NCBI RefSeq assembly: GCF_038049935.1
Contig: NZ_CP145886.1
Coordinates: forward strand, 1,930,501-1,994,500
Source: Rossellomorea sp. y25
Lineage (GTDB): Bacteria; Bacillota; Bacilli; Bacillales; Bacillaceae_B
DNA: 64,000 nucleotides
Direction of reading: 5' to 3'
The position numbers were made by a program, and so were the translations under genes. The notes beneath the pieces were generated by a model. The model was not told the DNA's origin, ran no database searches, and saw only the letters and a list, made by a program, of their open reading frames with translations. The stretch's first letter is position 1; each line of letters begins with the position of its first letter. Below are positions 1 through 64,000 of this stretch, in pieces.

Positions 1-437
<437 letters not shown>

Positions 438-659
438 ATGTTAAACCCATCCATTGATTCATTAATGAAGAAGATTGATTCTAAATATTCGTTAGTCAGT
501 ATTGCGGCTAAGCGAGCGAGAAACCTGCAAGACACAGGGGATTACCGTTTGAACCGCTATGAGTCTCAAAAATTTGTAGGAAAAGCCCTTGAAGAAATTC
601 AGGCCGGTCAATTATCTATGAAAGAAAGAGATGCCAAAGCTGTTTATTCTGATGAATAA
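438..659 (+). CDS. rpoZ: RNA polymerase omega subunit
   Basis: Small subunit that helps assemble and stabilise RNA polymerase by clamping the beta' C-terminus. 73 residues, the usual size in Bacillus. The conserved [10 protein letters not shown] start and the [10 protein letters not shown] segment (omega helix contacting beta') are visible. The ATG directly follows the gmk stop with no gap, as in other Bacillaceae (gmk-rpoZ-coaBC). A strong hairpin follows the gene, so gmk-rpoZ messages probably end there or read through only partly into coaBC. Confidence 0.95.
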
Positions 660-684
660 GCATCATCATGCTTAATGAAAAACT

Positions 685-743
685 CTAGGGGGTTGACTCG
701 AAAGATTTCATGATCTTTTCGGGACAACCCTATTTTCTTTTTC
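685..743 (+). terminator. Rho-independent terminator after rpoZ
   Basis: A long imperfect stem runs from AGGGGGTTG at ~687 through CTCGAAAGAT, with a short loop, back through ATCTTTTCGGG and CAACCCT, followed by TATTTTCTTTTTC. The stem and T-rich tail fit intrinsic termination between rpoZ and coaBC. Confidence 0.85.
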
Positions 744-796
744 TATCAATATCCTTCATAATAAAGGAAGTATAAAGAGTAATGGGGGAAAGCAGA

Positions 797-2026
797 ATGA
801 TCAAGGGGAAAAAAATACTGCTATGTGTATCTGGTGGAATTGCTGTATACAAAGCGGCTGCTTTAACAAGCAAGCTGGTCCAAAGCGGTGCCGAAGTGAA
901 AGTCATCATGACTGAATCAGCTCAAAAATTTGTGGCTCCACTTACCTTCCAAGCATTATCCCGTCAAGATGTATATTGGGATACCTTTGATGAAAAGGAT
1001 TCGTCAAAGATTGCTCATATCGACTTAGCTGACTGGGCGGACCTTGTACTCGTAGCTCCAGCAACGGCCAACATCATCGGGAAGCTCGCGAATGGAATTG
1101 CAGATGACATGATATCTACAACTATACTGGCAACTACAACGAAAGTCTGGATTGCCCCAGCCATGAATGTACATATGTATGATCATCCAGCGGTGAAACG
1201 AAATATTAATACCCTTTTTGAGTTTGGCTACGAATTTGTCGAACCAAGTGAAGGGTATTTGGCTTGTGGATACGTTGGAAAAGGAAGATTAGAAGAACCT
1301 GAAAGAGTAGTGGAGTTGGTTGATCGCTATTTTTCAGATCTTGATAGTGAAGGAATGCTATTACAAGGGAAAAAAGTAGTGATAACAGCTGGCCCTACCA
1401 GGGAAATGGTGGATCCTGTACGCTTCTTTTCCAATCGTTCAACGGGGAAAATGGGCTATGCCCTTGCAGAAGCAGCTGTGTCTTTAGGAGCCCGGGTCGT
1501 GTTGATTTCAGGACCATCTCATTTACCGATTCCACGTGGTGTTGAATTGGTTTCCGTCATGAGTGCCGAAGACATGTACAATGCGGTTCACGCAGCTTTT
1601 CCAACGGCGGATATCGTGGTGAAGAGCGCTGCGGTGGCTGATTATCGTCCGAAAGAAATATTCGGGGATAAGTTAAAGAAAAAAGATGGAAATCTCGTGA
1701 TTGAATTCGAAAGGACGAAGGATATCTTAAAAAGTCTTGGAGAGAGAAAGAATCATCAATTTCTTATCGGATTTGCTGCGGAAACAACAAATGTTGAGGA
1801 GTATGCCAAGGCTAAGCTTGAAAAAAAACAGGCAGATATGATCGTAGCAAATAATGTAAAAGAAGCGGGGTCAGGCTTTGGTACCGACACAAACCGGGTT
1901 TCAATCGTGACAAAAGGTGGGGACGTTCGGGATCTGCCGTTATTATCAAAAGTGGATGTAGCGAAAGAAATCTATAAAGAAGCGGTCCGGCAATTAAAGA
2001 AGGGTACGCCATATGAACGTAGCTAG
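797..2026 (+). CDS. coaBC: Bifunctional phosphopantothenoylcysteine decarboxylase / phosphopantothenate-cysteine ligase
   Basis: Carries out two consecutive CoA biosynthesis steps: ligation of cysteine to 4'-phosphopantothenate (CoaB, C-terminal half) and FMN-dependent decarboxylation (CoaC, N-terminal half). The N-terminal flavoprotein domain shows LCVSGGIAVYKAA, the PAMNVHMY substrate motif and GYLACGYVGKGR with the catalytic cysteine; the CoaB half begins near residue 190 with VVITAGPTREMVDPVRFFSNRSTGKMG. I choose ATG 797 (MIKGKKILL), which aligns with the B. subtilis start and follows GGGGGAA; an in-frame ATG at 782 would add five residues. Its 3' end overlaps priA by 14 bases, so the two are probably translationally coupled. 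Confidence 0.95.
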   Translation: MIKGKKILLCVSGGIAVYKAAALTSKLVQSGAEVKVIMTESAQKFVAPLTFQALSRQDVYWDTFDEKDSSKIAHIDLADWADLVLVAPATANIIGKLANGIADDMISTTILATTTKVWIAPAMNVHMYDHPAVKRNINTLFEFGYEFVEPSEGYLACGYVGKGRLEEPERVVELVDRYFSDLDSEGMLLQGKKVVITAGPTREMVDPVRFFSNRSTGKMGYALAEAAVSLGARVVLISGPSHLPIPRGVELVSVMSAEDMYNAVHAAFPTADIVVKSAAVADYRPKEIFGDKLKKKDGNLVIEFERTKDILKSLGERKNHQFLIGFAAETTNVEEYAKAKLEKKQADMIVANNVKEAGSGFGTDTNRVSIVTKGGDVRDLPLLSKVDVAKEIYKEAVRQLKKGTPYERS

Positions 2027-4436
2027 TGTAATCGTCGACGTCCCTGCCATGCAAACGGATCGCACCTACGACTATAGTATCCCGGATGAATGGAGAGGCA
2101 GCATCCTTCCCGGCATGAGGGTGGTTGTTCCGTTTGGACCAAGGAAAATTCAAGGTTTTGTGATTGAATTAAAGGAAAAAGGCGAAGTGTCGAAACTCAA
2201 ACCGGTCATTGAGCCAATGGATCTTGTACCAGTTCTCAACAACGAATTGCTTAAACTGGGGAACTGGCTGACAGAGAAAACACTTTGTTTTAAAATCTCT
2301 GCTTTTCAATCCATGCTGCCTGCAGCAATGAAAGCCAAATACGAAAAGTTCTTTCAGCTAGAAGAAAACAAGGGACCTGACGAGCTTCATCACTCTTTAC
2401 AGCGCTTCTTTCAGCAGGGGAAAGAGGTTTCCTGGAAAGCGATTGAAGACAGCGGACTTCTACCTCTCATTCATAAAGAGGTTAAAAATGGTTCGGTGGA
2501 AGTGATTTACAGGGTGAAAGCGAAAGGAAATAAGAAAACGGTTCGAAAACTTTATCTTAATGTTCCAGACGATGATTTAGAAGAGGTAAAGAACAGCCTG
2601 CCCCTTCAAGCAAATAAGCAGAAACAAATCCTAGAGTACATGAGTGATTCTGCTCCGGGTGGTGACGGGATACTAGCGTCAACCCTCCTTGAAGAGATGG
2701 CAACCACTTCATCTACCGTTAAATCGTTGGTCAATAAAGGGCTTCTGATTGAAAAAAACGTTGAAATGTATCGTGACCCCTTTGAAAACAAAACATTTGA
2801 GAAAACCTCACCCCTAACGTTGACGTCCCAGCAAGACCAAGCGATTCGTCCTATACTAAACACCATCGATCAAGACAAACATCATACATTCCTTCTTTAC
2901 GGAGTAACAGGGAGTGGTAAAACAGAAATTTACCTGCAGTCCATTCAACGGGTCTTACAAGAAGGGAAGGAAGCGATTGTATTAGTTCCTGAAATATCCC
3001 TTACCCCCCAAATGGTTCACCGTTTTAAGGGCCGTTTCGGAAATGATGTAGCTGTACTGCACAGCGGTTTGTCAGTTGGTGAAAAATATGATGAGTGGAG
3101 GAAAATTCAGCGTAAGGAAGTAAAAGTAGTGGTCGGTGCCCGCTCAGCCGTTTTTGCCCCTTTTGAAAATATCGGGATCATCATTATCGATGAAGAGCAT
3201 GAGACAAGTTACAAGCAAGAGGAAAATCCCCGTTATCATGCTAAAGACATCGCCATTTATCGAGGGGAATATCATAAGTGCCCTGTAATTTTAGGAAGTG
3301 CTACACCTTCTTTGGAATCCTTTGCACGGGCATCGAAAGGTGTATATGAGCTTCTCACTTTGGATAAACGCATGAATGACGGTCCATTACCATCCGTTGA
3401 CATTGTGGATATGAGAGAGGAACTGAGGAAGGGAAACCGTTCCATGTTTTCAACAAAACTATTCGAAAAGCTTCAGGACCGGATGGCAAAGGGAGAGCAA
3501 ACCGTTCTATTCCTGAATAGAAGAGGGCATTCCTCCTTCATCATGTGCAGAGATTGCGGCTTTGTCCTTCAGTGTCCAAACTGCGACATATCTTTGACCT
3601 ATCATCGTTTTTCAAATGGCATGAAGTGTCATTATTGCGGTTACGAGGAGGGAGTTCCAAGTACTTGCCCTGAATGTACGAGTGAGCATATTCGTTATTT
3701 TGGGACCGGAACTCAAAAGGTTGAAGAGGAATTGACGAAACTCATTCCAGATGCTCGAATCATTCGTATGGATGTAGATACAACTTCACGAAAAGGCTCC
3801 CATGAAAAACTGTTAACAGCCTTTGGAGAAGGGAAAGCGGATATCCTTCTTGGTACTCAAATGATTGCTAAGGGTCTCGATTTTCCGAATATCACACTTG
3901 TTGGGGTCCTCAGTGCAGATACGATGCTCCATCTTCCGGATTTCAGAGCAGCAGAAAAGACGTTTCAATTACTGACACAAGTAAGTGGGCGGGCCGGCAG
4001 ACACAAGCTGCCCGGAGAAGTCGTGATTCAAACGTATACACCTGAGCATTATTCAATCGAGTTAGCGTCAAATCATGATTACAACCGTTTTTATCAGCAG
4101 GAAATGATGATGAGGAAAATGGGTTCCTATCCTCCTTTTTACTACATCACTCTGATCACATTGAGTCATGAAGATTTAATGAAAGTGGTGGATATTGCAG
4201 AGAAGATGACGAACTATATTCGTTCAAAGCTATCCGACACAACGATTATTCTTGGGCCCGTTGCATCACCAATCCCCAGGATAAAGAATAGATATCGCTA
4301 TCAATGTTTGATAAAATACAAGCTGGAACCAAATCTTGGAACTACATTAAAGACAGTATTAGACCAGTACCAGCAACAATATGCATCCCAAGGGTTAACA
4401 ATCTCCATAGATGTGAACCCTTATATGATGATGTAA
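2013..4436 (+). CDS. priA: Primosomal replication restart helicase PriA
   Basis: Superfamily-2 3'-5' DNA helicase that recognises stalled forks and reloads the replisome. 807 residues, family-typical. Order: DNA-binding N-terminal domain, winged-helix region, helicase core with Walker A GVTGSGKTE (~residue 296) and DEEH box (~392), then a zinc domain of paired CxxC motifs at ~511-560 (CRDCGF, CPNCD, CHYCGY, CPEC), and the second RecA-like lobe with QVSGRAGR. Starts inside the end of coaBC and is followed 31 bases later by def, so it lies in a coaBC-priA-def-fmt-rsmB transcription unit. Confidence 0.96.
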   Translation: MNVASVIVDVPAMQTDRTYDYSIPDEWRGSILPGMRVVVPFGPRKIQGFVIELKEKGEVSKLKPVIEPMDLVPVLNNELLKLGNWLTEKTLCFKISAFQSMLPAAMKAKYEKFFQLEENKGPDELHHSLQRFFQQGKEVSWKAIEDSGLLPLIHKEVKNGSVEVIYRVKAKGNKKTVRKLYLNVPDDDLEEVKNSLPLQANKQKQILEYMSDSAPGGDGILASTLLEEMATTSSTVKSLVNKGLLIEKNVEMYRDPFENKTFEKTSPLTLTSQQDQAIRPILNTIDQDKHHTFLLYGVTGSGKTEIYLQSIQRVLQEGKEAIVLVPEISLTPQMVHRFKGRFGNDVAVLHSGLSVGEKYDEWRKIQRKEVKVVVGARSAVFAPFENIGIIIIDEEHETSYKQEENPRYHAKDIAIYRGEYHKCPVILGSATPSLESFARASKGVYELLTLDKRMNDGPLPSVDIVDMREELRKGNRSMFSTKLFEKLQDRMAKGEQTVLFLNRRGHSSFIMCRDCGFVLQCPNCDISLTYHRFSNGMKCHYCGYEEGVPSTCPECTSEHIRYFGTGTQKVEEELTKLIPDARIIRMDVDTTSRKGSHEKLLTAFGEGKADILLGTQMIAKGLDFPNITLVGVLSADTMLHLPDFRAAEKTFQLLTQVSGRAGRHKLPGEVVIQTYTPEHYSIELASNHDYNRFYQQEMMMRKMGSYPPFYYITLITLSHEDLMKVVDIAEKMTNYIRSKLSDTTIILGPVASPIPRIKNRYRYQCLIKYKLEPNLGTTLKTVLDQYQQQYASQGLTISIDVNPYMMM

Positions 4437-4467
4437 CACTATTTATACGGAAAAATGGAGGAGACTT

Positions 4468-4950
4468 ATGGCAATACTTCCAATTGTAATGCACCCTGAT
4501 CCGATCTTAGAAAAAGAATGTGAGAAGGTAACGGCATTTGATAAGAAATTAAAAAAATTACTTGCAAATATGTATGATACTATGCTTGAAGCGGACGGTG
4601 TCGGCCTTGCAGCGCCCCAAGTAGGAATCGACCTTCAGATAGCAGTGGTCGATGTCGGGGATGACACTGGAACAATCGAGCTTATCAATCCGGAAATCGT
4701 CGAGGCGGAGGGATCTCAAACCGACCTCGAAGGATGCTTAAGTTTCCCGGGCTTATATGGCGAAGTGACCCGTCCTTATTCCATCAAGGTCAAAACGCAT
4801 GACCGAAAAGGAAGAATGATTGAATTTCATGCGGAGGATTTTTTAGCGAGAGCGATTCAACATGAAATCGATCATCTTCACGGTATCCTATTTACCTCAA
4901 AGGTAGAAAAATATGTTACAGAAGAAGAATTAGAAAGGTATGAAGCTTAA
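4468..4950 (+). CDS. def: Peptide deformylase
   Basis: Metalloenzyme that removes the N-formyl group from nascent proteins. 160 residues. All three family motifs are visible: GVGLAAPQ (~44), EGCLSFPG with the metal-ligand cysteine (~88), and QHEIDHLHG with the two histidine ligands and catalytic glutamate (~130). The ATG follows GGAGGAG at ~4456. The last base of its TAA stop is the A of the fmt start codon, giving tight coupling between deformylase and formyltransferase. Confidence 0.96.
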
Positions 4951-5900
4951 TGACGAAAGTGATTTTTATGGGAACACCTGATTTTTCAGTTCCTGTTCTT
5001 CAATCTCTATTAGATGAAAAGTATGATGTTATTGCGGTTGTGACACAGCCTGACCGCCCGGTGGGAAGAAAAAGGATCCTCACGCCTCCTCCTGTAAAAG
5101 TAGCAGCTGAAAAACACGGGATCCCAGTCTACCAACCAGAGAAAATAAAGAATGAAGATGAGTTAAACAAAGTGCTTGCATTGAAGCCTGATCTTATAGT
5201 TACAGCGGCCTTTGGGCAAATTCTTCCTAACGAATTACTGGAAGCTCCACAATATGGATGTATCAATGTTCACGCCTCTTTACTTCCTGAACTTAGAGGG
5301 GGGGCACCCATTCATTATTCCATTCTCCAAGGAAAAGAGAAAACGGGCATTACCATTATGTATATGGTCGAAAAGCTTGATGCAGGAGACATTATAAGTC
5401 AAGTGGAAGTAGATATTGAAGAGCGGGATCATGTCGGGACGCTTCATGACAAACTAAGTGTTGCAGGTGCAGCGTTACTGATTGAAACGATGCCCAAATT
5501 ATTAGCGGGGGACATTTCCCCGGTCAAGCAAGATGATTCAAAAGCGACGTTTGCACGAAACATCAAGCGGGAACAAGAAAAAATTGACTGGAAGAAAACT
5601 GGAGAAGAAATCTACAACCATATTAGAGGACTTCACCCTTGGCCGGTTGCTTACACTACATTAGAAAATTCTGTGATCAAAGTTTGGTGGGGAGAAAAAG
5701 TCGGAGGTACTTCTGCCGCACCTGGTGAAATCGTGAAGATTGAAGAGGATGGATTCGTCGTTTCTACAGGCAATTCTGTGGGAATTAAAATAACCGATTT
5801 ACAGCCTTCCGGTAAAAAGAGAATGAGTGCAAAGGATTACCTGCGTGGGGCTGGCTCTCACCTAAAAGCAGGAATGATGTTAGGAGAAAATAATGAGTAA
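4950..5900 (+). CDS. fmt: Methionyl-tRNA formyltransferase
   Basis: Transfers a formyl group from 10-formyl-THF to initiator Met-tRNA. 316 residues. N-terminal Rossmann domain with [12 protein letters not shown]; the formyl-transfer site [21 protein letters not shown] (~105, shown in part: [14 protein letters not shown]) carries the catalytic histidine and the SLLP motif; a C-terminal OB-like tRNA-binding domain starts near residue 205. Overlaps def by one base and rsmB by eight. Confidence 0.96.
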
Positions 5901-7227
5901 AAGAAATAAAACCGTTCGTGAAGCAGCGCTTGATGTCATTGAAGCAGTAGAGAAAAATCAATCGTATAGTAATTTATTATTGAATTCTGTGATTGAAAAA
6001 AATCAACTGCCAAGTAAAGACATTGGATTATTAACGGAGCTGACGTATGGAACCATTCAACGGAAAATGACGTTGGATTTCTATTTAGCTCCATTTATTA
6101 AAGGGAAGCTGGATGAGTGGGTTCGTCAACTTTTGCGCTTATCCCTTTATCAGCTTGTGTACTTAGATCGAATTCCTGACCGTGCTGTTTTCTTTGAAGC
6201 TGTAGAAATCGCCAAGAAGAGAGGACACAAAGGCATTTCAGGATTAGTAAACGGGGTCTTGCGTTCTGTTCAGAGGAAAGGGCTTCCTTCCCTTGACAGT
6301 ATTAAAGATCCGATCGAGCGGGTGGCCATCGAAACGAGTCATCCTTATTGGTTAGTGAAGAGATGGGAAGAACAATTTGGTCTGGAGAAGACGAAAGAAA
6401 TGTGTGAAACCAATTTAATCGCACCTAAACAAACGGCACGTGTCAACATGACCAAAATCAGTCGGGAAGAACTGGTTAAACGTTTAACGGATAGTGGAAA
6501 TGAAGTGAAAGTAAGCGCAATTGTCCCGGAGGCTATTCAGTCACTTCGAGGTAACCTGGCAAAATCAGAAGCTTATCGTAACGGACAGTGTACCATCCAG
6601 GATGAAAGTTCCATGCTTGTCTCCTATGCTTTAAAGCTTGAACAGGGGATGAAAGTGTTAGATGCGTGTGCAGCACCTGGGGGCAAAACGACCCACATAG
6701 CCGAAAAACTCTCAGGTACCGGTGAAGTCCATGCATTGGACTTACACAAGCATAAGGTGAAATTAATTGACGAAAATGCGACTCGACTTGGATTAAATAA
6801 TGTAAAGTCGGCAACCCTTGATAGTCGAAAAGCAGGAGAGAAGTTTGAAAAAGAAAGTTTCGATCGTATTTTAGTCGATGCTCCGTGCTCTGGCTTAGGT
6901 GTATTAAGAAGAAAACCGGATATTAAATATGCTAAAAAAGAGTCCGATCTTCTATCACTACAAAAGATTCAGCTGGACATCTTATCAGCGGTTGCACCAC
7001 TGTTAAAAAAAGATGGACTTTTAGTTTATAGCACATGTACTGTAGACCAAAATGAGAATGAAGGTACTGTGGCGGCTTTCTTAAGTGATCATAGTGAATT
7101 TAAGCCTGATCCTCTAGATGGACTTCCGGATTCCATTACTCCTTTTATTAAAGAAAATCAATTACAAGTATTTCCACAAGATTTTGGTGGAGATGGGTTT
7201 TTCATTTCGTGTTTTAGAAAAAAATGA
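5893..7227 (+). CDS. rsmB: 16S rRNA (cytosine-967-C5) methyltransferase RsmB
   Basis: SAM-dependent m5C methyltransferase acting on 16S rRNA C967 (E. coli numbering). 444 residues: a NusB-like RNA-binding N-terminal domain (~1-130) and a Rossmann methyltransferase domain with [15 protein letters not shown] (SAM site, ~256), DAPCSGLG (nucleophilic cysteine of motif IV/VI, ~331) and [11 protein letters not shown] (second cysteine, ~381). The start overlaps the end of fmt. In B. subtilis rlmN follows directly; here it does not (see the relic entry at 7224). Confidence 0.95.
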
Positions 7228-7532
7228 GTCGAAATAAATCAAATGTCGAAAGAAAAGCAGGAAAACTCACTAGAAAAGTCGTAAAAGTACAACAGCCCTT
7301 AATGAATCTTTGATTATCTAATACTTTGTAATCATATGTTTATTTCCTCAAAAGTGATAAGCCCGAAAATATTCGCTCTTTTCATTATCAACTCCATTCA
7401 GAATGAATGTGAAGCTGATCGTATATAACGAAGATAATCAAAGTGAATTCATTTTTTGAACTGAAATGCATCCAACTATGAGTATAAGGAGCTACTTGAA
7501 TCAGGTGCAGAAGAAGAGACGAGGTGACCTAA
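7224..7532 (+). pseudogene. Possible decayed relic of rlmN (23S rRNA/tRNA A-C2 methyltransferase)
   Basis: In relatives an intact ~1.1-kb rlmN lies between rsmB and the phosphatase gene. Here there are only ~305 bases with no long ORF. A 29-codon mini-ORF begins at 7224, its ATG overlapping the rsmB stop (ATGA); codons at 7257-7301 read AGKLTRKVVKVQQPL, about 8 of 15 identical to the internal RlmN segment AGEIVAQVVKVQKAL as I remember it. Further on, in another frame, 7382-7396 reads SLSTP (compare RlmN SLHAP), and the last codons before the stp start read EEETR-stop, like the RlmN C-terminus (QEETR). The order of the fragments agrees with rlmN. Each match is short, so the call is an inference. 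Confidence 0.4.
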
Positions 7533-8282
7533 GTGAAAACTGTTTATTTTACGGACAAAGGGAAAGTGCGTCAACTAAATGAAGATAGTGCCGGGGTATT
7601 TGTGAATCATCACGGCGATCATTTAGCTGTTGTAGCAGATGGAATGGGGGGCCACCGAGCAGGAGATGTTGCTAGTGGGCTCACCATTTCGATCTTAAAG
7701 GACTTATGGGAGAAAACCGAAAAATTTCACACCGCTGATGAAGCCGAAAATTGGTTAAAAACAACTATTAACGAAGTAAACAAAGAAGTATATACTTATT
7801 CTCAATCCAATTCGGAGTGCGAGGGAATGGGAACGACTCTTGTCGGAGCCATTTGCACCTCATTATTTGCAACCATTGTTAATATTGGTGACAGCAGAGG
7901 ATATATTCTGAACGAAAATGGTTTTCATCAGCTAACAGAAGACCATACACTTGTGAATGAATTAGTTAGAAGCGGTGAAATTTCGAAAGAGGATGCAGAG
8001 CATCATCCAAGAAAAAATGTAATACTTAGAGCGATAGGTACGGAAGCTTCAATTACGATGGATATTAAAACGATAATGTTTGAAGAAGAAGACGTTATTT
8101 TATTGTGTTCAGACGGTCTTTCTAATAAAGTCTCCCAAAAAGAAATGAAAGAGATATTGGTTCATGACAACTCCCTAGAAAATAAAGGAGAGTCGCTTGT
8201 TCATTTAGCCAATGAATATGGCGGTGAGGATAATATTACCGTAGTAATTGTTGAGTTTGCCGCTGAAACGGAAAGCGGGTGA
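7533..8282 (+). CDS. prpC: PP2C-family Ser/Thr protein phosphatase (PrpC/Stp)
   Basis: Metal-dependent phosphatase that reverses PrkC phosphorylation. 249 residues. PPM signatures: VVADGMGGHRAGDVAS near residue 34 (metal-binding aspartate), NIGDSRGY, LLCSDGLSN and GGEDNITVVIVE. Starts at GTG after GAGGTG. Its stop is five bases before the prkC ATG, so phosphatase and kinase are co-translated as in all Bacillaceae. The cognate targets in B. subtilis include EF-G and cell-wall regulators; that is family knowledge, not visible here. Confidence 0.95.
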   Translation: MKTVYFTDKGKVRQLNEDSAGVFVNHHGDHLAVVADGMGGHRAGDVASGLTISILKDLWEKTEKFHTADEAENWLKTTINEVNKEVYTYSQSNSECEGMGTTLVGAICTSLFATIVNIGDSRGYILNENGFHQLTEDHTLVNELVRSGEISKEDAEHHPRKNVILRAIGTEASITMDIKTIMFEEEDVILLCSDGLSNKVSQKEMKEILVHDNSLENKGESLVHLANEYGGEDNITVVIVEFAAETESG

Positions 8283-8286
8283 TAAC

Positions 8287-10305
8287 ATGATGGAAGGAAA
8301 GCGCATCAGTGGGCGTTACAGAATCATTAAACTAATCGGCGGCGGAGGGATGGCCAACGTTTATTTAGCTCATGATGTGATTTTGGATCGTGAAGTGGCT
8401 ATTAAAATGCTCAGAATCGATTTTGCCAATGAAGAGGAATTCATTAAACGATTCCAACGAGAAGCCCAATCTGCTACTAGCTTGACACATCCGAACATTG
8501 TGAGTATATACGATGTAGGAGAAGAAGACGATCTATACTATATTGTCATGGAATATGTTCATGGCATGACCTTAAAGCAATACATACAGCAGCATTCACC
8601 TGTTCATGTAGACAAAGCGATCGATATTATGAAGCAGTTAACCTTAGCGATGTCTCATGCTCATCAGAATCATATCGTTCACCGTGATATTAAGCCTCAC
8701 AATATCCTGCTTGATGAAGATGGAAATGTGAAGATCACGGATTTCGGGATCGCGATGGCTCTTAGTGCCACTTCGATCACCCAGACCAATTCAGTCCTGG
8801 GATCGGTCCATTACCTCTCCCCTGAACAGGCGAGGGGCGGCATGGCCACAAAGAAATCAGATATCTACTCACTTGGAATCGTCATGTTTGAATTGTTAAC
8901 GGGCAGACTCCCATTCTCTGGGGAATCAGCGGTTTCGATTGCTTTAAAACACTTGCAATCTGAAACTCCTTCTCTACGAAGATGGAATCCGGATATTCCA
9001 CAGAGTGTTGAGAATATCGTATTAAAGGCAACGGCTAAAGACCCATTCAGACGGTATGAAAGCCTCGAGGATATGGACGAGGCATTGAGCTCAGCCTTGG
9101 ACCCGGACCGGATGAATGAACCGAAATTCGCCGTTCCCCTTGATGACGAGGCAACAAAGGCCATTCCGGTCATCACCGATCAAAAGGCTTATTCGAATCT
9201 AGACGATACGATTGTTCACCATCATTCGGATACAGACAAATTACAAACGAAGCCAACTCCTCCCGTTCAAGAGGGGAAGAAGAACGGAAAGAAGAAAAAT
9301 AAGAAGGGAACACCTAAGAAAAAGAGTAAAAAGAAGTGGCCGATTCTTATTATTAGTTTATTCTTTTTGCTTATTCTTTTAGGAGTTGCTGCTGTTACTT
9401 TCGTTCCTGAGCTGCTGGGGCCAAAGGAAATTCAGGTGCCCGATGTGGTCGAAAAAGATCAGACTGAAGCCATTTCCACCATCGTTTCAGAGGGGTTTGT
9501 CGTCGGAGAAACAAAAAAACAATCCCATGAAACGATTCCTGAAGGTTTTGTAATCAAGACCAACCCAAAGGCAGGACGGATGGCGAATGAAGGATCGGCT
9601 ATAGATATCTATGTTAGTACAGGTAAAGAAAAAGTTCGAGTAGAGGACTATGTAGGAAAGAATTTTGAAGAGGTGTCCTCTGAACTTGAAGAAAAAGGAT
9701 TCACGGTAGAGAAAGAAGAAGAGTTCAATGAATCCGAACCTGCTGGAACAATCACCGACCAGGATCCATCTCCTGGAGTAGAAGTCGTGGCAGATGAAAC
9801 GACGATAACCTTTACCGTGAGTAAGGGAACTGAAAAGTTTGATTTAGAAAGCTTGGTAGGTTTCGATCAAACTGCACTTGATAAATATGAAGCTTCAAAG
9901 GAAATAAATATCATTGTACAGAGTGAAGTGTTTTCAGATGAGGTTGAAGAAGGTAGGGTGATTTCTCATAAGCCTGTGGCAGATACTCCTATTAGTAAGG
10001 GTGAGGATGTTTACGTTATCATGTCTAAGGGTCCTGAGCCACCGAAGGAAGTACCGACCAAGGAGTTTACAGAGGAAATGACCATTCCTTATACCAAGGA
10101 CAATGGAGATCCTCAAGTAGTGGATATTTTTATTGAGGACAAGAATAAAAAGATTGAAGATAGTGACGAACTCATCAGCATTTATGAGGATACGACCATT
10201 ACAATGAAGTTCACATTGGAAGAAGGAACTGTTGGGAAATATCGCATTCTCGTTGATGAAAAAGAGTATAAAACAGGTACTGTCGAGTATCCTAAAGAAG
10301 AATAA
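8287..10305 (+). CDS. prkC: PASTA-domain Ser/Thr kinase PrkC
   Basis: Membrane kinase that senses muropeptides/lipid II and triggers spore germination and cell-wall responses. Cytosolic Hanks-type kinase domain at ~1-270: glycine loop IGGGGMANVYLA, VAIKML lysine, catalytic HRDIKPHNIL, TDFGIA, and activation segment SVLGSVHYLSPEQARG. A basic lysine-rich juxtamembrane stretch leads to one membrane span at ~352-374 (WPILIISLFFLLILLGVAAV), then three extracellular PASTA repeats and a C-terminal Ig-like domain. ATG 8287 or 8290 are both possible; the N-terminus MEGKRISGRY matches B. subtilis. Transcribed with prpC; a terminator follows. Confidence 0.95.
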   Translation: MMEGKRISGRYRIIKLIGGGGMANVYLAHDVILDREVAIKMLRIDFANEEEFIKRFQREAQSATSLTHPNIVSIYDVGEEDDLYYIVMEYVHGMTLKQYIQQHSPVHVDKAIDIMKQLTLAMSHAHQNHIVHRDIKPHNILLDEDGNVKITDFGIAMALSATSITQTNSVLGSVHYLSPEQARGGMATKKSDIYSLGIVMFELLTGRLPFSGESAVSIALKHLQSETPSLRRWNPDIPQSVENIVLKATAKDPFRRYESLEDMDEALSSALDPDRMNEPKFAVPLDDEATKAIPVITDQKAYSNLDDTIVHHHSDTDKLQTKPTPPVQEGKKNGKKKNKKGTPKKKSKKKWPILIISLFFLLILLGVAAVTFVPELLGPKEIQVPDVVEKDQTEAISTIVSEGFVVGETKKQSHETIPEGFVIKTNPKAGRMANEGSAIDIYVSTGKEKVRVEDYVGKNFEEVSSELEEKGFTVEKEEEFNESEPAGTITDQDPSPGVEVVADETTITFTVSKGTEKFDLESLVGFDQTALDKYEASKEINIIVQSEVFSDEVEEGRVISHKPVADTPISKGEDVYVIMSKGPEPPKEVPTKEFTEEMTIPYTKDNGDPQVVDIFIEDKNKKIEDSDELISIYEDTTITMKFTLEEGTVGKYRILVDEKEYKTGTVEYPKEE

Positions 10306-10318
10306 ATGACAATTGCCA

Positions 10319-10372
10319 AAGGGCTGTACCGAGGTTTTTTATGAACCTGACGGGACAGTCCTCTTGTTTTCA
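10319..10372 (+). terminator. Terminator-like hairpin after prkC
   Basis: AGGGCTGT near 10320 pairs with ACAGTCCT near 10360, with an inner AGGTT/AACCT helix around a TTTTATG loop, followed by CTTGTTTTCATTT. It separates prpC-prkC from rsgA, which has its own strong ribosome-binding site. Confidence 0.75.
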
Positions 10373-10444
10373 TTTATAATGATAATGATACATAACCCAG
10401 ATGACTAAATTATTTAATGAATGTTTTTGAATAGGAGGTTTCGA

Positions 10445-11326
10445 ATGCCTGAAGGAAAAATCGTTAAAGCATTAAGTGGATTTTACTATGTACTTTCAGA
10501 AGGAAGCGTTACGCAATGCCGGGGTAGAGGAAATTTCCGTAAGAATAAAATAACCCCCCTGGTGGGTGATTATGTTGAATTTCAAGCAGAGAACAAAACG
10601 GATGGATACATCCTGAAAGTCTTTCCACGTAAGAATGAGTTAGTACGTCCGCCGATTGCGAATGTCGATCAAGCGATATTGGTCTTCTCTGCAAGCGAAC
10701 CAGATTTTAGCCCGGCATTACTTGACCGCTTTCTTGTGTTAGTGGAGAGTAAAGAAATAGAACCGCTTATTTGTGTTACCAAGATGGACTTGCTAACGCC
10801 TGATCAAACAAACAAGATCGAACGATATGTGAAAGATTACCGCTCATTTGGTTATGAAGTCCTGATGACGTCTTCTAAAACAGAGCATGGAGTAGAGGAA
10901 TTAACACCTTATTTAAGTGATAAAATTTCTGTCTTTGCAGGCCAGTCCGGAGTTGGGAAATCATCCTTGCTTAATGCCTTGAAACCTGAACTTGAATTAA
11001 AGACGGCTATGATCTCCTCCCATTTGGGCCGGGGAAAACATACCACTCGTCACGTGGAGCTGATTGATATTGAGGATGGTTTAGTAGCGGATACCCCAGG
11101 TTTTAGTTCATTGGAGTTTTCAGAGCTTGAAATAGAAGAGCTGCCACAATGCTTCCCCGAAATGGTTGAAGTATCAGACGATTGTAAATTTAGGGGCTGT
11201 CTTCATATCAATGAACCCAAATGTGCCGTTAAAGCTGCCGTGGATGAAGGAGAAATCCCTACTTACCGCTACGATCACTACTTAACATTCCATAAAGAAA
11301 TAAAAGAAAGAAAGCCGAGGTACTAA
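10445..11326 (+). CDS. rsgA: Ribosome small-subunit biogenesis GTPase RsgA
   Basis: Circularly permuted GTPase that checks late 30S maturation. 293 residues: N-terminal OB-fold, GTPase domain with motif order G4 (TKMD) before G1 (GQSGVGKSSLLN) and G3 (DTPGF), then a C-terminal zinc knuckle CKFRGCLHINEPKC. ATG 10445 follows AGGAGG, and it gives the family length; an upstream in-frame start at 10421 lacks a site. rpe follows after two bases, so rsgA-rpe form a unit. Confidence 0.95.
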   Translation: MPEGKIVKALSGFYYVLSEGSVTQCRGRGNFRKNKITPLVGDYVEFQAENKTDGYILKVFPRKNELVRPPIANVDQAILVFSASEPDFSPALLDRFLVLVESKEIEPLICVTKMDLLTPDQTNKIERYVKDYRSFGYEVLMTSSKTEHGVEELTPYLSDKISVFAGQSGVGKSSLLNALKPELELKTAMISSHLGRGKHTTRHVELIDIEDGLVADTPGFSSLEFSELEIEELPQCFPEMVEVSDDCKFRGCLHINEPKCAVKAAVDEGEIPTYRYDHYLTFHKEIKERKPRY

Positions 11327-11328
11327 AC

Positions 11329-11979
11329 ATGAAAATCGCACCTTCCATTCTGTCTGCAAATTTTGCAGAGTTAGGGAACGAAATTAAAGATGTGGAAAAA
11401 GGGGGAGCCGACTATATCCATGTGGATGTGATGGATGGTCACTTCGTCCCGAATATCACGCTGGGGCCAATGATCGTGAAAGCGATACGTCCATTAACGA
11501 CGTTACCACTGGACGTACATCTTATGATTGAAAATCCAAGTCAATATATCGAAGCTTTTGCTGATGCTGGAGCTGACTATATTACCGTCCATGTAGAAGC
11601 TGATCCCCATTTGCATAGAACGATTCAGATGATCAAAAGCAAAGGTGTAAAAGCGGGAGTCGTCCTAAATCCTGCAACACCGGCAGAAATGATCAAGCCA
11701 ATTTTGCAAGATGTCGATATGGTCCTGCTTATGACAGTGAACCCTGGATTTGGTGGGCAATCATTCATCCCATCGGTCGTACCAAAAATCAAACAGATTC
11801 GTGAATGGGCACATGAAATCAATCCTACACTTGAAATCGAGGTGGACGGTGGCATTAACCCTGAAACAGCAGCTATTTGTGCTGAAGCAGGAGCAGATGT
11901 GTTTGTTGCAGGTTCTGCCATCTACAACCGCAGCGACCGAGGGGCAGCAATCGAAGAATTAAAGAAATCTCTCACATAA
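11329..11979 (+). CDS. rpe: Ribulose-phosphate 3-epimerase
   Basis: Interconverts ribulose-5-P and xylulose-5-P in the pentose phosphate pathway. 216-residue TIM barrel with the typical MKIAPSILSANFAELG start, HVDVMDGHFVPN (metal-binding histidine and catalytic aspartate), DVHLMIENP, LMTVNPGFGGQ and EVDGGINPET (second catalytic aspartate). Nearly adjacent to rsgA; a hairpin terminator follows. Confidence 0.96.
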   Translation: MKIAPSILSANFAELGNEIKDVEKGGADYIHVDVMDGHFVPNITLGPMIVKAIRPLTTLPLDVHLMIENPSQYIEAFADAGADYITVHVEADPHLHRTIQMIKSKGVKAGVVLNPATPAEMIKPILQDVDMVLLMTVNPGFGGQSFIPSVVPKIKQIREWAHEINPTLEIEVDGGINPETAAICAEAGADVFVAGSAIYNRSDRGAAIEELKKSLT

Positions 11980-11986
11980 GAGATGA

Positions 11987-12017
11987 CAGGCTGATCCTTT
12001 AGGGTCAGTCTATTTTT
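11987..12017 (+). terminator. Hairpin terminator between rpe and thiN
   Basis: CTGATCC at 11991 and GGGTCAG at 12002 pair (one G-U) around a TTTA loop, followed by TCTATTTTTAT. Short stem with a T-rich tail only about 20 bases before the thiN start. Confidence 0.7.
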
Positions 12018-12038
12018 ATAAAAAAGGGAGTGAAGAAT

Positions 12039-12686
12039 ATGGAAATCAATATCGTTGCCGGCGGACCAGAAAGATACATCCCTGAATTGAACGCATATTC
12101 GGATGGTGAGGCAAACTGGATTGGTGTGGACCGTGGGGTATACACGTTACTTGAACAAAATATTGAACCGAATGTCGCTTTTGGAGATTTTGATTCAGTG
12201 AACGAGAAAGAGTGGGAGCTGATCCAAGAAAAAGTTAAGGAAGTCAATCGTTTTAAGCCTGAAAAGGACGAGACGGATCTGGAGCTTGCGCTGAACTGGG
12301 CGATTGATCAGAATCCTGACAAAATCAACATTTTTGGTGCGACCGGTGGACGGCTTGATCATTTCATGGGCAACCTGCAATTATTAATGACTCCGAGACT
12401 ATTAAATACGGATATTGAAGTGGAAATCATAGATGTGCAAAATCGTTTATACATAGCCAAACCTGGAGAGCATTCCGTTGAAAAAAGCCCGGAATTACAG
12501 TATATTTCCTTCGTTCCGGTAACCGAAAGTGTCGAAGGGATCACCCTCACCGGCTTTAAATATCCATTAGAAAATCGGAATATTTCCAGAGGATCCACAC
12601 TATGTATTAGTAATGAACTTATACAATCATCTGGTACTTTTTCCTTTTCAAATGGCATATTAATGGTGATAAGAAGCAGTGATTAA
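12039..12686 (+). CDS. thiN: Thiamine diphosphokinase (ThiN/YloS)
   Basis: Transfers pyrophosphate from ATP to thiamine, producing thiamine diphosphate. 215 residues. Family motifs: VAGGPE at the start, WIGVDRG, AFGDFDS (metal and pyrophosphate binding), KDETDLELALNWA, GATGGRLDHFMGN, and a C-terminal beta-rich domain with GFKYPLENRN and GSTLCISNEL, where the thiamine-binding serine lies. ATG 12039 lies 8 bases after GGGAG and agrees with B. subtilis; GTG 12030 is in frame but overlaps that site. Confidence 0.94.
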   Translation: MEINIVAGGPERYIPELNAYSDGEANWIGVDRGVYTLLEQNIEPNVAFGDFDSVNEKEWELIQEKVKEVNRFKPEKDETDLELALNWAIDQNPDKINIFGATGGRLDHFMGNLQLLMTPRLLNTDIEVEIIDVQNRLYIAKPGEHSVEKSPELQYISFVPVTESVEGITLTGFKYPLENRNISRGSTLCISNELIQSSGTFSFSNGILMVIRSSD

Positions 12687-12798
12687 AGCTTCTTAAACCA
12701 GGTAGAAAAGAAGACGTACTTAACTGACACTGCTTGAATAGACTGAACTGTTGTCAAGCGAAACATTACGTTCTTTAGATTGTGGGGAGGGACTAAAA

Positions 12799-12879
12799 AT
12801 GCGCTTTTATACAATTAAATTACCAAAATTCTTGGGTGGACTTGTGAGGGCGATGTTAGGAACGTTTAAAAAAGAATAA
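12799..12879 (+). CDS. spoVM: Stage V sporulation protein M (26 aa coat-anchoring peptide)
   Basis: A 26-codon gene starting at ATG 12799 after GGGGAGGGAC. The peptide begins MRFYTIKLPKFLGG and continues VRAMLGTFKKE, differing from B. subtilis SpoVM (MKFYTIKLPKFLGG...) at only a few positions. SpoVM is an amphipathic helix that recognises the positive curvature of the forespore membrane and recruits the SpoIVA coat ATPase. The conserved Pro9 that shapes the helix is present. Its location, thiN-spoVM-rpmB, is the same as in B. subtilis. Expression is expected in the mother cell (sigma-E); I see no confident sigma-E promoter. Confidence 0.95.
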   Translation: MRFYTIKLPKFLGGLVRAMLGTFKKE

Positions 12880-12888
12880 ATAGTTTGT

Positions 12889-12919
12889 TGGAGATGGCTT
12901 TAGTGCCATCTTCTTTTTT
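12889..12919 (+). terminator. Terminator after spoVM
   Basis: Stem AGATGGC / GCCATCT around a TTTAGT loop, followed by TCTTTTTTG. It starts about ten bases after the spoVM stop. Confidence 0.88.
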
Positions 12920-13053
12920 GTTTATGGAAGAAGTGAGGTGGTTTTTAGAAAAATGAGAGCGTAATTGTTATTTAAGGACAGGGAAATGTTGATGAGAGCT
13001 TTCAATAGTGTGCTGGAAGAGTATTTTTGGCTGTGTAGAGTCCTCCATTGGGG

Positions 13054-13158
13054 TAAACTTGTGCCACTTTCAAGCAAACTTGTGCCACTTGTTGGGTTTG
13101 TTGCGCCACTTTCACACAAACTTGTGCCACTTTTGGAGTTTGTTGCGCCAAATTGTGA
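13054..13158. repeat. 21-bp minisatellite (five units)
   Basis: Five imperfect 21-bp units start at about 13054, 13075, 13096, 13117 and 13138. Two unit types alternate: AAACTTGTGCCACTT and TTTGTTGCGCCACTT. Because 21 is a multiple of three, both strands are open; the minus strand would encode heptads such as SGTSLLE and SGATNPT. I do not regard these as genes: there is no ribosome-binding site or homology I recognise, and the tract runs straight into the structured repeat array. Confidence 0.85.
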
Positions 13159-13176
13159 ACAGTCGTGTTCCTGCCC

Positions 13177-13710
13177 CAGGCCGAGCCCTTTCCGCTTTTC
13201 TGCGATGTCCAGCTCCAGGGGCTTGAGGCTCGAGGTCATAAGTCAAACTAACCAAAAAGGCAAAAAGCGCCTTTCCGGTTAGTTCGCCTTATGCTTGTCG
13301 CCTCAGGCCGAGCCCCTTCCGCTTTTCTGCGATGTCCAGCTCCAGGGGCTTGAGGCTCGAGGTCATAAGTCAAACTAACCAAAAAGGCAAAAAGCGCCTT
13401 TCCGGTTAGTTCGCCTTATGCTTGTCGCCTCAGGCCGAGCCCCTTCCGCTTTTCTGCGATGTCCAGCTCCAGGGGCTTGAGGCTCGAGGTCATAAGTCAA
13501 ACTAACCAAAAAGGCAAAAAGCGCCTTTCCGGTTAGTTCGCCTTATGCTTGTCGCCTCAGGCCGAGCCCCTTCCGCTTTTCTATATGTCCAGCTCCGGCG
13601 GCTAGTCCCTCGAGGTCACAACTGAAAAATCCCATAAGGCAAAAAGCGCCTTTTGGGATTTCCCCGTTGTGCTTGTCAGGCCTACTCAAGCCGCCTCCGC
13701 TTTTCTGCCT
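13177..13710. repeat. Tandem array of a ~120-nt structured intergenic repeat
   Basis: A truncated 3' tail (13177-13200) is followed by full copies at about 13207, 13334 and 13461 (period 127 bp, nearly identical) and a divergent copy at 13587-13707. Each copy starts CCAGCTCC and ends TCCGCTTTTCT. Each can fold into one long hairpin: in the second copy AGGGGCT 13344 with AGCCCCT 13438, TGAGGC 13351 with GCCTCA 13427, CATAAG 13364 with CTTATG 13415, CTAACC 13375 with GGTTAG 13404, AAAGGC 13383 with GCCTTT 13396. The divergent copy keeps the pairing with other bases (GGCGGCT/AGCCGCC, CACAAC/GTTGTG, AATCCC/GGGATT). A related copy lies at 50036-50203. I cannot name the family. Confidence 0.92.
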
Positions 13711-13747
13711 GTAAAGTATTTTTTCTTGAAAGGTTTTAATTGTAGTA

Positions 13748-13776
13748 TTGCATTCTAGAAAGTTGTGTGATAAATT
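13748..13776 (+). promoter_or_regulatory. Candidate sigma-A promoter of rpmB
   Basis: TTGCAT (13748-13753), 17-base spacer, TAAATT (13771-13776). It lies just after the repeat array and ~80 bases before the rpmB start. Inferred from matches to the sigma-A consensus only. Confidence 0.5.
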
Positions 13777-13857
13777 ATTAAAGTATCTTTATGATAATAA
13801 GCGAAATGTGGAACTGAAATTAACTTCAGCTTCTTGTTAGTGAGGAGGGAATATATT

Positions 13858-14046
13858 ATGGCAAAACAATGCGTAGTAACAGGCCGTAAAGCTAGCTCAG
13901 GTAACGCTCGCTCTCACGCAATGAATGCGAACAAGCGTACTTGGGGTGCAAACCTGCAAAAAGTTCGAATTCTTGTAGACGGAAAGCCTAAGAAAGTATG
14001 GGTTTCTGCAAGAGCGTTGAAATCTGGTAAAGTTGAACGCGTATAA
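13858..14046 (+). CDS. rpmB: 50S ribosomal protein L28
   Basis: 62-residue ribosomal protein L28 (bL28). Shows [32 protein letters not shown] and the C-terminal [13 protein letters not shown]. It has a single cysteine, so it is the zinc-free form. ATG 13858 follows GAGGAGGGA; this start gives the family N-terminus. A single-gene unit: the repeat island lies upstream and a terminator follows 15 bases after the stop. Confidence 0.97.
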
Positions 14047-14059
14047 TACTTAAAATGAG

Positions 14060-14089
14060 AAGACGTCTAGTTGCTAGGCGTCTTTTTTC
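14060..14089 (+). terminator. Terminator after rpmB
   Basis: AAGACGTCTAG pairs with CTAGGCGTCTT around TTG (one G-U), followed by TTTTTC. Strong intrinsic terminator. Confidence 0.92.
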
Positions 14090-14371
14090 TACCTTCTGAT
14101 GGAAGAAGGGCCAGTTAATCTGTTGGAACCATAGAAAAACAGGCAGTAATTTTGATTACGTATTTGGAAAATAACAGATCATTACTTAAAAACACGATAT
14201 ATGATATGTCATATCCACCTGAAGAATAATTGATTAATCTTTGCATATTAAGGAAAAAATAGATGGCATAACCAACATATCACGTAGAGATAATAGTTTA
14301 GCTTTCAAAAACACCATACTTATAGTAAAATGTTTTTAGCCAAGCATGTAATTAAAGGGGGAAAACATTCC
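14090..14371 (+). promoter_or_regulatory. AT-rich leader region of the asp23-family/fakA unit
   Basis: About 280 non-coding bases. A weak promoter candidate is TTTAGC (14298-14303), 17-base spacer, TATAGT (14321-14326), 40-50 bases before the gene start, followed by AAAGGGGGAAAAC as ribosome-binding site. I see no riboswitch or other conserved structure. Confidence 0.35.
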
Positions 14372-14734
14372 ATGTCCATCGAATTAAAAACGCAGTACGG
14401 ACAAATTGATATTACGAATGATGTCATTGCAATGATTGCTGGAGGTGCAGCGGTGGATTGCTACGGAATTGTTGGAATGGCTTCAAAGAACCAAATTAAA
14501 GACGGTTTCACAGATATCTTACGTAAAGAAAATTTCACTCGCGGAGTGATCGTTCGTCAAGATGAAGAGGAAGTACATATTGATATGTATATTATTGTGA
14601 GTTATGGTACAAAAATTTCTGAGATTGCTCATAACGTACAATCCAAGGTTAAATATACTCTTGATAAGACCGTCGGCTTGGCGGTAGATTCAGTAAATAT
14701 TTTTGTGCAGGGGGTTCGTGTCACGAACCCGTAG
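14372..14734 (+). CDS. yloU: Asp23/Gls24 family protein (YloU)
   Basis: 120 residues of the Asp23/Gls24 (DUF322) family, cytosolic or membrane-associated envelope-stress proteins of Firmicutes. Typical features: ITNDVIAMIAGGAAVDCYGIVGMAS near the start (shown in part), and VHIDMYIIVSYGTKI and NIFVQGVRV in the beta-sheet core. ATG 14372 is preceded by AAAGGGGGAAAAC. It lies 15 bases before fakA, a conserved pairing that suggests a link to the fatty-acid kinase, but its molecular role is unsettled. Confidence 0.9.
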   Translation: MSIELKTQYGQIDITNDVIAMIAGGAAVDCYGIVGMASKNQIKDGFTDILRKENFTRGVIVRQDEEEVHIDMYIIVSYGTKISEIAHNVQSKVKYTLDKTVGLAVDSVNIFVQGVRVTNP

Positions 14735-14749
14735 TGAGGAGGAAGATTC

Positions 14750-16414
14750 GTGTCGATTACATCTTTGGAAGGAAAACGTTTTGCTGAAATGGTGATACAA
14801 GGTGCCACCCAATTATCTGCGAATGCGCAGTTAGTTGACGCATTAAACGTTTTTCCTGTTCCTGATGGTGATACTGGAACAAATATGAATTTATCCATGA
14901 CTTCTGGTGCGAAAGAAGTCCAAAAACATATTCAAGGTCATATTGGAAATGTGGCTGCTGCTCTTTCTAAAGGGTTATTGATGGGAGCAAGAGGTAACTC
15001 AGGTGTTATCTTATCCCAATTGTTCAGAGGCTTTGGTAAAGCAATTGAAGGGAAAGAATCCTTATCGAGTGTGGAATTTGCCAATGCACTTCAAACAGGT
15101 GTGGAAACGGCTTATAAAGCGGTCATGAAACCTGTTGAAGGAACGATTTTAACGGTTGCCAAAGATGCTGCCAGAAAAGGTGTTTCTGCAGCTGAAACAG
15201 AAAGTGATTTCGTAAAGGTTATGCAGGCAATCGTCGATGAGGCACAGGCTTCATTAAATCGTACACCTGATTTACTTCCTGTTCTAAAGGAAGTAGGAGT
15301 AGTCGATAGTGGTGGTCAAGGACTATTATTCGTATATGAAGGCTTTTTAGCCGAGCTAAAGGGTGAAAAGGTTTCAAATCAAGCTTCGTTACCTTCCATG
15401 AATGATCTTGTAAGTGCTGAGCATCACAAAACAGCTCAGGATTTCATGAGTACAGAAGATATTGAGTTTGGTTATTGTACTGAATTCATGGTCAGATTTG
15501 AACAAGACAAACAATCCTTTGTGGAAGAAAACTTCCGTCAGGATTTAAGTGAATTCGGTGATTCACTGCTTGTCATTAGTGACGATGAATTAGCTAAAGT
15601 ACATATCCATTCTGAACAACCTGGGGATGTATTGACGTATGGTCATAAATACGGAAGTCTCATTAATATCAAGATTGAAAACATGAGACAGCAGCACAGC
15701 AGCATTGTTGGTGAAACAAAGCCTGTGAACGCTAAAGTTCCTGCTGCAGCAAAAGAAGTTGACTTTGCCATTGTGACTGTAGCGATGGGAGAAGGGATCG
15801 CCGAGCTGTTCAAGAGCATCGGGGCTACCTCTGTGATAGAAGGTGGTCAAACGATGAATCCAAGTACGGAGGATATCGTGAAGGCTGTTGAAGAAGTGAA
15901 TGCGAAGAAAGTCATTATCATGCCTAATAATAAAAATATTATTATGGCAGCTGATCAGGCGGCTGAAGTTCTGGAAATGGAAGTAGCTGTTGTCCCAACG
16001 AAGACAGTACCTCAAGGAATGGCCGCGTTACTTGCTTTTAATCCTTCAGCTTCTGTTGAAGATAACAAGCAGTTAATGACTGAAGCTTCTAAGCAGGTCA
16101 AAACCGGTCAAATCACGTTTGCTGTCAGAGATACGAATATTGATGGTGTTGCGATTGCAAAAGATGATTTTATGGGAATCGCAGAAGGGAAGATAGTCAT
16201 TTCTGATCATGACCGTCAAAAGACAGCGCAAAGCTTATTAGAGAAAATGCTGGATGAAGACTCTGAAATCTTAACCATTCTTTATGGTGAGGATGTAACA
16301 GAAGAGGACGTGGATTCATTAAAAGAGTATGTAGAAGAGCATTATGAAGATGTAGAAGTGGAAGTTCATAATGGTAAACAACCACTTTACTCCTATATAT
16401 TCTCAGTTGAATAA
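14750..16414 (+). CDS. fakA: Fatty acid kinase catalytic subunit FakA (YloV, DAK1/DegV-associated)
   Basis: ATP-dependent kinase that phosphorylates fatty acids bound to FakB (DegV-family) carriers, feeding exogenous or recycled acyl chains into phospholipid synthesis through acyl-phosphate. 554 residues: N-terminal DhaL-type kinase domain with NVFPVPDGDTGTNMNL (Mg-ATP aspartates, ~38-50) and GARGNSGVILSQ; a middle domain, and a C-terminal DegV-like domain ending in YSYIFSVE. Begins at GTG after GAGGAGGAAG. It is functionally linked to plsX, 5 kb downstream, which makes the same acyl-phosphate. Confidence 0.93.
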   Translation: MSITSLEGKRFAEMVIQGATQLSANAQLVDALNVFPVPDGDTGTNMNLSMTSGAKEVQKHIQGHIGNVAAALSKGLLMGARGNSGVILSQLFRGFGKAIEGKESLSSVEFANALQTGVETAYKAVMKPVEGTILTVAKDAARKGVSAAETESDFVKVMQAIVDEAQASLNRTPDLLPVLKEVGVVDSGGQGLLFVYEGFLAELKGEKVSNQASLPSMNDLVSAEHHKTAQDFMSTEDIEFGYCTEFMVRFEQDKQSFVEENFRQDLSEFGDSLLVISDDELAKVHIHSEQPGDVLTYGHKYGSLINIKIENMRQQHSSIVGETKPVNAKVPAAAKEVDFAIVTVAMGEGIAELFKSIGATSVIEGGQTMNPSTEDIVKAVEEVNAKKVIIMPNNKNIIMAADQAAEVLEMEVAVVPTKTVPQGMAALLAFNPSASVEDNKQLMTEASKQVKTGQITFAVRDTNIDGVAIAKDDFMGIAEGKIVISDHDRQKTAQSLLEKMLDEDSEILTILYGEDVTEEDVDSLKEYVEEHYEDVEVEVHNGKQPLYSYIFSVE

Positions 16415-16422
16415 GGAATAAA

Positions 16423-16460
16423 GGAAGGGGACAGCTCTATATGGAGTTTGTCCCCTTCCA
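16423..16460 (+). terminator. Hairpin after fakA
   Basis: GGAAGGGGACA pairs exactly with TGTCCCCTTCC around a CTCTATATGGAGTT loop. There is no T-run after it, so it may be a weak terminator or a 3'-end stabilising structure. Confidence 0.55.
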
Positions 16461-16510
16461 TTATGTTAGAATGGTAGTATAGACCGGATGTTAAGTTAGG
16501 GGGAAAAGTC

Positions 16511-17173
16511 ATGAAATACAAAAGTGTATTTGATATTATTGGTCCCGTTATGATTGGTCCATCAAGTTCTCATACTGCTGGTGCAGCGAGAATAGGAAGA
16601 GTAGCGAGAAACCTGTTTCGTCGGGAACCGAAATGGGCGACGATATCGTTTTACGGATCTTTTGCAAAAACATACAAGGGTCATGGAACAGATGTAGCCA
16701 TTGTAGGTGGAATCCTTGATTATGATACATATGATGAACGAATTATCGAATCAATCAATGTAGCCAAACAAAAAGGAATAAAGATCAAGTTCCAAGAGGA
16801 GGACGCCATTACGGATCATCCGAATACTGCCCGTATCAGGATGGGAGATGAGCAGGGTGAAATCGAATTAGTGGGTATCTCCATTGGGGGCGGGAAAGTT
16901 GAAATAATAGAACTTAATGGTTTTGAGCTCAAGCTTTCAGGTCACCATCCTGCCATATTGGTTGTTCATGATGATCGATTTGGAGCCATTGCATCTGTAT
17001 CCAATGTCATTGCCAAACATCAATTGAATATAGGACATATGGATGTTTCACGCAAAGAGAAAGGTCAAATGGCATTGATGACCATTGAAGTAGATCAGCC
17101 GATTGATGAGGCTGTCATCAATGAATTAACGTCTCTGCCCAATATTACTCAGGTTACCCGAATTTCCGATTAA
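16511..17173 (+). CDS. sdaAB: L-serine dehydratase, beta subunit
   Basis: With SdaAA forms the iron-sulfur L-serine ammonia-lyase (serine to pyruvate + ammonia). 220 residues: SDH beta domain with the serine-binding loop GPSSSHTAGAARIGR (~17-31), and a C-terminal ACT domain (~148-220, VVHDDRFGAIASVSNV). Preceded by AGGGGGAAAAG. 49 bases separate it from sdaAA. Split subunits are usual in Firmicutes. Confidence 0.94.
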   Translation: MKYKSVFDIIGPVMIGPSSSHTAGAARIGRVARNLFRREPKWATISFYGSFAKTYKGHGTDVAIVGGILDYDTYDERIIESINVAKQKGIKIKFQEEDAITDHPNTARIRMGDEQGEIELVGISIGGGKVEIIELNGFELKLSGHHPAILVVHDDRFGAIASVSNVIAKHQLNIGHMDVSRKEKGQMALMTIEVDQPIDEAVINELTSLPNITQVTRISD

Positions 17174-17222
17174 TCAATTAATATAATGATAGCGTTTACA
17201 TTCAGGCGAGGAGGTCATTTTA

Positions 17223-18116
17223 ATGTTTCGAAATGTAGCAGAGTTAGTTGAACTTGCTGAAAGTCAGAACAAGAAAATTTCTGACATTATGATTGAACAA
17301 GAAATCGAGTTTACAGGTAAAACATTCGAAGAAGTCTACAGTCAAATGGAGAAAAACCTGGAAGTGATGGAACAGGCAGTAGCCAGAGGTCTGGAAGGTG
17401 TGAAATCACATTCAGGCTTAACTGGCGGGGATGCCGTACTTTTACAAAAATATATTGAGAAAGGCCGTTCACTTTCCGGGGACACTATCCTGGATGCAGT
17501 TAGTAAAGCGGTAGCAACCAATGAAGTGAATGCTGCAATGGGAACGATTTGTGCGACGCCTACTGCGGGATCTGCAGGAGTTGTTCCGGGAACATTGTTT
17601 GCCGTGAAAAATAAGTTGAATCCTACTAAAGATGAAATGATCCGCTTTTTATTCGCGTCTGGGGCGTTCGGTTTTGTTGTAGCGAATAATGCTTCCATCT
17701 CAGGTGCAGCCGGCGGATGTCAAGCAGAGGTTGGTTCTGCCAGTGGGATGGCTGCAGCTGCCATCGTTGAAATGGCCGGGGGCACACCCAGCCAGTCAGC
17801 CGAGGCCATGGCCATTACCTTAAAGAATATGTTAGGTCTTGTGTGTGACCCTGTTGCAGGCCTCGTTGAAGTACCTTGTGTGAAAAGGAATGCAATGGGG
17901 GCGGCAAATGCAATGGTTGCAGCGGATATGGCACTTGCGGGCATAACGAGTCGGATTCCATGTGATGAAGTGATTGACGCTATGTACAAAATCGGTCAAA
18001 CAATGCCAGTGGCACTAAGAGAGACAGCTCAAGGTGGCTTGGCTGCCACCCCTACAGGTAGAGAGCTGGAAGCGAAAATCTTTGGGGTTTCCCTGAATAA
18101 ACGTGAAGACTCATAA
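17223..18116 (+). CDS. sdaAA: L-serine dehydratase, iron-sulfur-dependent alpha subunit
   Basis: Catalytic [4Fe-4S] subunit. 297 residues. Conserved motifs: SGDTILDAVSKAVATNEVNAAMG, shown in part, CATPTAGSAGVVPG, GGCQAEVGSASGMAAAA, and LVCDPVAGLVEVPCVKRN; the cysteines in the last three segments are the cluster ligands. SD AGGAGG at ~17207. The 3' end overlaps the recG start by 14 bases, so recG translation is likely coupled. Confidence 0.94.
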   Translation: MFRNVAELVELAESQNKKISDIMIEQEIEFTGKTFEEVYSQMEKNLEVMEQAVARGLEGVKSHSGLTGGDAVLLQKYIEKGRSLSGDTILDAVSKAVATNEVNAAMGTICATPTAGSAGVVPGTLFAVKNKLNPTKDEMIRFLFASGAFGFVVANNASISGAAGGCQAEVGSASGMAAAAIVEMAGGTPSQSAEAMAITLKNMLGLVCDPVAGLVEVPCVKRNAMGAANAMVAADMALAGITSRIPCDEVIDAMYKIGQTMPVALRETAQGGLAATPTGRELEAKIFGVSLNKREDS

Positions 18117-20154
18117 AGAAGGGCTAACGATCCAGAACATAAAGGGGATTGGTGAAGAAACAGCTGTGGAACTGAATGCAATGGGGATATATTCTGTTCT
18201 GGATTTGTTAGAATATCTGCCTTACAGGTACGAAGATTACAGGCTTCGGGACTTAGAGGATGTAGCCCATGATGAGCGTGTCACAGTGGAAGGGAAGGTC
18301 CATTCTGAACCTGCATTAATGTATTATGGGAGAAAAAAATCACGTTTGACGTTAAGAATATTGGTCGGGAGGAATTTAGTTCAGGCCGTATTCTTTAATC
18401 AGCCGTATCTAAAGAAGAAAATAAACCTTCACGATACGGTGACGGTCACAGGGAAATGGGATAAGAATAGGCAAATCATTACGGTTCAGCATTTTCAGTC
18501 GGGGCCACATGGGAAACAGGGAGACTTTGAACCTGTTTATTCGTTGAAGGGCTCTATAAAAAACAACACACTAAGAAAATTCATTAAAAAGGGTTTTCAG
18601 GATTACAGTCATTTGGTAACGGAGAACCTGCCCCACCAGTTGATGGAGAAATATAAGCTGTCCAGTCGAAAAGATGCTCTCTTTCATCTCCACTTCCCAG
18701 ATTCTACTGAAGACATGAAGCAGGCGAGAAGACGATTTGTGTATGAAGAGTTCTTGTTGTTTCAACTGAAAATGCAGGCGCTTAGGAAGTTTGAAAGAGA
18801 ACATTCGTCTGGTCTACAACAGAATTATGATTTAAGTAAAATCAAAGAATTTATTGACTCTCTCCCGTTTCCGCTAACCGATGCACAAAAGCGGGTAGTG
18901 AATGAAATTTCGGCAGATATGAAGTCTCCTTACCGAATGAATCGGCTTTTGCAAGGGGATGTCGGATCGGGGAAAACAGTCGTATCGGCTATCGCACTCT
19001 ATTCGAGTGTAACCGCAGGATTTCAAGGGGCTTTAATGGTTCCAACGGAAATCCTCGCAGAACAGCATGCAAATTCTCTGAGTGAATTATTGGAGCCGGT
19101 AGGCCTGTCTGTTGCCCTGTTAACAAGCTCCGTAAAAGGAAAAAGACGACGGCTTTTATTAGAAAAGTTAAAAGAAGGAGAAATAGATATCCTCATTGGA
19201 ACACATGCACTTATCCAGGAGGATGTGCAATTTAAGTCTCTTGGACTCGTAGTAACCGATGAACAGCATCGTTTTGGGGTAAATCAAAGACGGGTTCTCA
19301 GGGAAAAAGGGGAAAGTCCTGATGTATTATTTATGACAGCGACTCCCATCCCAAGAACACTTGCTATTACGGTGTTTGGAGAGATGGATGTGAGTATAAT
19401 CGACCAAATGCCAGCAGGAAGAAAGACGATTGAAACTTACTGGGCTAAAGCCGATATGCTAGCAAGGGTGCTTTCATTTATGGACAAGGAGTTGGATCAA
19501 GGCAGACAGGCCTATGTGATTTGTCCGCTGATTGAAGAGTCTGACAAACTGGATGTTCAAAATGCGATCGATGTCTACAATCAATTACTGCACTACTTTG
19601 AAGGACGATACAACGTCGGATTGATGCACGGAAGGCTTCACCCTGATGAGAAGGATGAAGTGATGAGGGAATTTAGTGCAAATCATCTCCAAGTACTCGT
19701 ATCCACCACGGTTGTCGAGGTGGGCGTGAATGTTCCCAATGCCACATTTATGCTTATTTATGATGCTGAACGCTTTGGGTTGTCTCAGCTTCATCAGCTA
19801 AGAGGGAGAGTCGGACGTGGGGAACATCAGTCCTATTGCATTCTTCTTGCCGAACCGAAAACAGAGGTTGGAAAAGAGCGAATGAAGATCATGACCGAAA
19901 CCAATGATGGATTTGTTCTGAGTGAAAAAGATCTGGAGCTGAGAGGCCCGGGGGATTTCTTTGGCAGAAAGCAGAGTGGGCTTCCTGAGTTTAAAGTGGC
20001 AGATATGGTGCATGACTATCGTGCGTTGGAAGTTGCAAGAGATGATGCTGCAAGCTTAATTCAATCCGATCTTTTCTGGAAGGATCCCGAGTTTGAACCT
20101 CTTCGGGCGTATCTGTCGGTTGCAGGGATATTAGAAGGTGAAAAGCTAGACTAG
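18103..20154 (+). CDS. recG: ATP-dependent DNA helicase RecG
   Basis: Branch-migrating helicase that remodels stalled forks and Holliday junctions. 683 residues, matching B. subtilis (682). N-terminal wedge/OB domain (~1-200), Walker A GDVGSGKTVVSA (~286), TDEQHRFG (DEQH box), ATPIPRTL, then the second lobe with STTVVEVGVNVPNA and QLRGRVGRGEHQS. The GTG start overlaps sdaAA and has no good ribosome-binding site, but it gives the expected N-terminus (MKTHKEGLTIQNIKGIG). Confidence 0.95.
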   Translation: MKTHKEGLTIQNIKGIGEETAVELNAMGIYSVLDLLEYLPYRYEDYRLRDLEDVAHDERVTVEGKVHSEPALMYYGRKKSRLTLRILVGRNLVQAVFFNQPYLKKKINLHDTVTVTGKWDKNRQIITVQHFQSGPHGKQGDFEPVYSLKGSIKNNTLRKFIKKGFQDYSHLVTENLPHQLMEKYKLSSRKDALFHLHFPDSTEDMKQARRRFVYEEFLLFQLKMQALRKFEREHSSGLQQNYDLSKIKEFIDSLPFPLTDAQKRVVNEISADMKSPYRMNRLLQGDVGSGKTVVSAIALYSSVTAGFQGALMVPTEILAEQHANSLSELLEPVGLSVALLTSSVKGKRRRLLLEKLKEGEIDILIGTHALIQEDVQFKSLGLVVTDEQHRFGVNQRRVLREKGESPDVLFMTATPIPRTLAITVFGEMDVSIIDQMPAGRKTIETYWAKADMLARVLSFMDKELDQGRQAYVICPLIEESDKLDVQNAIDVYNQLLHYFEGRYNVGLMHGRLHPDEKDEVMREFSANHLQVLVSTTVVEVGVNVPNATFMLIYDAERFGLSQLHQLRGRVGRGEHQSYCILLAEPKTEVGKERMKIMTETNDGFVLSEKDLELRGPGDFFGRKQSGLPEFKVADMVHDYRALEVARDDAASLIQSDLFWKDPEFEPLRAYLSVAGILEGEKLD

Positions 20155-20158
20155 AAAG

Positions 20159-20195
20159 GCAGATTGTGAGATTATTTCTTGCAATCTGCTTTTTT
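20159..20195 (+). terminator. Terminator after recG
   Basis: GCAGATTG at 20159 pairs with CAATCTGC at 20182 around a TGAGATTATTTCTTG loop, followed by TTTTTTAG. The 3' arm overlaps the -35 element of the fapR promoter. Confidence 0.85.
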
Positions 20196-20207
20196 AGATT
20201 ATATACT
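20179..20207 (+). promoter_or_regulatory. Sigma-A promoter of fapR
   Basis: TTGCAA (20179-20184), 17-base spacer, TATACT (20202-20207). Expected start of transcription around 20213-20215, inside the FapR operator. Confidence 0.8.
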
Positions 20208-20211
20208 ACTA

Positions 20212-20228
20212 TTAGTACCTAGTACTAA
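20212..20228. promoter_or_regulatory. FapR operator
   Basis: TTAGTACCTAGTACTAA is a 17-bp near-perfect palindrome and matches the known FapR box. It covers the predicted transcription start, so FapR would block initiation and autoregulate fapR-plsX-fabD-fabG until malonyl-CoA releases it. Confidence 0.93.
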
Positions 20229-20246
20229 TACTGGACGGTGTTGATA

Positions 20247-20828
20247 TTGAGACTTTCAAAAAAAGAAAGACAGGGAAACCTTACAGACACGATAAAGGAA
20301 AATCCTTTTATAACAGATGAGGAATTAGCTGAACGTTTTCGGGTGAGCGTACAGACAATCCGGTTGGATCGTATGGAATTGTCTATACCGGAGCTTCGTG
20401 AACGGATTAAATATGTAGCAGAGAAATCGTTTGAAGACGAAGTGAAATCATTACCTATTGAAGAGATTATTGGAGAAATTATTGATATAGAATTAGATCA
20501 GAGTGCGATTTCCATTTTTGATGTGAAACGAGAGCATGTTTTCGTAAGAAATGGAATAGCGAGAGGGCATCATTTGTTCGCTCAAGCAAACTCTCTTGCG
20601 GTAGCAGTCATTAATGATGACTTAGCATTAACAGCTAAGTCAACAATCCGTTTTACCCGGCCTGTAAAGGAAGGGGAGCGTGTTGTCGCGAAAGCAAAAG
20701 TGATACATATGAAGGATCTAAAGGACCGAACAACGGTAGAAGTTCAAAGTTTAGTCGGTGGCGAGCTCGTTTTCACTGGTGAATTCGAAATGTATCGCTC
20801 TAAAAATTCTGCAAAGGATGAAGCGTAG
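20247..20828 (+). CDS. fapR: Transcription factor FapR (malonyl-CoA-responsive repressor of lipid synthesis)
   Basis: Global repressor of fatty acid and phospholipid genes, released by malonyl-CoA. Helix-turn-helix near residues 20-45 ([20 protein letters not shown]), a linker helix with [12 protein letters not shown], and a C-terminal hot-dog effector domain with [20 protein letters not shown] and [19 protein letters not shown] 20247 gives MRLSKKERQ, matching the B. subtilis N-terminus and a length of 193; in-frame GTG 20238 and TTG 20241 would add two or three residues. The stop abuts plsX. Confidence 0.93.
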
Positions 20829-21827
20829 ATGAAGTTAGCCGTTGATGCAATGGGCGGAGATCATGCTCCTAAAGAAATTGTTCTTGGTGTAAAGAGGGCA
20901 TTGAAGGAATTTAACGATATAGAAGTGCTTTTATTCGGAGATGAAAACCAAATCAAGCAGTACATCACACCCGTTGATCGTTTGACGATCGTTCATACGG
21001 ATGAAGTGATAGAGGGGACAGATGAACCTGTTAGAGCCGTTAAACGCAAGAAGAATGCCTCTATGGTGCTGATGGCCCAAGCAGTCCGGAATGGGGAAGC
21101 TGATGCGTGTGTCTCTGCAGGAAACACGGGAGCCCTTATGACAGCCGGATTATTCATTGTAGGCAGAATTGATGGGATTGAACGCCCCGCTTTGGCACCA
21201 ACCCTTCCGACATTGGATGGTAAAGGATTTCTCATGCTCGATTTAGGTGCAAATGTTGATGCCAAGCCTGAGCATCTCCTTCAATATGCCATCATGGGGA
21301 GCATTTATGCTGAGAAAGTAAGAGGAATCAACAATCCCCGTGTAGGCTTATTAAACATTGGGACCGAAGATAAAAAAGGGAATGAATTAACAAAGAAGTC
21401 TTTCCAACTTCTTAAGGACGCCCCTATTCATTTCGTGGGAAATGTAGAGTCCAGGGACTTACTTGAAGGCCCTGCGGATGTCGTAGTAACCGATGGTTTC
21501 ACCGGGAATATGGTGTTGAAGACGATTGAAGGGACGGCTCTTTCTGTTTTCTCGATGCTCAAGAAGACCTTTACAGCCTCAACAAAAAATAAATTGGCTG
21601 CCGGGTTAGTGAAAAATGATTTAAGGCAGATGAAAGACATGCTTGATTATACAGAGTATGGAGGCGCGGGCTTATTTGGTCTAAAAGCACCGGTGATCAA
21701 AGCCCACGGCTCATCAAATGAAGTTGCTTTATATAACGCCATGAGACAAGCCAGAGAAATGGTGAAGCACGATGTCTCCAATACAATTAAAGATGCTATC
21801 AATAGGAGTGAAGAAAAGTATGAGTAA
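20829..21827 (+). CDS. plsX: Phosphate acyltransferase PlsX
   Basis: Converts acyl-ACP to acyl-phosphate, the acyl donor for PlsY in phosphatidic acid synthesis; a peripheral membrane protein. 332 residues. Starts [14 protein letters not shown], with [26 protein letters not shown] and [14 protein letters not shown] as family motifs. The ATG directly follows the fapR stop, and the last 8 bases overlap fabD. Confidence 0.96.
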
Positions 21828-22764
21828 AATCGCGTTCATTTTTCCTGGACAAGGTTCCCAATCAGTCGGGATGGGAAAAGAATTGGCTGATCAATATCCT
21901 GAAGTACAGGAGTATTTCACTAAAGCGGACAAAACATTAGATACAAAGCTATCAACGGTTATATTCGAAGGACCCCAAGAGGAGCTTACCCAAACGACGA
22001 ATGCCCAGCCTGCTTTATTAACGACGAGCATCGCGATTCTTGACCGTTTAAAGGCAGAAGGCATCACAGCAGATTATACGGCCGGACATAGCTTAGGTGA
22101 ATATTCCGCCCTGGTAGCTGCCGGAGCCCTGGGCTTTGAAGATGCTGTGTATGCGGTTCGTAAAAGAGGGGAATTCATGGAACAAGCAGTTCCAAGTGGA
22201 GAAGGCACGATGGCTGCTATTCTTGGCATGGAAAGAGAGCCGCTAAAGGAAGTTACCGATCTTGTAACAAATGAGGGACATCCAGTGGGGCTGGCAAACT
22301 TAAATTGTCCTGGTCAAATTGTGATTTCAGGTACGGTGAAAGGAGTGGAGCTTGCTTCAGAGAAAGCGAAAGAAGCTGGAGCAAAGAGAGTCATTCCACT
22401 TCAAGTGAGTGGACCATTCCATTCTCGATTAATGAAACCTGCTGCCGACCAGTTTGTCTCAATTCTAGATTCGATCACGATTGAAGATGCAGCTGTACCG
22501 GTTGTTGCGAATGTGACGGCCAAACCTGTGACGGATCGTGAAGAAATCAAACGTTTATTAATTGAACAATTATACTCTCCTGTTCAATGGGAAGATACTG
22601 TTGAGAAGCTGCTTGAATTAGATGTGGATACGTTTATCGAAGTTGGACCCGGAAAAGTCCTTTCAGGTTTAGTGAAAAAAGTCAATAGACGAGTGAAAAC
22701 GTATGCTGTTCAAGATGAAGCATCTTTAGAACAAACCATTCAAGCGTTAAAGGAGGAAGCTTAA
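21820..22764 (+). CDS. fabD: Malonyl-CoA:ACP transacylase
   Basis: Loads malonyl groups onto ACP for fatty acid elongation. 314 residues. [12 protein letters not shown] at the N-terminus, catalytic serine in [10 protein letters not shown] (~90), and the histidine in SGPFHSRLM (~200). ATG 21820 follows AGGAGTG and starts within the end of plsX; an in-frame codon at 21772 would extend further into plsX and has no site. Next gene fabG starts right after the stop. Confidence 0.96.
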
Positions 22765-23508
22765 ATGAATTTAGAAGGAAAAGTTGCCCTGGTAACGGGG
22801 GCGTCCCGGGGAATAGGTAGGGAGATCGCTCTAGAGCTTGCCCGTGAAGGCTGTAATGTTGCCGTAAACTATTCAGGAAGTGAAGCGAAGGCTAATGAAG
22901 TCGTCGATGAAATTAAAGGTTTAGGCAGAGAAGCCATTGCCGTACAATGTAATGTATCGGATAGTGATGCTGTTCAGGCCATGGTAAAGGAAACGATTAG
23001 TCAATTCGGTTCAGTGGATATTCTGGTTAACAATGCTGGAATTACGAAAGATAATTTATTAATGAGAATGAAAGAAGCAGAATGGGATGATGTCATTAAC
23101 ATCAATCTAAAAGGTGTATTCCTTTGTACGAAGGCCGTTACCCGCCAAATGATGAAGCAAAGAAGCGGCAGAATCATCAATATTTCTTCGATTGTTGGTG
23201 TGAGTGGAAACCCTGGTCAGGCAAACTATGTAGCTGCTAAATCGGGTGTAATCGGATTAACGAAAACCACAGCAAAAGAGTTGGCACCCCGTGGCATCAC
23301 GGTAAATGCGATCGCTCCTGGTTTCATTTCTACGGATATGACGGATCAGCTGCCGGAAGATGTGCGTAATGAAATGTTAAGGCAAATTCCTTTAAGCCGC
23401 TTTGGTGACCCAAAAGATATCGCCAAGGTAGTAACATTTGTGGCTTCCGACTCAGCTGCTTATATGACAGGCCAAACTCTTCATATCGATGGCGGAATGG
23501 TCATGTAA
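22765..23508 (+). CDS. fabG: 3-oxoacyl-[ACP] reductase
   Basis: NADPH-dependent reductase of the elongation cycle. 247-residue short-chain dehydrogenase: cofactor loop [23 protein letters not shown], catalytic serine in [15 protein letters not shown], and YVAAKSG with the catalytic Tyr/Lys. Directly follows fabD (AGGAGGAAGC site inside fabD). Confidence 0.97.
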
Positions 23509-23602
23509 CGGCAAGAAAATAATAAATTATTGATCGTTTTCATGTATACTCTTTTCATTAGAGGTCAAAATGCTCTATAATACTTGAGGGGAGGTGACAA
23601 AA

Positions 23603-23836
23603 ATGGCAGAAGTATTAGATCGTGTAACAAAAATTATCGTTGATCGTCTAGGTGTAGATGAATCTCAAGTAACTCTTGAAGCTTCTTTCAAAGAAGATCT
23701 AGGAGCTGACTCCCTTGATGTAGTTGAGCTGGTTATGGAACTTGAAGATGAATTTGACATGGAAATTTCTGACGATGATGCTGAAAAAATCGGCACAGTA
23801 GGTGATGCTGTGAACTACATAAAAGCAAACGCTTAA
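23603..23836 (+). CDS. acpP: Acyl carrier protein
   Basis: 77-residue carrier of growing acyl chains. The phosphopantetheine serine lies in [11 protein letters not shown]; highly acidic, four-helix fold. ATG 23603 follows GGGGAGGTG; an in-frame GTG at 23594 is part of that site. The ~95-base gap after fabG contains a possible TATACT (23545), so acpP may have its own promoter, though the -35 is poor. Confidence 0.97.
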
Positions 23837-23891
23837 TCGTTAGATTGAATTAAAAGATGGGCAAACGTCCATCTTTCATTCAAAACCATTT

Positions 23892-23930
23892 AAAACTTGG
23901 TAGAGGTCTCACCTCTACCAAGTTTATTTG
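23892..23930 (+). terminator. Terminator after acpP
   Basis: AAACTTGGTAGAGG pairs perfectly with CCTCTACCAAGTTT around TCTCA, followed by ATTTGTGTT. A second shorter hairpin (AAAGATGG/CCATCTTT) lies just upstream at ~23852-23876. The two in series end the lipid operon. Confidence 0.85.
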
Positions 23931-24030
23931 TGTTCTAACGTACGCAAGAAACTTTTGCGTAAATGATTTTTTTAGCATAAACTTGATTAGTATACAATGA
24001 GAACATATATAGAGCAAGGTGGAGTGCCTT

Positions 24031-24777
24031 ATGCGGAAGCAAAGTAGAAATAAAGGAATAACCAGATATAAAAATGATGGAAAGTTCAAAACGTTTCAAG
24101 ATGAAATCGGGATTCAATTTAATGATGAAAAACTACTTAAACAAGCTTTTACTCATTCATCCTATGTGAATGAGCATCGTCGTAAGCCTTATGAAGACAA
24201 CGAACGCTTAGAATTTCTTGGAGATGCCGTCTTGGAACTAACGGTTTCTCAATTCTTATTTAAGAAGTATCCAATGATGAGTGAGGGTGAACTTACGAAA
24301 TTAAGGGCAGCCATAGTATGTGAGCCATCCTTGGTTAAGTTCTCGATCGAACTGAATTTCGGCGAGCTCATCTTACTTGGTAAAGGAGAAGAAATGACAG
24401 GTGGTCGAGAAAGACCAGCACTACTCGCAGATGTCTTTGAGGCGTTTATCGGAGCGGTATATTTGGATCAAGGGTTAGATACAGTGATTTCAATCCTTGA
24501 AAAAGTTGTCTATCCAAAAATCAATGTCGGTGCTTTTTCTCATGTGATGGATTATAAGAGCCAGCTACAAGAACTAGTCCAACGAGGCAGTGCAGGAATG
24601 ATTGAATACAGCATCCTTGAAGAAAGCGGGCCAGCCCATAATCGTCAGTTCATTTCCCGTGTCAGTTTAAATGACGAAGAATTAGGTATCGGAAAAGGTC
24701 GATCTAAGAAGGAAGCCGAACAACAAGCCGCACAGAAGGCTCTTGAGAAGCTAAAACAAAAGCTAGACGCTAAATAG
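24031..24777 (+). CDS. rnc: Ribonuclease III
   Basis: Double-strand-specific endoribonuclease for rRNA, scRNA and mRNA processing. 248 residues: RNase III domain with signature [14 protein letters not shown] (~60) and the acidic residues of [14 protein letters not shown]-terminal dsRNA-binding domain (~170-245) with [21 protein letters not shown] 24031 is six bases after AAGGTGGAG; GTG 24019 overlaps the site. First gene of rnc-smc-ftsY. Confidence 0.95.
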
Positions 24778-24788
24778 GGGGAAAGAAG

Positions 24789-27700
24789 ATGTTCCTCAAA
24801 CAACTAGAAGTAATGGGGTTTAAATCTTTTGCAGAAAGAATATCCGTGGAATTTGTCCCGGGTGTTACAGCTGTTGTTGGACCAAACGGCAGTGGAAAAA
24901 GCAATATTATCGACGCGATTCGCTGGGTGCTGGGCGAGCAATCAGCAAAAAGTTTACGTGGATCAAAGATGGAAGATGTTATATTTGCCGGCAGTGATTC
25001 GAGAAAAGCCCTTAATATAGCAGAGGTAACACTTGTCTTGGATAATGAAGACGGAGCCCTTCCGATTGATTACAGTGAAATCAGTGTCACAAGACGAGTC
25101 TACCGTTCCGGGGATAGTGAGTATTTACTCAATAAACAGCCTTGTCGATTGAAAGACATTATTGAATTATTTATGGATTCAGGTTTGGGGAAAGAAGCGT
25201 TCTCTATCATCAGTCAGGGGAAAGTGGAAGAAATCCTTAATAGTAAGCCCGAAGAACGACGAACCATTTTTGAAGAGGCAGCGGGCGTATTGAAGTATAA
25301 ATCACGCAAGAAAAAGGCTGAGAATAAGTTATTCGAAACACAGGAAAATCTTAATCGTGTAAATGACATTCTTCATGAGTTGGAAGGGCAGGTAGAACCT
25401 CTTAAGATTCAAGCTTCCATGGCACGTGACTATTTAGAGAAAAAAGAAGAGCTGGAGAAGTTCGAGGTTGCCCTGACGGTTTATGATATTGAGGATTTAC
25501 ATAAGCAATGGGAAAAGCTCAGTGAAGAATTCGAGCATCATGGGAAAGAAGAACTTGCACTTTCCACGCGTATACAAAAGAAAGAGGCCATTCTAACCCA
25601 CACCCGGGATAAAATTGCAGCTCTTGATGAGTCGATTTCGAATCTTCAAGAGGTGCTCCTGGCTACTAGTGAAGAATTGGAGAAGCTTGAGGGCAGGAAG
25701 CAAGTATTAGTGGAGCGGAAGAGGAATTCGTCTTCCAACGAATCTCAATTAATGCAATCGATAGAAGAAACCAAGGATCAAATCCAACAACTGACTTCTG
25801 AAAAAGAAAAAGGAGAAATGGAATTCAAGTCTATCGATTCAGACGTCAAGGAACTAAAAGAGCTGCTCATAACGAAACAGAATCAATTTAAGCATTACAA
25901 TGAAAATATTGAAGATGTGATTGAATCCTTCAAAAGTGATTACATTGAAAAGCTGAATCAGCAGGCGTCAGCCAAAAATGAAATTCAGTACCTTGAGCAG
26001 CAACTGGAGCAGCAATCCAATCGAAGCGGCCGATTAGAAGCAGAGAATGAAAAATATGTGATTCAGCGTGAGGAATTTCATCTGCGTCACAAAGAACTTT
26101 CGAAAGAGCTGCAAGCGCAAAAAGAGGTAATCGATGAGCACATATTCTTCTATAGGGAAGAACAGAAGAAGCTTGAATCGGTTAAAGAAAAATATGAAAA
26201 GCAAGAAAAAACCCTTTACCAAGCTATCCAATTTCTGCAACAAGCAAAATCCCGGAAAGAAATGCTTGAGGAAATGGAAGAGGACTATACAGGTTTCTTC
26301 CAAGGTGTAAAAGAAGTCCTTAAGGAACGTGACGGTCAGTTAACCGGTATTCAAGGTGCGGTTGCAGAACTGATTACCGTACCTAAAGCATATGAAACAG
26401 CTATGGAAACTGCTCTGGCAGCCTCCATGCAGCATATTGTGGTCGACACTGAAGAAGATGGTCGTAAAGCCATTGCTTTCTTAAAGAAGAACCAATATGG
26501 CCGTGCTACTTTCCTACCGATGAACGTGATCAAAGGGAAATCGATACCCGATAGTCAAAAAAACATGCTGAAGGGGCATTCTTCCTTTATAGGAGTTGGA
26601 ACCGATCTCCTGAATTATGATCAGCGCTTCCAAATGGTGATCTCCAACCTGGTTGGAAATGTGATCATCACAAAGGATTTAAAGGGTGCCAATGAAATCG
26701 CGAAGCTTATACAATATCGCTACCGTCTCGTGACTCTTGATGGGGATGTGGTTAATCCCGGCGGATCCATGTCGGGTGGTACGATAAAGCAGAAAAAGAA
26801 TTCCCTTCTTTCCAGAAAAGGTGAGCTTGAAGAAATGAAAGCAAAGCTTACTACAATGGAAAATCAGACTGAACAGCTTCAGTCTCAAGTGAAATCACTC
26901 AAAGAAGAGAGCAGCTTCAGAGAAAAGAAGCTTGAGGAAATGAGAGTGAAGGGAGAGCGTTTGCGACTCAAGGAGCAAGAGCTTCTTTCCCAACTTCGTG
27001 AAAATGAATTATCCCAACAGAATCTGGATGAAAGGCTTTCCCTATATGACTTGGAGAAAAAAGACTTTACGTCGGTTAAAGAAAAGCATGATTCCAGAAC
27101 GAAAGAATTAAGATCGTCACTCGATGAAATTGGAGAAGAGATTACAAGACTCGATCTAAAGATCAGTGAGCTTACTCTGCAGAAGAATAGTGAACGAACG
27201 TCCAAAGACGCTTTATTGAACGAAATCAGCGATATTAAAGCGAACCTGGCTGCGCGAAACGAGCAACTGGTCAACAGTCGTAGTCAATTAAAGCGGGTGC
27301 AGGAAACAATCGTTGAATCAAAGAAGCGAAAAGCGACTTTGCAGGATGATTTAGAATGGTTGCAGACGGAAATGAAGGATAATTTTTCAGGTGAAGAGCA
27401 GCTCGGGATGAAGGCAGAAGAATGTGCAATTCAAAAGGCAGAAACGTCAAATTTGATCTCTTTGCGACGTGAAGAGCGCTTGGAGCTTCAACATAGGGTT
27501 GAAGATGAGGAGCTTGAGTTAAAAGAATTGAAGCGTCAGCATAAAGGATTGGTTGGAGCTTTAAGGGACGAGGAAGTAAAGATCAATCGTCTTGATGTTG
27601 AACTGGAAAATCGTCTTGATCATTTACGTGATGAGTATATGCTTTCATTTGAAGCGGCTAAGTCCGACTACCCATTGACGATTGAGGTTGAAGAAGCAAG

Positions 27701-28355
27701 AAAGAAAGTGAAACTTGTGAAATTGGCCTTGGAAGAGCTGGGGACCGTCAATCTAGGTGCCATTGACGAATATGAACGAGTAAAAGAACGGTACGAATTT
27801 TTAGTTGAGCAAAAGAATGATTTAACTGAAGCGAAGGATACACTATATTTGGTCATTAATGAAATGGATACAGAAATGATCAAACGTTTTGATCAAACTT
27901 TTACGGCCATTCAAGTGGAATTTGAAGGTGTATTTAAAGCCTTGTTTGGTGGCGGACGAGCTCAGTTAAAGCTGACAGATCCATCAGATCTTCTTCATAC
28001 CGGGGTCGATATAGTGGCACAACCACCTGGGAAGAAGCTGCAGAACCTGGGCCTGATGTCAGGTGGGGAAAGGGCCTTGACGGCCATTGCACTCCTTTTT
28101 TCAATCCTGAAGATCCGCCCTGTGCCATTCTGTATATTGGATGAGGTTGAGGCAGCTCTTGATGAAGCAAATGTGCAGAGATTCAGTCAGTATTTAAAAA
28201 AATTCAGTGATGAAACACAATTCATTGTCATCACCCATCGTAAAGGAACGATGGAAGAAGCCCACGTACTGTACGGTGTAACGATGCAGGAATCCGGTGT
28301 GTCCAAATTGGTATCTGTCAGACTGCAAGAAACAAAGGAATTACTTGAAACTTAG
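24789..28355 (+). CDS. smc: Chromosome segregation ATPase SMC
   Basis: Condensin core ATPase that extrudes DNA loops with ScpA/ScpB. 1188 residues (B. subtilis 1186). Head: Walker A GPNGSGKSNIIDA (~32). Two long heptad-rich coiled coils (~170-500 and ~680-1020) flank the hinge (~510-665; conserved GRATFLPMN and NPGGSMSGG). C-terminal head: ABC signature LMSGGERALTAIAL, Walker B CILDEVEAALDEANV, D-loop and the switch histidine in ITHRKGTM. Follows rnc after 11 bases. Confidence 0.97.
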   Translation: MFLKQLEVMGFKSFAERISVEFVPGVTAVVGPNGSGKSNIIDAIRWVLGEQSAKSLRGSKMEDVIFAGSDSRKALNIAEVTLVLDNEDGALPIDYSEISVTRRVYRSGDSEYLLNKQPCRLKDIIELFMDSGLGKEAFSIISQGKVEEILNSKPEERRTIFEEAAGVLKYKSRKKKAENKLFETQENLNRVNDILHELEGQVEPLKIQASMARDYLEKKEELEKFEVALTVYDIEDLHKQWEKLSEEFEHHGKEELALSTRIQKKEAILTHTRDKIAALDESISNLQEVLLATSEELEKLEGRKQVLVERKRNSSSNESQLMQSIEETKDQIQQLTSEKEKGEMEFKSIDSDVKELKELLITKQNQFKHYNENIEDVIESFKSDYIEKLNQQASAKNEIQYLEQQLEQQSNRSGRLEAENEKYVIQREEFHLRHKELSKELQAQKEVIDEHIFFYREEQKKLESVKEKYEKQEKTLYQAIQFLQQAKSRKEMLEEMEEDYTGFFQGVKEVLKERDGQLTGIQGAVAELITVPKAYETAMETALAASMQHIVVDTEEDGRKAIAFLKKNQYGRATFLPMNVIKGKSIPDSQKNMLKGHSSFIGVGTDLLNYDQRFQMVISNLVGNVIITKDLKGANEIAKLIQYRYRLVTLDGDVVNPGGSMSGGTIKQKKNSLLSRKGELEEMKAKLTTMENQTEQLQSQVKSLKEESSFREKKLEEMRVKGERLRLKEQELLSQLRENELSQQNLDERLSLYDLEKKDFTSVKEKHDSRTKELRSSLDEIGEEITRLDLKISELTLQKNSERTSKDALLNEISDIKANLAARNEQLVNSRSQLKRVQETIVESKKRKATLQDDLEWLQTEMKDNFSGEEQLGMKAEECAIQKAETSNLISLRREERLELQHRVEDEELELKELKRQHKGLVGALRDEEVKINRLDVELENRLDHLRDEYMLSFEAAKSDYPLTIEVEEARKKVKLVKLALEELGTVNLGAIDEYERVKERYEFLVEQKNDLTEAKDTLYLVINEMDTEMIKRFDQTFTAIQVEFEGVFKALFGGGRAQLKLTDPSDLLHTGVDIVAQPPGKKLQNLGLMSGGERALTAIALLFSILKIRPVPFCILDEVEAALDEANVQRFSQYLKKFSDETQFIVITHRKGTMEEAHVLYGVTMQESGVSKLVSVRLQETKELLET

Positions 28356-28372
28356 GTAAGGGGTGCGGAAGA

Positions 28373-29362
28373 ATGAGTTTTTTTAAGAAACTTAAAGATA
28401 AATTTACACAGTCGAGTGATAATGTAACAGAGAAATTTAAAGATGGATTAAGTAAAACGAGGAACAACTTCACTTCAAAGATGAATGACCTGGTTGCCAG
28501 ATACCGCAAAGTCGATGAAGACTTCTTTGAAGAGCTGGAAGAAATCCTGATAGGAGCGGACGTCGGCTTTGATACAGTGATGGAGCTGATTGATGAACTA
28601 AAGCTTGAAGTGAAGCGAAAGAATATTCAAGACACGGAAGATGTTCAATCTGTCATCTCAGAGAAGCTCGTAGAAATCTACCAGGGGGATCGTGAAGAAG
28701 ACAGCAGCCTGAACATTCAAGACAATGCGCTAACAGTTTTATTATTCGTCGGGGTGAACGGTGTCGGAAAAACGACGACCATCGGAAAAATGGCCCATAT
28801 GTTTAAGGAACAGGGTAAGAATGTTGTTCTTGCTGCAGGTGACACATTCCGAGCAGGAGCGATCGAGCAGCTTGAAGTATGGGGTGAACGTGTAGGAGTT
28901 CCGGTCATTAAGCAGGCGGCGGGAAGCGATCCTGCGGCGGTTATGTTTGATGCCGTCCAGTCTGCCAAAGCGAAAAAAGCAGACATACTCATTTGTGATA
29001 CGGCAGGAAGGTTGCAAAATAAAGTGAACCTTATGAAAGAGCTTGAAAAAGTGAAGCGAGTGATTGAAAGAGAAATTCCGGGAGCTCCTCACGAAGTATT
29101 ACTCGTTCTTGACGCAACCACAGGTCAAAATGCAATGGTACAGGCGAAAACCTTTAAAGAAGCAACAAACGTCTCAGGAATCGTCCTGACGAAGCTTGAT
29201 GGTACAGCAAAAGGTGGTATTGTCCTTGCGATCAGAAACGAGCTCGAAATCCCTGTGAAATATGTAGGTCTTGGAGAAAAAATGGACGACCTCCAGCCGT
29301 TCGACGCTGAAAAGTATGTCTATGGCTTATTCTCAAACCTGGTTGATAAAGAAGAAGAATAG
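28373..29362 (+). CDS. ftsY: Signal recognition particle receptor FtsY
   Basis: SRP receptor GTPase at the membrane. 329 residues: short charged N-terminal region starting MSFFKKLKDKF instead of the long acidic A domain of E. coli, four-helix N domain, then the G domain with GVNGVGKTTTIGKMA (G1), DTAGRLQNK (G3), TKLDGTAKGG (G4) and a final YVGLGEKMDDLQPFD. 17 bases after smc. A terminator follows and ffh is transcribed from a new promoter. Confidence 0.96.
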   Translation: MSFFKKLKDKFTQSSDNVTEKFKDGLSKTRNNFTSKMNDLVARYRKVDEDFFEELEEILIGADVGFDTVMELIDELKLEVKRKNIQDTEDVQSVISEKLVEIYQGDREEDSSLNIQDNALTVLLFVGVNGVGKTTTIGKMAHMFKEQGKNVVLAAGDTFRAGAIEQLEVWGERVGVPVIKQAAGSDPAAVMFDAVQSAKAKKADILICDTAGRLQNKVNLMKELEKVKRVIEREIPGAPHEVLLVLDATTGQNAMVQAKTFKEATNVSGIVLTKLDGTAKGGIVLAIRNELEIPVKYVGLGEKMDDLQPFDAEKYVYGLFSNLVDKEEE

Positions 29363-29376
29363 ATACAAGAATCGAT

Positions 29377-29431
29377 AGAGTAGCCTGATGAGAGACTTTG
29401 AGAAGCGGTCTTGCAGGTTACTCTTCTTTTG
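29377..29431 (+). terminator. Terminator after ftsY
   Basis: AGAGTAGCCTG pairs with CAGGTTACTCT (one G-U) around a ~25-nt loop with an inner AGAC/GTCT helix, followed by TCTTTTG. It ends the rnc-smc-ftsY message. Confidence 0.75.
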
Positions 29432-29487
29432 TTTACGGAATCAGTATGTTTTTTTAGGTTTTCTCTCTGAAAAATCTATAAGTATCC

Positions 29488-29516
29488 TTGACAAACGCCC
29501 GTAAAGACTGTATTCT
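29488..29516 (+). promoter_or_regulatory. Sigma-A promoter of ylxM-ffh
   Basis: TTGACA (29488-29493, perfect), 17-base spacer, TATTCT (29511-29516). About 40 bases before the ylxM start and after the ftsY terminator. Confidence 0.85.
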
Positions 29517-29556
29517 TCATATGTAAAGGTTTTTCACTTAACAAGGAGGGATATCC

Positions 29557-29889
29557 GTGCTGGAGAAAACAACCAGAATGAATTATCTCTACGATTTTTA
29601 TCAATCTTTGTTAACTCCTAAGCAAAGAAGCTATATGTCCCTCTATTATTTGGATGATTTCTCTTTAGGGGAAATCGCTGAAGAGTATAATGTTAGTCGA
29701 CAAGCAGTGTATGATAACATTAAACGAACAGAGGCCATGATCGAGGAGTACGAAGAAAAGCTTTTATTATTTAAAAAATTTCAAGAACGCAACGAGATTC
29801 TTGATCAACTCAGACAAAAAATAGAAGAACCATCAATCGATTCTTCTCATTGTTTAAAACTCATTGATGATCTTGAAATATTGGATTAG
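29557..29889 (+). CDS. ylxM: YlxM family sigma-70-like DNA-binding protein, SRP-associated
   Basis: 110 residues, UPF0122 family. Helix-turn-helix of sigma region 4 type ([22 protein letters not shown], residues ~34-55, shown in part) with the aromatic [13 protein letters not shown] start. YlxM modulates SRP GTPase activity in streptococci; the HTH also suggests nucleic acid binding. Starts at GTG after AAGGAGGG and lies 12 bases before ffh, its invariable neighbour. Confidence 0.9.
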
Positions 29890-29901
29890 GAGGCGGCATG
29901 A

Positions 29902-31636
<1,735 letters not shown>

Positions 31637-31648
31637 TCGATTAGATCG

Positions 31649-31882
31649 ATGAAAGATCTTATTCTAACGATTGTGAAACCCTTAGTTGACCATCCTGACG
31701 CGGTCCACATCGAAACGGATGAAGGAACGAACGGCATAACGTATAAGTTATCTGTTCATCCCGAGGACATGGGGAAGGTTATTGGGAAACAAGGGAGAGT
31801 AGCTAAATCGATTCGAACTGTGGTATACGCTGCAGCAGGATCTTCACAACAGAAGAAAATCTTTTTAGAGATAGTGGAGTAA
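31649..31882 (+). CDS. khpA: KH-domain RNA-binding protein KhpA (YlqC)
   Basis: 77-residue single KH domain; GxxG loop seen as GKQGR (residues ~46-50) after PEDMGKVI. KhpA partners with KhpB/Jag in Gram-positive bacteria to bind RNA and influence cell elongation. Begins at ATG, 12 bases after rpsP. In B. subtilis ylqD follows directly; here a strong terminator intervenes. Confidence 0.93.
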   Translation: MKDLILTIVKPLVDHPDAVHIETDEGTNGITYKLSVHPEDMGKVIGKQGRVAKSIRTVVYAAAGSSQQKKIFLEIVE

Positions 31883-31946
31883 GGAAGCTTTCATCAGCTG
31901 CCTTCTCATGAGGCTTTAGACCTTCAACACTTGCTCTTTTAGAACC

Positions 31947-32000
31947 AGGGGACTGACCCACAAGGTTACTATATAGCCTTAAGACGTCAGTCCCCTTTTT
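31947..32000 (+). terminator. Terminator between khpA and ylqD
   Basis: GGGGACTGAC at ~31948 pairs exactly with GTCAGTCCCC at ~31985, loop ~27 nt, followed by TTTTTC. The 65 bases between khpA and this hairpin show nothing else I can name. Confidence 0.88.
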
Positions 32001-32118
32001 CATAGGCTTAGGCTGCTGTATATAAAGAAAAAATGGTACAATCCAACACTCCCCGAAGAGAACACCCTAAGGATTTAATATGACAGCGTGGGGTGAATAG
32101 AAGGAGGAGGAAGAGCTT

Positions 32119-32505
32119 TTGAATGTGATACATACGATTACGATTAAACAAGTGCTGACAGTAAACAGTAAGGACTTGTTAATGAAACGATATGAAAATC
32201 AAAAGTTTCATTTAGCCAAGGAATGTGACCAGTTGCAGTTCGAAATGAAAAAGATCGAACGTGGGAAGAAATACCCGTCACATAAGTTAAGTCAGCATTT
32301 TGAAAGAGAATTGAATGAACGTGCTGAAAAGATCAAGCTCTTGGAATTCCAAATCGAGCAGTTAAATATCCTGCCTATCGGAAGCGAACTAAAGGAAAGG
32401 GAAGTCCAAGGTATGATGGACATTCAAGTTGGTGACAATTGGGAGGAAGAAGCACTTTCTAAGACGATTGTCGTAGAAGATGGTATTGTGAAAGAAATTC
32501 GTTAA
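32119..32505 (+). CDS. ylqD: YlqD family protein
   Basis: 128 residues, the family length in Bacillus. Mostly helical with a coiled-coil middle ([20 protein letters not shown], ~33-52) and a conserved C-terminal strand region ([20 protein letters not shown]). No catalytic motif seen; no function is known. It starts at TTG or ATG-like codon 32119 after GGAGGAGGAAGAG. It precedes rimM by 17 bases, so it is probably co-transcribed with ribosome maturation genes. Confidence 0.88.
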
Positions 32506-32522
32506 TGCAAGAGGTGAAAGCT

Positions 32523-33041
32523 ATGGAAAAGTGGTTTAATGTAGGTAAGATCGTCAACACGCACGGAGTTAAAGGAGAGGTAAAGATCGTCTCGACTACC
32601 GACTTCCCGGAAGAACGCTATCAAAAAGGGAACACACTTTATTTGTTCCAAGGTCAAAATAATGAACCGATCAATCTCGTGATTAAATCTCATAGAAATC
32701 ATAAGAGCTTTGATTTACTGACCTTTGAGGGTTATGAAAACATTAATGAGGTTGAGAAATTTAAAGAAGGCATCTTAAAGGTTCAAGAAGACCAATTACA
32801 GGAACTTGAAGAAGGGGAATACTATTTCCATGAAATCGTTGGCTGTAAGGTCGTTACGACTGAAGGAGAAGAACTGGGGACGATTAAAGAGATTCTGAGC
32901 CCCGGAGCGAATGACGTTTGGGTAGTGAAGGGTCAACGGGGGAAAGAACACCTTATTCCTTACATTGAGGATATTGTGAAAACCGTCGATATTGAGAAGC
33001 AGCTCATCACGATAGAACCTATGGAAGGCTTGTTATCATGA
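32523..33041 (+). CDS. rimM: Ribosome maturation factor RimM
   Basis: Assists 30S head assembly via S19. 172 residues: N-terminal RimM domain ([17 protein letters not shown]) and C-terminal PRC barrel ([35 protein letters not shown]). ATG 32523 follows AGAGGTGAAAG. The stop overlaps the trmD start (ATGATG), so translation is coupled. Confidence 0.95.
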
Positions 33042-33775
33042 TGCGAATTGATGTCCTATCTCTTTTCCCACCTATGTTCGAAGGAATATTAGGTGAATCG
33101 ATACTTAAGAAAGCACATGAAAAAGAAGCTGTAAGCTATAATGTGATTAACTTCAGGGAATACGCTGACAATAAGCATAATCAAGTCGATGATTATCCGT
33201 ATGGTGGAGGAGCAGGTATGGTTTTGAAGCCCCAGCCTATTTTTGATGCCGTCGACGCATTGAAGAGTGAACAACAATCAAAACCGAGGGTTATCCTCAT
33301 GTGTCCCCAAGGTGAACGCTATACTCAACAAAAGGCTGAGGAATTGGCCAAGGAAGATCATCTCGTATTTATATGTGGGCACTATGAGGGCTACGATGAG
33401 CGAATCAGGGAGCATGTTGTCACAGATGAAATTTCGATTGGAGACTATGTTTTGACTGGTGGAGAGCTTGGCGCCATGGTGGTCATTGATAGTGTAGTAC
33501 GCCTGCTTCCAGGTGTGCTTGGGAATGAGGATTCTCCCATTCTGGATTCGTTCTCGTCAGGACTCCTTGAACATCCCCATTATACCCGCCCGTCCGACTT
33601 TAGGGGGATGAAGGTACCGGAGGAGCTGATTTCAGGGAATCACCGTCTGATCGATGAATGGAGAGAGAAAGAGAGTTTGAGAAGAACCTATGAAAGAAGA
33701 CCGGATCTATTGGAAAGCTATAAGCTCACAGATCGACAAAAAGCCTGGATAGAGGAATGGAGAAAGTCTAAATAG
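33038..33775 (+). CDS. trmD: tRNA (guanine-37-N1)-methyltransferase TrmD
   Basis: SAM-dependent SPOUT methyltransferase, m1G37 of tRNA, which prevents +1 frameshifting. 245 residues. Motifs: [37 protein letters not shown] and the trefoil knot [16 protein letters not shown]. An in-frame ATG at 33041 would lose one Met. rimM-trmD-rplS order is conserved. Confidence 0.96.
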
Positions 33776-33779
33776 GCTA

Positions 33780-33808
33780 TTGCATCCTGGTTGTCTGTGT
33801 GATATTAT
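33780..33808 (+). promoter_or_regulatory. Promoter of rplS
   Basis: TTGCAT (33780-33785), 17-base spacer, TATTAT (33803-33808). It begins five bases after the trmD stop and would give rplS a transcript of its own beginning near 33815. Confidence 0.75.
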
Positions 33809-33814
33809 ATTCTT

Positions 33815-33911
33815 TGTGGCTTGAGGGGTTATCCCCTGTTGCCATTGATCCCGATGTTCCGCTGCAATCAATCGCTTTTGTAAGAGCATCTGTTGGAAGG
33901 AGTTGAAAAAG
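33815..33911 (+). promoter_or_regulatory. Structured 5' leader of rplS (probable L19 leader)
   Basis: Three consecutive helices are visible: TGGC...GCCA enclosing AGGGG-TTAT-CCCCT (33817-33852), ATTGAT...ATCAAT (33853-33880), and GCTTTT/AGAGC (33882-33897), the last reaching the GGAAGGAG ribosome-binding site. The position upstream of rplS fits the L19 ribosomal-protein leader described in Bacillus (autogenous control). I cannot run the covariance model, so the family name is an inference. Confidence 0.6.
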
Positions 33912-34256
33912 ATGCACAAATTAATCGAAGATATTACGAAAGAACAACTTCGCTCTGATCTACCATCTTTCCGTCCTGGTGATACAGTACGTGTACACGT
34001 TAACATCGTTGAGGGTACTCGTGAACGTATTCAGGTATACGAAGGAGTAGTAATCAAACGCCGCGGTGGCGGTATCAGCGAAACATTTACAGTTCGTAAA
34101 ATTTCTTACGGTGTAGGTGTTGAACGTACGTTCCCAGTACACACACCAAAGATCGCTAAATTAGAAGTTATTCGTCGCGGTAAAGTCCGTCGTGCGAAAC
34201 TTTATTACCTGCGTAACCTGCGTGGTAAAGCGGCACGTATTAAAGAAATTCGATAA
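33912..34256 (+). CDS. rplS: 50S ribosomal protein L19
   Basis: 114 residues, bL19, at the 30S-50S interface. [47 protein letters not shown] (shown in part) and [10 protein letters not shown] are the family sequences. ATG 33912 is nine bases after GGAAGGAG; TTG 33903 in frame is upstream but does not fit the family start. Terminator follows. Confidence 0.97.
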
Positions 34257-34265
34257 GAACGTAAG

Positions 34266-34300
34266 AAAAGGAGCTTGGAGACAAGCTCCTTTTCCTTATT
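34266..34300 (+). terminator. Terminator after rplS
   Basis: AAAAGGAGCTTG pairs perfectly with CAAGCTCCTTTT around GAGA, then CCTTATTTT. Confidence 0.9.
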
Positions 34301-34443
34301 TTACAAGATTTGTTGTGAAATAAATGAAACATCCGCGGAAAAACGGCCTGACTATTTTAATGAAGCCACCTTTTTTTAATGAGAAATACAAGAATTTCTA
34401 GTAGAATAGAAAAAGATAGAAAAATACATTGGGTGGTGGAGAT

Positions 34444-34983
34444 GTGGTTAAAGAGAAAAATGAGTGGTGGGAGTGGATGAAGGCACTGTTGATCGCAGTA
34501 GGTTTAGCTGCAATTATCAGATTCTTTTTATTTGCACCCATTGTTGTCGATGGATTATCAATGATGCCTACTTTACATAATGGAGATCGAATGATTGTAA
34601 GTAAATTAGGGGAGCCGGAGCGATTTGATATCGTCGTTTTCCATGCACCTGAACAAAAAGACTATATTAAACGCGTCATCGGGCTCCCGGGGGATGAAGT
34701 AGAGTACAAAAATGACACATTATATATTAATGGAAAAGCGTATAATGAACCATACTTACAAGAGTATAAAGATCAATTAAATGAAGGTGTGTTAACAGAA
34801 GATTTCACTTTAAATGATATCATTGAAAAAGGCACTGTTCCTGAAGGGGAAATCTTTGTGATGGGTGACAATCGCCGATTCAGTAAAGATAGTCGTCACA
34901 TCGGTACAGTTCCAATGGAAGAAGTCATCGGTGATACAAAAGTGATCTATTGGCCTGTTAAAGATATAGGTTTCGTGAAATAA
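34444..34983 (+). CDS. lepB: Type I signal peptidase
   Basis: Membrane-bound protease that cleaves signal peptides of exported proteins. ~179 residues with one N-terminal transmembrane helix ([21 protein letters not shown], shown in part). Catalytic serine in GLSMMPTL, catalytic lysine in [13 protein letters not shown], plus [11 protein letters not shown]. The short Gram-positive form lacking the second TM of E. coli. GTG 34444 follows GGTGGTGG; TTG 34429 is in frame without a site. In B. subtilis no signal peptidase gene lies here; in several other Bacillaceae one does. Confidence 0.94.
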
Positions 34984-35011
34984 TAGAAAAAAGTTGTTTG
35001 GAGGTGGTCAT

Positions 35012-35878
35012 ATGACAATACAATGGTTCCCAGGGCATATGGCTAAAGCTCGTAGGCAAGTTACTGAGAAGTTAAAACTTGTAGACATTGTGATTGAATT
35101 AGTAGATGCAAGAATACCGTTATCATCAAGAAATCCAATGATAGAAGAAATTATTGGACAAAAGCCGCGACTTGTTTTGTTAAATAAAGCAGACATGGCA
35201 GATACAAATAGAACGAATCAGTGGATTTCTTATTTTAAAGAGCAAGGAATAACAGCCCTTGCTGTAAATGCACAGGCTGGCAAAGGACTTCAAGTCATAG
35301 TTCAAGCCGCTAAAGAAATATTAAAAGAAAAGTTCGACCGCATGAAATCAAGAGGAATGAGACCTCGTGCCATAAGAGCCATGATTGTCGGTATTCCTAA
35401 CGTAGGAAAATCCACATTAATCAATCGCCTGGCTAAGAAAAATATAGCGAAAACAGGAAATACTCCTGGAGTGACAAAAGCCCAGCAATGGATCAAAGTA
35501 GGGAAAGAGCTTGAGCTGCTCGACACGCCTGGTATATTATGGCCTAAGTTTGAAGATCCGCAAGTTGGATATAAACTGGCATTGACCGGTGCCATTAAAG
35601 ATACCATCCTGAATTTACAGGATATCGCCGTTTATGGTTTGCGATTTCTTGAAGAGAACTATCCAGAGCGATTAGAAGAGCGCTACGGCCTCGAAGGAAT
35701 ACCTGAAGAAGTAGTGGATAGCTTCGATAAAATCGGAGCTAAAAGAGGCTGTCTGATGGCTGGTGGAGAAGTGAACTATGACAAGACATCTGAAATTATC
35801 GTCCGTGACATTCGAAATGTACAATTAGGACCCATGACGTTTGACATCATTGGTGAGACTGAGCGGGAGAGCGAATAA
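35012..35878 (+). CDS. rbgA: Ribosome biogenesis GTPase RbgA (YlqF)
   Basis: Circularly permuted GTPase needed for late 50S assembly (L16 incorporation). 288 residues. [16 protein letters not shown] at the start, G4 NKAD precedes G1 [13 protein letters not shown]3 [10 protein letters not shown], and a C-terminal RNA-binding helical domain. ATG 35012 follows GGAGGTGG. 28 bases after lepB; a terminator separates it from rnhB. Confidence 0.95.
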
Positions 35879-35926
35879 AAAAGAGGCTGTAAAAAGAGGG
35901 GATCTCTTTAGCGCAGCCTCTTTATT
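35877..35926 (+). terminator. Terminator after rbgA
   Basis: AAAGAGGCTG pairs with CAGCCTCTTT; inside is a second hairpin (AAAGAG/CTCTTT). It is followed by ATTTATG. Confidence 0.75.
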
Positions 35927-35963
35927 TATGTGAAGTACATCCGATATAGATAGGAGGAGCAAT

Positions 35964-36734
35964 ATGAATACAGTACATATGACCATTAAGGAAATAAGTG
36001 AAATCATCAAGTCTGCTTCTGCTCATGATCCGATTCTTGAGGGATTGAAGAAGGACAAAAGAATTGGTGTCCAAAAACTATTAAAACAGATTGAACGCGA
36101 GCAGATGAAACGAGAGAAGGAAAGAGAAGAATTTGCCGTCCTTACTCAATATGAAAGTGAACTTCGCCAGCAAGGATTCACCCTTATTGCAGGAATCGAT
36201 GAAGTAGGCAGAGGTCCTTTAGCAGGTCCTGTGGTAGCGGCTGCCGTCATCCTGCCCCATGACTTCTATTTGGCGGGATTAAATGATAGCAAGAAGATAA
36301 CAGAAGCAAGAAGAGAAGATTTCTATGAATACATCATGGAACACGCAACATCTGTTGGAGTAGGAATGGTACATGCGGAAGAAATTGATTCCATAAATAT
36401 ATATCAGGCTACAAAAAAGGCTATGAGTGAAGCGATCGTCAGCCTGCCGGTTCAGCCTGAGTATTTACTGATCGATGCGATGAAAATTCAATCGCCCTTT
36501 CCGAGTCAGTCGATCATTAAAGGAGACTCGAAAAGTATATCCATCGCCGCAGCATCCATCATTGCCAAGGTGACACGTGACAGGCTGATGAAGGAGTATG
36601 CCGCTACCTATCCTGGATATGCGTTTGAGAAAAATGCAGGATATGGAACAAAGGATCACTTAGGCGGGCTGGAGAAATTAGGAGTGACGCCCATTCATCG
36701 AAAGACCTTTGCACCTGTGAAGGAGCTGCTATAG
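35964..36734 (+). CDS. rnhB: Ribonuclease HII
   Basis: Removes RNA from RNA:DNA hybrids, including single ribonucleotides. 256 residues: ~70-residue helical N-terminal extension usual in Bacillus, then the catalytic core IAGIDEVGRGPLAGPVVAA (first Asp and Glu; shown in part), LNDSKKI, LLIDAM and VTRDRLM with the further acidic residues, and HRKTFAPV at the end. Starts at ATG after AGGAGGAG. Confidence 0.95.
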   Translation: MNTVHMTIKEISEIIKSASAHDPILEGLKKDKRIGVQKLLKQIEREQMKREKEREEFAVLTQYESELRQQGFTLIAGIDEVGRGPLAGPVVAAAVILPHDFYLAGLNDSKKITEARREDFYEYIMEHATSVGVGMVHAEEIDSINIYQATKKAMSEAIVSLPVQPEYLLIDAMKIQSPFPSQSIIKGDSKSISIAAASIIAKVTRDRLMKEYAATYPGYAFEKNAGYGTKDHLGGLEKLGVTPIHRKTFAPVKELL

Positions 36735-36794
36735 ATTAGCAGCCGGTTCGCCTGTATAAACGATTAGGATTCACAATGAACGGGAGATAAGGAT

Positions 36795-38615
36795 ATGACC
36801 CATATTCATGGTATTTACAGTAACCAGCCCCTTGATCAAAAGCCCTTTTCCATTCAAAGTGGAAAAGTTCTAATTATCAGCGTCCATAAGCTGTTAGGAG
36901 AGGGCAATGCGGTGGTGTCAGCAAATGGACAACGGTTTATTGCGAAAATTGAAGCGCCTATGGAAGCTGGAGAACGTTATTGGGTAGAAGTGAAGCAATC
37001 TGAAAGTAGTGTAAGTCTACATCTGATCCCGAGCCGTGGGCAAACTGGAGTAGAAAATGGAAAGCAAATAGCAGCAAATCTATTACAGCATTTTTCCATA
37101 TCAACAAGTGGAAAAGAAATGAACGAATTTGTAATGGATCTAATGAAAAAAAACATTCCCATTCATAAAGAACTGCTATTATTCGGAGAGAAACATTTGA
37201 AAGGGAAGGATTCATCGGAAAATGTGAAAACCCTGGTTGAAATGGCTAAGAGGAACATGCCGCTTTCTGACAGGGTCTTTCTCTCAATGAGAGCGGGAAC
37301 TTCAACCACCAGCATTTTATCCATGTTAAATGAGCTGTCTTCAAAGTTAAGGGGAACTGGAGGGGGCACGGCCGCACTTCATTTACTTACGGGGATCCAG
37401 AAACCGTTGAATAGGCTGGCGTCTGAAAAACTTGTGATAAATGCCTTATCCAGTTTAGTTGATTCATCCCAAACCTTCTCAAATCGATTAGGCCATTTCG
37501 ATCTATTGAAATCACTAGGAGTCTTTCCGAAAGACACTCCCATGAATCAGTGGAGGAAAGGGTTAAAGACAATGCTTTCAGAAGAACTGAAACAGTCTAC
37601 ATACGGGCAGTGGGAAAGAAAGATCGATATTCTAAGAACCCAATTGGCAAATCATCCAGGTCCAGCTCCCGTAAAGCTTCGAAATGATCTGAATCAGCTC
37701 CTATCAACGACTACCGGCAGGATCCCGGAAATTCCTAAACGATCTGGAACTCATATCGATAAATGGATTAATATACTATTGAGTTCGGAGACTTTACTAA
37801 ATGGAGAAAGGGATAAACCTTCCTTTGTGGCAGCTAAAGAGCTGATGGGAGTAGTTGGAGAGGGAAAATGGCGGTCCATTGAGATGAACTATATGAGGCT
37901 CTTGCAGTCTTATGGAAAAGGAGCACCTGCATCGAACATGGAACGGCTATTACAAAAACTTCACCTACAGATAGAGCAAGAAATCACTCAGACGATTCGG
38001 GGAGAAGAACTGGCAAGGATGCTGAAAAAAGTAATTGGAACGTTTGGGATTAACTTTGAAGCTCAGTTACAAAAAAACGGACAAGAGCTTCAAAATCATC
38101 CAACAATTAAGCAGTATCTCATTGGGTTAAGTCAAAATCACCCACTCGCAGATATTCGAATGTTAGCCGATGATCTTGTTCTCAAAATGAACCACCAAGT
38201 GCTTCAATCACAGGAGAGTTCTCCTTTTCTAACAATCGTACAGCAATTCCCATTTTCTCTAAATGGACAGGGCACCGATATCACCCTTCAATGGACAGGG
38301 AAAGAGAAACAAAAAGGTGTGATTGATGGAGACTACTGCCGGGTTTTATTTTATTTAGAGCTGGATATCATGAGAGAGACATTGATCGATATGCAGGTTC
38401 AAAACCGGGTGGTCTCCTTGACCGTTTGGAATGACCACCCAAACGCAGAGAGGATGTCCAGATCATTTATTCCTGGATTAAAAGAAGGTCTGGAGAAACT
38501 GGACTATCAACTATCTATGGTAAAGGTGAAAGCTCCGGATAAGCAGGTTGAGCTTTCTGATAAAATCATGGCAGAACGTTTTAAAACGTTTTCGGGAGTT
38601 GATTTAAAGATATGA
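36795..38615 (+). CDS. ylqG: YlqG-like protein with FliK-type C-terminal (hook-length control) domain
   Basis: 606 residues. The N-terminal half has no recognisable domain. The C-terminal ~100 residues (LQWTGKEKQKGVIDGDYCRV, then LIDMQVQNRVVSLTVW, and SFIPGLKEGLEKLDYQLSMV) follow the pattern of the FliK C-terminal T3S4 domain: LxPxxLG-VEV, strand, helix, strand. The gene overlaps the FlhB-C-like ylqH by four bases, and in flagellar export FliK-C binds FlhB-C, so I infer that the pair acts together. The true fliK lies 20 kb downstream. Function is unknown; membrane spans and signal peptide are absent. Confidence 0.8.
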   Translation: MTHIHGIYSNQPLDQKPFSIQSGKVLIISVHKLLGEGNAVVSANGQRFIAKIEAPMEAGERYWVEVKQSESSVSLHLIPSRGQTGVENGKQIAANLLQHFSISTSGKEMNEFVMDLMKKNIPIHKELLLFGEKHLKGKDSSENVKTLVEMAKRNMPLSDRVFLSMRAGTSTTSILSMLNELSSKLRGTGGGTAALHLLTGIQKPLNRLASEKLVINALSSLVDSSQTFSNRLGHFDLLKSLGVFPKDTPMNQWRKGLKTMLSEELKQSTYGQWERKIDILRTQLANHPGPAPVKLRNDLNQLLSTTTGRIPEIPKRSGTHIDKWINILLSSETLLNGERDKPSFVAAKELMGVVGEGKWRSIEMNYMRLLQSYGKGAPASNMERLLQKLHLQIEQEITQTIRGEELARMLKKVIGTFGINFEAQLQKNGQELQNHPTIKQYLIGLSQNHPLADIRMLADDLVLKMNHQVLQSQESSPFLTIVQQFPFSLNGQGTDITLQWTGKEKQKGVIDGDYCRVLFYLELDIMRETLIDMQVQNRVVSLTVWNDHPNAERMSRSFIPGLKEGLEKLDYQLSMVKVKAPDKQVELSDKIMAERFKTFSGVDLKI

Positions 38616-38893
38616 AAAACCCTCATGAGAGAAAAGAAGCGATTGCTTTAGGATATAATCAAAGTAGTGAATCAGCTCCAAAGGTCCTTGCTAAAGGGAA
38701 GGGAATCATTGCTGAAAACATTTTGGCTCAAGCAAAAGACCATCAAATACCTGTACAAGAAGACAAGAGCTTACTCTCACTTCTTGGGAACCTGGATATA
38801 GGAGAATCAATACCCGAAGAATTATATGGCGCTGTAGCGGAGGTTTTTGCTTTCATCTATCGATTAGATCGGGATATAGCGGGGAAGGGATAA
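38612..38893 (+). CDS. ylqH: FlhB C-terminal-domain-like protein (YlqH)
   Basis: 93 residues equal to the cytosolic C-terminal domain of FlhB/EscU alone, without the membrane part. It begins MKNPHERKEAIALGY, which lines up with the FlhB autocleavage site N-PTH and the following xAVALxY; the rest (PKVLAKGKGIIAENILAQA, IPVQEDKSLLSLL, EELYGAVAEVFAFIYRL) is the family sequence. The orphan starts where processed FlhB-C would start, and NPTH itself is altered. Start overlaps ylqG (ATGA). Roles are unproven; an interaction with YlqG or the flagellar export gate is likely by analogy. Confidence 0.85.
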   Translation: MKNPHERKEAIALGYNQSSESAPKVLAKGKGIIAENILAQAKDHQIPVQEDKSLLSLLGNLDIGESIPEELYGAVAEVFAFIYRLDRDIAGKG

Positions 38894-39078
38894 TTCTTTG
38901 CCAATCGAATATACTTCCTGTCACTAAAAGGCATCAACACGAATTAGAATAGCAAATTATATTTTTTAAGAATAATAATTTCAAGGATAGTCACTTCAGG
39001 AACAACGGAGCATATGGAGTAATTCTACTATTTCAAGTTCAGAATTTTAAAATTAATATAATATTTTTAGCATAATGG

Positions 39079-39107
39079 TAGACAGATATACTGTCATTTT
39101 ATACAAT
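39079..39107 (+). promoter_or_regulatory. Promoter of sucCD with inverted repeat in the spacer
   Basis: TAGACA (39079-39084), 17-base spacer, TACAAT (39102-39107). The spacer contains a perfect inverted repeat GACAG-ATATA-CTGTC (39081-39095). The ~185 bases upstream (38894-39078) are AT-rich and show no gene. An AATTTTAAAATT palindrome lies at ~39045. Confidence 0.7.
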
Positions 39108-39152
39108 GAAAGCGCAGTCTATTTTTTGAAGAGTTTGATAGGAGGATGGAAA

Positions 39153-40313
39153 ATGAATATCCATGAATATCAAGGTAAAGAAATCCTCAGAAATTACGGG
39201 GTATCCGTACCAAATGGTAAAGTGGCTTTTACAGCTGAAGAAGCAGTAGAAGCGGCGAAGACATTAGATTCCAGCGTGTATGTAGTGAAAGCCCAAATCC
39301 ATGCAGGTGGTCGAGGTAAAGCTGGCGGAGTGAAAATCGCTAAAAGCCTGGACGAAGTGCGTACATATGCAGATGAGTTAATCGGCAAAACATTAGTAAC
39401 TCACCAAACAGGCCCTGAAGGTAAGGAAGTAAAGCGCTTACTTATCGAAGAAGGCTGTGATATTAAGAAAGAATATTACGTAGGTCTGGTACTTGACCGT
39501 GCGACTTCCCAAGTTGTCCTGATGGCTTCTGAAGAAGGCGGAACAGAAATCGAGGAAGTAGCAGAAAAAACACCGGAAAAAATCTTTAAAGAGTACATCG
39601 ATCCAGTTGTTGGATTAACAGGCTTCCAAGCCAGACGCATTGCATTCAACATCAATATCCCTCAAAAACTGGTTGGAAAAGCAGCCAAGTTCATGATGGG
39701 TCTTTATAACGTGTACATCCAAAAGGATGCATCAATCGTCGAAATCAACCCATTGGTTGTGACAGGTGACGGAGACGTCATGGCACTTGATGCGAAGTTC
39801 AACTTCGATTCAAATGCATTATACCGTCAAAAAGATGTCATTGAACTACGCGATCTTGAAGAAGAAGATGCAAAAGAAATCGAAGCTTCTAAATATGACC
39901 TGAGCTATATTTCCCTTGACGGTAATATCGGTTGTATGGTTAATGGAGCAGGTCTTGCCATGGCAACGATGGACATCGTAAAGCATTACGGCGGAGATCC
40001 CGCTAACTTCCTTGATGTTGGGGGCGGTGCGACAGCGGAAAAGGTAACAGAGGCATTTAAAATCATTCTTTCTGATGAAAACGTTAAAGGTATTTTCGTC
40101 AATATCTTCGGTGGAATCATGAAATGTGATGTTATTGCAACAGGTGTTGTAGAAGCAGCTAAGCAAATCGGTCTTCAAGTTCCTCTTGTGGTTCGTCTTG
40201 AAGGTACAAATGTTGACTTAGGGAAAGAAATCCTTAATAAATCAGGTTTGAATATCATTGCAGCTGAATCTATGGCGGACGGCGCACAAAAAATCGTTGA
40301 GCAAGTAGGCTGA
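39153..40313 (+). CDS. sucC: Succinyl-CoA synthetase (ADP-forming) beta subunit
   Basis: TCA-cycle enzyme making ATP or GTP from succinyl-CoA. 386 residues: ATP-grasp domain from [17 protein letters not shown], with [15 protein letters not shown] (nucleotide binding), EINPLVV, and C-terminal CoA-ligase domain with GGGATAEKV and [13 protein letters not shown] 39153 follows GGAGGATG; the codons upstream to 39075 are in frame but overlap the promoter. sucD follows 16 bases later. Confidence 0.96.
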
Positions 40314-40329
40314 GAAAGGCGGGGGACTA

Positions 40330-41232
40330 ATGAGCGTATTTATTAATAAAGATACCAAGGTTGTTGTACAAGGGATTACAGGATCAACAGCTCTTTTCCA
40401 TACGAAGCAAATGCTTGAATACGGTACACAAATCGTGGCAGGTGTAACACCAGGAAAAGGCGGAACTGAGGTTGAAGGCGTACCTGTTTTCAATACAGTT
40501 GAAGAAGCAAAGAAAGCAACTGGCGTAAATGCATCCGTCATTTATGTTCCTGCTCCGTTTGCAGCAGATGCAATCATGGAAGCGGTAGATGCCGAGCTTG
40601 ATTTGGCAATCTGTATTACTGAACATATCCCGGTATTGGATATGGTGAAGGTCAAGCGTTATATGGAAGGCAAGAAAACACGCCTTGTAGGACCGAACTG
40701 TCCGGGAGTCATCACACCTGAAGAGTGTAAAATCGGAATCATGCCTGGTTACATCCATACGAAAGGTCATGTAGGTGTTGTTTCACGTTCTGGTACACTT
40801 ACGTATGAAGCAGTTCACCAACTTTCACAAGCGGGAATCGGACAGTCGACGGCAGTCGGTATCGGTGGAGACCCTGTGAATGGAACAGACTTTATCGATG
40901 TATTGAAAGCATTCAATGAAGATGAAGATACGTATGCCGTCATCATGATTGGTGAAATCGGCGGTACTGCTGAAGAAGAAGCTGCTGAATGGGTTAAAGC
41001 CAACATGACTAAGCCTGTAGTAGGATTCATTGGAGGACGTACAGCACCTCCAGGAAAACGTATGGGCCATGCCGGTGCGATCATTTCAGGCGGTAAAGGA
41101 ACAGCTGATGAGAAGATTCGCGTTATGAATGAATGCGGAATTCAAGTTGCTCCTACACCTTCAGATATGGGAGAAACATTAATAAAGGTTCTTAAAGAAG
41201 AAGGAATCTTAGATAAATGTAAAACGCATTAA
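40330..41232 (+). CDS. sucD: Succinyl-CoA synthetase (ADP-forming) alpha subunit
   Basis: 300 residues. N-terminal CoA-binding Rossmann domain ([24 protein letters not shown]), C-terminal ligase domain with the phosphorylated histidine in [11 protein letters not shown] and [10 protein letters not shown] type phosphate loop ([12 protein letters not shown]). Co-transcribed with sucC; terminator follows. Confidence 0.97.
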
Positions 41233-41240
41233 TCATGGAT

Positions 41241-41277
41241 TGAGACTGATGGCATTCAAGCTATCAGTCTCAGTTTT
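41241..41277 (+). terminator. Terminator after sucD
   Basis: TGAGACTGATGGC pairs with GCTATCAGTCTCA (one G-U) around ATTCAA, followed by GTTTTATA. Confidence 0.88.
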
Positions 41278-41312
41278 ATATCCTCTATTAAACAATATTC
41301 AGGAGGTAATAA

Positions 41313-42188
41313 ATGAAAGAACGTCGTCATATTCTATTTCATATTCATCATTGTCGGGGAATTGGATTGAAAGGAACAAAAAGAATACTAGAATCGCTCC
41401 CGAAATTACACTCTATCTTTGATTTATCCCCTTCCACCCTTCAAAAGATAATCCTTTCCACCAATGTCAATTCAGAACTCTTCTATAGAGATCTTCATTC
41501 ATTTGATTCAGAGCGATACAAAAAGCTTTATTCGGAAAATGATATAGAATGGATCACAATTATGGACGAAGACTACCCTGCTCTATTGGGAAACGTATAT
41601 GATCCCCCCTTTCTCCTCTTTTTAAAAGGAAACAGGAATCTCCTTCATGGCCAAAAAAAATTGGCCATTATCGGTTCGAGAAATGCCACCTTTTATACTG
41701 ATAAAATTCTTCGCGATATGATTCCAAAGCTGGTGAAGAAAGAGGTAGTCATTGTAAGTGGACTAGCGCAAGGTGCCGATACGGTGGCTCATAACGAAAC
41801 GATTCAATCAGGTGGCCAAACGATAGGTGTACTTGCTGGAGGTTTCAACCACATTTATCCGAAGCAAAATGAAGGGTTAGCCCATCATATGATGAAGCAT
41901 CAGCTTCTCCTCTCTGAATATCCCCCTTATATCAAACCTGAAAAATGGCAATTTCCTTTTAGAAATAGGATCATCAGCGGTCTTTCCGACGCAGTGCTTG
42001 TTACGGAAGCAAGAAAAAAAAGCGGGACATTCATCACGGCTGATTATGCATTAAATGAAGGAAGAGAAGTATTATGTATACCAGGATCCATATTTGAGCC
42101 ATTAGCAGAAGGAACCAACAGTTTAATCCAGGAAGGTGCAAGAATGGTCTTATCAATAGAAGATATTTTTTCAGAACTGGGAGTATAA
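41313..42188 (+). CDS. dprA: DNA-processing protein DprA
   Basis: Binds incoming single-stranded DNA in transformation and loads RecA. 291 residues: short helical N-terminal domain, then a Rossmann-like core with LAIIGSRNATFYTD, VVSGLAQGADTVAHNETI, LAGGFNHIYP, EYPPYIKPEKWQFPFRNRIISGLS (shown in part: FPFRNRIISGLSDAV) and CIPGSI. ATG follows AGGAGG. sucD-dprA-topA order as in B. subtilis. Indicates that the lineage has natural-competence components, which does not prove competence. Confidence 0.94.
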   Translation: MKERRHILFHIHHCRGIGLKGTKRILESLPKLHSIFDLSPSTLQKIILSTNVNSELFYRDLHSFDSERYKKLYSENDIEWITIMDEDYPALLGNVYDPPFLLFLKGNRNLLHGQKKLAIIGSRNATFYTDKILRDMIPKLVKKEVVIVSGLAQGADTVAHNETIQSGGQTIGVLAGGFNHIYPKQNEGLAHHMMKHQLLLSEYPPYIKPEKWQFPFRNRIISGLSDAVLVTEARKKSGTFITADYALNEGREVLCIPGSIFEPLAEGTNSLIQEGARMVLSIEDIFSELGV

Positions 42189-42488
42189 AGTCAGAACATA
42201 TGATATAGAATCTTTTAATAAAGTGGGATTTTTCCTGCGAATGTTTGAATAATTACAAGTAATTTATACAAAATGGTTGCAATTATTGTGAAACTGTTAT
42301 ACATTTTGCAACAGGTATCTAAAACTATATATAAGAGAAATAAATCGTTAAAAGTAGTGATTATCTACAATGATATCAATTCTATACCTATGTGAATGAA
42401 AGTGTAAACGTTTCCGTTACGCTAGGATCTTTATCATTCCAAGGTGCTATAAACAGTGATTATTTTCCTCTTTAAGGAGGCTTATTGG
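42189..42488 (+). promoter_or_regulatory. Non-coding region before topA
   Basis: 300 AT-rich bases without a gene. Visible: an inverted pair GGTTGCAA (~42273) and TTGCAACA (~42307), a TTGCAA/TATACA promoter-like pair with only a 15-base spacer, and a cre-like sequence TGTAAACGTTTCCG at 42403-42416 with two mismatches to the CcpA consensus. topA has a strong AGGAGG site. None of these is certain. Confidence 0.4.
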
Positions 42489-44564
42489 ATGGCAGATTAT
42501 TTAGTAATAGTGGAATCGCCGGCTAAGGCGAAAACAATTGAACGTTATTTAGGAAAGAAATATAAGGTCAGGGCTTCAATGGGACACGTCAGAGACTTAC
42601 CGAAGAGTCAAATGGGCGTGGATGTTAAAAACGAATTTGAACCGAAGTATATAACGATACGTGGTAAAGGCCCTGTATTAAAAGAACTGAAAACCGCAGC
42701 AAAAAAAGTAAAGAAAATCTTCCTGGCGGCTGACCCCGACAGAGAAGGAGAAGCCATTGCGTGGCATTTGGCTCACAGCCTTGATATGGACACGAGTTCC
42801 GAGTGTCGTGTGGTCTTCAATGAAATCACGAAGGATGCGATTAAAGAATCTTTTAAGCATCCACGAGCAATCAATATGGATTTAGTCGATGCACAGCAAG
42901 CACGGAGAATTTTAGATCGATTAGTTGGGTATAACATCAGCCCTCTCCTTTGGAAAAAAGTTAAAAAAGGTCTAAGTGCAGGAAGAGTACAATCCGTCGC
43001 TGTACGATTAATCATTGACCGTGAAAATGAAATCAAAAGCTTTACTCCAGAAGAGTACTGGTCAATAGAAGCTGAATTCACAAAAGGGAACGATACATTC
43101 CAGGCATCGTTTTACGGAATGGACGGTAAGAAGGTTGAATTGAAGACCGAAGAAGATGTGAAAGAAGTGCTTGGTAAAGTAAAAGGGAAGTCCTTTGAAA
43201 TTAACAAAGTGACAAAAAAGGAAAGAAAACGGAATCCGGCTCCGCCATTTACAACTTCTTCACTACAGCAGGAAGCAGCAAGAAAGTTAAACTTCCGTGC
43301 GAAGAAAACGATGATGCTTGCCCAGCAATTATATGAAGGAATTGAGATGGGGAAAGAAGGTACGGTTGGTTTTATTACTTATATGAGAACTGACTCGACT
43401 CGTATTTCAGAAGTGGCTCAAAAAGAAGCGAACGATTACATCGTTAATAAATATGGAAATGACTTCGTTAAGCAGACTGAGCGCAAAGAGAAAAAACAAC
43501 AAAAGTCACAAGATGCCCACGAAGCCATCCGTCCAACCAGTACATTAAGGGATCCGGCTTCAGTGAAAGAATATCTTTCAAGAGATCAATACAGACTTTA
43601 TAAATTGATTTGGGAACGATTTGTGGCAAGTGAAATGTCCCCGGCAATCATGGATACGATGAGCGTTGATATCGTAAATGGTTCAGTCATGTTTAGAGCA
43701 ACCGGCTCTAAAGTGAAGTTCCCAGGCTTTATGAAAGTCTATGTTGAAGGATCTGATGATCAGAAAGAAGAAAAAGACAATCTTCTTCCTGCCTTGGAAG
43801 AAAACGATAAAGTGAAAAGTGAAAGTATTGATCCAAATCAGCATTTCACTCAACCACCACCAAGGTATACAGAAGCGAGGCTGGTTAAGACATTGGAAGA
43901 ACTGGGTATTGGCCGCCCTTCCACGTATGCCCCGACTCTGGATACGATTCAACGAAGAGGCTATGTAACACTTGATAATAAGCGTTTCATTCCAACGGAA
44001 CTGGGTGAAATCGTCTTAGAGTTAGTTAGAGAGTTCTTCCCGGAGATCATTGATGTAGAGTTTACGGCAAACATGGAGCGCAGCCTTGATGATATTGAAG
44101 ACGGCAATGTGAAATGGGAAAGTATCATCGACCGTTTTTATCAGGATTTTGAAAAACACTTAGAAAAAGCGGAAAATGAGATGGAAAAAATCGAAATCCG
44201 CGATGAACCTGCCGGTGAAGACTGTGAAGAATGCGGACATCCAATGGTGTTCAAAATGGGCAGATATGGTAAATTCATGGCATGCAGTAATTTCCCCGAT
44301 TGTAGAAATACAAAGCCGATCGTCAAGGAAATTGGTGTGAAATGTCCTAAATGTGAAAAAGGGAATATCATAGAGCGAAAAAGCAAGAAAAAGCGTATTT
44401 TCTACGGCTGTGATCAGTATCCTGAATGTGATTTCCTATCTTGGGATAAACCTATCGAACGGAAATGTCCGAAATGTTCAGAATTGCTCGTAGAGAAAAA
44501 GCTTAAAAAAGGTAATCAAATTCAATGTACGAATTGTGATTATAAAGAAGAACCTCAGAAATAG
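42489..44564 (+). CDS. topA: DNA topoisomerase I
   Basis: Type IA topoisomerase relaxing negative supercoils. 691 residues, identical to the B. subtilis length. Toprim domain ([32 protein letters not shown] with the metal acidic residues), catalytic tyrosine in [13 protein letters not shown] (~297), and three C-terminal zinc ribbons with CxxC pairs ([39 protein letters not shown]). ATG 42489 follows AGGAGGCTTATTGG; an upstream in-frame start at 42456 is unlikely. Confidence 0.97.
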
Positions 44565-44631
44565 TGTGAGTTTCCTATTCCTCTGATCAATAAAAAGATT
44601 GATTGTTGAACAATGAACTTATACAATGTAA

Positions 44632-44687
44632 CAAGGGACTGTCCCAACAGGTGATTTCTCTATTATCTGTTGGGTCAGCCCTTTTCT
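44632..44687 (+). terminator. Terminator after topA
   Basis: AAGGGACTGTCCCAACAG at 44633 pairs with CTGTTGGGTCAGCCCTT (two mismatches), followed by TTCTGTTTG. Between here and trmFO (44688-44806) I see no gene and only weak promoter-like sequences. Confidence 0.8.
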
Positions 44688-44806
44688 GTTTGCATTTAGT
44701 CAAAATGACAAATTCTCAATATGCTTTTGTCTTTTTTATCTTTGTGCATTGGTGTACAATACAATATGGTTAAGACGAAGGATCGATTTACAGGAGGTTT
44801 ATATAG

Positions 44807-46105
44807 ATGCCAGTAAATGTTATTGGAGCAGGGTTAGCGGGAAGTGAAGCCGCATGGCAGATTGCCAAGAGGGGAATAAAGGTAAACCTTTATGAAATGA
44901 GACCTGTACGCCAAACACCTGCCCATCATACAGATAAATTTGCAGAGCTTGTGTGCAGCAACTCACTTAGAGCAAATACATTAACCAATGCCGTTGGGGT
45001 ATTAAAAGAAGAAATGCGTCAATTAGACTCGGTCATTATGTCAGCAGCTGATGCATGTTCAGTTCCGGCAGGGGGAGCGTTGGCAGTCGACCGCCATGAA
45101 TTTGCAGCACATGTTACTGAGAAAGTAAAAAATCACCCGAATGTCACAGTATTCAATGAAGAAGTCACGGATCTACCTGAAGGAATTACCATTGTAGCCA
45201 CAGGGCCGCTGACAAGTGAGAGTCTCTCTGAGAAAATTAGAAAAGTAACAGGTGAAGAGCATTTATATTTCTATGATGCTGCAGCTCCAATCATCGAGAA
45301 GGATTCCATTGATATGGACAAAGTGTATTTGAAATCCCGATATGACAAAGGGGAAGCGGCATATTTAAATTGCCCGATGACAGAGAGTGAGTTCAATCGT
45401 TTTTATGAAGCTCTTATTTCAGCTGAAACGGTGCCTTTGAAAGAGTTTGAAAAAGAAATCTTCTTTGAAGGCTGCATGCCGATAGAAGTGATGGCTTCCC
45501 GGGGAAAGAAAACCATGTTATTTGGCCCTTTAAAGCCAGTGGGATTAGAAGACCCTAAAACAGGTAAACGACCATATGCTGTTGTTCAGTTAAGACAAGA
45601 TGATGCAGCGGGCACACTTTATAATATTGTAGGCTTCCAAACACATTTAAAGTGGGGCCCTCAAAAAGAAGTTCTCCAATTAATTCCGGGACTTGAGAAT
45701 GCAGATATTGTCCGTTATGGGGTCATGCACAGAAATACCTTCATCAACTCTCCAAATGTTCTAAAAGATACCTATCAATTAAAAGAACATGAGAATCTTT
45801 TTTTTGCCGGCCAAATGACAGGTGTGGAAGGTTATGTGGAATCCGCTGCCAGCGGGTTGATTGCTGGAATCAATGCTGCGAAGATAGCCAAGGGTGAATC
45901 AGCCCTAGTATTTCCACATGAAACAGCGATTGGAAGCATGGCAAGATATATAACGACTGCCAACAAAAATAACTTCCAACCGATGAATGCTAATTTCGGT
46001 CTTTTCCCTGATTTACCCAAAAAGGTAAAAGGCAAGAAAGAGCGTAATGAACAGCATGCAACTCGGGCCTTAGAAACAATTCAGAACTTTGTGAAAAAAG
46101 TGTAA
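44807..46105 (+). CDS. trmFO: Methylenetetrahydrofolate-tRNA-(uracil-54-C5)-methyltransferase TrmFO
   Basis: Folate- and FAD-dependent enzyme forming m5U54 (T loop) of tRNA. 432 residues. FAD Rossmann motif [16 protein letters not shown] at the N-terminus, [10 protein letters not shown], and [18 protein letters not shown] near the C-terminus. ATG after AGGAGG. Followed by a hairpin and xerC. Confidence 0.96.
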
Positions 46106-46114
46106 AATTCATTG

Positions 46115-46153
46115 CAAGGGCTGCTAGGTTGTGTTACTATTTAGTAGCCCTTG
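46115..46153 (+). promoter_or_regulatory. 12-bp hairpin just upstream of the xerC ribosome-binding site
   Basis: CAAGGGCTGCTA (46115-46126) pairs with TAGTAGCCCTTG (46142-46153), one G-U, loop ~15 nt. No T-run follows; GAGGTG begins one base later and the xerC ATG is at 46167. It may act on xerC translation or on mRNA stability, or be a weak terminator. Confidence 0.6.
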
Positions 46154-46166
46154 TGAGGTGTTGAAA

Positions 46167-47066
46167 ATGAAAAATCAATTATATGAACAATTACAATCCT
46201 TTACTGAATATATACAAATAGAAAAGCATTATTCTGCTCACACTTTTGAACAATATCGTCATGATATTGAAGAGTTCTACGTATTTATGAAAGAACAAGG
46301 TTTAAGTTCATTAAAAGATGTCGAGTATTCTGATGCGAGACTTTTTTTAACCAAGCTGCATGATCATGGTTTAATGAGGTCTTCCATTTCAAGGAAGGTT
46401 TCCAGTTTAAGAAGTTTTTACCGTTATTTAAATCGGGAAAAACAGCTAACTGTTAATCCATTTTCCTTTGTGAATCTTCCTAAAAAAGAACAACGATTGC
46501 CTAACTTTTTTTACGAGGAAGAAATACAAGTATTGTTAGAAGCGTGCGGTGGAGAAACACCTTTAGACATACGCAACCGAGCCATCTTTGAACTTCTTTA
46601 TGCAACAGGTATTCGCGTAAGTGAATGCACAAATATGCAACTGAAGGACGTAGATTTAGGTCTTTCTACAATTCTTGTGAAAGGTAAGGGTAACAAAGAG
46701 AGATATGTACCATTTGGCAGCTTTGCTCATGATGCTATAGAACAATACATAACACAATCACGCCCCATGTTAATGAAGAATCAAACTCATACCCATTTGT
46801 TGGTCAATCATCGTGGCGGAGCATTAACCCAAAGGGGGATACGTCTTATCTTAAATAAGATTATCGAGAAGGCTTCCTTGACCGGAAAGATTCATCCCCA
46901 TATGCTAAGGCATACATTTGCTACGCATTTACTTAATAATGGTGCCGATTTAAGAACGGTTCAGGAACTTCTTGGACACTCTCAGTTATCATCAACTCAA
47001 GTATATACTCATGTATCAAAGGACCAGTTAAGAAAAACGTATTTAGCACATCATCCACGTGCTTAG
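46167..47066 (+). CDS. xerC: Tyrosine recombinase XerC (CodV)
   Basis: Resolves chromosome dimers at dif with a XerD partner. 299 residues: N-terminal SAM-like core-binding domain ([19 protein letters not shown]) and catalytic domain with the R-K-H-R-H-Y residues seen in ATGIRVSEC (Arg), VKGKGNKER (Lys), [13 protein letters not shown] (HxxR), [14 protein letters not shown] (His, nucleophile Tyr). ATG 46167 follows GAGGTG. In B. subtilis it is codV, the first gene of codV-clpQ-clpY-codY, as here. Confidence 0.95.
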
Positions 47067-47085
47067 AAGAGTTGGAGGTCAGGAT

Positions 47086-47628
47086 ATGGAACAATTCCAC
47101 GCAACCACTATTTTTGCCGTGCAACATAGAGGCAAATGTGCGATGTCTGGTGACGGACAGGTTACATTTGGCAATACAGTTGTGATGAAGCATACAGCAA
47201 AAAAAGTACGGAAGCTTTTTAATGGTAAAGTATTGGCAGGTTTTGCCGGGTCTGTTGCAGATGCATTCACACTATCGGAAATGTTCGAAGGGAAACTCCA
47301 GGAATTTAACGGGAACCTTCCGAGAGCAGCTGTTGAGTTAGCTAAAGAGTGGAGAAGCGACAAGGTGTTAAGAAAGCTTGAAGCGATGTTGATTGTAATG
47401 GATGAAAATCACTTGCTTCTAATTTCAGGAACAGGTGAAGTGATCGAGCCGGATGATGGAATTTTAGCCATTGGATCAGGTGGAAATTATGCATTGTCTG
47501 CTGGAAGAGCATTAAAGCAATACGCAGGTGACCATTTATCAGCAAGGGAAATCGCTCAATCTTCCTTACAAATTGCTGCTGATATATGTGTATATACAAA
47601 TAATCAAATTATTGTTGAAGAGCTTTAA
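47086..47628 (+). CDS. hslV: ATP-dependent protease proteolytic subunit HslV (ClpQ/CodW)
   Basis: Proteasome-like peptidase ring that works with HslU. 180 residues. Core [21 protein letters not shown] (shown in part), [20 protein letters not shown] and [17 protein letters not shown] 47086 follows TTGGAGGTC. The protein begins MEQFHATT: unlike B. subtilis (MSSFHATT), where an N-terminal serine was reported to be the nucleophile, residue 2 is Glu, so the active residue is more likely Thr7 after removal of a six-residue leader, as in the general HslV family. Confidence 0.95.
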
Positions 47629-47696
47629 ACATGGATCATTATGTAGAAATTTTATATTCTTTCACACTATAGGGAAAGTAAGGAGTGTGCCATTTG

Positions 47697-49109
47697 ATGA
47701 AGAGTACCGATCACTTAACTCCAAGGCAAATTGTTGAACGTCTGGATCAATATATTGTAGGACAAAAAGATGCAAAGAGAGCGGTCGCTGTTGCATTACG
47801 TAACCGTTATCGCCGTAGCCTTCTTTCTGATGTATTAAAGGATGAAGTGATTCCAAAGAACATTTTAATGATGGGACCAACAGGGGTCGGAAAGACAGAG
47901 ATTGCCAGAAGAATCGCGAAGCTTGTAAGAGCTCCTTTTGTAAAAGTGGAGGCTACAAAGTTTACTGAAGTAGGCTATGTTGGACGTGATGTAGAATCAA
48001 TGGTAAGAGATTTAGTCGAAACGTCTGTCCGGCTGGTGAAAGAGGAGAAGATGGTAGGAGTTCGTGAAAGAGCTGCTGAAAACGCCAATCGACGCTTAGT
48101 CGAAATGGTTGTACCATCTAAGAAAAAGTCATCCTCTTACAAAAACCCATTTGAAATGATCTTTGGTGGCAGTCAGACTCAGGGCACTTCGGAAGAAGAG
48201 GAAGAAAAGCAAGAAGAGAGTTCCCTTCAAGAGCAAAGACGAAGAATGGAAACGAGGCTACAGAATGGTGAGCTTGAAGAAGAGTTCATCACCATTGAAG
48301 TAGAAGAGCAGCAGCCTTCCATGTTCGATATGCTCCAAGGATCCGGTATGGAACAGATGGGGATGAACATGCAGGATGCCATGAGCAGCTTCATGCCAAA
48401 GAAAAAGAAAAAACGCAAATTAAAGGTGAAAGAAGCGAGAATCGTTCTTACTAATGAGGAAGCTCAAAAGCTCATTGATATGGACGAAGTGACCCAGGAG
48501 GCAATCGTGCGTGCAGAGCAATCAGGAATCATTTTTATCGATGAGATTGATAAAATTGCAAGCAAGGGCTCTGGCCAATCTTCAGCCGATGTTTCAAGAG
48601 AAGGGGTTCAGCGTGACATCCTTCCAGTTGTAGAGGGATCTACGGTTGTCACGAAGCATGGTTCCGTGAAAACAGATCACGTGCTTTTTATTGCCGCAGG
48701 TGCCTTTCACATGAGTAAACCATCTGATCTTATCCCGGAATTACAAGGTCGTTTTCCAATCAGAGTGGAACTTCAGAAGCTTTCTACAGAAGACTTTGTG
48801 CGTATACTCATTGAACCTGATAATGCGATAATCAAACAATATATTGCTTTAATGGAAACAGAAGGTATACAAATTGAATTTTCTGACGATGCTATTCGTA
48901 GATTAGCTGAAATTGCATATGACGTAAATCAGAACACCGATAATATAGGAGCGAGAAGACTTCATACGATTATGGAAAAACTTCTCGAGGACTTATCTTT
49001 TGAAGCTCCGGACATTACACTAGAAACGGTTAAAATCACACCTCAGTATGTGGATGATAAGTTAGGCGCCATATCGAAGGATAAGGATCTGAGTCAGTTT
49101 ATTCTATAA
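47697..49109 (+). CDS. hslU: ATP-dependent protease ATPase subunit HslU (ClpY)
   Basis: AAA+ unfoldase feeding HslV. 470 residues. [17 protein letters not shown], Walker [14 protein letters not shown], pore loop GYVGRD, an inserted I domain (~135-245) rich in acidic and methionine residues ([19 protein letters not shown] in part), Walker [12 protein letters not shown], sensor [12 protein letters not shown], and the C-terminal DLSQFIL tail that docks into HslV. ATG 47697 is nine bases after AAGGAGTG; TTG 47694 and GTG 47685 are alternatives. Confidence 0.96.
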
Positions 49110-49205
49110 GTTTTCACCTTCACTCTATTGGGTAAAGATAGATGAATTAATCACAATACTAAATTAAATAATAGATACACTTAAGTTGTAGTAGGAGGAA
49201 ATGAA

Positions 49206-49985
49206 ATGAATTTATTAGGTAAAACAAGAACCATTAATGCTATGCTGCAAAAAGCAGCTGGTAAACCAGTTAACTTTAAAGAAATGTCAGAAACACTAAG
49301 CAAGGTCATCGAAGCAAATGTATTCGTTGTAAGTCGTCGAGGTAAATTACTTGGATACGCTATCAATCAGCAAATTGAAAACGAGCGCATGAAACAAATG
49401 CTTGCTGACCGTCAATTCCCCGAGGAGTATACTCAAAACCTGTTTAATGTTCAAGAAACATCACCAAACCTGGATGTTAACAGTGAATATACTGCTTTCC
49501 CTGTTGAAAATAGAGAATTCTTCAAAAATGGGTTAACAACAATCGTTCCTATTATTGGGGGAGGAGAAAGACTGGGTACATTAATTCTCGCTCGCCTGGA
49601 AGCAAGCTTCGAAGACGATGATCTAATCTTGGCTGAATATGGTGCAACAGTAGTTGGTATGGAAATTCTTCGGGAAAAAGCTGAAGAAATTGAAGTGGAA
49701 GCTAGAAGTAAAGCAGTTGTACAAATGGCGATCAGTTCATTATCATACAGTGAGCTTGAAGCGATCGAGCATATCTTTGAAGAGCTTAATGGTAATGAAG
49801 GTCTTTTGGTGGCTTCGAAAATTGCGGATAGAGTGGGAATCACTCGTTCAGTAATCGTTAATGCCCTTCGTAAATTAGAAAGTGCCGGTGTAATTGAGTC
49901 TCGTTCCCTGGGAATGAAAGGTACTTACATTAAAGTCTTAAACAATAAGTTCTTAGTTGAATTAGATAAGCTTCGTACAAATTAA
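49206..49985 (+). CDS. codY: GTP- and branched-chain amino acid-sensing pleiotropic regulator CodY
   Basis: Global repressor of nutrient-scavenging, competence and motility genes in low-GC Gram-positives. 259 residues: N-terminal GAF domain binding Ile/Leu/Val (~1-155; [20 protein letters not shown]) and C-terminal winged helix with [20 protein letters not shown] (~205-224) and [25 protein letters not shown]. Followed by a strong terminator and the fla/che region, which it represses in B. subtilis. Confidence 0.97.
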
Positions 49986-49991
49986 TACAAT

Positions 49992-50026
49992 GAAAAGCTG
50001 TTCCCAAATGGGGAACAGCTTTTTTA
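49992..50026 (+). terminator. Terminator after codY
   Basis: AAAGCTGTTCCC pairs perfectly with GGGAACAGCTTT around AAATG, followed by TTTTATTTG. Confidence 0.93.
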
Positions 50027-50035
50027 TTTGGTTTC

Positions 50036-50203
50036 CCTTATGCTTGTCGCCTCTAAGCAAAGTCCCTCCGCTTTTGTGTCATCCAGCTCCGGGACTTAGA
50101 GGCTCGAGGTCATAAGTCAAGTCCACCAAAAAGGCAATGAGCGCCTTTCCGGTGGCCTTGGCTTATGCTTGTCGCCTCTAAGCAAAGTCCCTCCGCTTTT
50201 GTG
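50036..50203. repeat. Second locus of the structured intergenic repeat
   Basis: A truncated 3' half (50037-50076) is followed by a full copy (50082-50200), period 125 bp. It shares with the 13.2-kb array CCAGCTCC, GGCTCGAGGTCATAAGTC, AAAAAGGCAA-GAGCGCCTTTCCGG, CTTATGCTTGTCGCCT and CCGCTTTT. Arms differ but still pair: GGGACTT 50091 with AAGTCCC 50185, AGAGG 50098 with CCTCT 50175, and a 5-nt bulge at the same place (AAGCA). Confidence 0.9.
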
Positions 50204-50747
50204 GTACGAATGGACGGAAATATCAGATTGTTTAGTGAAAATAAGCCAAATGGACTATCGATTATTATCCGTTAGGTATTGTCATAAATGACATGAATAG
50301 TACAATAAAGTTACAACAATGTTACGACTATTTTCGACAAAATGCTTCTAAACCAGTAGAGAATGAGAATTATGAGAACTTTCACCTCTTTGCAGGTGTT
50401 ATTTTCATGTGTAATAAAGGTGGATTTATATTTATGTAAGAGATTCATGAAGAAAGCAACATCTTTGAATTTTGTACATTGAAAATAATTCTATTAAAAA
50501 AGCGGAAGTGTAACATGTATGTAATAAAATTAGAAAAAACATCATTTATTTGTAAAAATATCCTTGGGAATTTAAGGGTTAAATATAGATTAAAAGTCAC
50601 GAATTCTTTGATTATCGAGCTCATTCTTGAAAATTTACGGAATATTCATAGACACTAATCTTGCTAAACATTACAATAAATACTGTTGCATGCTAAATTT
50701 GTAAAAAATAGTAGTATCTTGTCAAAAAAAGGATAGAGGTGCCTTAA
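50204..50747 (+). promoter_or_regulatory. Control region of the fla/che operon
   Basis: About 540 AT-rich bases without a gene. Visible: a 14-bp palindrome TGTCAT-AA-ATGACA (50280-50293), a small hairpin CACCT/AGGTG (50393-50408) followed by TTATTTTC, and a sigma-A type promoter at 50649-50677. I found no sigma-D sequence (TAAA-N15-GCCGATAT) and no good CodY box. Confidence 0.6.
50649..50677 (+). promoter_or_regulatory. Sigma-A promoter of the fla/che operon
   Basis: TAGACA (50649-50654), 17-base spacer, TACAAT (50672-50677), giving a leader of ~64 nt before flgB. The two hexamers are the same as those of the sucCD promoter. Confidence 0.7.
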
Positions 50748-51137
50748 GTGAAATTATTTTCCAACACTTTCACAACTCTAGAAAGAGGACTTAATTACGC
50801 CTCATTAAATCAAAAAGTAATTTCTCAAAATATCGCAAATGTCGATACGCCAAATTATAAAGCAAAAGAAGTAGAATTTAAGAAAATGTTGGATCAATCA
50901 ATTCAACAACTAGATGCCAAAAGAACCGATCACCGGCATTTTTCCTTTCATTCAAGCGGTCAACATCCAACAGTTAAAACAAAAACAGCTTATCAATATA
51001 ATCACAATGGTAATGGTGTAGATTTAGATCAGGAAATGTCAGAAATGGCTTCGAATCAAATCTATTTTAACGCCCTGACAGATCGGATAAATGGTAAGTT
51101 CAACAGTCTTCAAACGGTTGTAAGGGGAGGTAAATGA
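50748..51137 (+). CDS. flgB: Flagellar basal-body rod protein FlgB
   Basis: Proximal rod subunit exported by the flagellar type III system. 129 residues. Family N-terminus LERGLNYASLNQKVISQNIANVDTPNYKAKE (shown in part: ISQNIANVDTPNYKAKE) and C-terminal DLDQEMSEMASNQIYFNALT helix. Starts at GTG after GAGGTGCC. First gene of the fla/che operon; overlaps the flgC region. Confidence 0.95.
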   Translation: MKLFSNTFTTLERGLNYASLNQKVISQNIANVDTPNYKAKEVEFKKMLDQSIQQLDAKRTDHRHFSFHSSGQHPTVKTKTAYQYNHNGNGVDLDQEMSEMASNQIYFNALTDRINGKFNSLQTVVRGGK

Positions 51138-51139
51138 TA

Positions 51140-51601
51140 ATGGCTATTTTTACAAGTATGAATACAACAGCTTCTGCCTTGACTGCTCAGCGTTTAAGAA
51201 TGGATGTCATTTCATCTAATATGGCGAATGTGGACACTACAAGAGGAGAAATGGTGGAAGGGGAGTGGCGGCCTTATAAGAGAAAATCTGTTGTAATGGC
51301 ATCTAAGGAAAATCAATTTTCATCATTATTAAATAATGCTATGAACACTGGAGACAAACATAGTGTTGGTAGCGGGGTAAAGGTTTCCAGAATCGAAGAA
51401 GATAATGAGACACCTTTTAAAATGGTCTACAATCCAGAACATCCTGATGCGAATGTCGAGGGGTATGTACAACTACCCAATGTGGATCCTTTACGAGAAA
51501 TGGTTGACCTTATATCGGCTACTCGTTCTTATGAAGCAAACGTAACCGTATTTAATGCAAATAAAGCGATGTTAATGAAATCTTTAGAAATTGGTAAGTA
51601 G
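51140..51601 (+). CDS. flgC: Flagellar basal-body rod protein FlgC
   Basis: Rod subunit. 153 residues. FTSMNTTASALTAQRLRMDV, SSNMANVDTTRG, and C-terminal YVQLPNVDPLREMVDLI with SATRSYEANV. ATG 51140 is nine bases after GGGGAGG; the in-frame ATG 51134 is only three bases away from it. fliE follows after 18 bases. Confidence 0.95.
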   Translation: MAIFTSMNTTASALTAQRLRMDVISSNMANVDTTRGEMVEGEWRPYKRKSVVMASKENQFSSLLNNAMNTGDKHSVGSGVKVSRIEEDNETPFKMVYNPEHPDANVEGYVQLPNVDPLREMVDLISATRSYEANVTVFNANKAMLMKSLEIGK

Positions 51602-51619
51602 GGAAGAAGGTATAATTCT

Positions 51620-51925
51620 ATGACAATACATAATATCAATTCGATTAATCCTGGAGTTATAAGTCCGTCATTTGAAAAAAAAAATATTTCACCTTCAGAA
51701 AGTACAGGGAATTTCAGTCAATTACTAAAAAATTCCATTGAAGAAGTGAATGAAATGCAAGTTCAATCAGATCAAATGACAGAGAAGCTTGTACGGGGAG
51801 AAAATGTTGATCTTCATCAAATGATGATCGCCTCGCAAAAGGCCAGTATTACGCTCCAAACGACCATGGAAGTGCGAAACAAAGTAGTAGAAGCGTATCA
51901 GGAAATAATGAGAATGCCAATGTAG
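51620..51925 (+). CDS. fliE: Flagellar hook-basal body protein FliE
   Basis: Adapter between the MS ring and the rod, exported early. 101 residues. Conserved C-terminal two-helix region: LVRGENVDLHQMMIASQKAS and LQTTMEVRNKVVEAYQEIMRM (shown in part). Variable N-terminus with low-complexity FEKKNISPSES. Confidence 0.94.
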   Translation: MTIHNINSINPGVISPSFEKKNISPSESTGNFSQLLKNSIEEVNEMQVQSDQMTEKLVRGENVDLHQMMIASQKASITLQTTMEVRNKVVEAYQEIMRMPM

Positions 51926-51958
51926 TAGGCTCATGCAGTCATGTACCGGAGGATTGTA

Positions 51959-53557
51959 ATGAATGAATCGTTAAAGAAATATACAGAACTAATAAAGTCT
52001 TATTGGGCAAGCAGAACAAAAAAACAGAAGATTAGTATGGGTGCCACCTTCCTGATTATGGTCATTCTGATTAGTGTTGTGAGCTTCTTTGCAACAAGAA
52101 CGTCTCTTGTGCCCCTTTACAGTAATCTATCACCATCAGAAACCGGAACCATAAAAGAAAATCTCGACGGTAGAGGAATACCATCGGAGATTTCCGATGG
52201 TGGATCAACCATCATGGTTCCTAAAGAACAAGTAGATACATTAAAGGTTGAGTTAGCGGCAGAAGGTATCCCTAACTCGGGCAGTATAGATTACTCTTTC
52301 TTCAGTCAAAATGCTGGATTTGGCATGACCGATAATGAATTTAATGTGTTAAAGCTGGATGCAATGCAAACGGAACTGGCTCAACTCATGAAAGGGATCG
52401 AGGGAGTACAAGATGCAAAAGTCATGATCAATCTTCCTGAGAAGCAGGTTTTCTTGAATGATGACGTTCAGCAAGCATCAGCGTCCATTGTATTAAATAC
52501 TAATCCTGGTTTCACTTTTGATCAAAAGCAGATTAAGTCTCTTTACCATCTGGTTTCGAAAAGTGTTCCTGATCTTCCTACTGAGAATATCGTCATCATG
52601 AATCAATTTTTTGAGTATTTTGACTTGGAATCCCAAAATAATTCCATGGGTGGAGGGAACTTTGCTCAACAAATGGATGTTAAGAAAGAAATTGAACGTG
52701 ATATACAACGTCAAGTTCAGAATATGCTCGGCACATTGATTGGATTTAACAAGGTGGTTGTATCGGTTACAACTGATATAGACTTTACCCAGGAAAACCG
52801 TGAAGAAAACATTGTAACCCCAGTGGATGAAGAAAATATGGAAGGAATTGCCATTAGTGCCCAACGAATTACCGAAACCTTTTCAGGAGAAGGGGCAAAT
52901 CCGGGAGGGACACCTGGAGCCGGGGATGGCAATGAACCAACGAATAGCGGAGATACTTATGGCTCTGGGTCTGAATCAAACGGTGATTATGAACGAATGG
53001 AAGAAACGATCAACAATGAGGTCAATCGTATCCGTAAAGAAGTGGTAGAGAGTCCATACAAAATACGGGACCTTGGGATTCAGGTAATGGTGGAGCCTCC
53101 AAATCCTGAAGAGGTAAATTCTCTTCCTCAAGATAGGGTGGATGATATCCGCGAAGTACTATCGACCATTGTACGAACGTCCATTGACAAGGATTCTACC
53201 CCTGAATTAACAGACGAGGCAATTGAAGACAAAGTAATCGTTTCGGTTCAACCGTTTAATGGAAAAGTCAACTTGGTCTCTGAAGAGAAATCTGTTCTTC
53301 CTTGGTGGACTTATGTAGTTGGAGGGATACTTCTTGTTGTCATCCTACTGTTAGTATTTTTCTTAATTCGTTCCAGAAAGAAAGAAGTGCTAGAAGAAAT
53401 GGTTTACGAAGAAAAAAGGGAGCCTGTCCATATCCCTGATATTGAGCCTAAAGAAGAAACAGAAGGATCCATTCGCCGGAAACAGCTTGAAAAGATGGCT
53501 AGAGAAAAGCCGGAAGAATTTGCAAAATTATTACGTACCTGGTTAGCAGAGGATTAG
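51959..53557 (+). CDS. fliF: Flagellar MS-ring protein FliF
   Basis: Forms the MS ring in the inner membrane. 532 residues. TM1 ~25-47 (MGATFLIMVILISVVSFFA), periplasmic-side ring-building motifs (VPLYSNLSPSETGTI; AKVMINLPEKQVF; ASIVLNTNPG), a Gly/Asn/Ser-rich loop at ~300-345, TM2 ~448-470 (YVVGGILLVVILLLVFFLI), and a cytosolic tail that binds FliG (KPEEFAKLLRTWLAED). ATG 51959 follows CGGAGG. Confidence 0.96.
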   Translation: MNESLKKYTELIKSYWASRTKKQKISMGATFLIMVILISVVSFFATRTSLVPLYSNLSPSETGTIKENLDGRGIPSEISDGGSTIMVPKEQVDTLKVELAAEGIPNSGSIDYSFFSQNAGFGMTDNEFNVLKLDAMQTELAQLMKGIEGVQDAKVMINLPEKQVFLNDDVQQASASIVLNTNPGFTFDQKQIKSLYHLVSKSVPDLPTENIVIMNQFFEYFDLESQNNSMGGGNFAQQMDVKKEIERDIQRQVQNMLGTLIGFNKVVVSVTTDIDFTQENREENIVTPVDEENMEGIAISAQRITETFSGEGANPGGTPGAGDGNEPTNSGDTYGSGSESNGDYERMEETINNEVNRIRKEVVESPYKIRDLGIQVMVEPPNPEEVNSLPQDRVDDIREVLSTIVRTSIDKDSTPELTDEAIEDKVIVSVQPFNGKVNLVSEEKSVLPWWTYVVGGILLVVILLLVFFLIRSRKKEVLEEMVYEEKREPVHIPDIEPKEETEGSIRRKQLEKMAREKPEEFAKLLRTWLAED

Positions 53558-53562
53558 GAGGG

Positions 53563-54582
53563 GTGAACATGGTTAGAAGAGAGAAAGAATTAACCGGAAA
53601 ACAAAAAGCAGCCATCCTCCTGATCTCTCTTGGTCCTGATGTATCCGCGTCAGTGTACAAGCATTTGTCAGAAGAAGATATCGAAAAATTAACGTTAGAG
53701 ATTTCCGGAGTCAAAAAGGTAGAGAATGAAGCGAAAGAGGATATTCTAGAGGAGTTTCACAATATTGCCATTGCTCAAGATTATATCTCTCAGGGCGGGA
53801 TTGGCTATGCCAAAACAGTACTAGAAAAAGCACTCGGATCAGAACAAGCATTAGCTATCATCAATCGATTAACGTCATCTTTACAGGTAAAGCCTTTTGA
53901 CTTTGCAAGGAGGGCAGATGCTGCTCAAATTCTCAACTTTATTCAAAACGAACACCCACAAACCATTGCATTGATTCTATCTTATCTTGAACCCCAGCAG
54001 GCAGGCCAAATTCTGTCAGAACTTCCTCAAGACGTTCAAGCGGATATTGCAAGGAGAATCGCAATTATGGATGGTACATCACCAGAAGTGATAAGTGAGG
54101 TAGAAGCTATCCTTGAAAGAAAGCTTTCTGCGACAGTTACCCAGGATTATACGCAAACGGGTGGAGTTGAAGCAGTGGTGGAAGTGCTGAATGGGGTAGA
54201 TCGTTCTACAGAGAAAACAATCCTAGATGCATTGGAAATTCAAGATCCGGAATTAGCAGAAGAAATCAAGAAGAGAATGTTTGTGTTCGAAGATATTGTT
54301 ACCCTTGATGGACGTTCCATACAACGTGTCATTCGGGATTGTGATAACGAAGACCTTCTCCTTGCCCTTAAAGTCTCCAGCGACGAGGTCAAGGAAGTTG
54401 TATATAGAAACATGTCTAATCGAATGGTGGAGACCCTTAAAGAAGAAATGGAATTCATGGGGCCGGTTCGTTTGCGCGATGTAGAAGAAGCACAGTCTAG
54501 GATTGTAGCTGTGATAAGGCGATTAGAGGATTCCGGTGAGATTATCATAGCCCGTGGTGGAGGAGACGATATCATTGTCTAG
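53563..54582 (+). CDS. fliG: Flagellar motor switch protein FliG
   Basis: C-ring protein that generates torque against MotA. 339 residues: N-terminal FliF-binding domain, middle domain with the EHPQTIALILSYL (EHPQ) motif, and C-terminal domain with charged torque helix (DRSTEKTILDALE; MFVFEDIVTLDGRSIQRVIR, GPVRLRDVEEAQ). Overlaps fliH. Confidence 0.96.
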   Translation: MNMVRREKELTGKQKAAILLISLGPDVSASVYKHLSEEDIEKLTLEISGVKKVENEAKEDILEEFHNIAIAQDYISQGGIGYAKTVLEKALGSEQALAIINRLTSSLQVKPFDFARRADAAQILNFIQNEHPQTIALILSYLEPQQAGQILSELPQDVQADIARRIAIMDGTSPEVISEVEAILERKLSATVTQDYTQTGGVEAVVEVLNGVDRSTEKTILDALEIQDPELAEEIKKRMFVFEDIVTLDGRSIQRVIRDCDNEDLLLALKVSSDEVKEVVYRNMSNRMVETLKEEMEFMGPVRLRDVEEAQSRIVAVIRRLEDSGEIIIARGGGDDIIV

Positions 54583-55351
54583 AATCATTAAGTCTTCCAT
54601 TGCTCAAACCATTCATGAAGATGGAAAAGTGATATCCCTTAAAAGAGTTATGCCACTAGGAAAATCCAAGCAGCATGAAGCGAATGACTTTGAACTGAAC
54701 AGAGCAAATCAGGTAGATAACATTATAGAAGAAGCGAAAGAAAAAGCGGCCCGAATAATCGAAGAAGCGAAAGAAATGACTCTTCATGCTCAGAGTCAAA
54801 TTGAACGTGAACGAGAAAAGTGGGTGATCGAGCGGGAGCAACTCATGCAAGAAGCCTATAATGCCGGATTTCTTCAAGGTGAAGAAGAGGGCAGAAACAA
54901 AGGTTATCAAGATTATCAACAGCTTTTAATGGAAGCCAATGAAATGACCGAGCTAAATAAACAACAATATCATGACTATATTCACAATGCAGAAAAGGTC
55001 ATTGTTAGTCTGGGGATTACAAGTGCTGAGAAGATTTTGAATCGGAAACTTGAGGACGAACCCGATCATTTCCTTTCAATCGTCCAACAGGGGTTGAGAG
55101 AAGTAAGAGATTTACCCCACATTCAGATTCATGTTCATCCGTCTAAGCATAAACTTTTGGTTGAAAACAAAAACGAGCTTGAAGTCATGTTCCCCACTAA
55201 TGTTCAGTGCTTTATTTATGCAAATGATGACCTTAAACCAGAGGAATGTTATATAGAAACCAATCAGGGACGTGTCATTGTGAGTGTGGATTCCCAATTA
55301 AGAGAATTAAAGCTGAAGCTTCTTCATTTTCTGGAAGGTGATGTTGAATGA
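54575..55351 (+). CDS. fliH: Flagellar export ATPase regulator FliH
   Basis: Peripheral stalk of the export ATPase FliI. ~258 residues, mostly coiled coil (EEAKEKAARIIEEAKEMTLH at ~50-70, then a Glu/Gln-rich helix) and a C-terminal domain with GITSAEKILNRKLEDEP. I choose TTG 54575, nine bases after GGAGGAG, giving MSRIIKSS and overlapping fliG by eight bases; GTG 54554 is also open. The stop overlaps fliI. Confidence 0.93.
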   Translation: MSRIIKSSIAQTIHEDGKVISLKRVMPLGKSKQHEANDFELNRANQVDNIIEEAKEKAARIIEEAKEMTLHAQSQIEREREKWVIEREQLMQEAYNAGFLQGEEEGRNKGYQDYQQLLMEANEMTELNKQQYHDYIHNAEKVIVSLGITSAEKILNRKLEDEPDHFLSIVQQGLREVRDLPHIQIHVHPSKHKLLVENKNELEVMFPTNVQCFIYANDDLKPEECYIETNQGRVIVSVDSQLRELKLKLLHFLEGDVE

Positions 55352-56667
55352 AAGCCGCAGATCTAATTCACCATATCCACCGGATTCCGACTTTCAAAAA
55401 GTTTGGAAAGGTAAAGCGGGTTGTCGGGTTAATGATCGAATCTCAAGGACCTGAAAGTTCTGTTGGTGAAGTATGTCATATTCATATTTATTCCCGAGGC
55501 AAGCAGAAAGTGATTTTAGCAGAAGTGGTAGGGTTTAATGATGATTTAGTGATCCTCATGCCTTATACCAATATGCAGGATATCTCTCCCGGCAGTTTGG
55601 TTGAAGGAACCGCAAAGCCGTTAGAAATCAAAATTGGTCCATCTTTAATAGGGAAGGTGATTGATTCCCTTGGACATCCACTCGATGGAAGTAACTTGCC
55701 AAGTGGATTGAGCACAACGTATACAGAACAAGACCCTCCCAATCCTTTGGCAAGGCCGCCAATCAACGAGAAAATGGAGGTTGGTGTAAAAGCCATCGAC
55801 AGCATGCTGACTGTAGGCAAAGGACAAAGGGTCGGTATATTCGCTGGAAGTGGGGTAGGAAAAAGCACATTGCTTGGGATGATTGCCCGAAATACGAAAG
55901 CGGACTTGAATGTGATTGCGTTAATCGGTGAACGGGGCAGAGAAGTCAGGGAATTCATTGAAAGAGATTTAGGAGAAGAAGGGTTAAAGCGAACGATTGT
56001 TGTGGCAGCCACTTCAGACCAACCTGCCTTAATGAGGATCAAAGGGGCATTTACGGCAACTGCCATTGCGGAATATTTTCGTGATAAAGGATTGAACGTC
56101 ATGCTCATGATGGATTCCGCTACACGTGTAGCAATGGCTCAGAGGGAAATCGGGTTGGCGGTCGGGGAACCACCGACCACTAAAGGGTACACCCCTTCCG
56201 TATTCGCTATTTTACCCAAACTATTAGAAAGAACAGGAACGAATGTATTTGGAAGTATTACGGCATTTTACACCGTATTGGTAGATGGTGATGACTTAAA
56301 TGAACCTATATCAGACACGGTCAGGGGAATCCTCGATGGTCATATCGTGCTTGACCGCCAAATCGCAAATAGAGGCCAATATCCTGCTATCAATATTTTA
56401 AAAAGTGTGAGCCGGTTAATGAATCATCTGGCATCAAATGAACACTTACATGCCGCCACTAGAATAAGAGAGCTATTGAGTACTTATATGAATTCCGAGG
56501 ATCTTATCCAAATTGGTGCTTATAAAAAGGGTACTTCCCGTGAGGTTGATGAAGCCATCCTATACTATCCAGACATCATCTCCTTCTTGAAGCAGGATGT
56601 ATACGAGAAGGTTTCCCTTCATGGAAGTGTTGATGAACTTGTAAAGCTATCGGAAAAAGGTGGATGA
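55348..56667 (+). CDS. fliI: Flagellum-specific ATP synthase FliI
   Basis: Hexameric ATPase of the flagellar type III export gate, related to F1-beta. 439 residues. Walker A GIFAGSGVGKSTLLGM (~163), VIALIGERGREVREF (catalytic Glu), Walker B LMMDSATRVAMAQREIGLA, EPPTTKGYTPSVF. Overlaps fliH and fliJ by four bases each. Confidence 0.97.
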   Translation: MKAADLIHHIHRIPTFKKFGKVKRVVGLMIESQGPESSVGEVCHIHIYSRGKQKVILAEVVGFNDDLVILMPYTNMQDISPGSLVEGTAKPLEIKIGPSLIGKVIDSLGHPLDGSNLPSGLSTTYTEQDPPNPLARPPINEKMEVGVKAIDSMLTVGKGQRVGIFAGSGVGKSTLLGMIARNTKADLNVIALIGERGREVREFIERDLGEEGLKRTIVVAATSDQPALMRIKGAFTATAIAEYFRDKGLNVMLMMDSATRVAMAQREIGLAVGEPPTTKGYTPSVFAILPKLLERTGTNVFGSITAFYTVLVDGDDLNEPISDTVRGILDGHIVLDRQIANRGQYPAINILKSVSRLMNHLASNEHLHAATRIRELLSTYMNSEDLIQIGAYKKGTSREVDEAILYYPDIISFLKQDVYEKVSLHGSVDELVKLSEKGG

Positions 56668-57119
56668 ATCGAGTGAATTATCAATACAGGTTCGAGCGGA
56701 TTTTAACATTAAAGGAAAAAGAGAAAGATGAAGTTCAAGAAATGTACAGGGGTTCCATTGAAAAATTTGAAAAAGTGGCCGAGAAGCTATATGAGTTTCT
56801 GAAGAAGAAAGAATACCTTGAACAGCACCAAGAAACCGGATTGCAAAATGGATTATCCGTACAGGATATCCGACATCATCAACAATTCATTACCAATCTC
56901 GAAAAGACCATCTCTTATTACCAGGACTTGGTGATACAAGCTAGAAATCGAATGAACTGGTACGAAGAGAAACTTGTGGACATGAATGTAGAAGTGAAGA
57001 AATACGAAAAGATGAGGGAAAAAGATCTCCATCGCTTCCTTCAAAGCAATCAACAAGTGGAAAATAAACAATTAGACGAAGTGTCGGTCGTTCAATATAT
57101 GAAACGGGGAGTCAGGTGA
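56664..57119 (+). CDS. fliJ: Flagellar export chaperone FliJ
   Basis: Central stalk of the export ATPase, an antiparallel coiled coil. 151 residues, YQYRFERILTLKEKEKDEVQ at the start, then long helices rich in Glu, Lys and Gln. No catalytic motif. Start overlaps the fliI stop. Confidence 0.92.
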   Translation: MNRVNYQYRFERILTLKEKEKDEVQEMYRGSIEKFEKVAEKLYEFLKKKEYLEQHQETGLQNGLSVQDIRHHQQFITNLEKTISYYQDLVIQARNRMNWYEEKLVDMNVEVKKYEKMREKDLHRFLQSNQQVENKQLDEVSVVQYMKRGVR

Positions 57120-57123
57120 TTTC

Positions 57124-57717
57124 ATGGCAAAGGTAATCGAAGAGGAAAAAAAAGAGCAATCAAGTCGTTTTCAAAGGGTAGTGTTTATCATCTTCATTCC
57201 TCTCTTATTTGCTATAACCTTCGCTCTTGTAATCATGACAGTAGCAGGAATAAATGTATTTGAAAAAGCTCAATCTTTAAGTTCGGATATTCCCTTTTTA
57301 GCTAAAGTCCTTCCTTCAGAGAATACACGGGATGGAGAGGAATTACATGAGCAAATGATCTCACTTCAAGCTTTAACAGAAGATCAAGAGGCGAAAATTG
57401 TTCAGCTTCAAAGTGAAGCAGAAAAAAAAGACAGTGATAATGAACAACTACAAGCAACCATTCAGCAACAAAAAGAAGAGCTTGAAGAGTTACGGCAAAT
57501 TGGCGAAGAAAACAAACGTGCCTTTAAAGAGGTGGTCAATACATTTGAATCCATGTCAGCAAAGAGTGCAGCACCTGTTCTGATGAATATGAATGACGAT
57601 GAGGCGATGAAGATTCTATCAAGTATCAAACCTGATACTCTAGCTGATATTTTAGAAAACATGCCTCCGGAAGATGCTGCCAAATATACGGTGCTGCTCT
57701 CGACGGAGGAAAGATAA
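57124..57717 (+). CDS. ylxF: MotE-family flagellar protein (YlxF)
   Basis: 197 residues: short cytosolic N-terminus, one membrane span ~20-42 (VFIIFIPLLFAITFALVIM), a coiled coil (~75-140) and a conserved MgtE-N/MotE-type C-terminal domain (PVLMNMNDDEAMKILSSIKP; DILENMPPEDAAKYTVLL). MotE-family proteins stabilise or localise MotA/MotB partners in other bacteria; for YlxF the role is only inferred. Sits between fliJ and fliK as in B. subtilis. Confidence 0.88.
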   Translation: MAKVIEEEKKEQSSRFQRVVFIIFIPLLFAITFALVIMTVAGINVFEKAQSLSSDIPFLAKVLPSENTRDGEELHEQMISLQALTEDQEAKIVQLQSEAEKKDSDNEQLQATIQQQKEELEELRQIGEENKRAFKEVVNTFESMSAKSAAPVLMNMNDDEAMKILSSIKPDTLADILENMPPEDAAKYTVLLSTEER

Positions 57718-57744
57718 GCTAAAGGCATGAGAGGAGGTGAAAAA

Positions 57745-58992
57745 GTGGAAGTCGGAATAGGTACACAAGCTTCCCACCCACTAATGGGGATGAGACAGGA
57801 ATCAACGCTTTTTAAGAAAGAATTGGATGGGTTTTCAAAACTTTTAGGATTTGTATCGAATCATGTGGTTGAAAGGGAAGAAGTGAAACAGCCCGAGACA
57901 CTATCTCTTCTGGTTAGCCTGCAAGGCATCTTACGCGCAACAGAGCTTGATGAAGTTGGACTATCAAGCGGACAATTAGAAGACTTATCCCGATTAAAGG
58001 AATTTGACTTTGACCAAATCGCTGAAATAGTTGGTATGGATAAAGAAACGGTCAAAACACTTTTTTCTGAGCTCCAATCCGCTCTTATTGGGACTGAGCA
58101 ATCTTCGTCTTCATCAGGTGATAGTATAGAGGATCTTCATGAAACCCTGTTGGGAACGATGCAGTTACTGCAATCCGCATTAAAGAATGAGGTGGGGGGC
58201 TTAAATGGAAGAGGGCCAGTGGAAGAAGTGGCGAGACTTGTAAAGGTCATTGAACTTCTGGCAGCTAACCGTGACTTACTTGTGATGGAAGCATCAAAAG
58301 CGTCGGAGCTGAAAGACATGATGAAGATGGTTCAAGCGGCTGTAGATCAATCCCTGTCCAGGGAGTTTAATCATGCGAAGGATTGGTCCCGGATCTTGAA
58401 AGATGCTTTTCAACGCCAAGCACCTGTGCAAACAATGGAAAAGCAGTCCTCAACAGAAAGGGTCACAGTGGAGAAGAAAAGTATTCAACCGATACTGGCA
58501 AGTCACATACACTTTGTACTTCCGAAAACAGAATCCGTTTCCATGAGTCTCTCATCAGGAAATCGCTCCGTTCAATATGAACAATTCGTGAAAGAATTTC
58601 AGAATATCCTAAGTAAATCTCAAATGGTGTCCCAGCCGAACATGAGTAAGCTGTTAATCAAGCTGTATCCAGAGCAACTGGGCTCATTAAGGATCGAACT
58701 TTTACAGCAAAACGGAGTGATGAACGCAAAAATATTAGCTTCAACGGCAACTGCGAAAGAAATGCTTGATTCTCAAATTCAAGGATTAAAGCATGCATTT
58801 ACATCTCAGAACCTCCAGGTAGAGAAGATTGAAATCTCACAGGCGTTAACAGATGCTGAGCGGCAATCCAAAGGGCAGTCACAGCAACAGTCCTCACAAC
58901 AACATAAGCAGAATCAACCCGAACATGGAGGAAGCGGGGGAGAAGAAAGAACTGAATCCTTTAAGGAATATCTCGTAAATACCGAAATATAG
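57745..58992 (+). CDS. fliK: Flagellar hook-length control protein FliK
   Basis: Measures hook length and switches FlhB specificity. ~415 residues: variable central region and C-terminal T3S4 domain (KLLIKLYPEQLGSLRIELLQ, GVMNAKILASTATAKEMLD, LKHAFTSQNLQVEKIEIS), followed by a Gln/Ser-rich tail (SQQQSSQQHKQNQ). GTG 57745 is five bases after AGGAGGTG; an in-frame ATG at 57727 is upstream of that site. Weak homology in the first 250 residues is normal for the family. Confidence 0.9.
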   Translation: MEVGIGTQASHPLMGMRQESTLFKKELDGFSKLLGFVSNHVVEREEVKQPETLSLLVSLQGILRATELDEVGLSSGQLEDLSRLKEFDFDQIAEIVGMDKETVKTLFSELQSALIGTEQSSSSSGDSIEDLHETLLGTMQLLQSALKNEVGGLNGRGPVEEVARLVKVIELLAANRDLLVMEASKASELKDMMKMVQAAVDQSLSREFNHAKDWSRILKDAFQRQAPVQTMEKQSSTERVTVEKKSIQPILASHIHFVLPKTESVSMSLSSGNRSVQYEQFVKEFQNILSKSQMVSQPNMSKLLIKLYPEQLGSLRIELLQQNGVMNAKILASTATAKEMLDSQIQGLKHAFTSQNLQVEKIEISQALTDAERQSKGQSQQQSSQQHKQNQPEHGGSGGEERTESFKEYLVNTEI

Positions 58993-59000
58993 GTGATAAT

Positions 59001-59633
59001 ATGACGAAAATCGATCCGAGCTTACTATATTCAACCGTCCAAACAAAACAGCGTGAAGGTGGTAAGGATATTCTGGGAAAAGATGACTTCCTGAAGATCC
59101 TGATGACACAATTACAGAATCAAGACCCGTTAAATCCGATGCAGGACAAAGACTTCATCGCACAAATGGCTACCTTTTCATCATTAGAGCAAATGACGAA
59201 CCTGACGCAAACAATGGAGAAATTTGTGGATAACCAAACCCAAACACAATTGATCTCTTACAATCAGTTTGTTGGTAAACAAGTGACATGGCATAAAATT
59301 ATAGAATCTGAAGAAGGCGATACACCCGAAATACAAGAAGGACAGGGGTTTGTTAAAGGAGTCCGCTTTACAGGTGACTCTGTTGAATTCATCATGGAGG
59401 ACGGCACGATTCTGACTCCCGGGAATATATCGCAAGTGAATACGACGGATATCCCTGAAGCTTCTCTCGTAAATGCATCTTTATTAATAGGAAAGAACGT
59501 AACATGGAACAGCGAAGATGGAGAGATGAGCGGAATCGTTCAATCCGTATCAACGAAAGATTCAAAAATATGGTTTCATACAGAAGCAGGGGACAAAATT
59601 TCCAGTGATAAATTAATCAAAATTGAATCTTAG
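59001..59633 (+). CDS. flgD: Flagellar hook capping protein FlgD
   Basis: Scaffold cap for hook assembly. 210 residues. Conserved N-terminus with LGKDDFLKILMTQLQNQDPLNPMQDKDFIAQMATFSSLEQM (shown in part: LKILMTQLQNQDPLNPM), and a beta-rich C-terminal half (GKQVTW, GKNVTWNSEDG). B. subtilis name ylxG/flgD. Confidence 0.94.
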   Translation: MTKIDPSLLYSTVQTKQREGGKDILGKDDFLKILMTQLQNQDPLNPMQDKDFIAQMATFSSLEQMTNLTQTMEKFVDNQTQTQLISYNQFVGKQVTWHKIIESEEGDTPEIQEGQGFVKGVRFTGDSVEFIMEDGTILTPGNISQVNTTDIPEASLVNASLLIGKNVTWNSEDGEMSGIVQSVSTKDSKIWFHTEAGDKISSDKLIKIES

Positions 59634-59644
59634 GGAGTGGTTGT

Positions 59645-60031
59645 ATGGAAAAGACATTCGTTCATCGTTCACTGCAACCAATTACACCAAATTATAAAAC
59701 GAAAGCCTTTACTAAACCTTCAATCGCATCATCTTTTGCTGCTCAATTAGATAAAGCCATTCAAGAAGTACCCCTTATGCAGATCAGTAAGCATGCAAAA
59801 GTAAGGATGGAACAACGGGGAATCTCTATTACTCCACAAACATGGGAGAAGATAGGGGAGAAAGTAGATGAGGCGAAAACAAAGGGTGTTCAAGATTCAC
59901 TGGTGATTTTAAAAGATGCAGCACTAATTGTAAGTGCAAAAAATAAAACAGTGATAACAGCATTAGACCGTGATGAAGCAAGTTCTCAAATTTTCACAAA
60001 TATAAATGGAACCATACTAATAGACTCATAG
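59645..60031 (+). CDS. Flagellar operon protein, TIGR02530-like (unknown function)
   Basis: 128 residues. Central conserved region ISKHAKVRMEQRGISITPQ and WEKIGEKVDEAKTKGVQDSL; then LVILKDAALIVSAKNKTVIT and a final NINGTILIDS. Resembles the small conserved protein found between flgD and flgE/flgG in many Bacillus and Clostridium operons. No catalytic residues or membrane segment. It is not present at this place in B. subtilis 168 as far as I recall. The function is unknown. Confidence 0.85.
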   Translation: MEKTFVHRSLQPITPNYKTKAFTKPSIASSFAAQLDKAIQEVPLMQISKHAKVRMEQRGISITPQTWEKIGEKVDEAKTKGVQDSLVILKDAALIVSAKNKTVITALDRDEASSQIFTNINGTILIDS

Positions 60032-60099
60032 GCTGGACCAAATAGGAAGCCTGTAGCTGTGGAATGATCGAAGCAGCTAACACGAAAGGGGAAAAATCA

Positions 60100-60885
60100 A
60101 TGTTACGTTCAATGTATTCAGGTATAAGTGGAATGAAAAACTTTCAAACGAAGCTGGATGTAATCGGAAATAATATTGCGAATGTTAATACGTATGGATT
60201 TAAAAAAGGTCGAGTTGTATTTAAAGATATGATTAATCAAAATATCTCTGGAGCTAGCGCTAGCGGTGCCTCAAGGGGTGGTGTGAATGCTAAACAGATA
60301 GGGTTGGGTTCGCAAATTTCAACCATTGACACTATTCACACTACAGGAAGTCTGCAATCAACTGGACGAGTACTAGATTTAGCAGTTTCCGGGTCTGGTT
60401 TCTTTCAAGTAACGGACGCAACTGGTGGTGAGACTTTATATACGAGAGCTGGAAATTTTTACCTCGATGAATCTGGTGATCTGGTTACAGGTGATGGATT
60501 TTATTTGTCTCCAAAAATTAATATTCCTACTGATGCAAAGAGTATGAGTATTGGTCAAGATGGTACAGTGAACTTTGTTGATAAGGATGGTGTACTTACA
60601 CCTGCTGGACAATTACAATTAGCAAAGTTCCCAAATGACGGTGGACTGGAAAAAGCCGGGGGGAACTACTTCAAAGTAACTACTAACTCAGGTGCTCCAA
60701 TTGTTGATTCACCTGGAGTATCTGGAATCGGAACAATTGAATCAGGTTTCCTTGAAATGTCAAACGTAGACCTATCCGAAGAATTCACCGAAATGATTAC
60801 GGCACAGCGTGGATTCCAGGCAAATACACGTATCATCACAACGTCGGATGAAATCTTGCAAGAGCTTGTAAACTTGAAACGTTAG
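60100..60885 (+). CDS. flgE: Flagellar hook protein FlgE (FlgE/FlgG family)
   Basis: 261 residues. Family N-terminus MLRSMYSGISGMKNFQTKLD with IGNNIANVNTYGFKKGRVVF (shown separately) and C-terminal SNVDLSEEFTEMITAQRGFQ and DEILQELVNLKR. It corresponds to the B. subtilis hook protein FlgE in this position, which many automated annotations call FlgG because it is short. ATG 60100 follows GAAAGGGG; an upstream ATG at 60064 is in frame but implausible. Confidence 0.93.
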   Translation: MLRSMYSGISGMKNFQTKLDVIGNNIANVNTYGFKKGRVVFKDMINQNISGASASGASRGGVNAKQIGLGSQISTIDTIHTTGSLQSTGRVLDLAVSGSGFFQVTDATGGETLYTRAGNFYLDESGDLVTGDGFYLSPKINIPTDAKSMSIGQDGTVNFVDKDGVLTPAGQLQLAKFPNDGGLEKAGGNYFKVTTNSGAPIVDSPGVSGIGTIESGFLEMSNVDLSEEFTEMITAQRGFQANTRIITTSDEILQELVNLKR

Positions 60886-60929
60886 TTCGTTAAAAAGGGA
60901 GGAAGGGACTGGCTAATCGGAGGGTACCT

Positions 60930-61184
60930 TTGGTAAACCCCGATGATGAAAGTCGGTCCCAAAAGCTGATGATCACGTTAACCAGACTGAATGGAAAGAC
61001 GTTTACGTTGAATGCTTTATACATAGAAACAGTAGAAGCGTTTCCAGACACTACGATTCTATTAACAAATGGCAGAAGATATGTTGTGAAGGAAACGGTG
61101 GACGAGGTTCGCTGCCTTACACTTTCTTTCTTTCAAAAAGCAAATCTACTAAGCCTGCCGCATGGGGGAGGGAGTACTAGTTGA
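60930..61184 (+). CDS. swrD: Swarming motility protein SwrD / FlbD family
   Basis: Raises stator power for swarming in B. subtilis. 84 residues if started at TTG 60930, which lies five bases after GGAGGG; the family core starts at Met 60969 (MITLTRLNGKTFTLNALYIE), without a good ribosome-binding site. The conserved ETVEAFPDTTILLTNGRRYVVKE (shown in part: PDTTILLTNGRRYVV) is present. So this copy may have a 13-residue N-terminal extension. Overlaps fliL. Confidence 0.9.
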   Translation: MVNPDDESRSQKLMITLTRLNGKTFTLNALYIETVEAFPDTTILLTNGRRYVVKETVDEVRCLTLSFFQKANLLSLPHGGGSTS

Positions 61185-61606
61185 AGAATAAAGCCCTGAC
61201 AATCATGATGATCTTGTTGGTTACGATTACGCTTGTCGGTGTGATTGCGTTAGTTGTCATTCTGAAGTTTTCAGGAGATGAAGAAACGAAGGAGCCTTCC
61301 ATTGAAGAAGTGATCGAAAACTCCGTGGATATCCCTGAGACGACTACCAATTTAATGAGCAATGATTTTATTCGTATTTCCTTTAAGATTCAAACGGATA
61401 GTAAAAAAGCGAAAAGTGAGTTGGAAAAGAGAAATTTTCAAGTGAATAACATCATCATAGAAGAGCTTTCAGAATTGAAAGCAGAAGAACTGCAAGGGAA
61501 AAAAGGGAAAGAATTGATCGAAACAAGGGTAAAAGACAAAGTGAACTCCCTTATGCAAGAAGGAATGGTAGAAAGAGTCTATATCACCTCTATGATGATT
61601 CAATAA
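61181..61606 (+). CDS. fliL: Flagellar basal-body-associated protein FliL
   Basis: Single-pass membrane protein supporting stator function. 141 residues: N-terminal TM ~5-28 (LTIMMILLVTITLVGVIALV), linker, then the periplasmic SPFH-like domain (FIRISFKIQTDSKKAKSELE; ELIETRVKDKVNSLM). Starts at TTG overlapping the swrD stop by four bases; GGGGGAGGGAG is upstream. Confidence 0.93.
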   Translation: MKNKALTIMMILLVTITLVGVIALVVILKFSGDEETKEPSIEEVIENSVDIPETTTNLMSNDFIRISFKIQTDSKKAKSELEKRNFQVNNIIIEELSELKAEELQGKKGKELIETRVKDKVNSLMQEGMVERVYITSMMIQ

Positions 61607-61639
61607 AGTAGACTATAAAGAGTATTTGGAGGTGAAGGC

Positions 61640-62638
61640 ATGGCTAGTGAAATTTTATCTCAAAGTGAAATCGATGCTCTGTTGTCTGCTCTCAATACGG
61701 GAGAGATGAGCGCAGATGATTTCAAAAAAGAAGAAGAAGAGAAAAAAGTGAAAGTGTACGATTTTAAGAGAGCTTTACGGTTTTCGAAGGATCAAATCCG
61801 AAGTTTAACGAGAATTCACGAAAACTTCGCCCGTATCTTGACTACCTACTTCTCTGCCCAACTAAGAACGTACGTTCAAATAAACGTGGCATCTGCTGAC
61901 CAAATCCCATATGAGGAATTTATCCGTTCCGTTCCGAAAATGACGATTTTAAATGTCTATGAATTGCCTCCATTGGATGGAAGAATCCTCATGGAAATCA
62001 ACCCTAATATCGCTTATTCGATGATGGATCGGGTGATGGGTGGAAGAGGAGTCAGTGTTAACAAAGTAGAGAATTTAACGGAAATTGAAACAAGGATCAT
62101 GAGTCAGCTCTTTGAAAAGGCGTTTGAGAATTTAAGGGAAGCCTGGAGTACTGTGGCGGATGTAGATCCGTTTTTTGCAGAATTTGAAGTGAATCCGCAA
62201 TTCCTTCAAATGGTGTCACCAAATGAAACGGTTGTGGTTATTTCATTAAATACAACGATTGGTGAAACAAGTGGAATGATTAACATCTGTATTCCGCACG
62301 TTGTCCTGGAGCCGATCCTTCCGAAATTATCAGGAAGCTATTGGATGGAAAGCAAACGGAAAGAGAGTAAGCCGGAAGAAACGGCACATCTTGAAAAAAG
62401 AATCAAGAAAGCCCAAGTACCAATTGTAGCTGAATTAGGACGTTCTGATATTTCAATTGAAGAGTTCCTTATGCTGGATATAGGTGACGTAATAGAAATG
62501 AACACCCGAATCGATGATCCTTTAACGATCAGAGTGGGTGAAATTCCCAAATTTACTGCTCAGCCAGGGAAGTCAAATAAGAAACTGGCGGTACAAATTT
62601 TAGATTCCTTGAAGGGGGGAGACGACGATGATGAGTGA
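61640..62638 (+). CDS. fliM: Flagellar motor switch protein FliM
   Basis: C-ring protein that binds CheY-P. 332 residues: N-terminal CheY-binding peptide ILSQSEIDALLSAL, middle domain (LRFSKDQIRSLTRIHENFAR; GGRG loop in DRVMGGRGVSV), C-terminal SpoA domain (VPIVAELGRSDISIEEFLML). Overlaps fliY by 11 bases. Confidence 0.97.
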   Translation: MASEILSQSEIDALLSALNTGEMSADDFKKEEEEKKVKVYDFKRALRFSKDQIRSLTRIHENFARILTTYFSAQLRTYVQINVASADQIPYEEFIRSVPKMTILNVYELPPLDGRILMEINPNIAYSMMDRVMGGRGVSVNKVENLTEIETRIMSQLFEKAFENLREAWSTVADVDPFFAEFEVNPQFLQMVSPNETVVVISLNTTIGETSGMINICIPHVVLEPILPKLSGSYWMESKRKESKPEETAHLEKRIKKAQVPIVAELGRSDISIEEFLMLDIGDVIEMNTRIDDPLTIRVGEIPKFTAQPGKSNKKLAVQILDSLKGGDDDDE

Positions 62639-63800
62639 TGATATGTTATCACAAGATGAAATTGATGCTCTTCTTCGTGGTTCTGCAGAACCCGAAGAGG
62701 ACACAGAAGAGCGCAAAACGATAAATAGTAATGACTACATTAGTTCAATTGAAGAGGATGCCTTAGGTGAAATAGGGAACATCTCCTTTGGGAGTTCTGC
62801 AACGGCTTTGTCTACTTTGCTTAACAAAAAGGTGGAGATAACGACCCCTAAAGTAACCATCATTAATAAGAATTATTTAGAAGAGGAATTTCCTCATCCA
62901 TATGTCGCCATTCAGGTTCAATATACTGAAGGATTTTCAGGAGTGAATTTGTTGGTGATCAAACAATCAGATGCATCGATCATCGCTGATTTAATGCTTG
63001 GTGGGGATGGAAGGAATCCATCTGGTGAATTGGGTGAAATTCAGCTTAGCGCCGTGCAAGAGGCCATGAATCAAATGATGGGATCTGCTGCAACCTCCAT
63101 GTCCACGGTATTTAGTAAGAAAGTGGATATTTCCCCACCATCCATCGATCTGATGTACATACCTAAAGGGGAGGGGGAAGAAAACCTTCCTGATCAAGAT
63201 CTATTAGTGAAGGTATCATTCTCATTGAAAATTGGGGACCTCATTGATTCGAGCATTATGCAGCTGTTGCCCCTAACTTTTGCCAAGAGCCTGGTGGATG
63301 AATTAATGAATGGTGGAGCTACTGAAGAAGTTGCAGCCGCGGTTGCACCGGGCGTCGATCCTCCTACTGCTCCACAACCAGTGCCTGCTTATAGCGGTAT
63401 GTATGAGGAACCTGTCCGTACTTCCCACCAGCACGGGTCTCCTCAACATCTGGGCGGACAAGGCGTGCATGGAGAAACCGTAAATGTACAACCGGCAACG
63501 TTTAGTCATTTTGAACCGACAACGCTGGGACAACAGGAAACAAAGAATTTAAATATGTTATTAGACATTCCTCTTCAGGTTACGGTAGAGCTCGGAAGAA
63601 CGAACCGGTCTGTCAGGGACATACTTGAACTATCATCCGGTTCCATTATAGAGCTTGATAAATTAGCGGGAGAACCGGTTGATATTCTTGTGAACAGCCA
63701 ATTAATGGCTAAGGGAGAAGTTGTCGTGATAGATGAGAACTTTGGTGTCAGAATTACGGACATCGTAAGTCAAAGTGATCGTATTAAAAAACTTAAATAA
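62628..63800 (+). CDS. fliY: Flagellar motor switch phosphatase FliY
   Basis: C-ring component and CheY-P phosphatase. 390 residues: N-terminal CheY-binding peptide MLSQDEIDALLRG, a CheC-like phosphatase domain with two active sites (EEDALGEIGNISFGSSATAL and AVQEAMNQMMGSAATSMS, D/S-x3-E-x2-N type), a Pro/His/Gly linker (~245-290), and the C-terminal SpoA/FliN domain (LLDIPLQVTVELGRTNRSV). As in B. subtilis it replaces FliN. Confidence 0.96.
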   Translation: MMSDDMLSQDEIDALLRGSAEPEEDTEERKTINSNDYISSIEEDALGEIGNISFGSSATALSTLLNKKVEITTPKVTIINKNYLEEEFPHPYVAIQVQYTEGFSGVNLLVIKQSDASIIADLMLGGDGRNPSGELGEIQLSAVQEAMNQMMGSAATSMSTVFSKKVDISPPSIDLMYIPKGEGEENLPDQDLLVKVSFSLKIGDLIDSSIMQLLPLTFAKSLVDELMNGGATEEVAAAVAPGVDPPTAPQPVPAYSGMYEEPVRTSHQHGSPQHLGGQGVHGETVNVQPATFSHFEPTTLGQQETKNLNMLLDIPLQVTVELGRTNRSVRDILELSSGSIIELDKLAGEPVDILVNSQLMAKGEVVVIDENFGVRITDIVSQSDRIKKLK

Positions 63801-63824
63801 CTTAGACAATGGAGGATGACGGTA

Positions 63825-64000
63825 ATGGCGAATAAAATTCTGATTGTTGATGATGCAGCTTTTATGAGAATGATGATTAAAGATATTTTAACGAAAAATG
63901 GGTTCGATGTAGTTGGAGAAGCAGCCGATGGAAGTCAAGCTGTTGATAAATATAAAGAACTGAAACCTGACCTGGTCACAATGGATATTACGATGCCGGA
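63825..64000 (+). CDS. cheY: Chemotaxis response regulator CheY, 3'-truncated by window end
   Basis: Starts at ATG 63825 after GGAGGATG. 58 codons visible: MANKILIVDDAAFMRMMIKD with the acidic pocket DD, then GEAADGSQAVDKYKELKPDL and TMDITMP with the phosphoacceptor Asp54. CheY-P binds FliM and FliY, both encoded just upstream. The rest lies outside the window. Confidence 0.95.
   Translation, partial: MANKILIVDDAAFMRMMIKDILTKNGFDVVGEAADGSQAVDKYKELKPDLVTMDITMP

Follow-up and report, generated by a model that had tools for sequence, protein, structure and literature searches.

An intergenic hairpin repeat family of Bacillales, and its tandem array between a spoVM-like gene and rpmB in Rossellomorea sp. 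y25

Results

The array between the spoVM-like gene and rpmB

Within the 64,000-nucleotide stretch of the Rossellomorea sp. y25 genome analysed here (the window), four full copies of a hairpin-forming repeat occupy the gap between two genes which, following the names given in the initial annotation, we take to be spoVM-like and rpmB (Table 1). They are preceded by a remnant, which is left-truncated like the copies at many other arrays of the genome. Tandem Repeats Finder gave a period of 127 with 3.8 copies and a 94% match at 13173-13653, and the initial annotation had described three near-identical 127-bp units followed by a divergent fourth. The array is real, but each unit is itself about 118-123 bp long and is set off from the next by a short spacer, mostly of 4-6 bp, which varies between arrays. 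Similarly, the one-base difference reported among the units exists (GAGCCCT against GAGCCCC) but it sits in the remnant, and copies 1-3 are identical across their 123 bp. Copy 4 differs from copy 1 in helices P1, P3 and P4 and has the same main loops. It is clear from the sequence that, as had been claimed, three helices are changed on both arms between the identical copies and the fourth, while a 5-nt bulge and the GGCAAAAAGCGCC tip are constant.

Table 1. Features of the spoVM-rpmB gap and the other repeat copies of the window.
Feature	Position in window	Strand	Basis	Genome position
spoVM-like gene, left of array; anchor	12799..12879	+	sequence	
Terminator-like site after spoVM-like gene	12890..12923	+	consensus terminator scan	
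Truncated copy remnant, only right (plus) end = sense 5' part	about 13170..13200	-	sequence	
Full copy 1, type I	13206..13328	- (sense = minus)	profile and covariance-model matches, folding	
Full copy 2, identical to copy 1	13333..13455	-	covariance model	
Full copy 3, identical to copy 1	13460..13582	-	covariance model	
Full copy 4, type II, 121 bp, divergent	13586..13706	-	covariance model, folding	
Conserved host region upstream of rpmB (TGTAAAGTATTTTTTCTTGAAAGG...), abuts array	13710..13859	+	comparison with congeners	
rpmB (ribosomal protein L28); anchor	13860..14046	+	ORF	
Truncated copy preceding second window locus	50003..50076	-		1980503-1980576
Further full copy	50080..50202	-		1980580-1980702

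The host region upstream of rpmB is also found in congeners without a detected repeat copy. Its first part, TGTAAAGTATTTTTTCTTGAAAGGTTTTAATTGTAGTATTGCATT (window 13710-13755), is strongly conserved in congeners, including the copy-less L089 and L090, whose version begins TGTCAAG or CGTCAAG and has a CAAG...CTTG inverted repeat inside; it may be a control site of rpmB. Directly left of the array, at window 13055-13150, are short tandem repeats of 21 bp (AAACTTGTGCCACTTTCA...), and other short repeats, such as AATAAGCGGAATTTTTCCGG, are present in the same gap of some congeners. Between the units of the rpmB array of L082 there is a unit that has the shared outer ends (TGTCCAGCTCC...ACTTCCGCTTTTC) and a quite different interior hairpin, with a similar one in L084; this suggests that there may be a wider superfamily defined by its ends.

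Copies in the host genome and across the order

Searched with a covariance model built from 32 copies, the 4.63-Mb genome has 110 matches at E<=0.1, of which 103 reach E<=1.5e-11. A profile search of the stretches around these matches gave 125 full or truncated copies, 101 of them full, in 67 clusters with several subfamilies among them. In each of the multi-copy clusters (27/27) all copies have a single orientation. The left (sense 3') part is missing, with the copy starting at model column 46 or later, in 20/125 copies, and the right end in 3/125 profile matches, two of which are internal deletions that retain the right end. Mosaic copies, with two arms from different subfamilies, also occur, and unmatched P2 arms persist. 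The best pair of units at distant sites is 98.4% identical; dispersal is mostly not recent, because the median best identity of simple copies to another site is 89%.

Rfam 15 gave no match to the array in a scan of the window, the only match being L19_leader, elsewhere in the window; at E<=1, five host-genome loci matched only mir-26, far below its gathering threshold and by chance. An orientation rule set by the replication strand was rejected, as co-orientation, judged by eye with an assumed origin and terminus, was no more than would be expected if the repeats follow genes. Copies of the repeat also lie, in two distinct placements, inside another and larger hairpin repeat (GTTGATTTCCGCTCCAGG...CCGCTCCAATCAAC), of which insert-free versions exist too. 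This compound repeat forms 19 clusters in the host genome (e.g. 293465, 1090017, 3091638 and 541520, 903610, 2296191).

At E<=1e-6 copies were found in 118/159 sampled genomes of the order and in 63/86 genera, and none at that threshold in the other 41 genomes. Copies were also found in 25/25 genomes of the host's genus and in 38/41 genomes of a smaller survey. The counts per genome are lower bounds (22 candidates per genome were scored in the 159-genome survey and 87 in the smaller one); copy number is uneven, being high in some genomes and low in others. Among the matches listed are Planococcus, Cytobacillus, Neobacillus, Metabacillus, Fictibacillus, Jeotgalibacillus, Lysinibacillus, Gottfriedia, Lederbergia, Siminovitchia, Sutcliffiella, Heyndrickxia and Litchfieldia, and the best named matches among these listed are at 92-94%, R. 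aquimaris contigs included. The repeat is a non-coding, old hairpin family of Bacillales, present at about 67 sites in the host genome. The initial annotation had supposed that such sequences are common in intergenic regions of Bacillaceae and belong to no named family; within the limits of the searches, both suppositions are supported by the many related genomes that carry copies and with the lack of an Rfam 15 match or a published description.

The fold and its sense strand

The fold of the minus strand, which is here called the sense strand, is a hairpin of about 118 nt. It has an outer AGC/GCU clamp, a GGA/GGA internal loop, a 7-bp helix, the 5-nt bulge and a 6-bp helix; more distally there is an asymmetric internal loop, GACAAG opposite ACCUCGA, between helices P2 and P3, and the apical part is a long helix in which G.U pairs are conserved. 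Folding into a long hairpin, as had been proposed, was upheld for copies 1 and 4, which on either strand beat 200/200 dinucleotide shuffles (z -5.2 to -7.0).

The functional fold had been drawn on the plus strand, and this did not hold. The minus strand folds more strongly: type I gives -61.9 kcal/mol on the minus strand and -54.2 on the plus strand, and type II -55.3 and -48.9 respectively. Furthermore, the A.C mismatches conserved on the plus strand are G.U pairs on the minus strand, where the apical part becomes a single long helix. In 150 ungapped copies, 87 losses of Watson-Crick pairing on the minus strand gave G.U and 37 gave A.C (P=8e-6), the latter count being near the mean per transversion mismatch type (31). 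The G.U pairs at sense positions 44-84, 53-75 and 54-74 are present in 117, 106 and 103 of the 150 sequences, and pair 42-86 is purine-purine (A.G or G.A) in 94/150. Given the stronger energy and the excess of G.U over A.C, the minus strand is the one whose fold evolution keeps. This polarity falls short of proving an RNA, because G.T wobble also occurs in DNA.

Covariation was tested by our own approximation of R-scape, in which substitutions were shuffled along a FastTree tree and APC-corrected G statistics were compared with those of 60 null alignments, so that the smallest possible E is 0.0083. Copies of other lengths, 68 of the initial 231 unique ones, were excluded, among them type II copies such as window copy 4; the input was ungapped 123-nt copies only, 209 unique ones being reduced to 150 at 95% identity. 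The highest seven of the 7260 column pairs all fall within the hairpin structure. Eight column pairs had E<0.05, seven of them among the 41 pairs of the structure and the eighth a neighbour within helix P2; the remaining 34/41 structure pairs are above this cut-off, many of them because they vary so little. A separate alignment of 48 sequences combined 24 from the host genome with 24 taken at named loci in several genera. Standard pairs fill 95.2% of its 1920 cells, compared with 76.9% after shuffling and 32-52% with partners slid. Both-sided change is seen at 29/40 pairs, and the weakest pairs, 53-75 and 54-74, are unpaired in 11 and 12 of the 48 sequences.

Two marks of a structured cis-acting RNA were thus found, covariation beyond phylogeny on our tree-based null and strand-specific tolerance of G.U in the 150 copies. 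The selection on structure that had been proposed from the array is supported by the tree-null test together with the shuffle and slide controls on the 48 sequences, and the covariance-model search and covariation test that the initial annotation had recommended gave significant covariation. Judging from these alignments, the hairpin structure is preserved by evolution.

The internal loop

In the 48-sequence alignment the loop between P2 and P3 is invariant save for the first A of its 3' side, the 24 named loci having been retrieved by a pattern that contains the loop. In 20 copies from 12 genomes of nine other families, GACAAGC is present in 20/20 and ACCTCGA in 19/20 and the surrounding helices differ; these copies are the top-scoring matches of a covariance model that itself contains the loop. 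In the host genome each exact loop string is found in 89/101 full copies and is missing from 12/101. The pattern used for the named loci fixed the loop letters; of at least 80 loci listed, 62 were searched by the model, which gave 125 matches, 115 of them used further, and in the 70/115 that fit the pattern loop conservation is by construction. Outside the pattern, 45 named copies have GACAAGC exactly in 35 cases and ACCTCGA in 28 (10 and 17 without). On this sequence evidence the loop is one that persists across families while its helices change.

Placement next to stop codons

The distance from the hairpin to the stop codon was determined for ORFs of 80 aa or more whose end lies no further than 150 nt away; for the host genome, the non-compound loci were used. 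On the sense side a stop lies within 6 nt of the hairpin at 15/20 host, 21/28 named and 6/10 further loci, as against 1/24, 2/27 and 0/5 on the other side. The corresponding probabilities are 9e-7 (host) and 2.9e-7 (named) by Fisher's test and P=0.044 for the 20 further loci; these values are optimistic because the locus sets are partly orthologous. L199, L200, L201 and L226 share a gene with host loci, L211/L264 and L239/L268 share one with each other, and L329 has the same stop distance as L268, so the sets are not independent. With an ORF cut-off of 150 aa the figures are 12/14 against 0/17 (host) and 17/20 against 0/17 (named), and the contrast holds at 100 aa too.

In most sense-side genes, from many genera, the sense end falls between -5 and +5 nt relative to the stop codon, and several TAG stops take their last base from the element (distance -1 or -2). 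Named by their C-terminal sequences, the proteins abutted in this way are presumably GroEL- and AtpG-like in other genera and PepT- and Lpd-like in the host's genus. The 6-nt rule is broken at 5/20 host, 7/28 named and 4/10 further sense-side loci, and 0/4 compound copies follow it. A qualifying sense-side gene is present at just 20/48 non-compound host loci. The 28/48 without one include the window array, whose sense side has the conserved region upstream of rpmB instead of a gene end. Since its sense strand faces away from both the spoVM-like gene and rpmB, the window array may be a passenger; alternatively, it may be expressed from a putative antisense promoter. It could also be that stop-codon placement in general reflects an insertion preference or the loss of spacer DNA rather than function.

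Change in the arrays and candidate mobilisers

Both anchor genes were found in 25 congeners, of which 21 have one to three whole or truncated copies in the spoVM-rpmB gap, where the host genome has four; of the remaining 4/25, L081 and L086 retain a remnant resembling the right end, and none is seen in L089 and L090. In a 400 kb comparison at least one copy is at the matching place for 14/18 host sites in one relative (G042) and for 12/15 comparable sites in another (G010), with differing unit numbers. The initial annotation had offered an RNA or a mobile hairpin element; the structure is indeed kept, but the compared sites are mostly shared between species and the number of tandem units varies.

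The spacers between units include CTTAT, GTTTC, ATTGT, CGTCT, CGATA and others. Transposition with a 5-bp target duplication, considered from the spacers at 203381, 59357 and 3672569, was rejected, as tandem duplication can account for the spacers. At host position 3052762, set beside G010, the spacer consists of the first bases of the right flank and the last bases of the left one, which meet at a short homology; at the rpmB locus of L077, L080 and L083 it equals the start of the right flank. CTTTTC repeats stand on both sides of a site that has no copy in G042, which is consistent with a slippage deletion between short direct repeats. Among the orthologous sites compared, none showed a clean insertion opposite an empty one. 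With respect to the terminal inverted repeats and target-site duplication that mark a MITE, spacer repeats exist, and slippage at short homologies would account for the sites that are shorter or empty; no ORF-bearing relative with matching ends came to light in the loci that were read. From these joints, the tandem units look like products of local duplication at short homologies.

The host genome has two Y1 transposase ORFs that we take to be RAYT-like, one of 212 aa (L315, G000:C1 near 4390635-4390970) and one of 187 aa (L316, near 4038571-4038897). Beside them are palindrome families of their own, of GAGGTCCGTCCCTC type at the first and GTGCCTGGCAC type at the second, shorter than the 118-123 bp repeat. 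RAYT was rejected as the mobiliser: its genes carry these palindromes, there are 0 repeat-model matches at L315-L317, and the covariance model found no repeat copy within about 1.5 kb either side of the RAYT-like genes. Y1 gave no match at E<=1e-5 in G102, G106, G115, G118 and G141 despite at least 22 copies in each. A group II intron RT was likewise rejected, with no match at E<=1e-5 in G021, G022 and G023, again each with at least 22 copies. By these sequence comparisons RAYT and group II RT are poor candidates for the machinery of the repeat.

Discussion

ERIC repeats take hairpin form. In the available part of the source they are about 127 bp, intergenic and co-transcribed with their neighbours, and they are reported to destabilise upstream transcripts depending on orientation, with the ribosome involved (PMC2229807). 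The present family resembles ERIC, IRU and RU-1 in size and intergenic position, the comparison being one of descriptions and not of sequence; unlike ERIC of enterobacteria it has an asymmetric conserved loop, tandem arrays and a sense-side stop within 6 nt. The bcr1-bcr18 elements of the B. cereus group are, in the sections of the papers available, also intergenic, with bcr1 present in tens to more than 100 copies and often in UTRs or operons (PMC3446304, PMC6542083), and bcr3 correlates with mRNA half-life (PMC3446304). The first BCR element is described as confined to B. cereus s.l., and mobility in the group as tied to TTTAT motifs (PMC3446304, PMC6542083). Set against these partial descriptions, our family differs in that it spans the order and its spacers show no TTTAT rule.

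The MRSC-65-2 motif, as far as the available text describes it, is a single long covarying stem with dozens of copies per genome in diverse phyla and a conserved UYCCGG repeat (PMC11109978). The long covarying stem and the many copies are alike, by description only; TTCCGG, however, is present in most repeat copies of the host's genus and absent from many copies of other genera, which sets the family apart from the motif as there described. REP palindromes are given in the accessible part of their source as 20-40 bp with a GTAG or CGTC tag (PMC3733652). They too are intergenic and palindromic, and the host genome has the two RAYT-like genes, but the repeat unit is 118-123 bp, has by inspection no GTAG/CGTC end tag of the kind there described, and does not flank the RAYT-like genes, which other palindromes do. 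The literature was searched by sequence strings and topic and no description of the family was found; coverage was partial, so unpublished status is not established. Intergenic palindromic repeats are known as a kind, and the sense-strand stop placement and the conserved loop are new, if both hold.

The reading that we prefer, with a probability of about one half from the analyses above, is that of an ERIC- or bcr1-like hairpin repeat that would act in 3' UTRs or intercistronic RNA. At the stop-flush sites the hairpin would become the first part of the 3' UTR of the gene or of the intercistronic RNA, and there it would act on mRNA processing or stability, much as ERIC does in enterobacteria; a candidate protein that binds the internal loop possibly mediates the effect. 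Within a site, copies would multiply by duplication at short homologies, as the joints suggest.

Alternatively, and less probably, the repeat may be a selfish, MITE-like DNA hairpin, recognised as folded single-stranded DNA by a putative transposase or recombinase, with any effect on mRNA incidental. The 67 clusters and several subfamilies, the near-identical units at distant sites, the copies embedded in the second repeat and the high copy number of some genomes beside the low number of others would all fit such an element, and G.T wobble is allowed in single-stranded DNA too. Against it, there is no clean insertion opposite an empty site among those compared, the empty site in G042 fits a slippage deletion, and the spacers that resemble target duplications are explicable as duplication joints. 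Furthermore, the RAYT-like genes have palindromes of their own, genomes with at least 22 copies are without a Y1 or group II RT match, and the median best identity of 89% between sites points to dispersal that is mostly not recent.

It is improbable that the element is a transcription terminator module for the gene that enters its sense strand, which would let that gene lose its own terminator. Stop codons do adjoin the element, and an apical hairpin with a T-rich tail is present inside the sense strand at 8/15 flush loci compared with 2/15 on the other strand, but the tails are weak (e.g. TTTGACTT), a consensus scan found no minus-strand terminator in the window array, and 10/15 flush loci have another minus-strand terminator-like site past the array. 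Termination at the apex would, moreover, leave half of the conserved hairpin untranscribed. Template switching between the arms (quasi-palindrome correction), with no selection on the fold, would account for entire helix blocks switching together and for the 276 inferred single-branch double changes from Watson-Crick to Watson-Crick against 87 to G.U, but is very improbable, since correction of this kind would erase mismatches, and what is seen is retention of the internal loops, of the G.U pairs and of the purine-purine pair 42-86, together with a strand-specific excess of G.U over A.C.

Returning to the hairpin as an element of 3' UTRs or intercistronic RNA, a narrower and rather doubtful version is that the element is a 3'-UTR RNA positioned by the stop codon. 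If this were true, the hairpin must touch the terminating ribosome, or else its spread inserts copies exactly at translation stops, and recognition would be through the conserved internal loop. The asymmetry between G.U and A.C shows how the strand of a hairpin can be settled. A repeat that matches nothing in Rfam, is present at up to about 100 places in a genome across Bacillales and in one orientation begins at stop codons could influence the 3' ends and the operon balance of many housekeeping genes.
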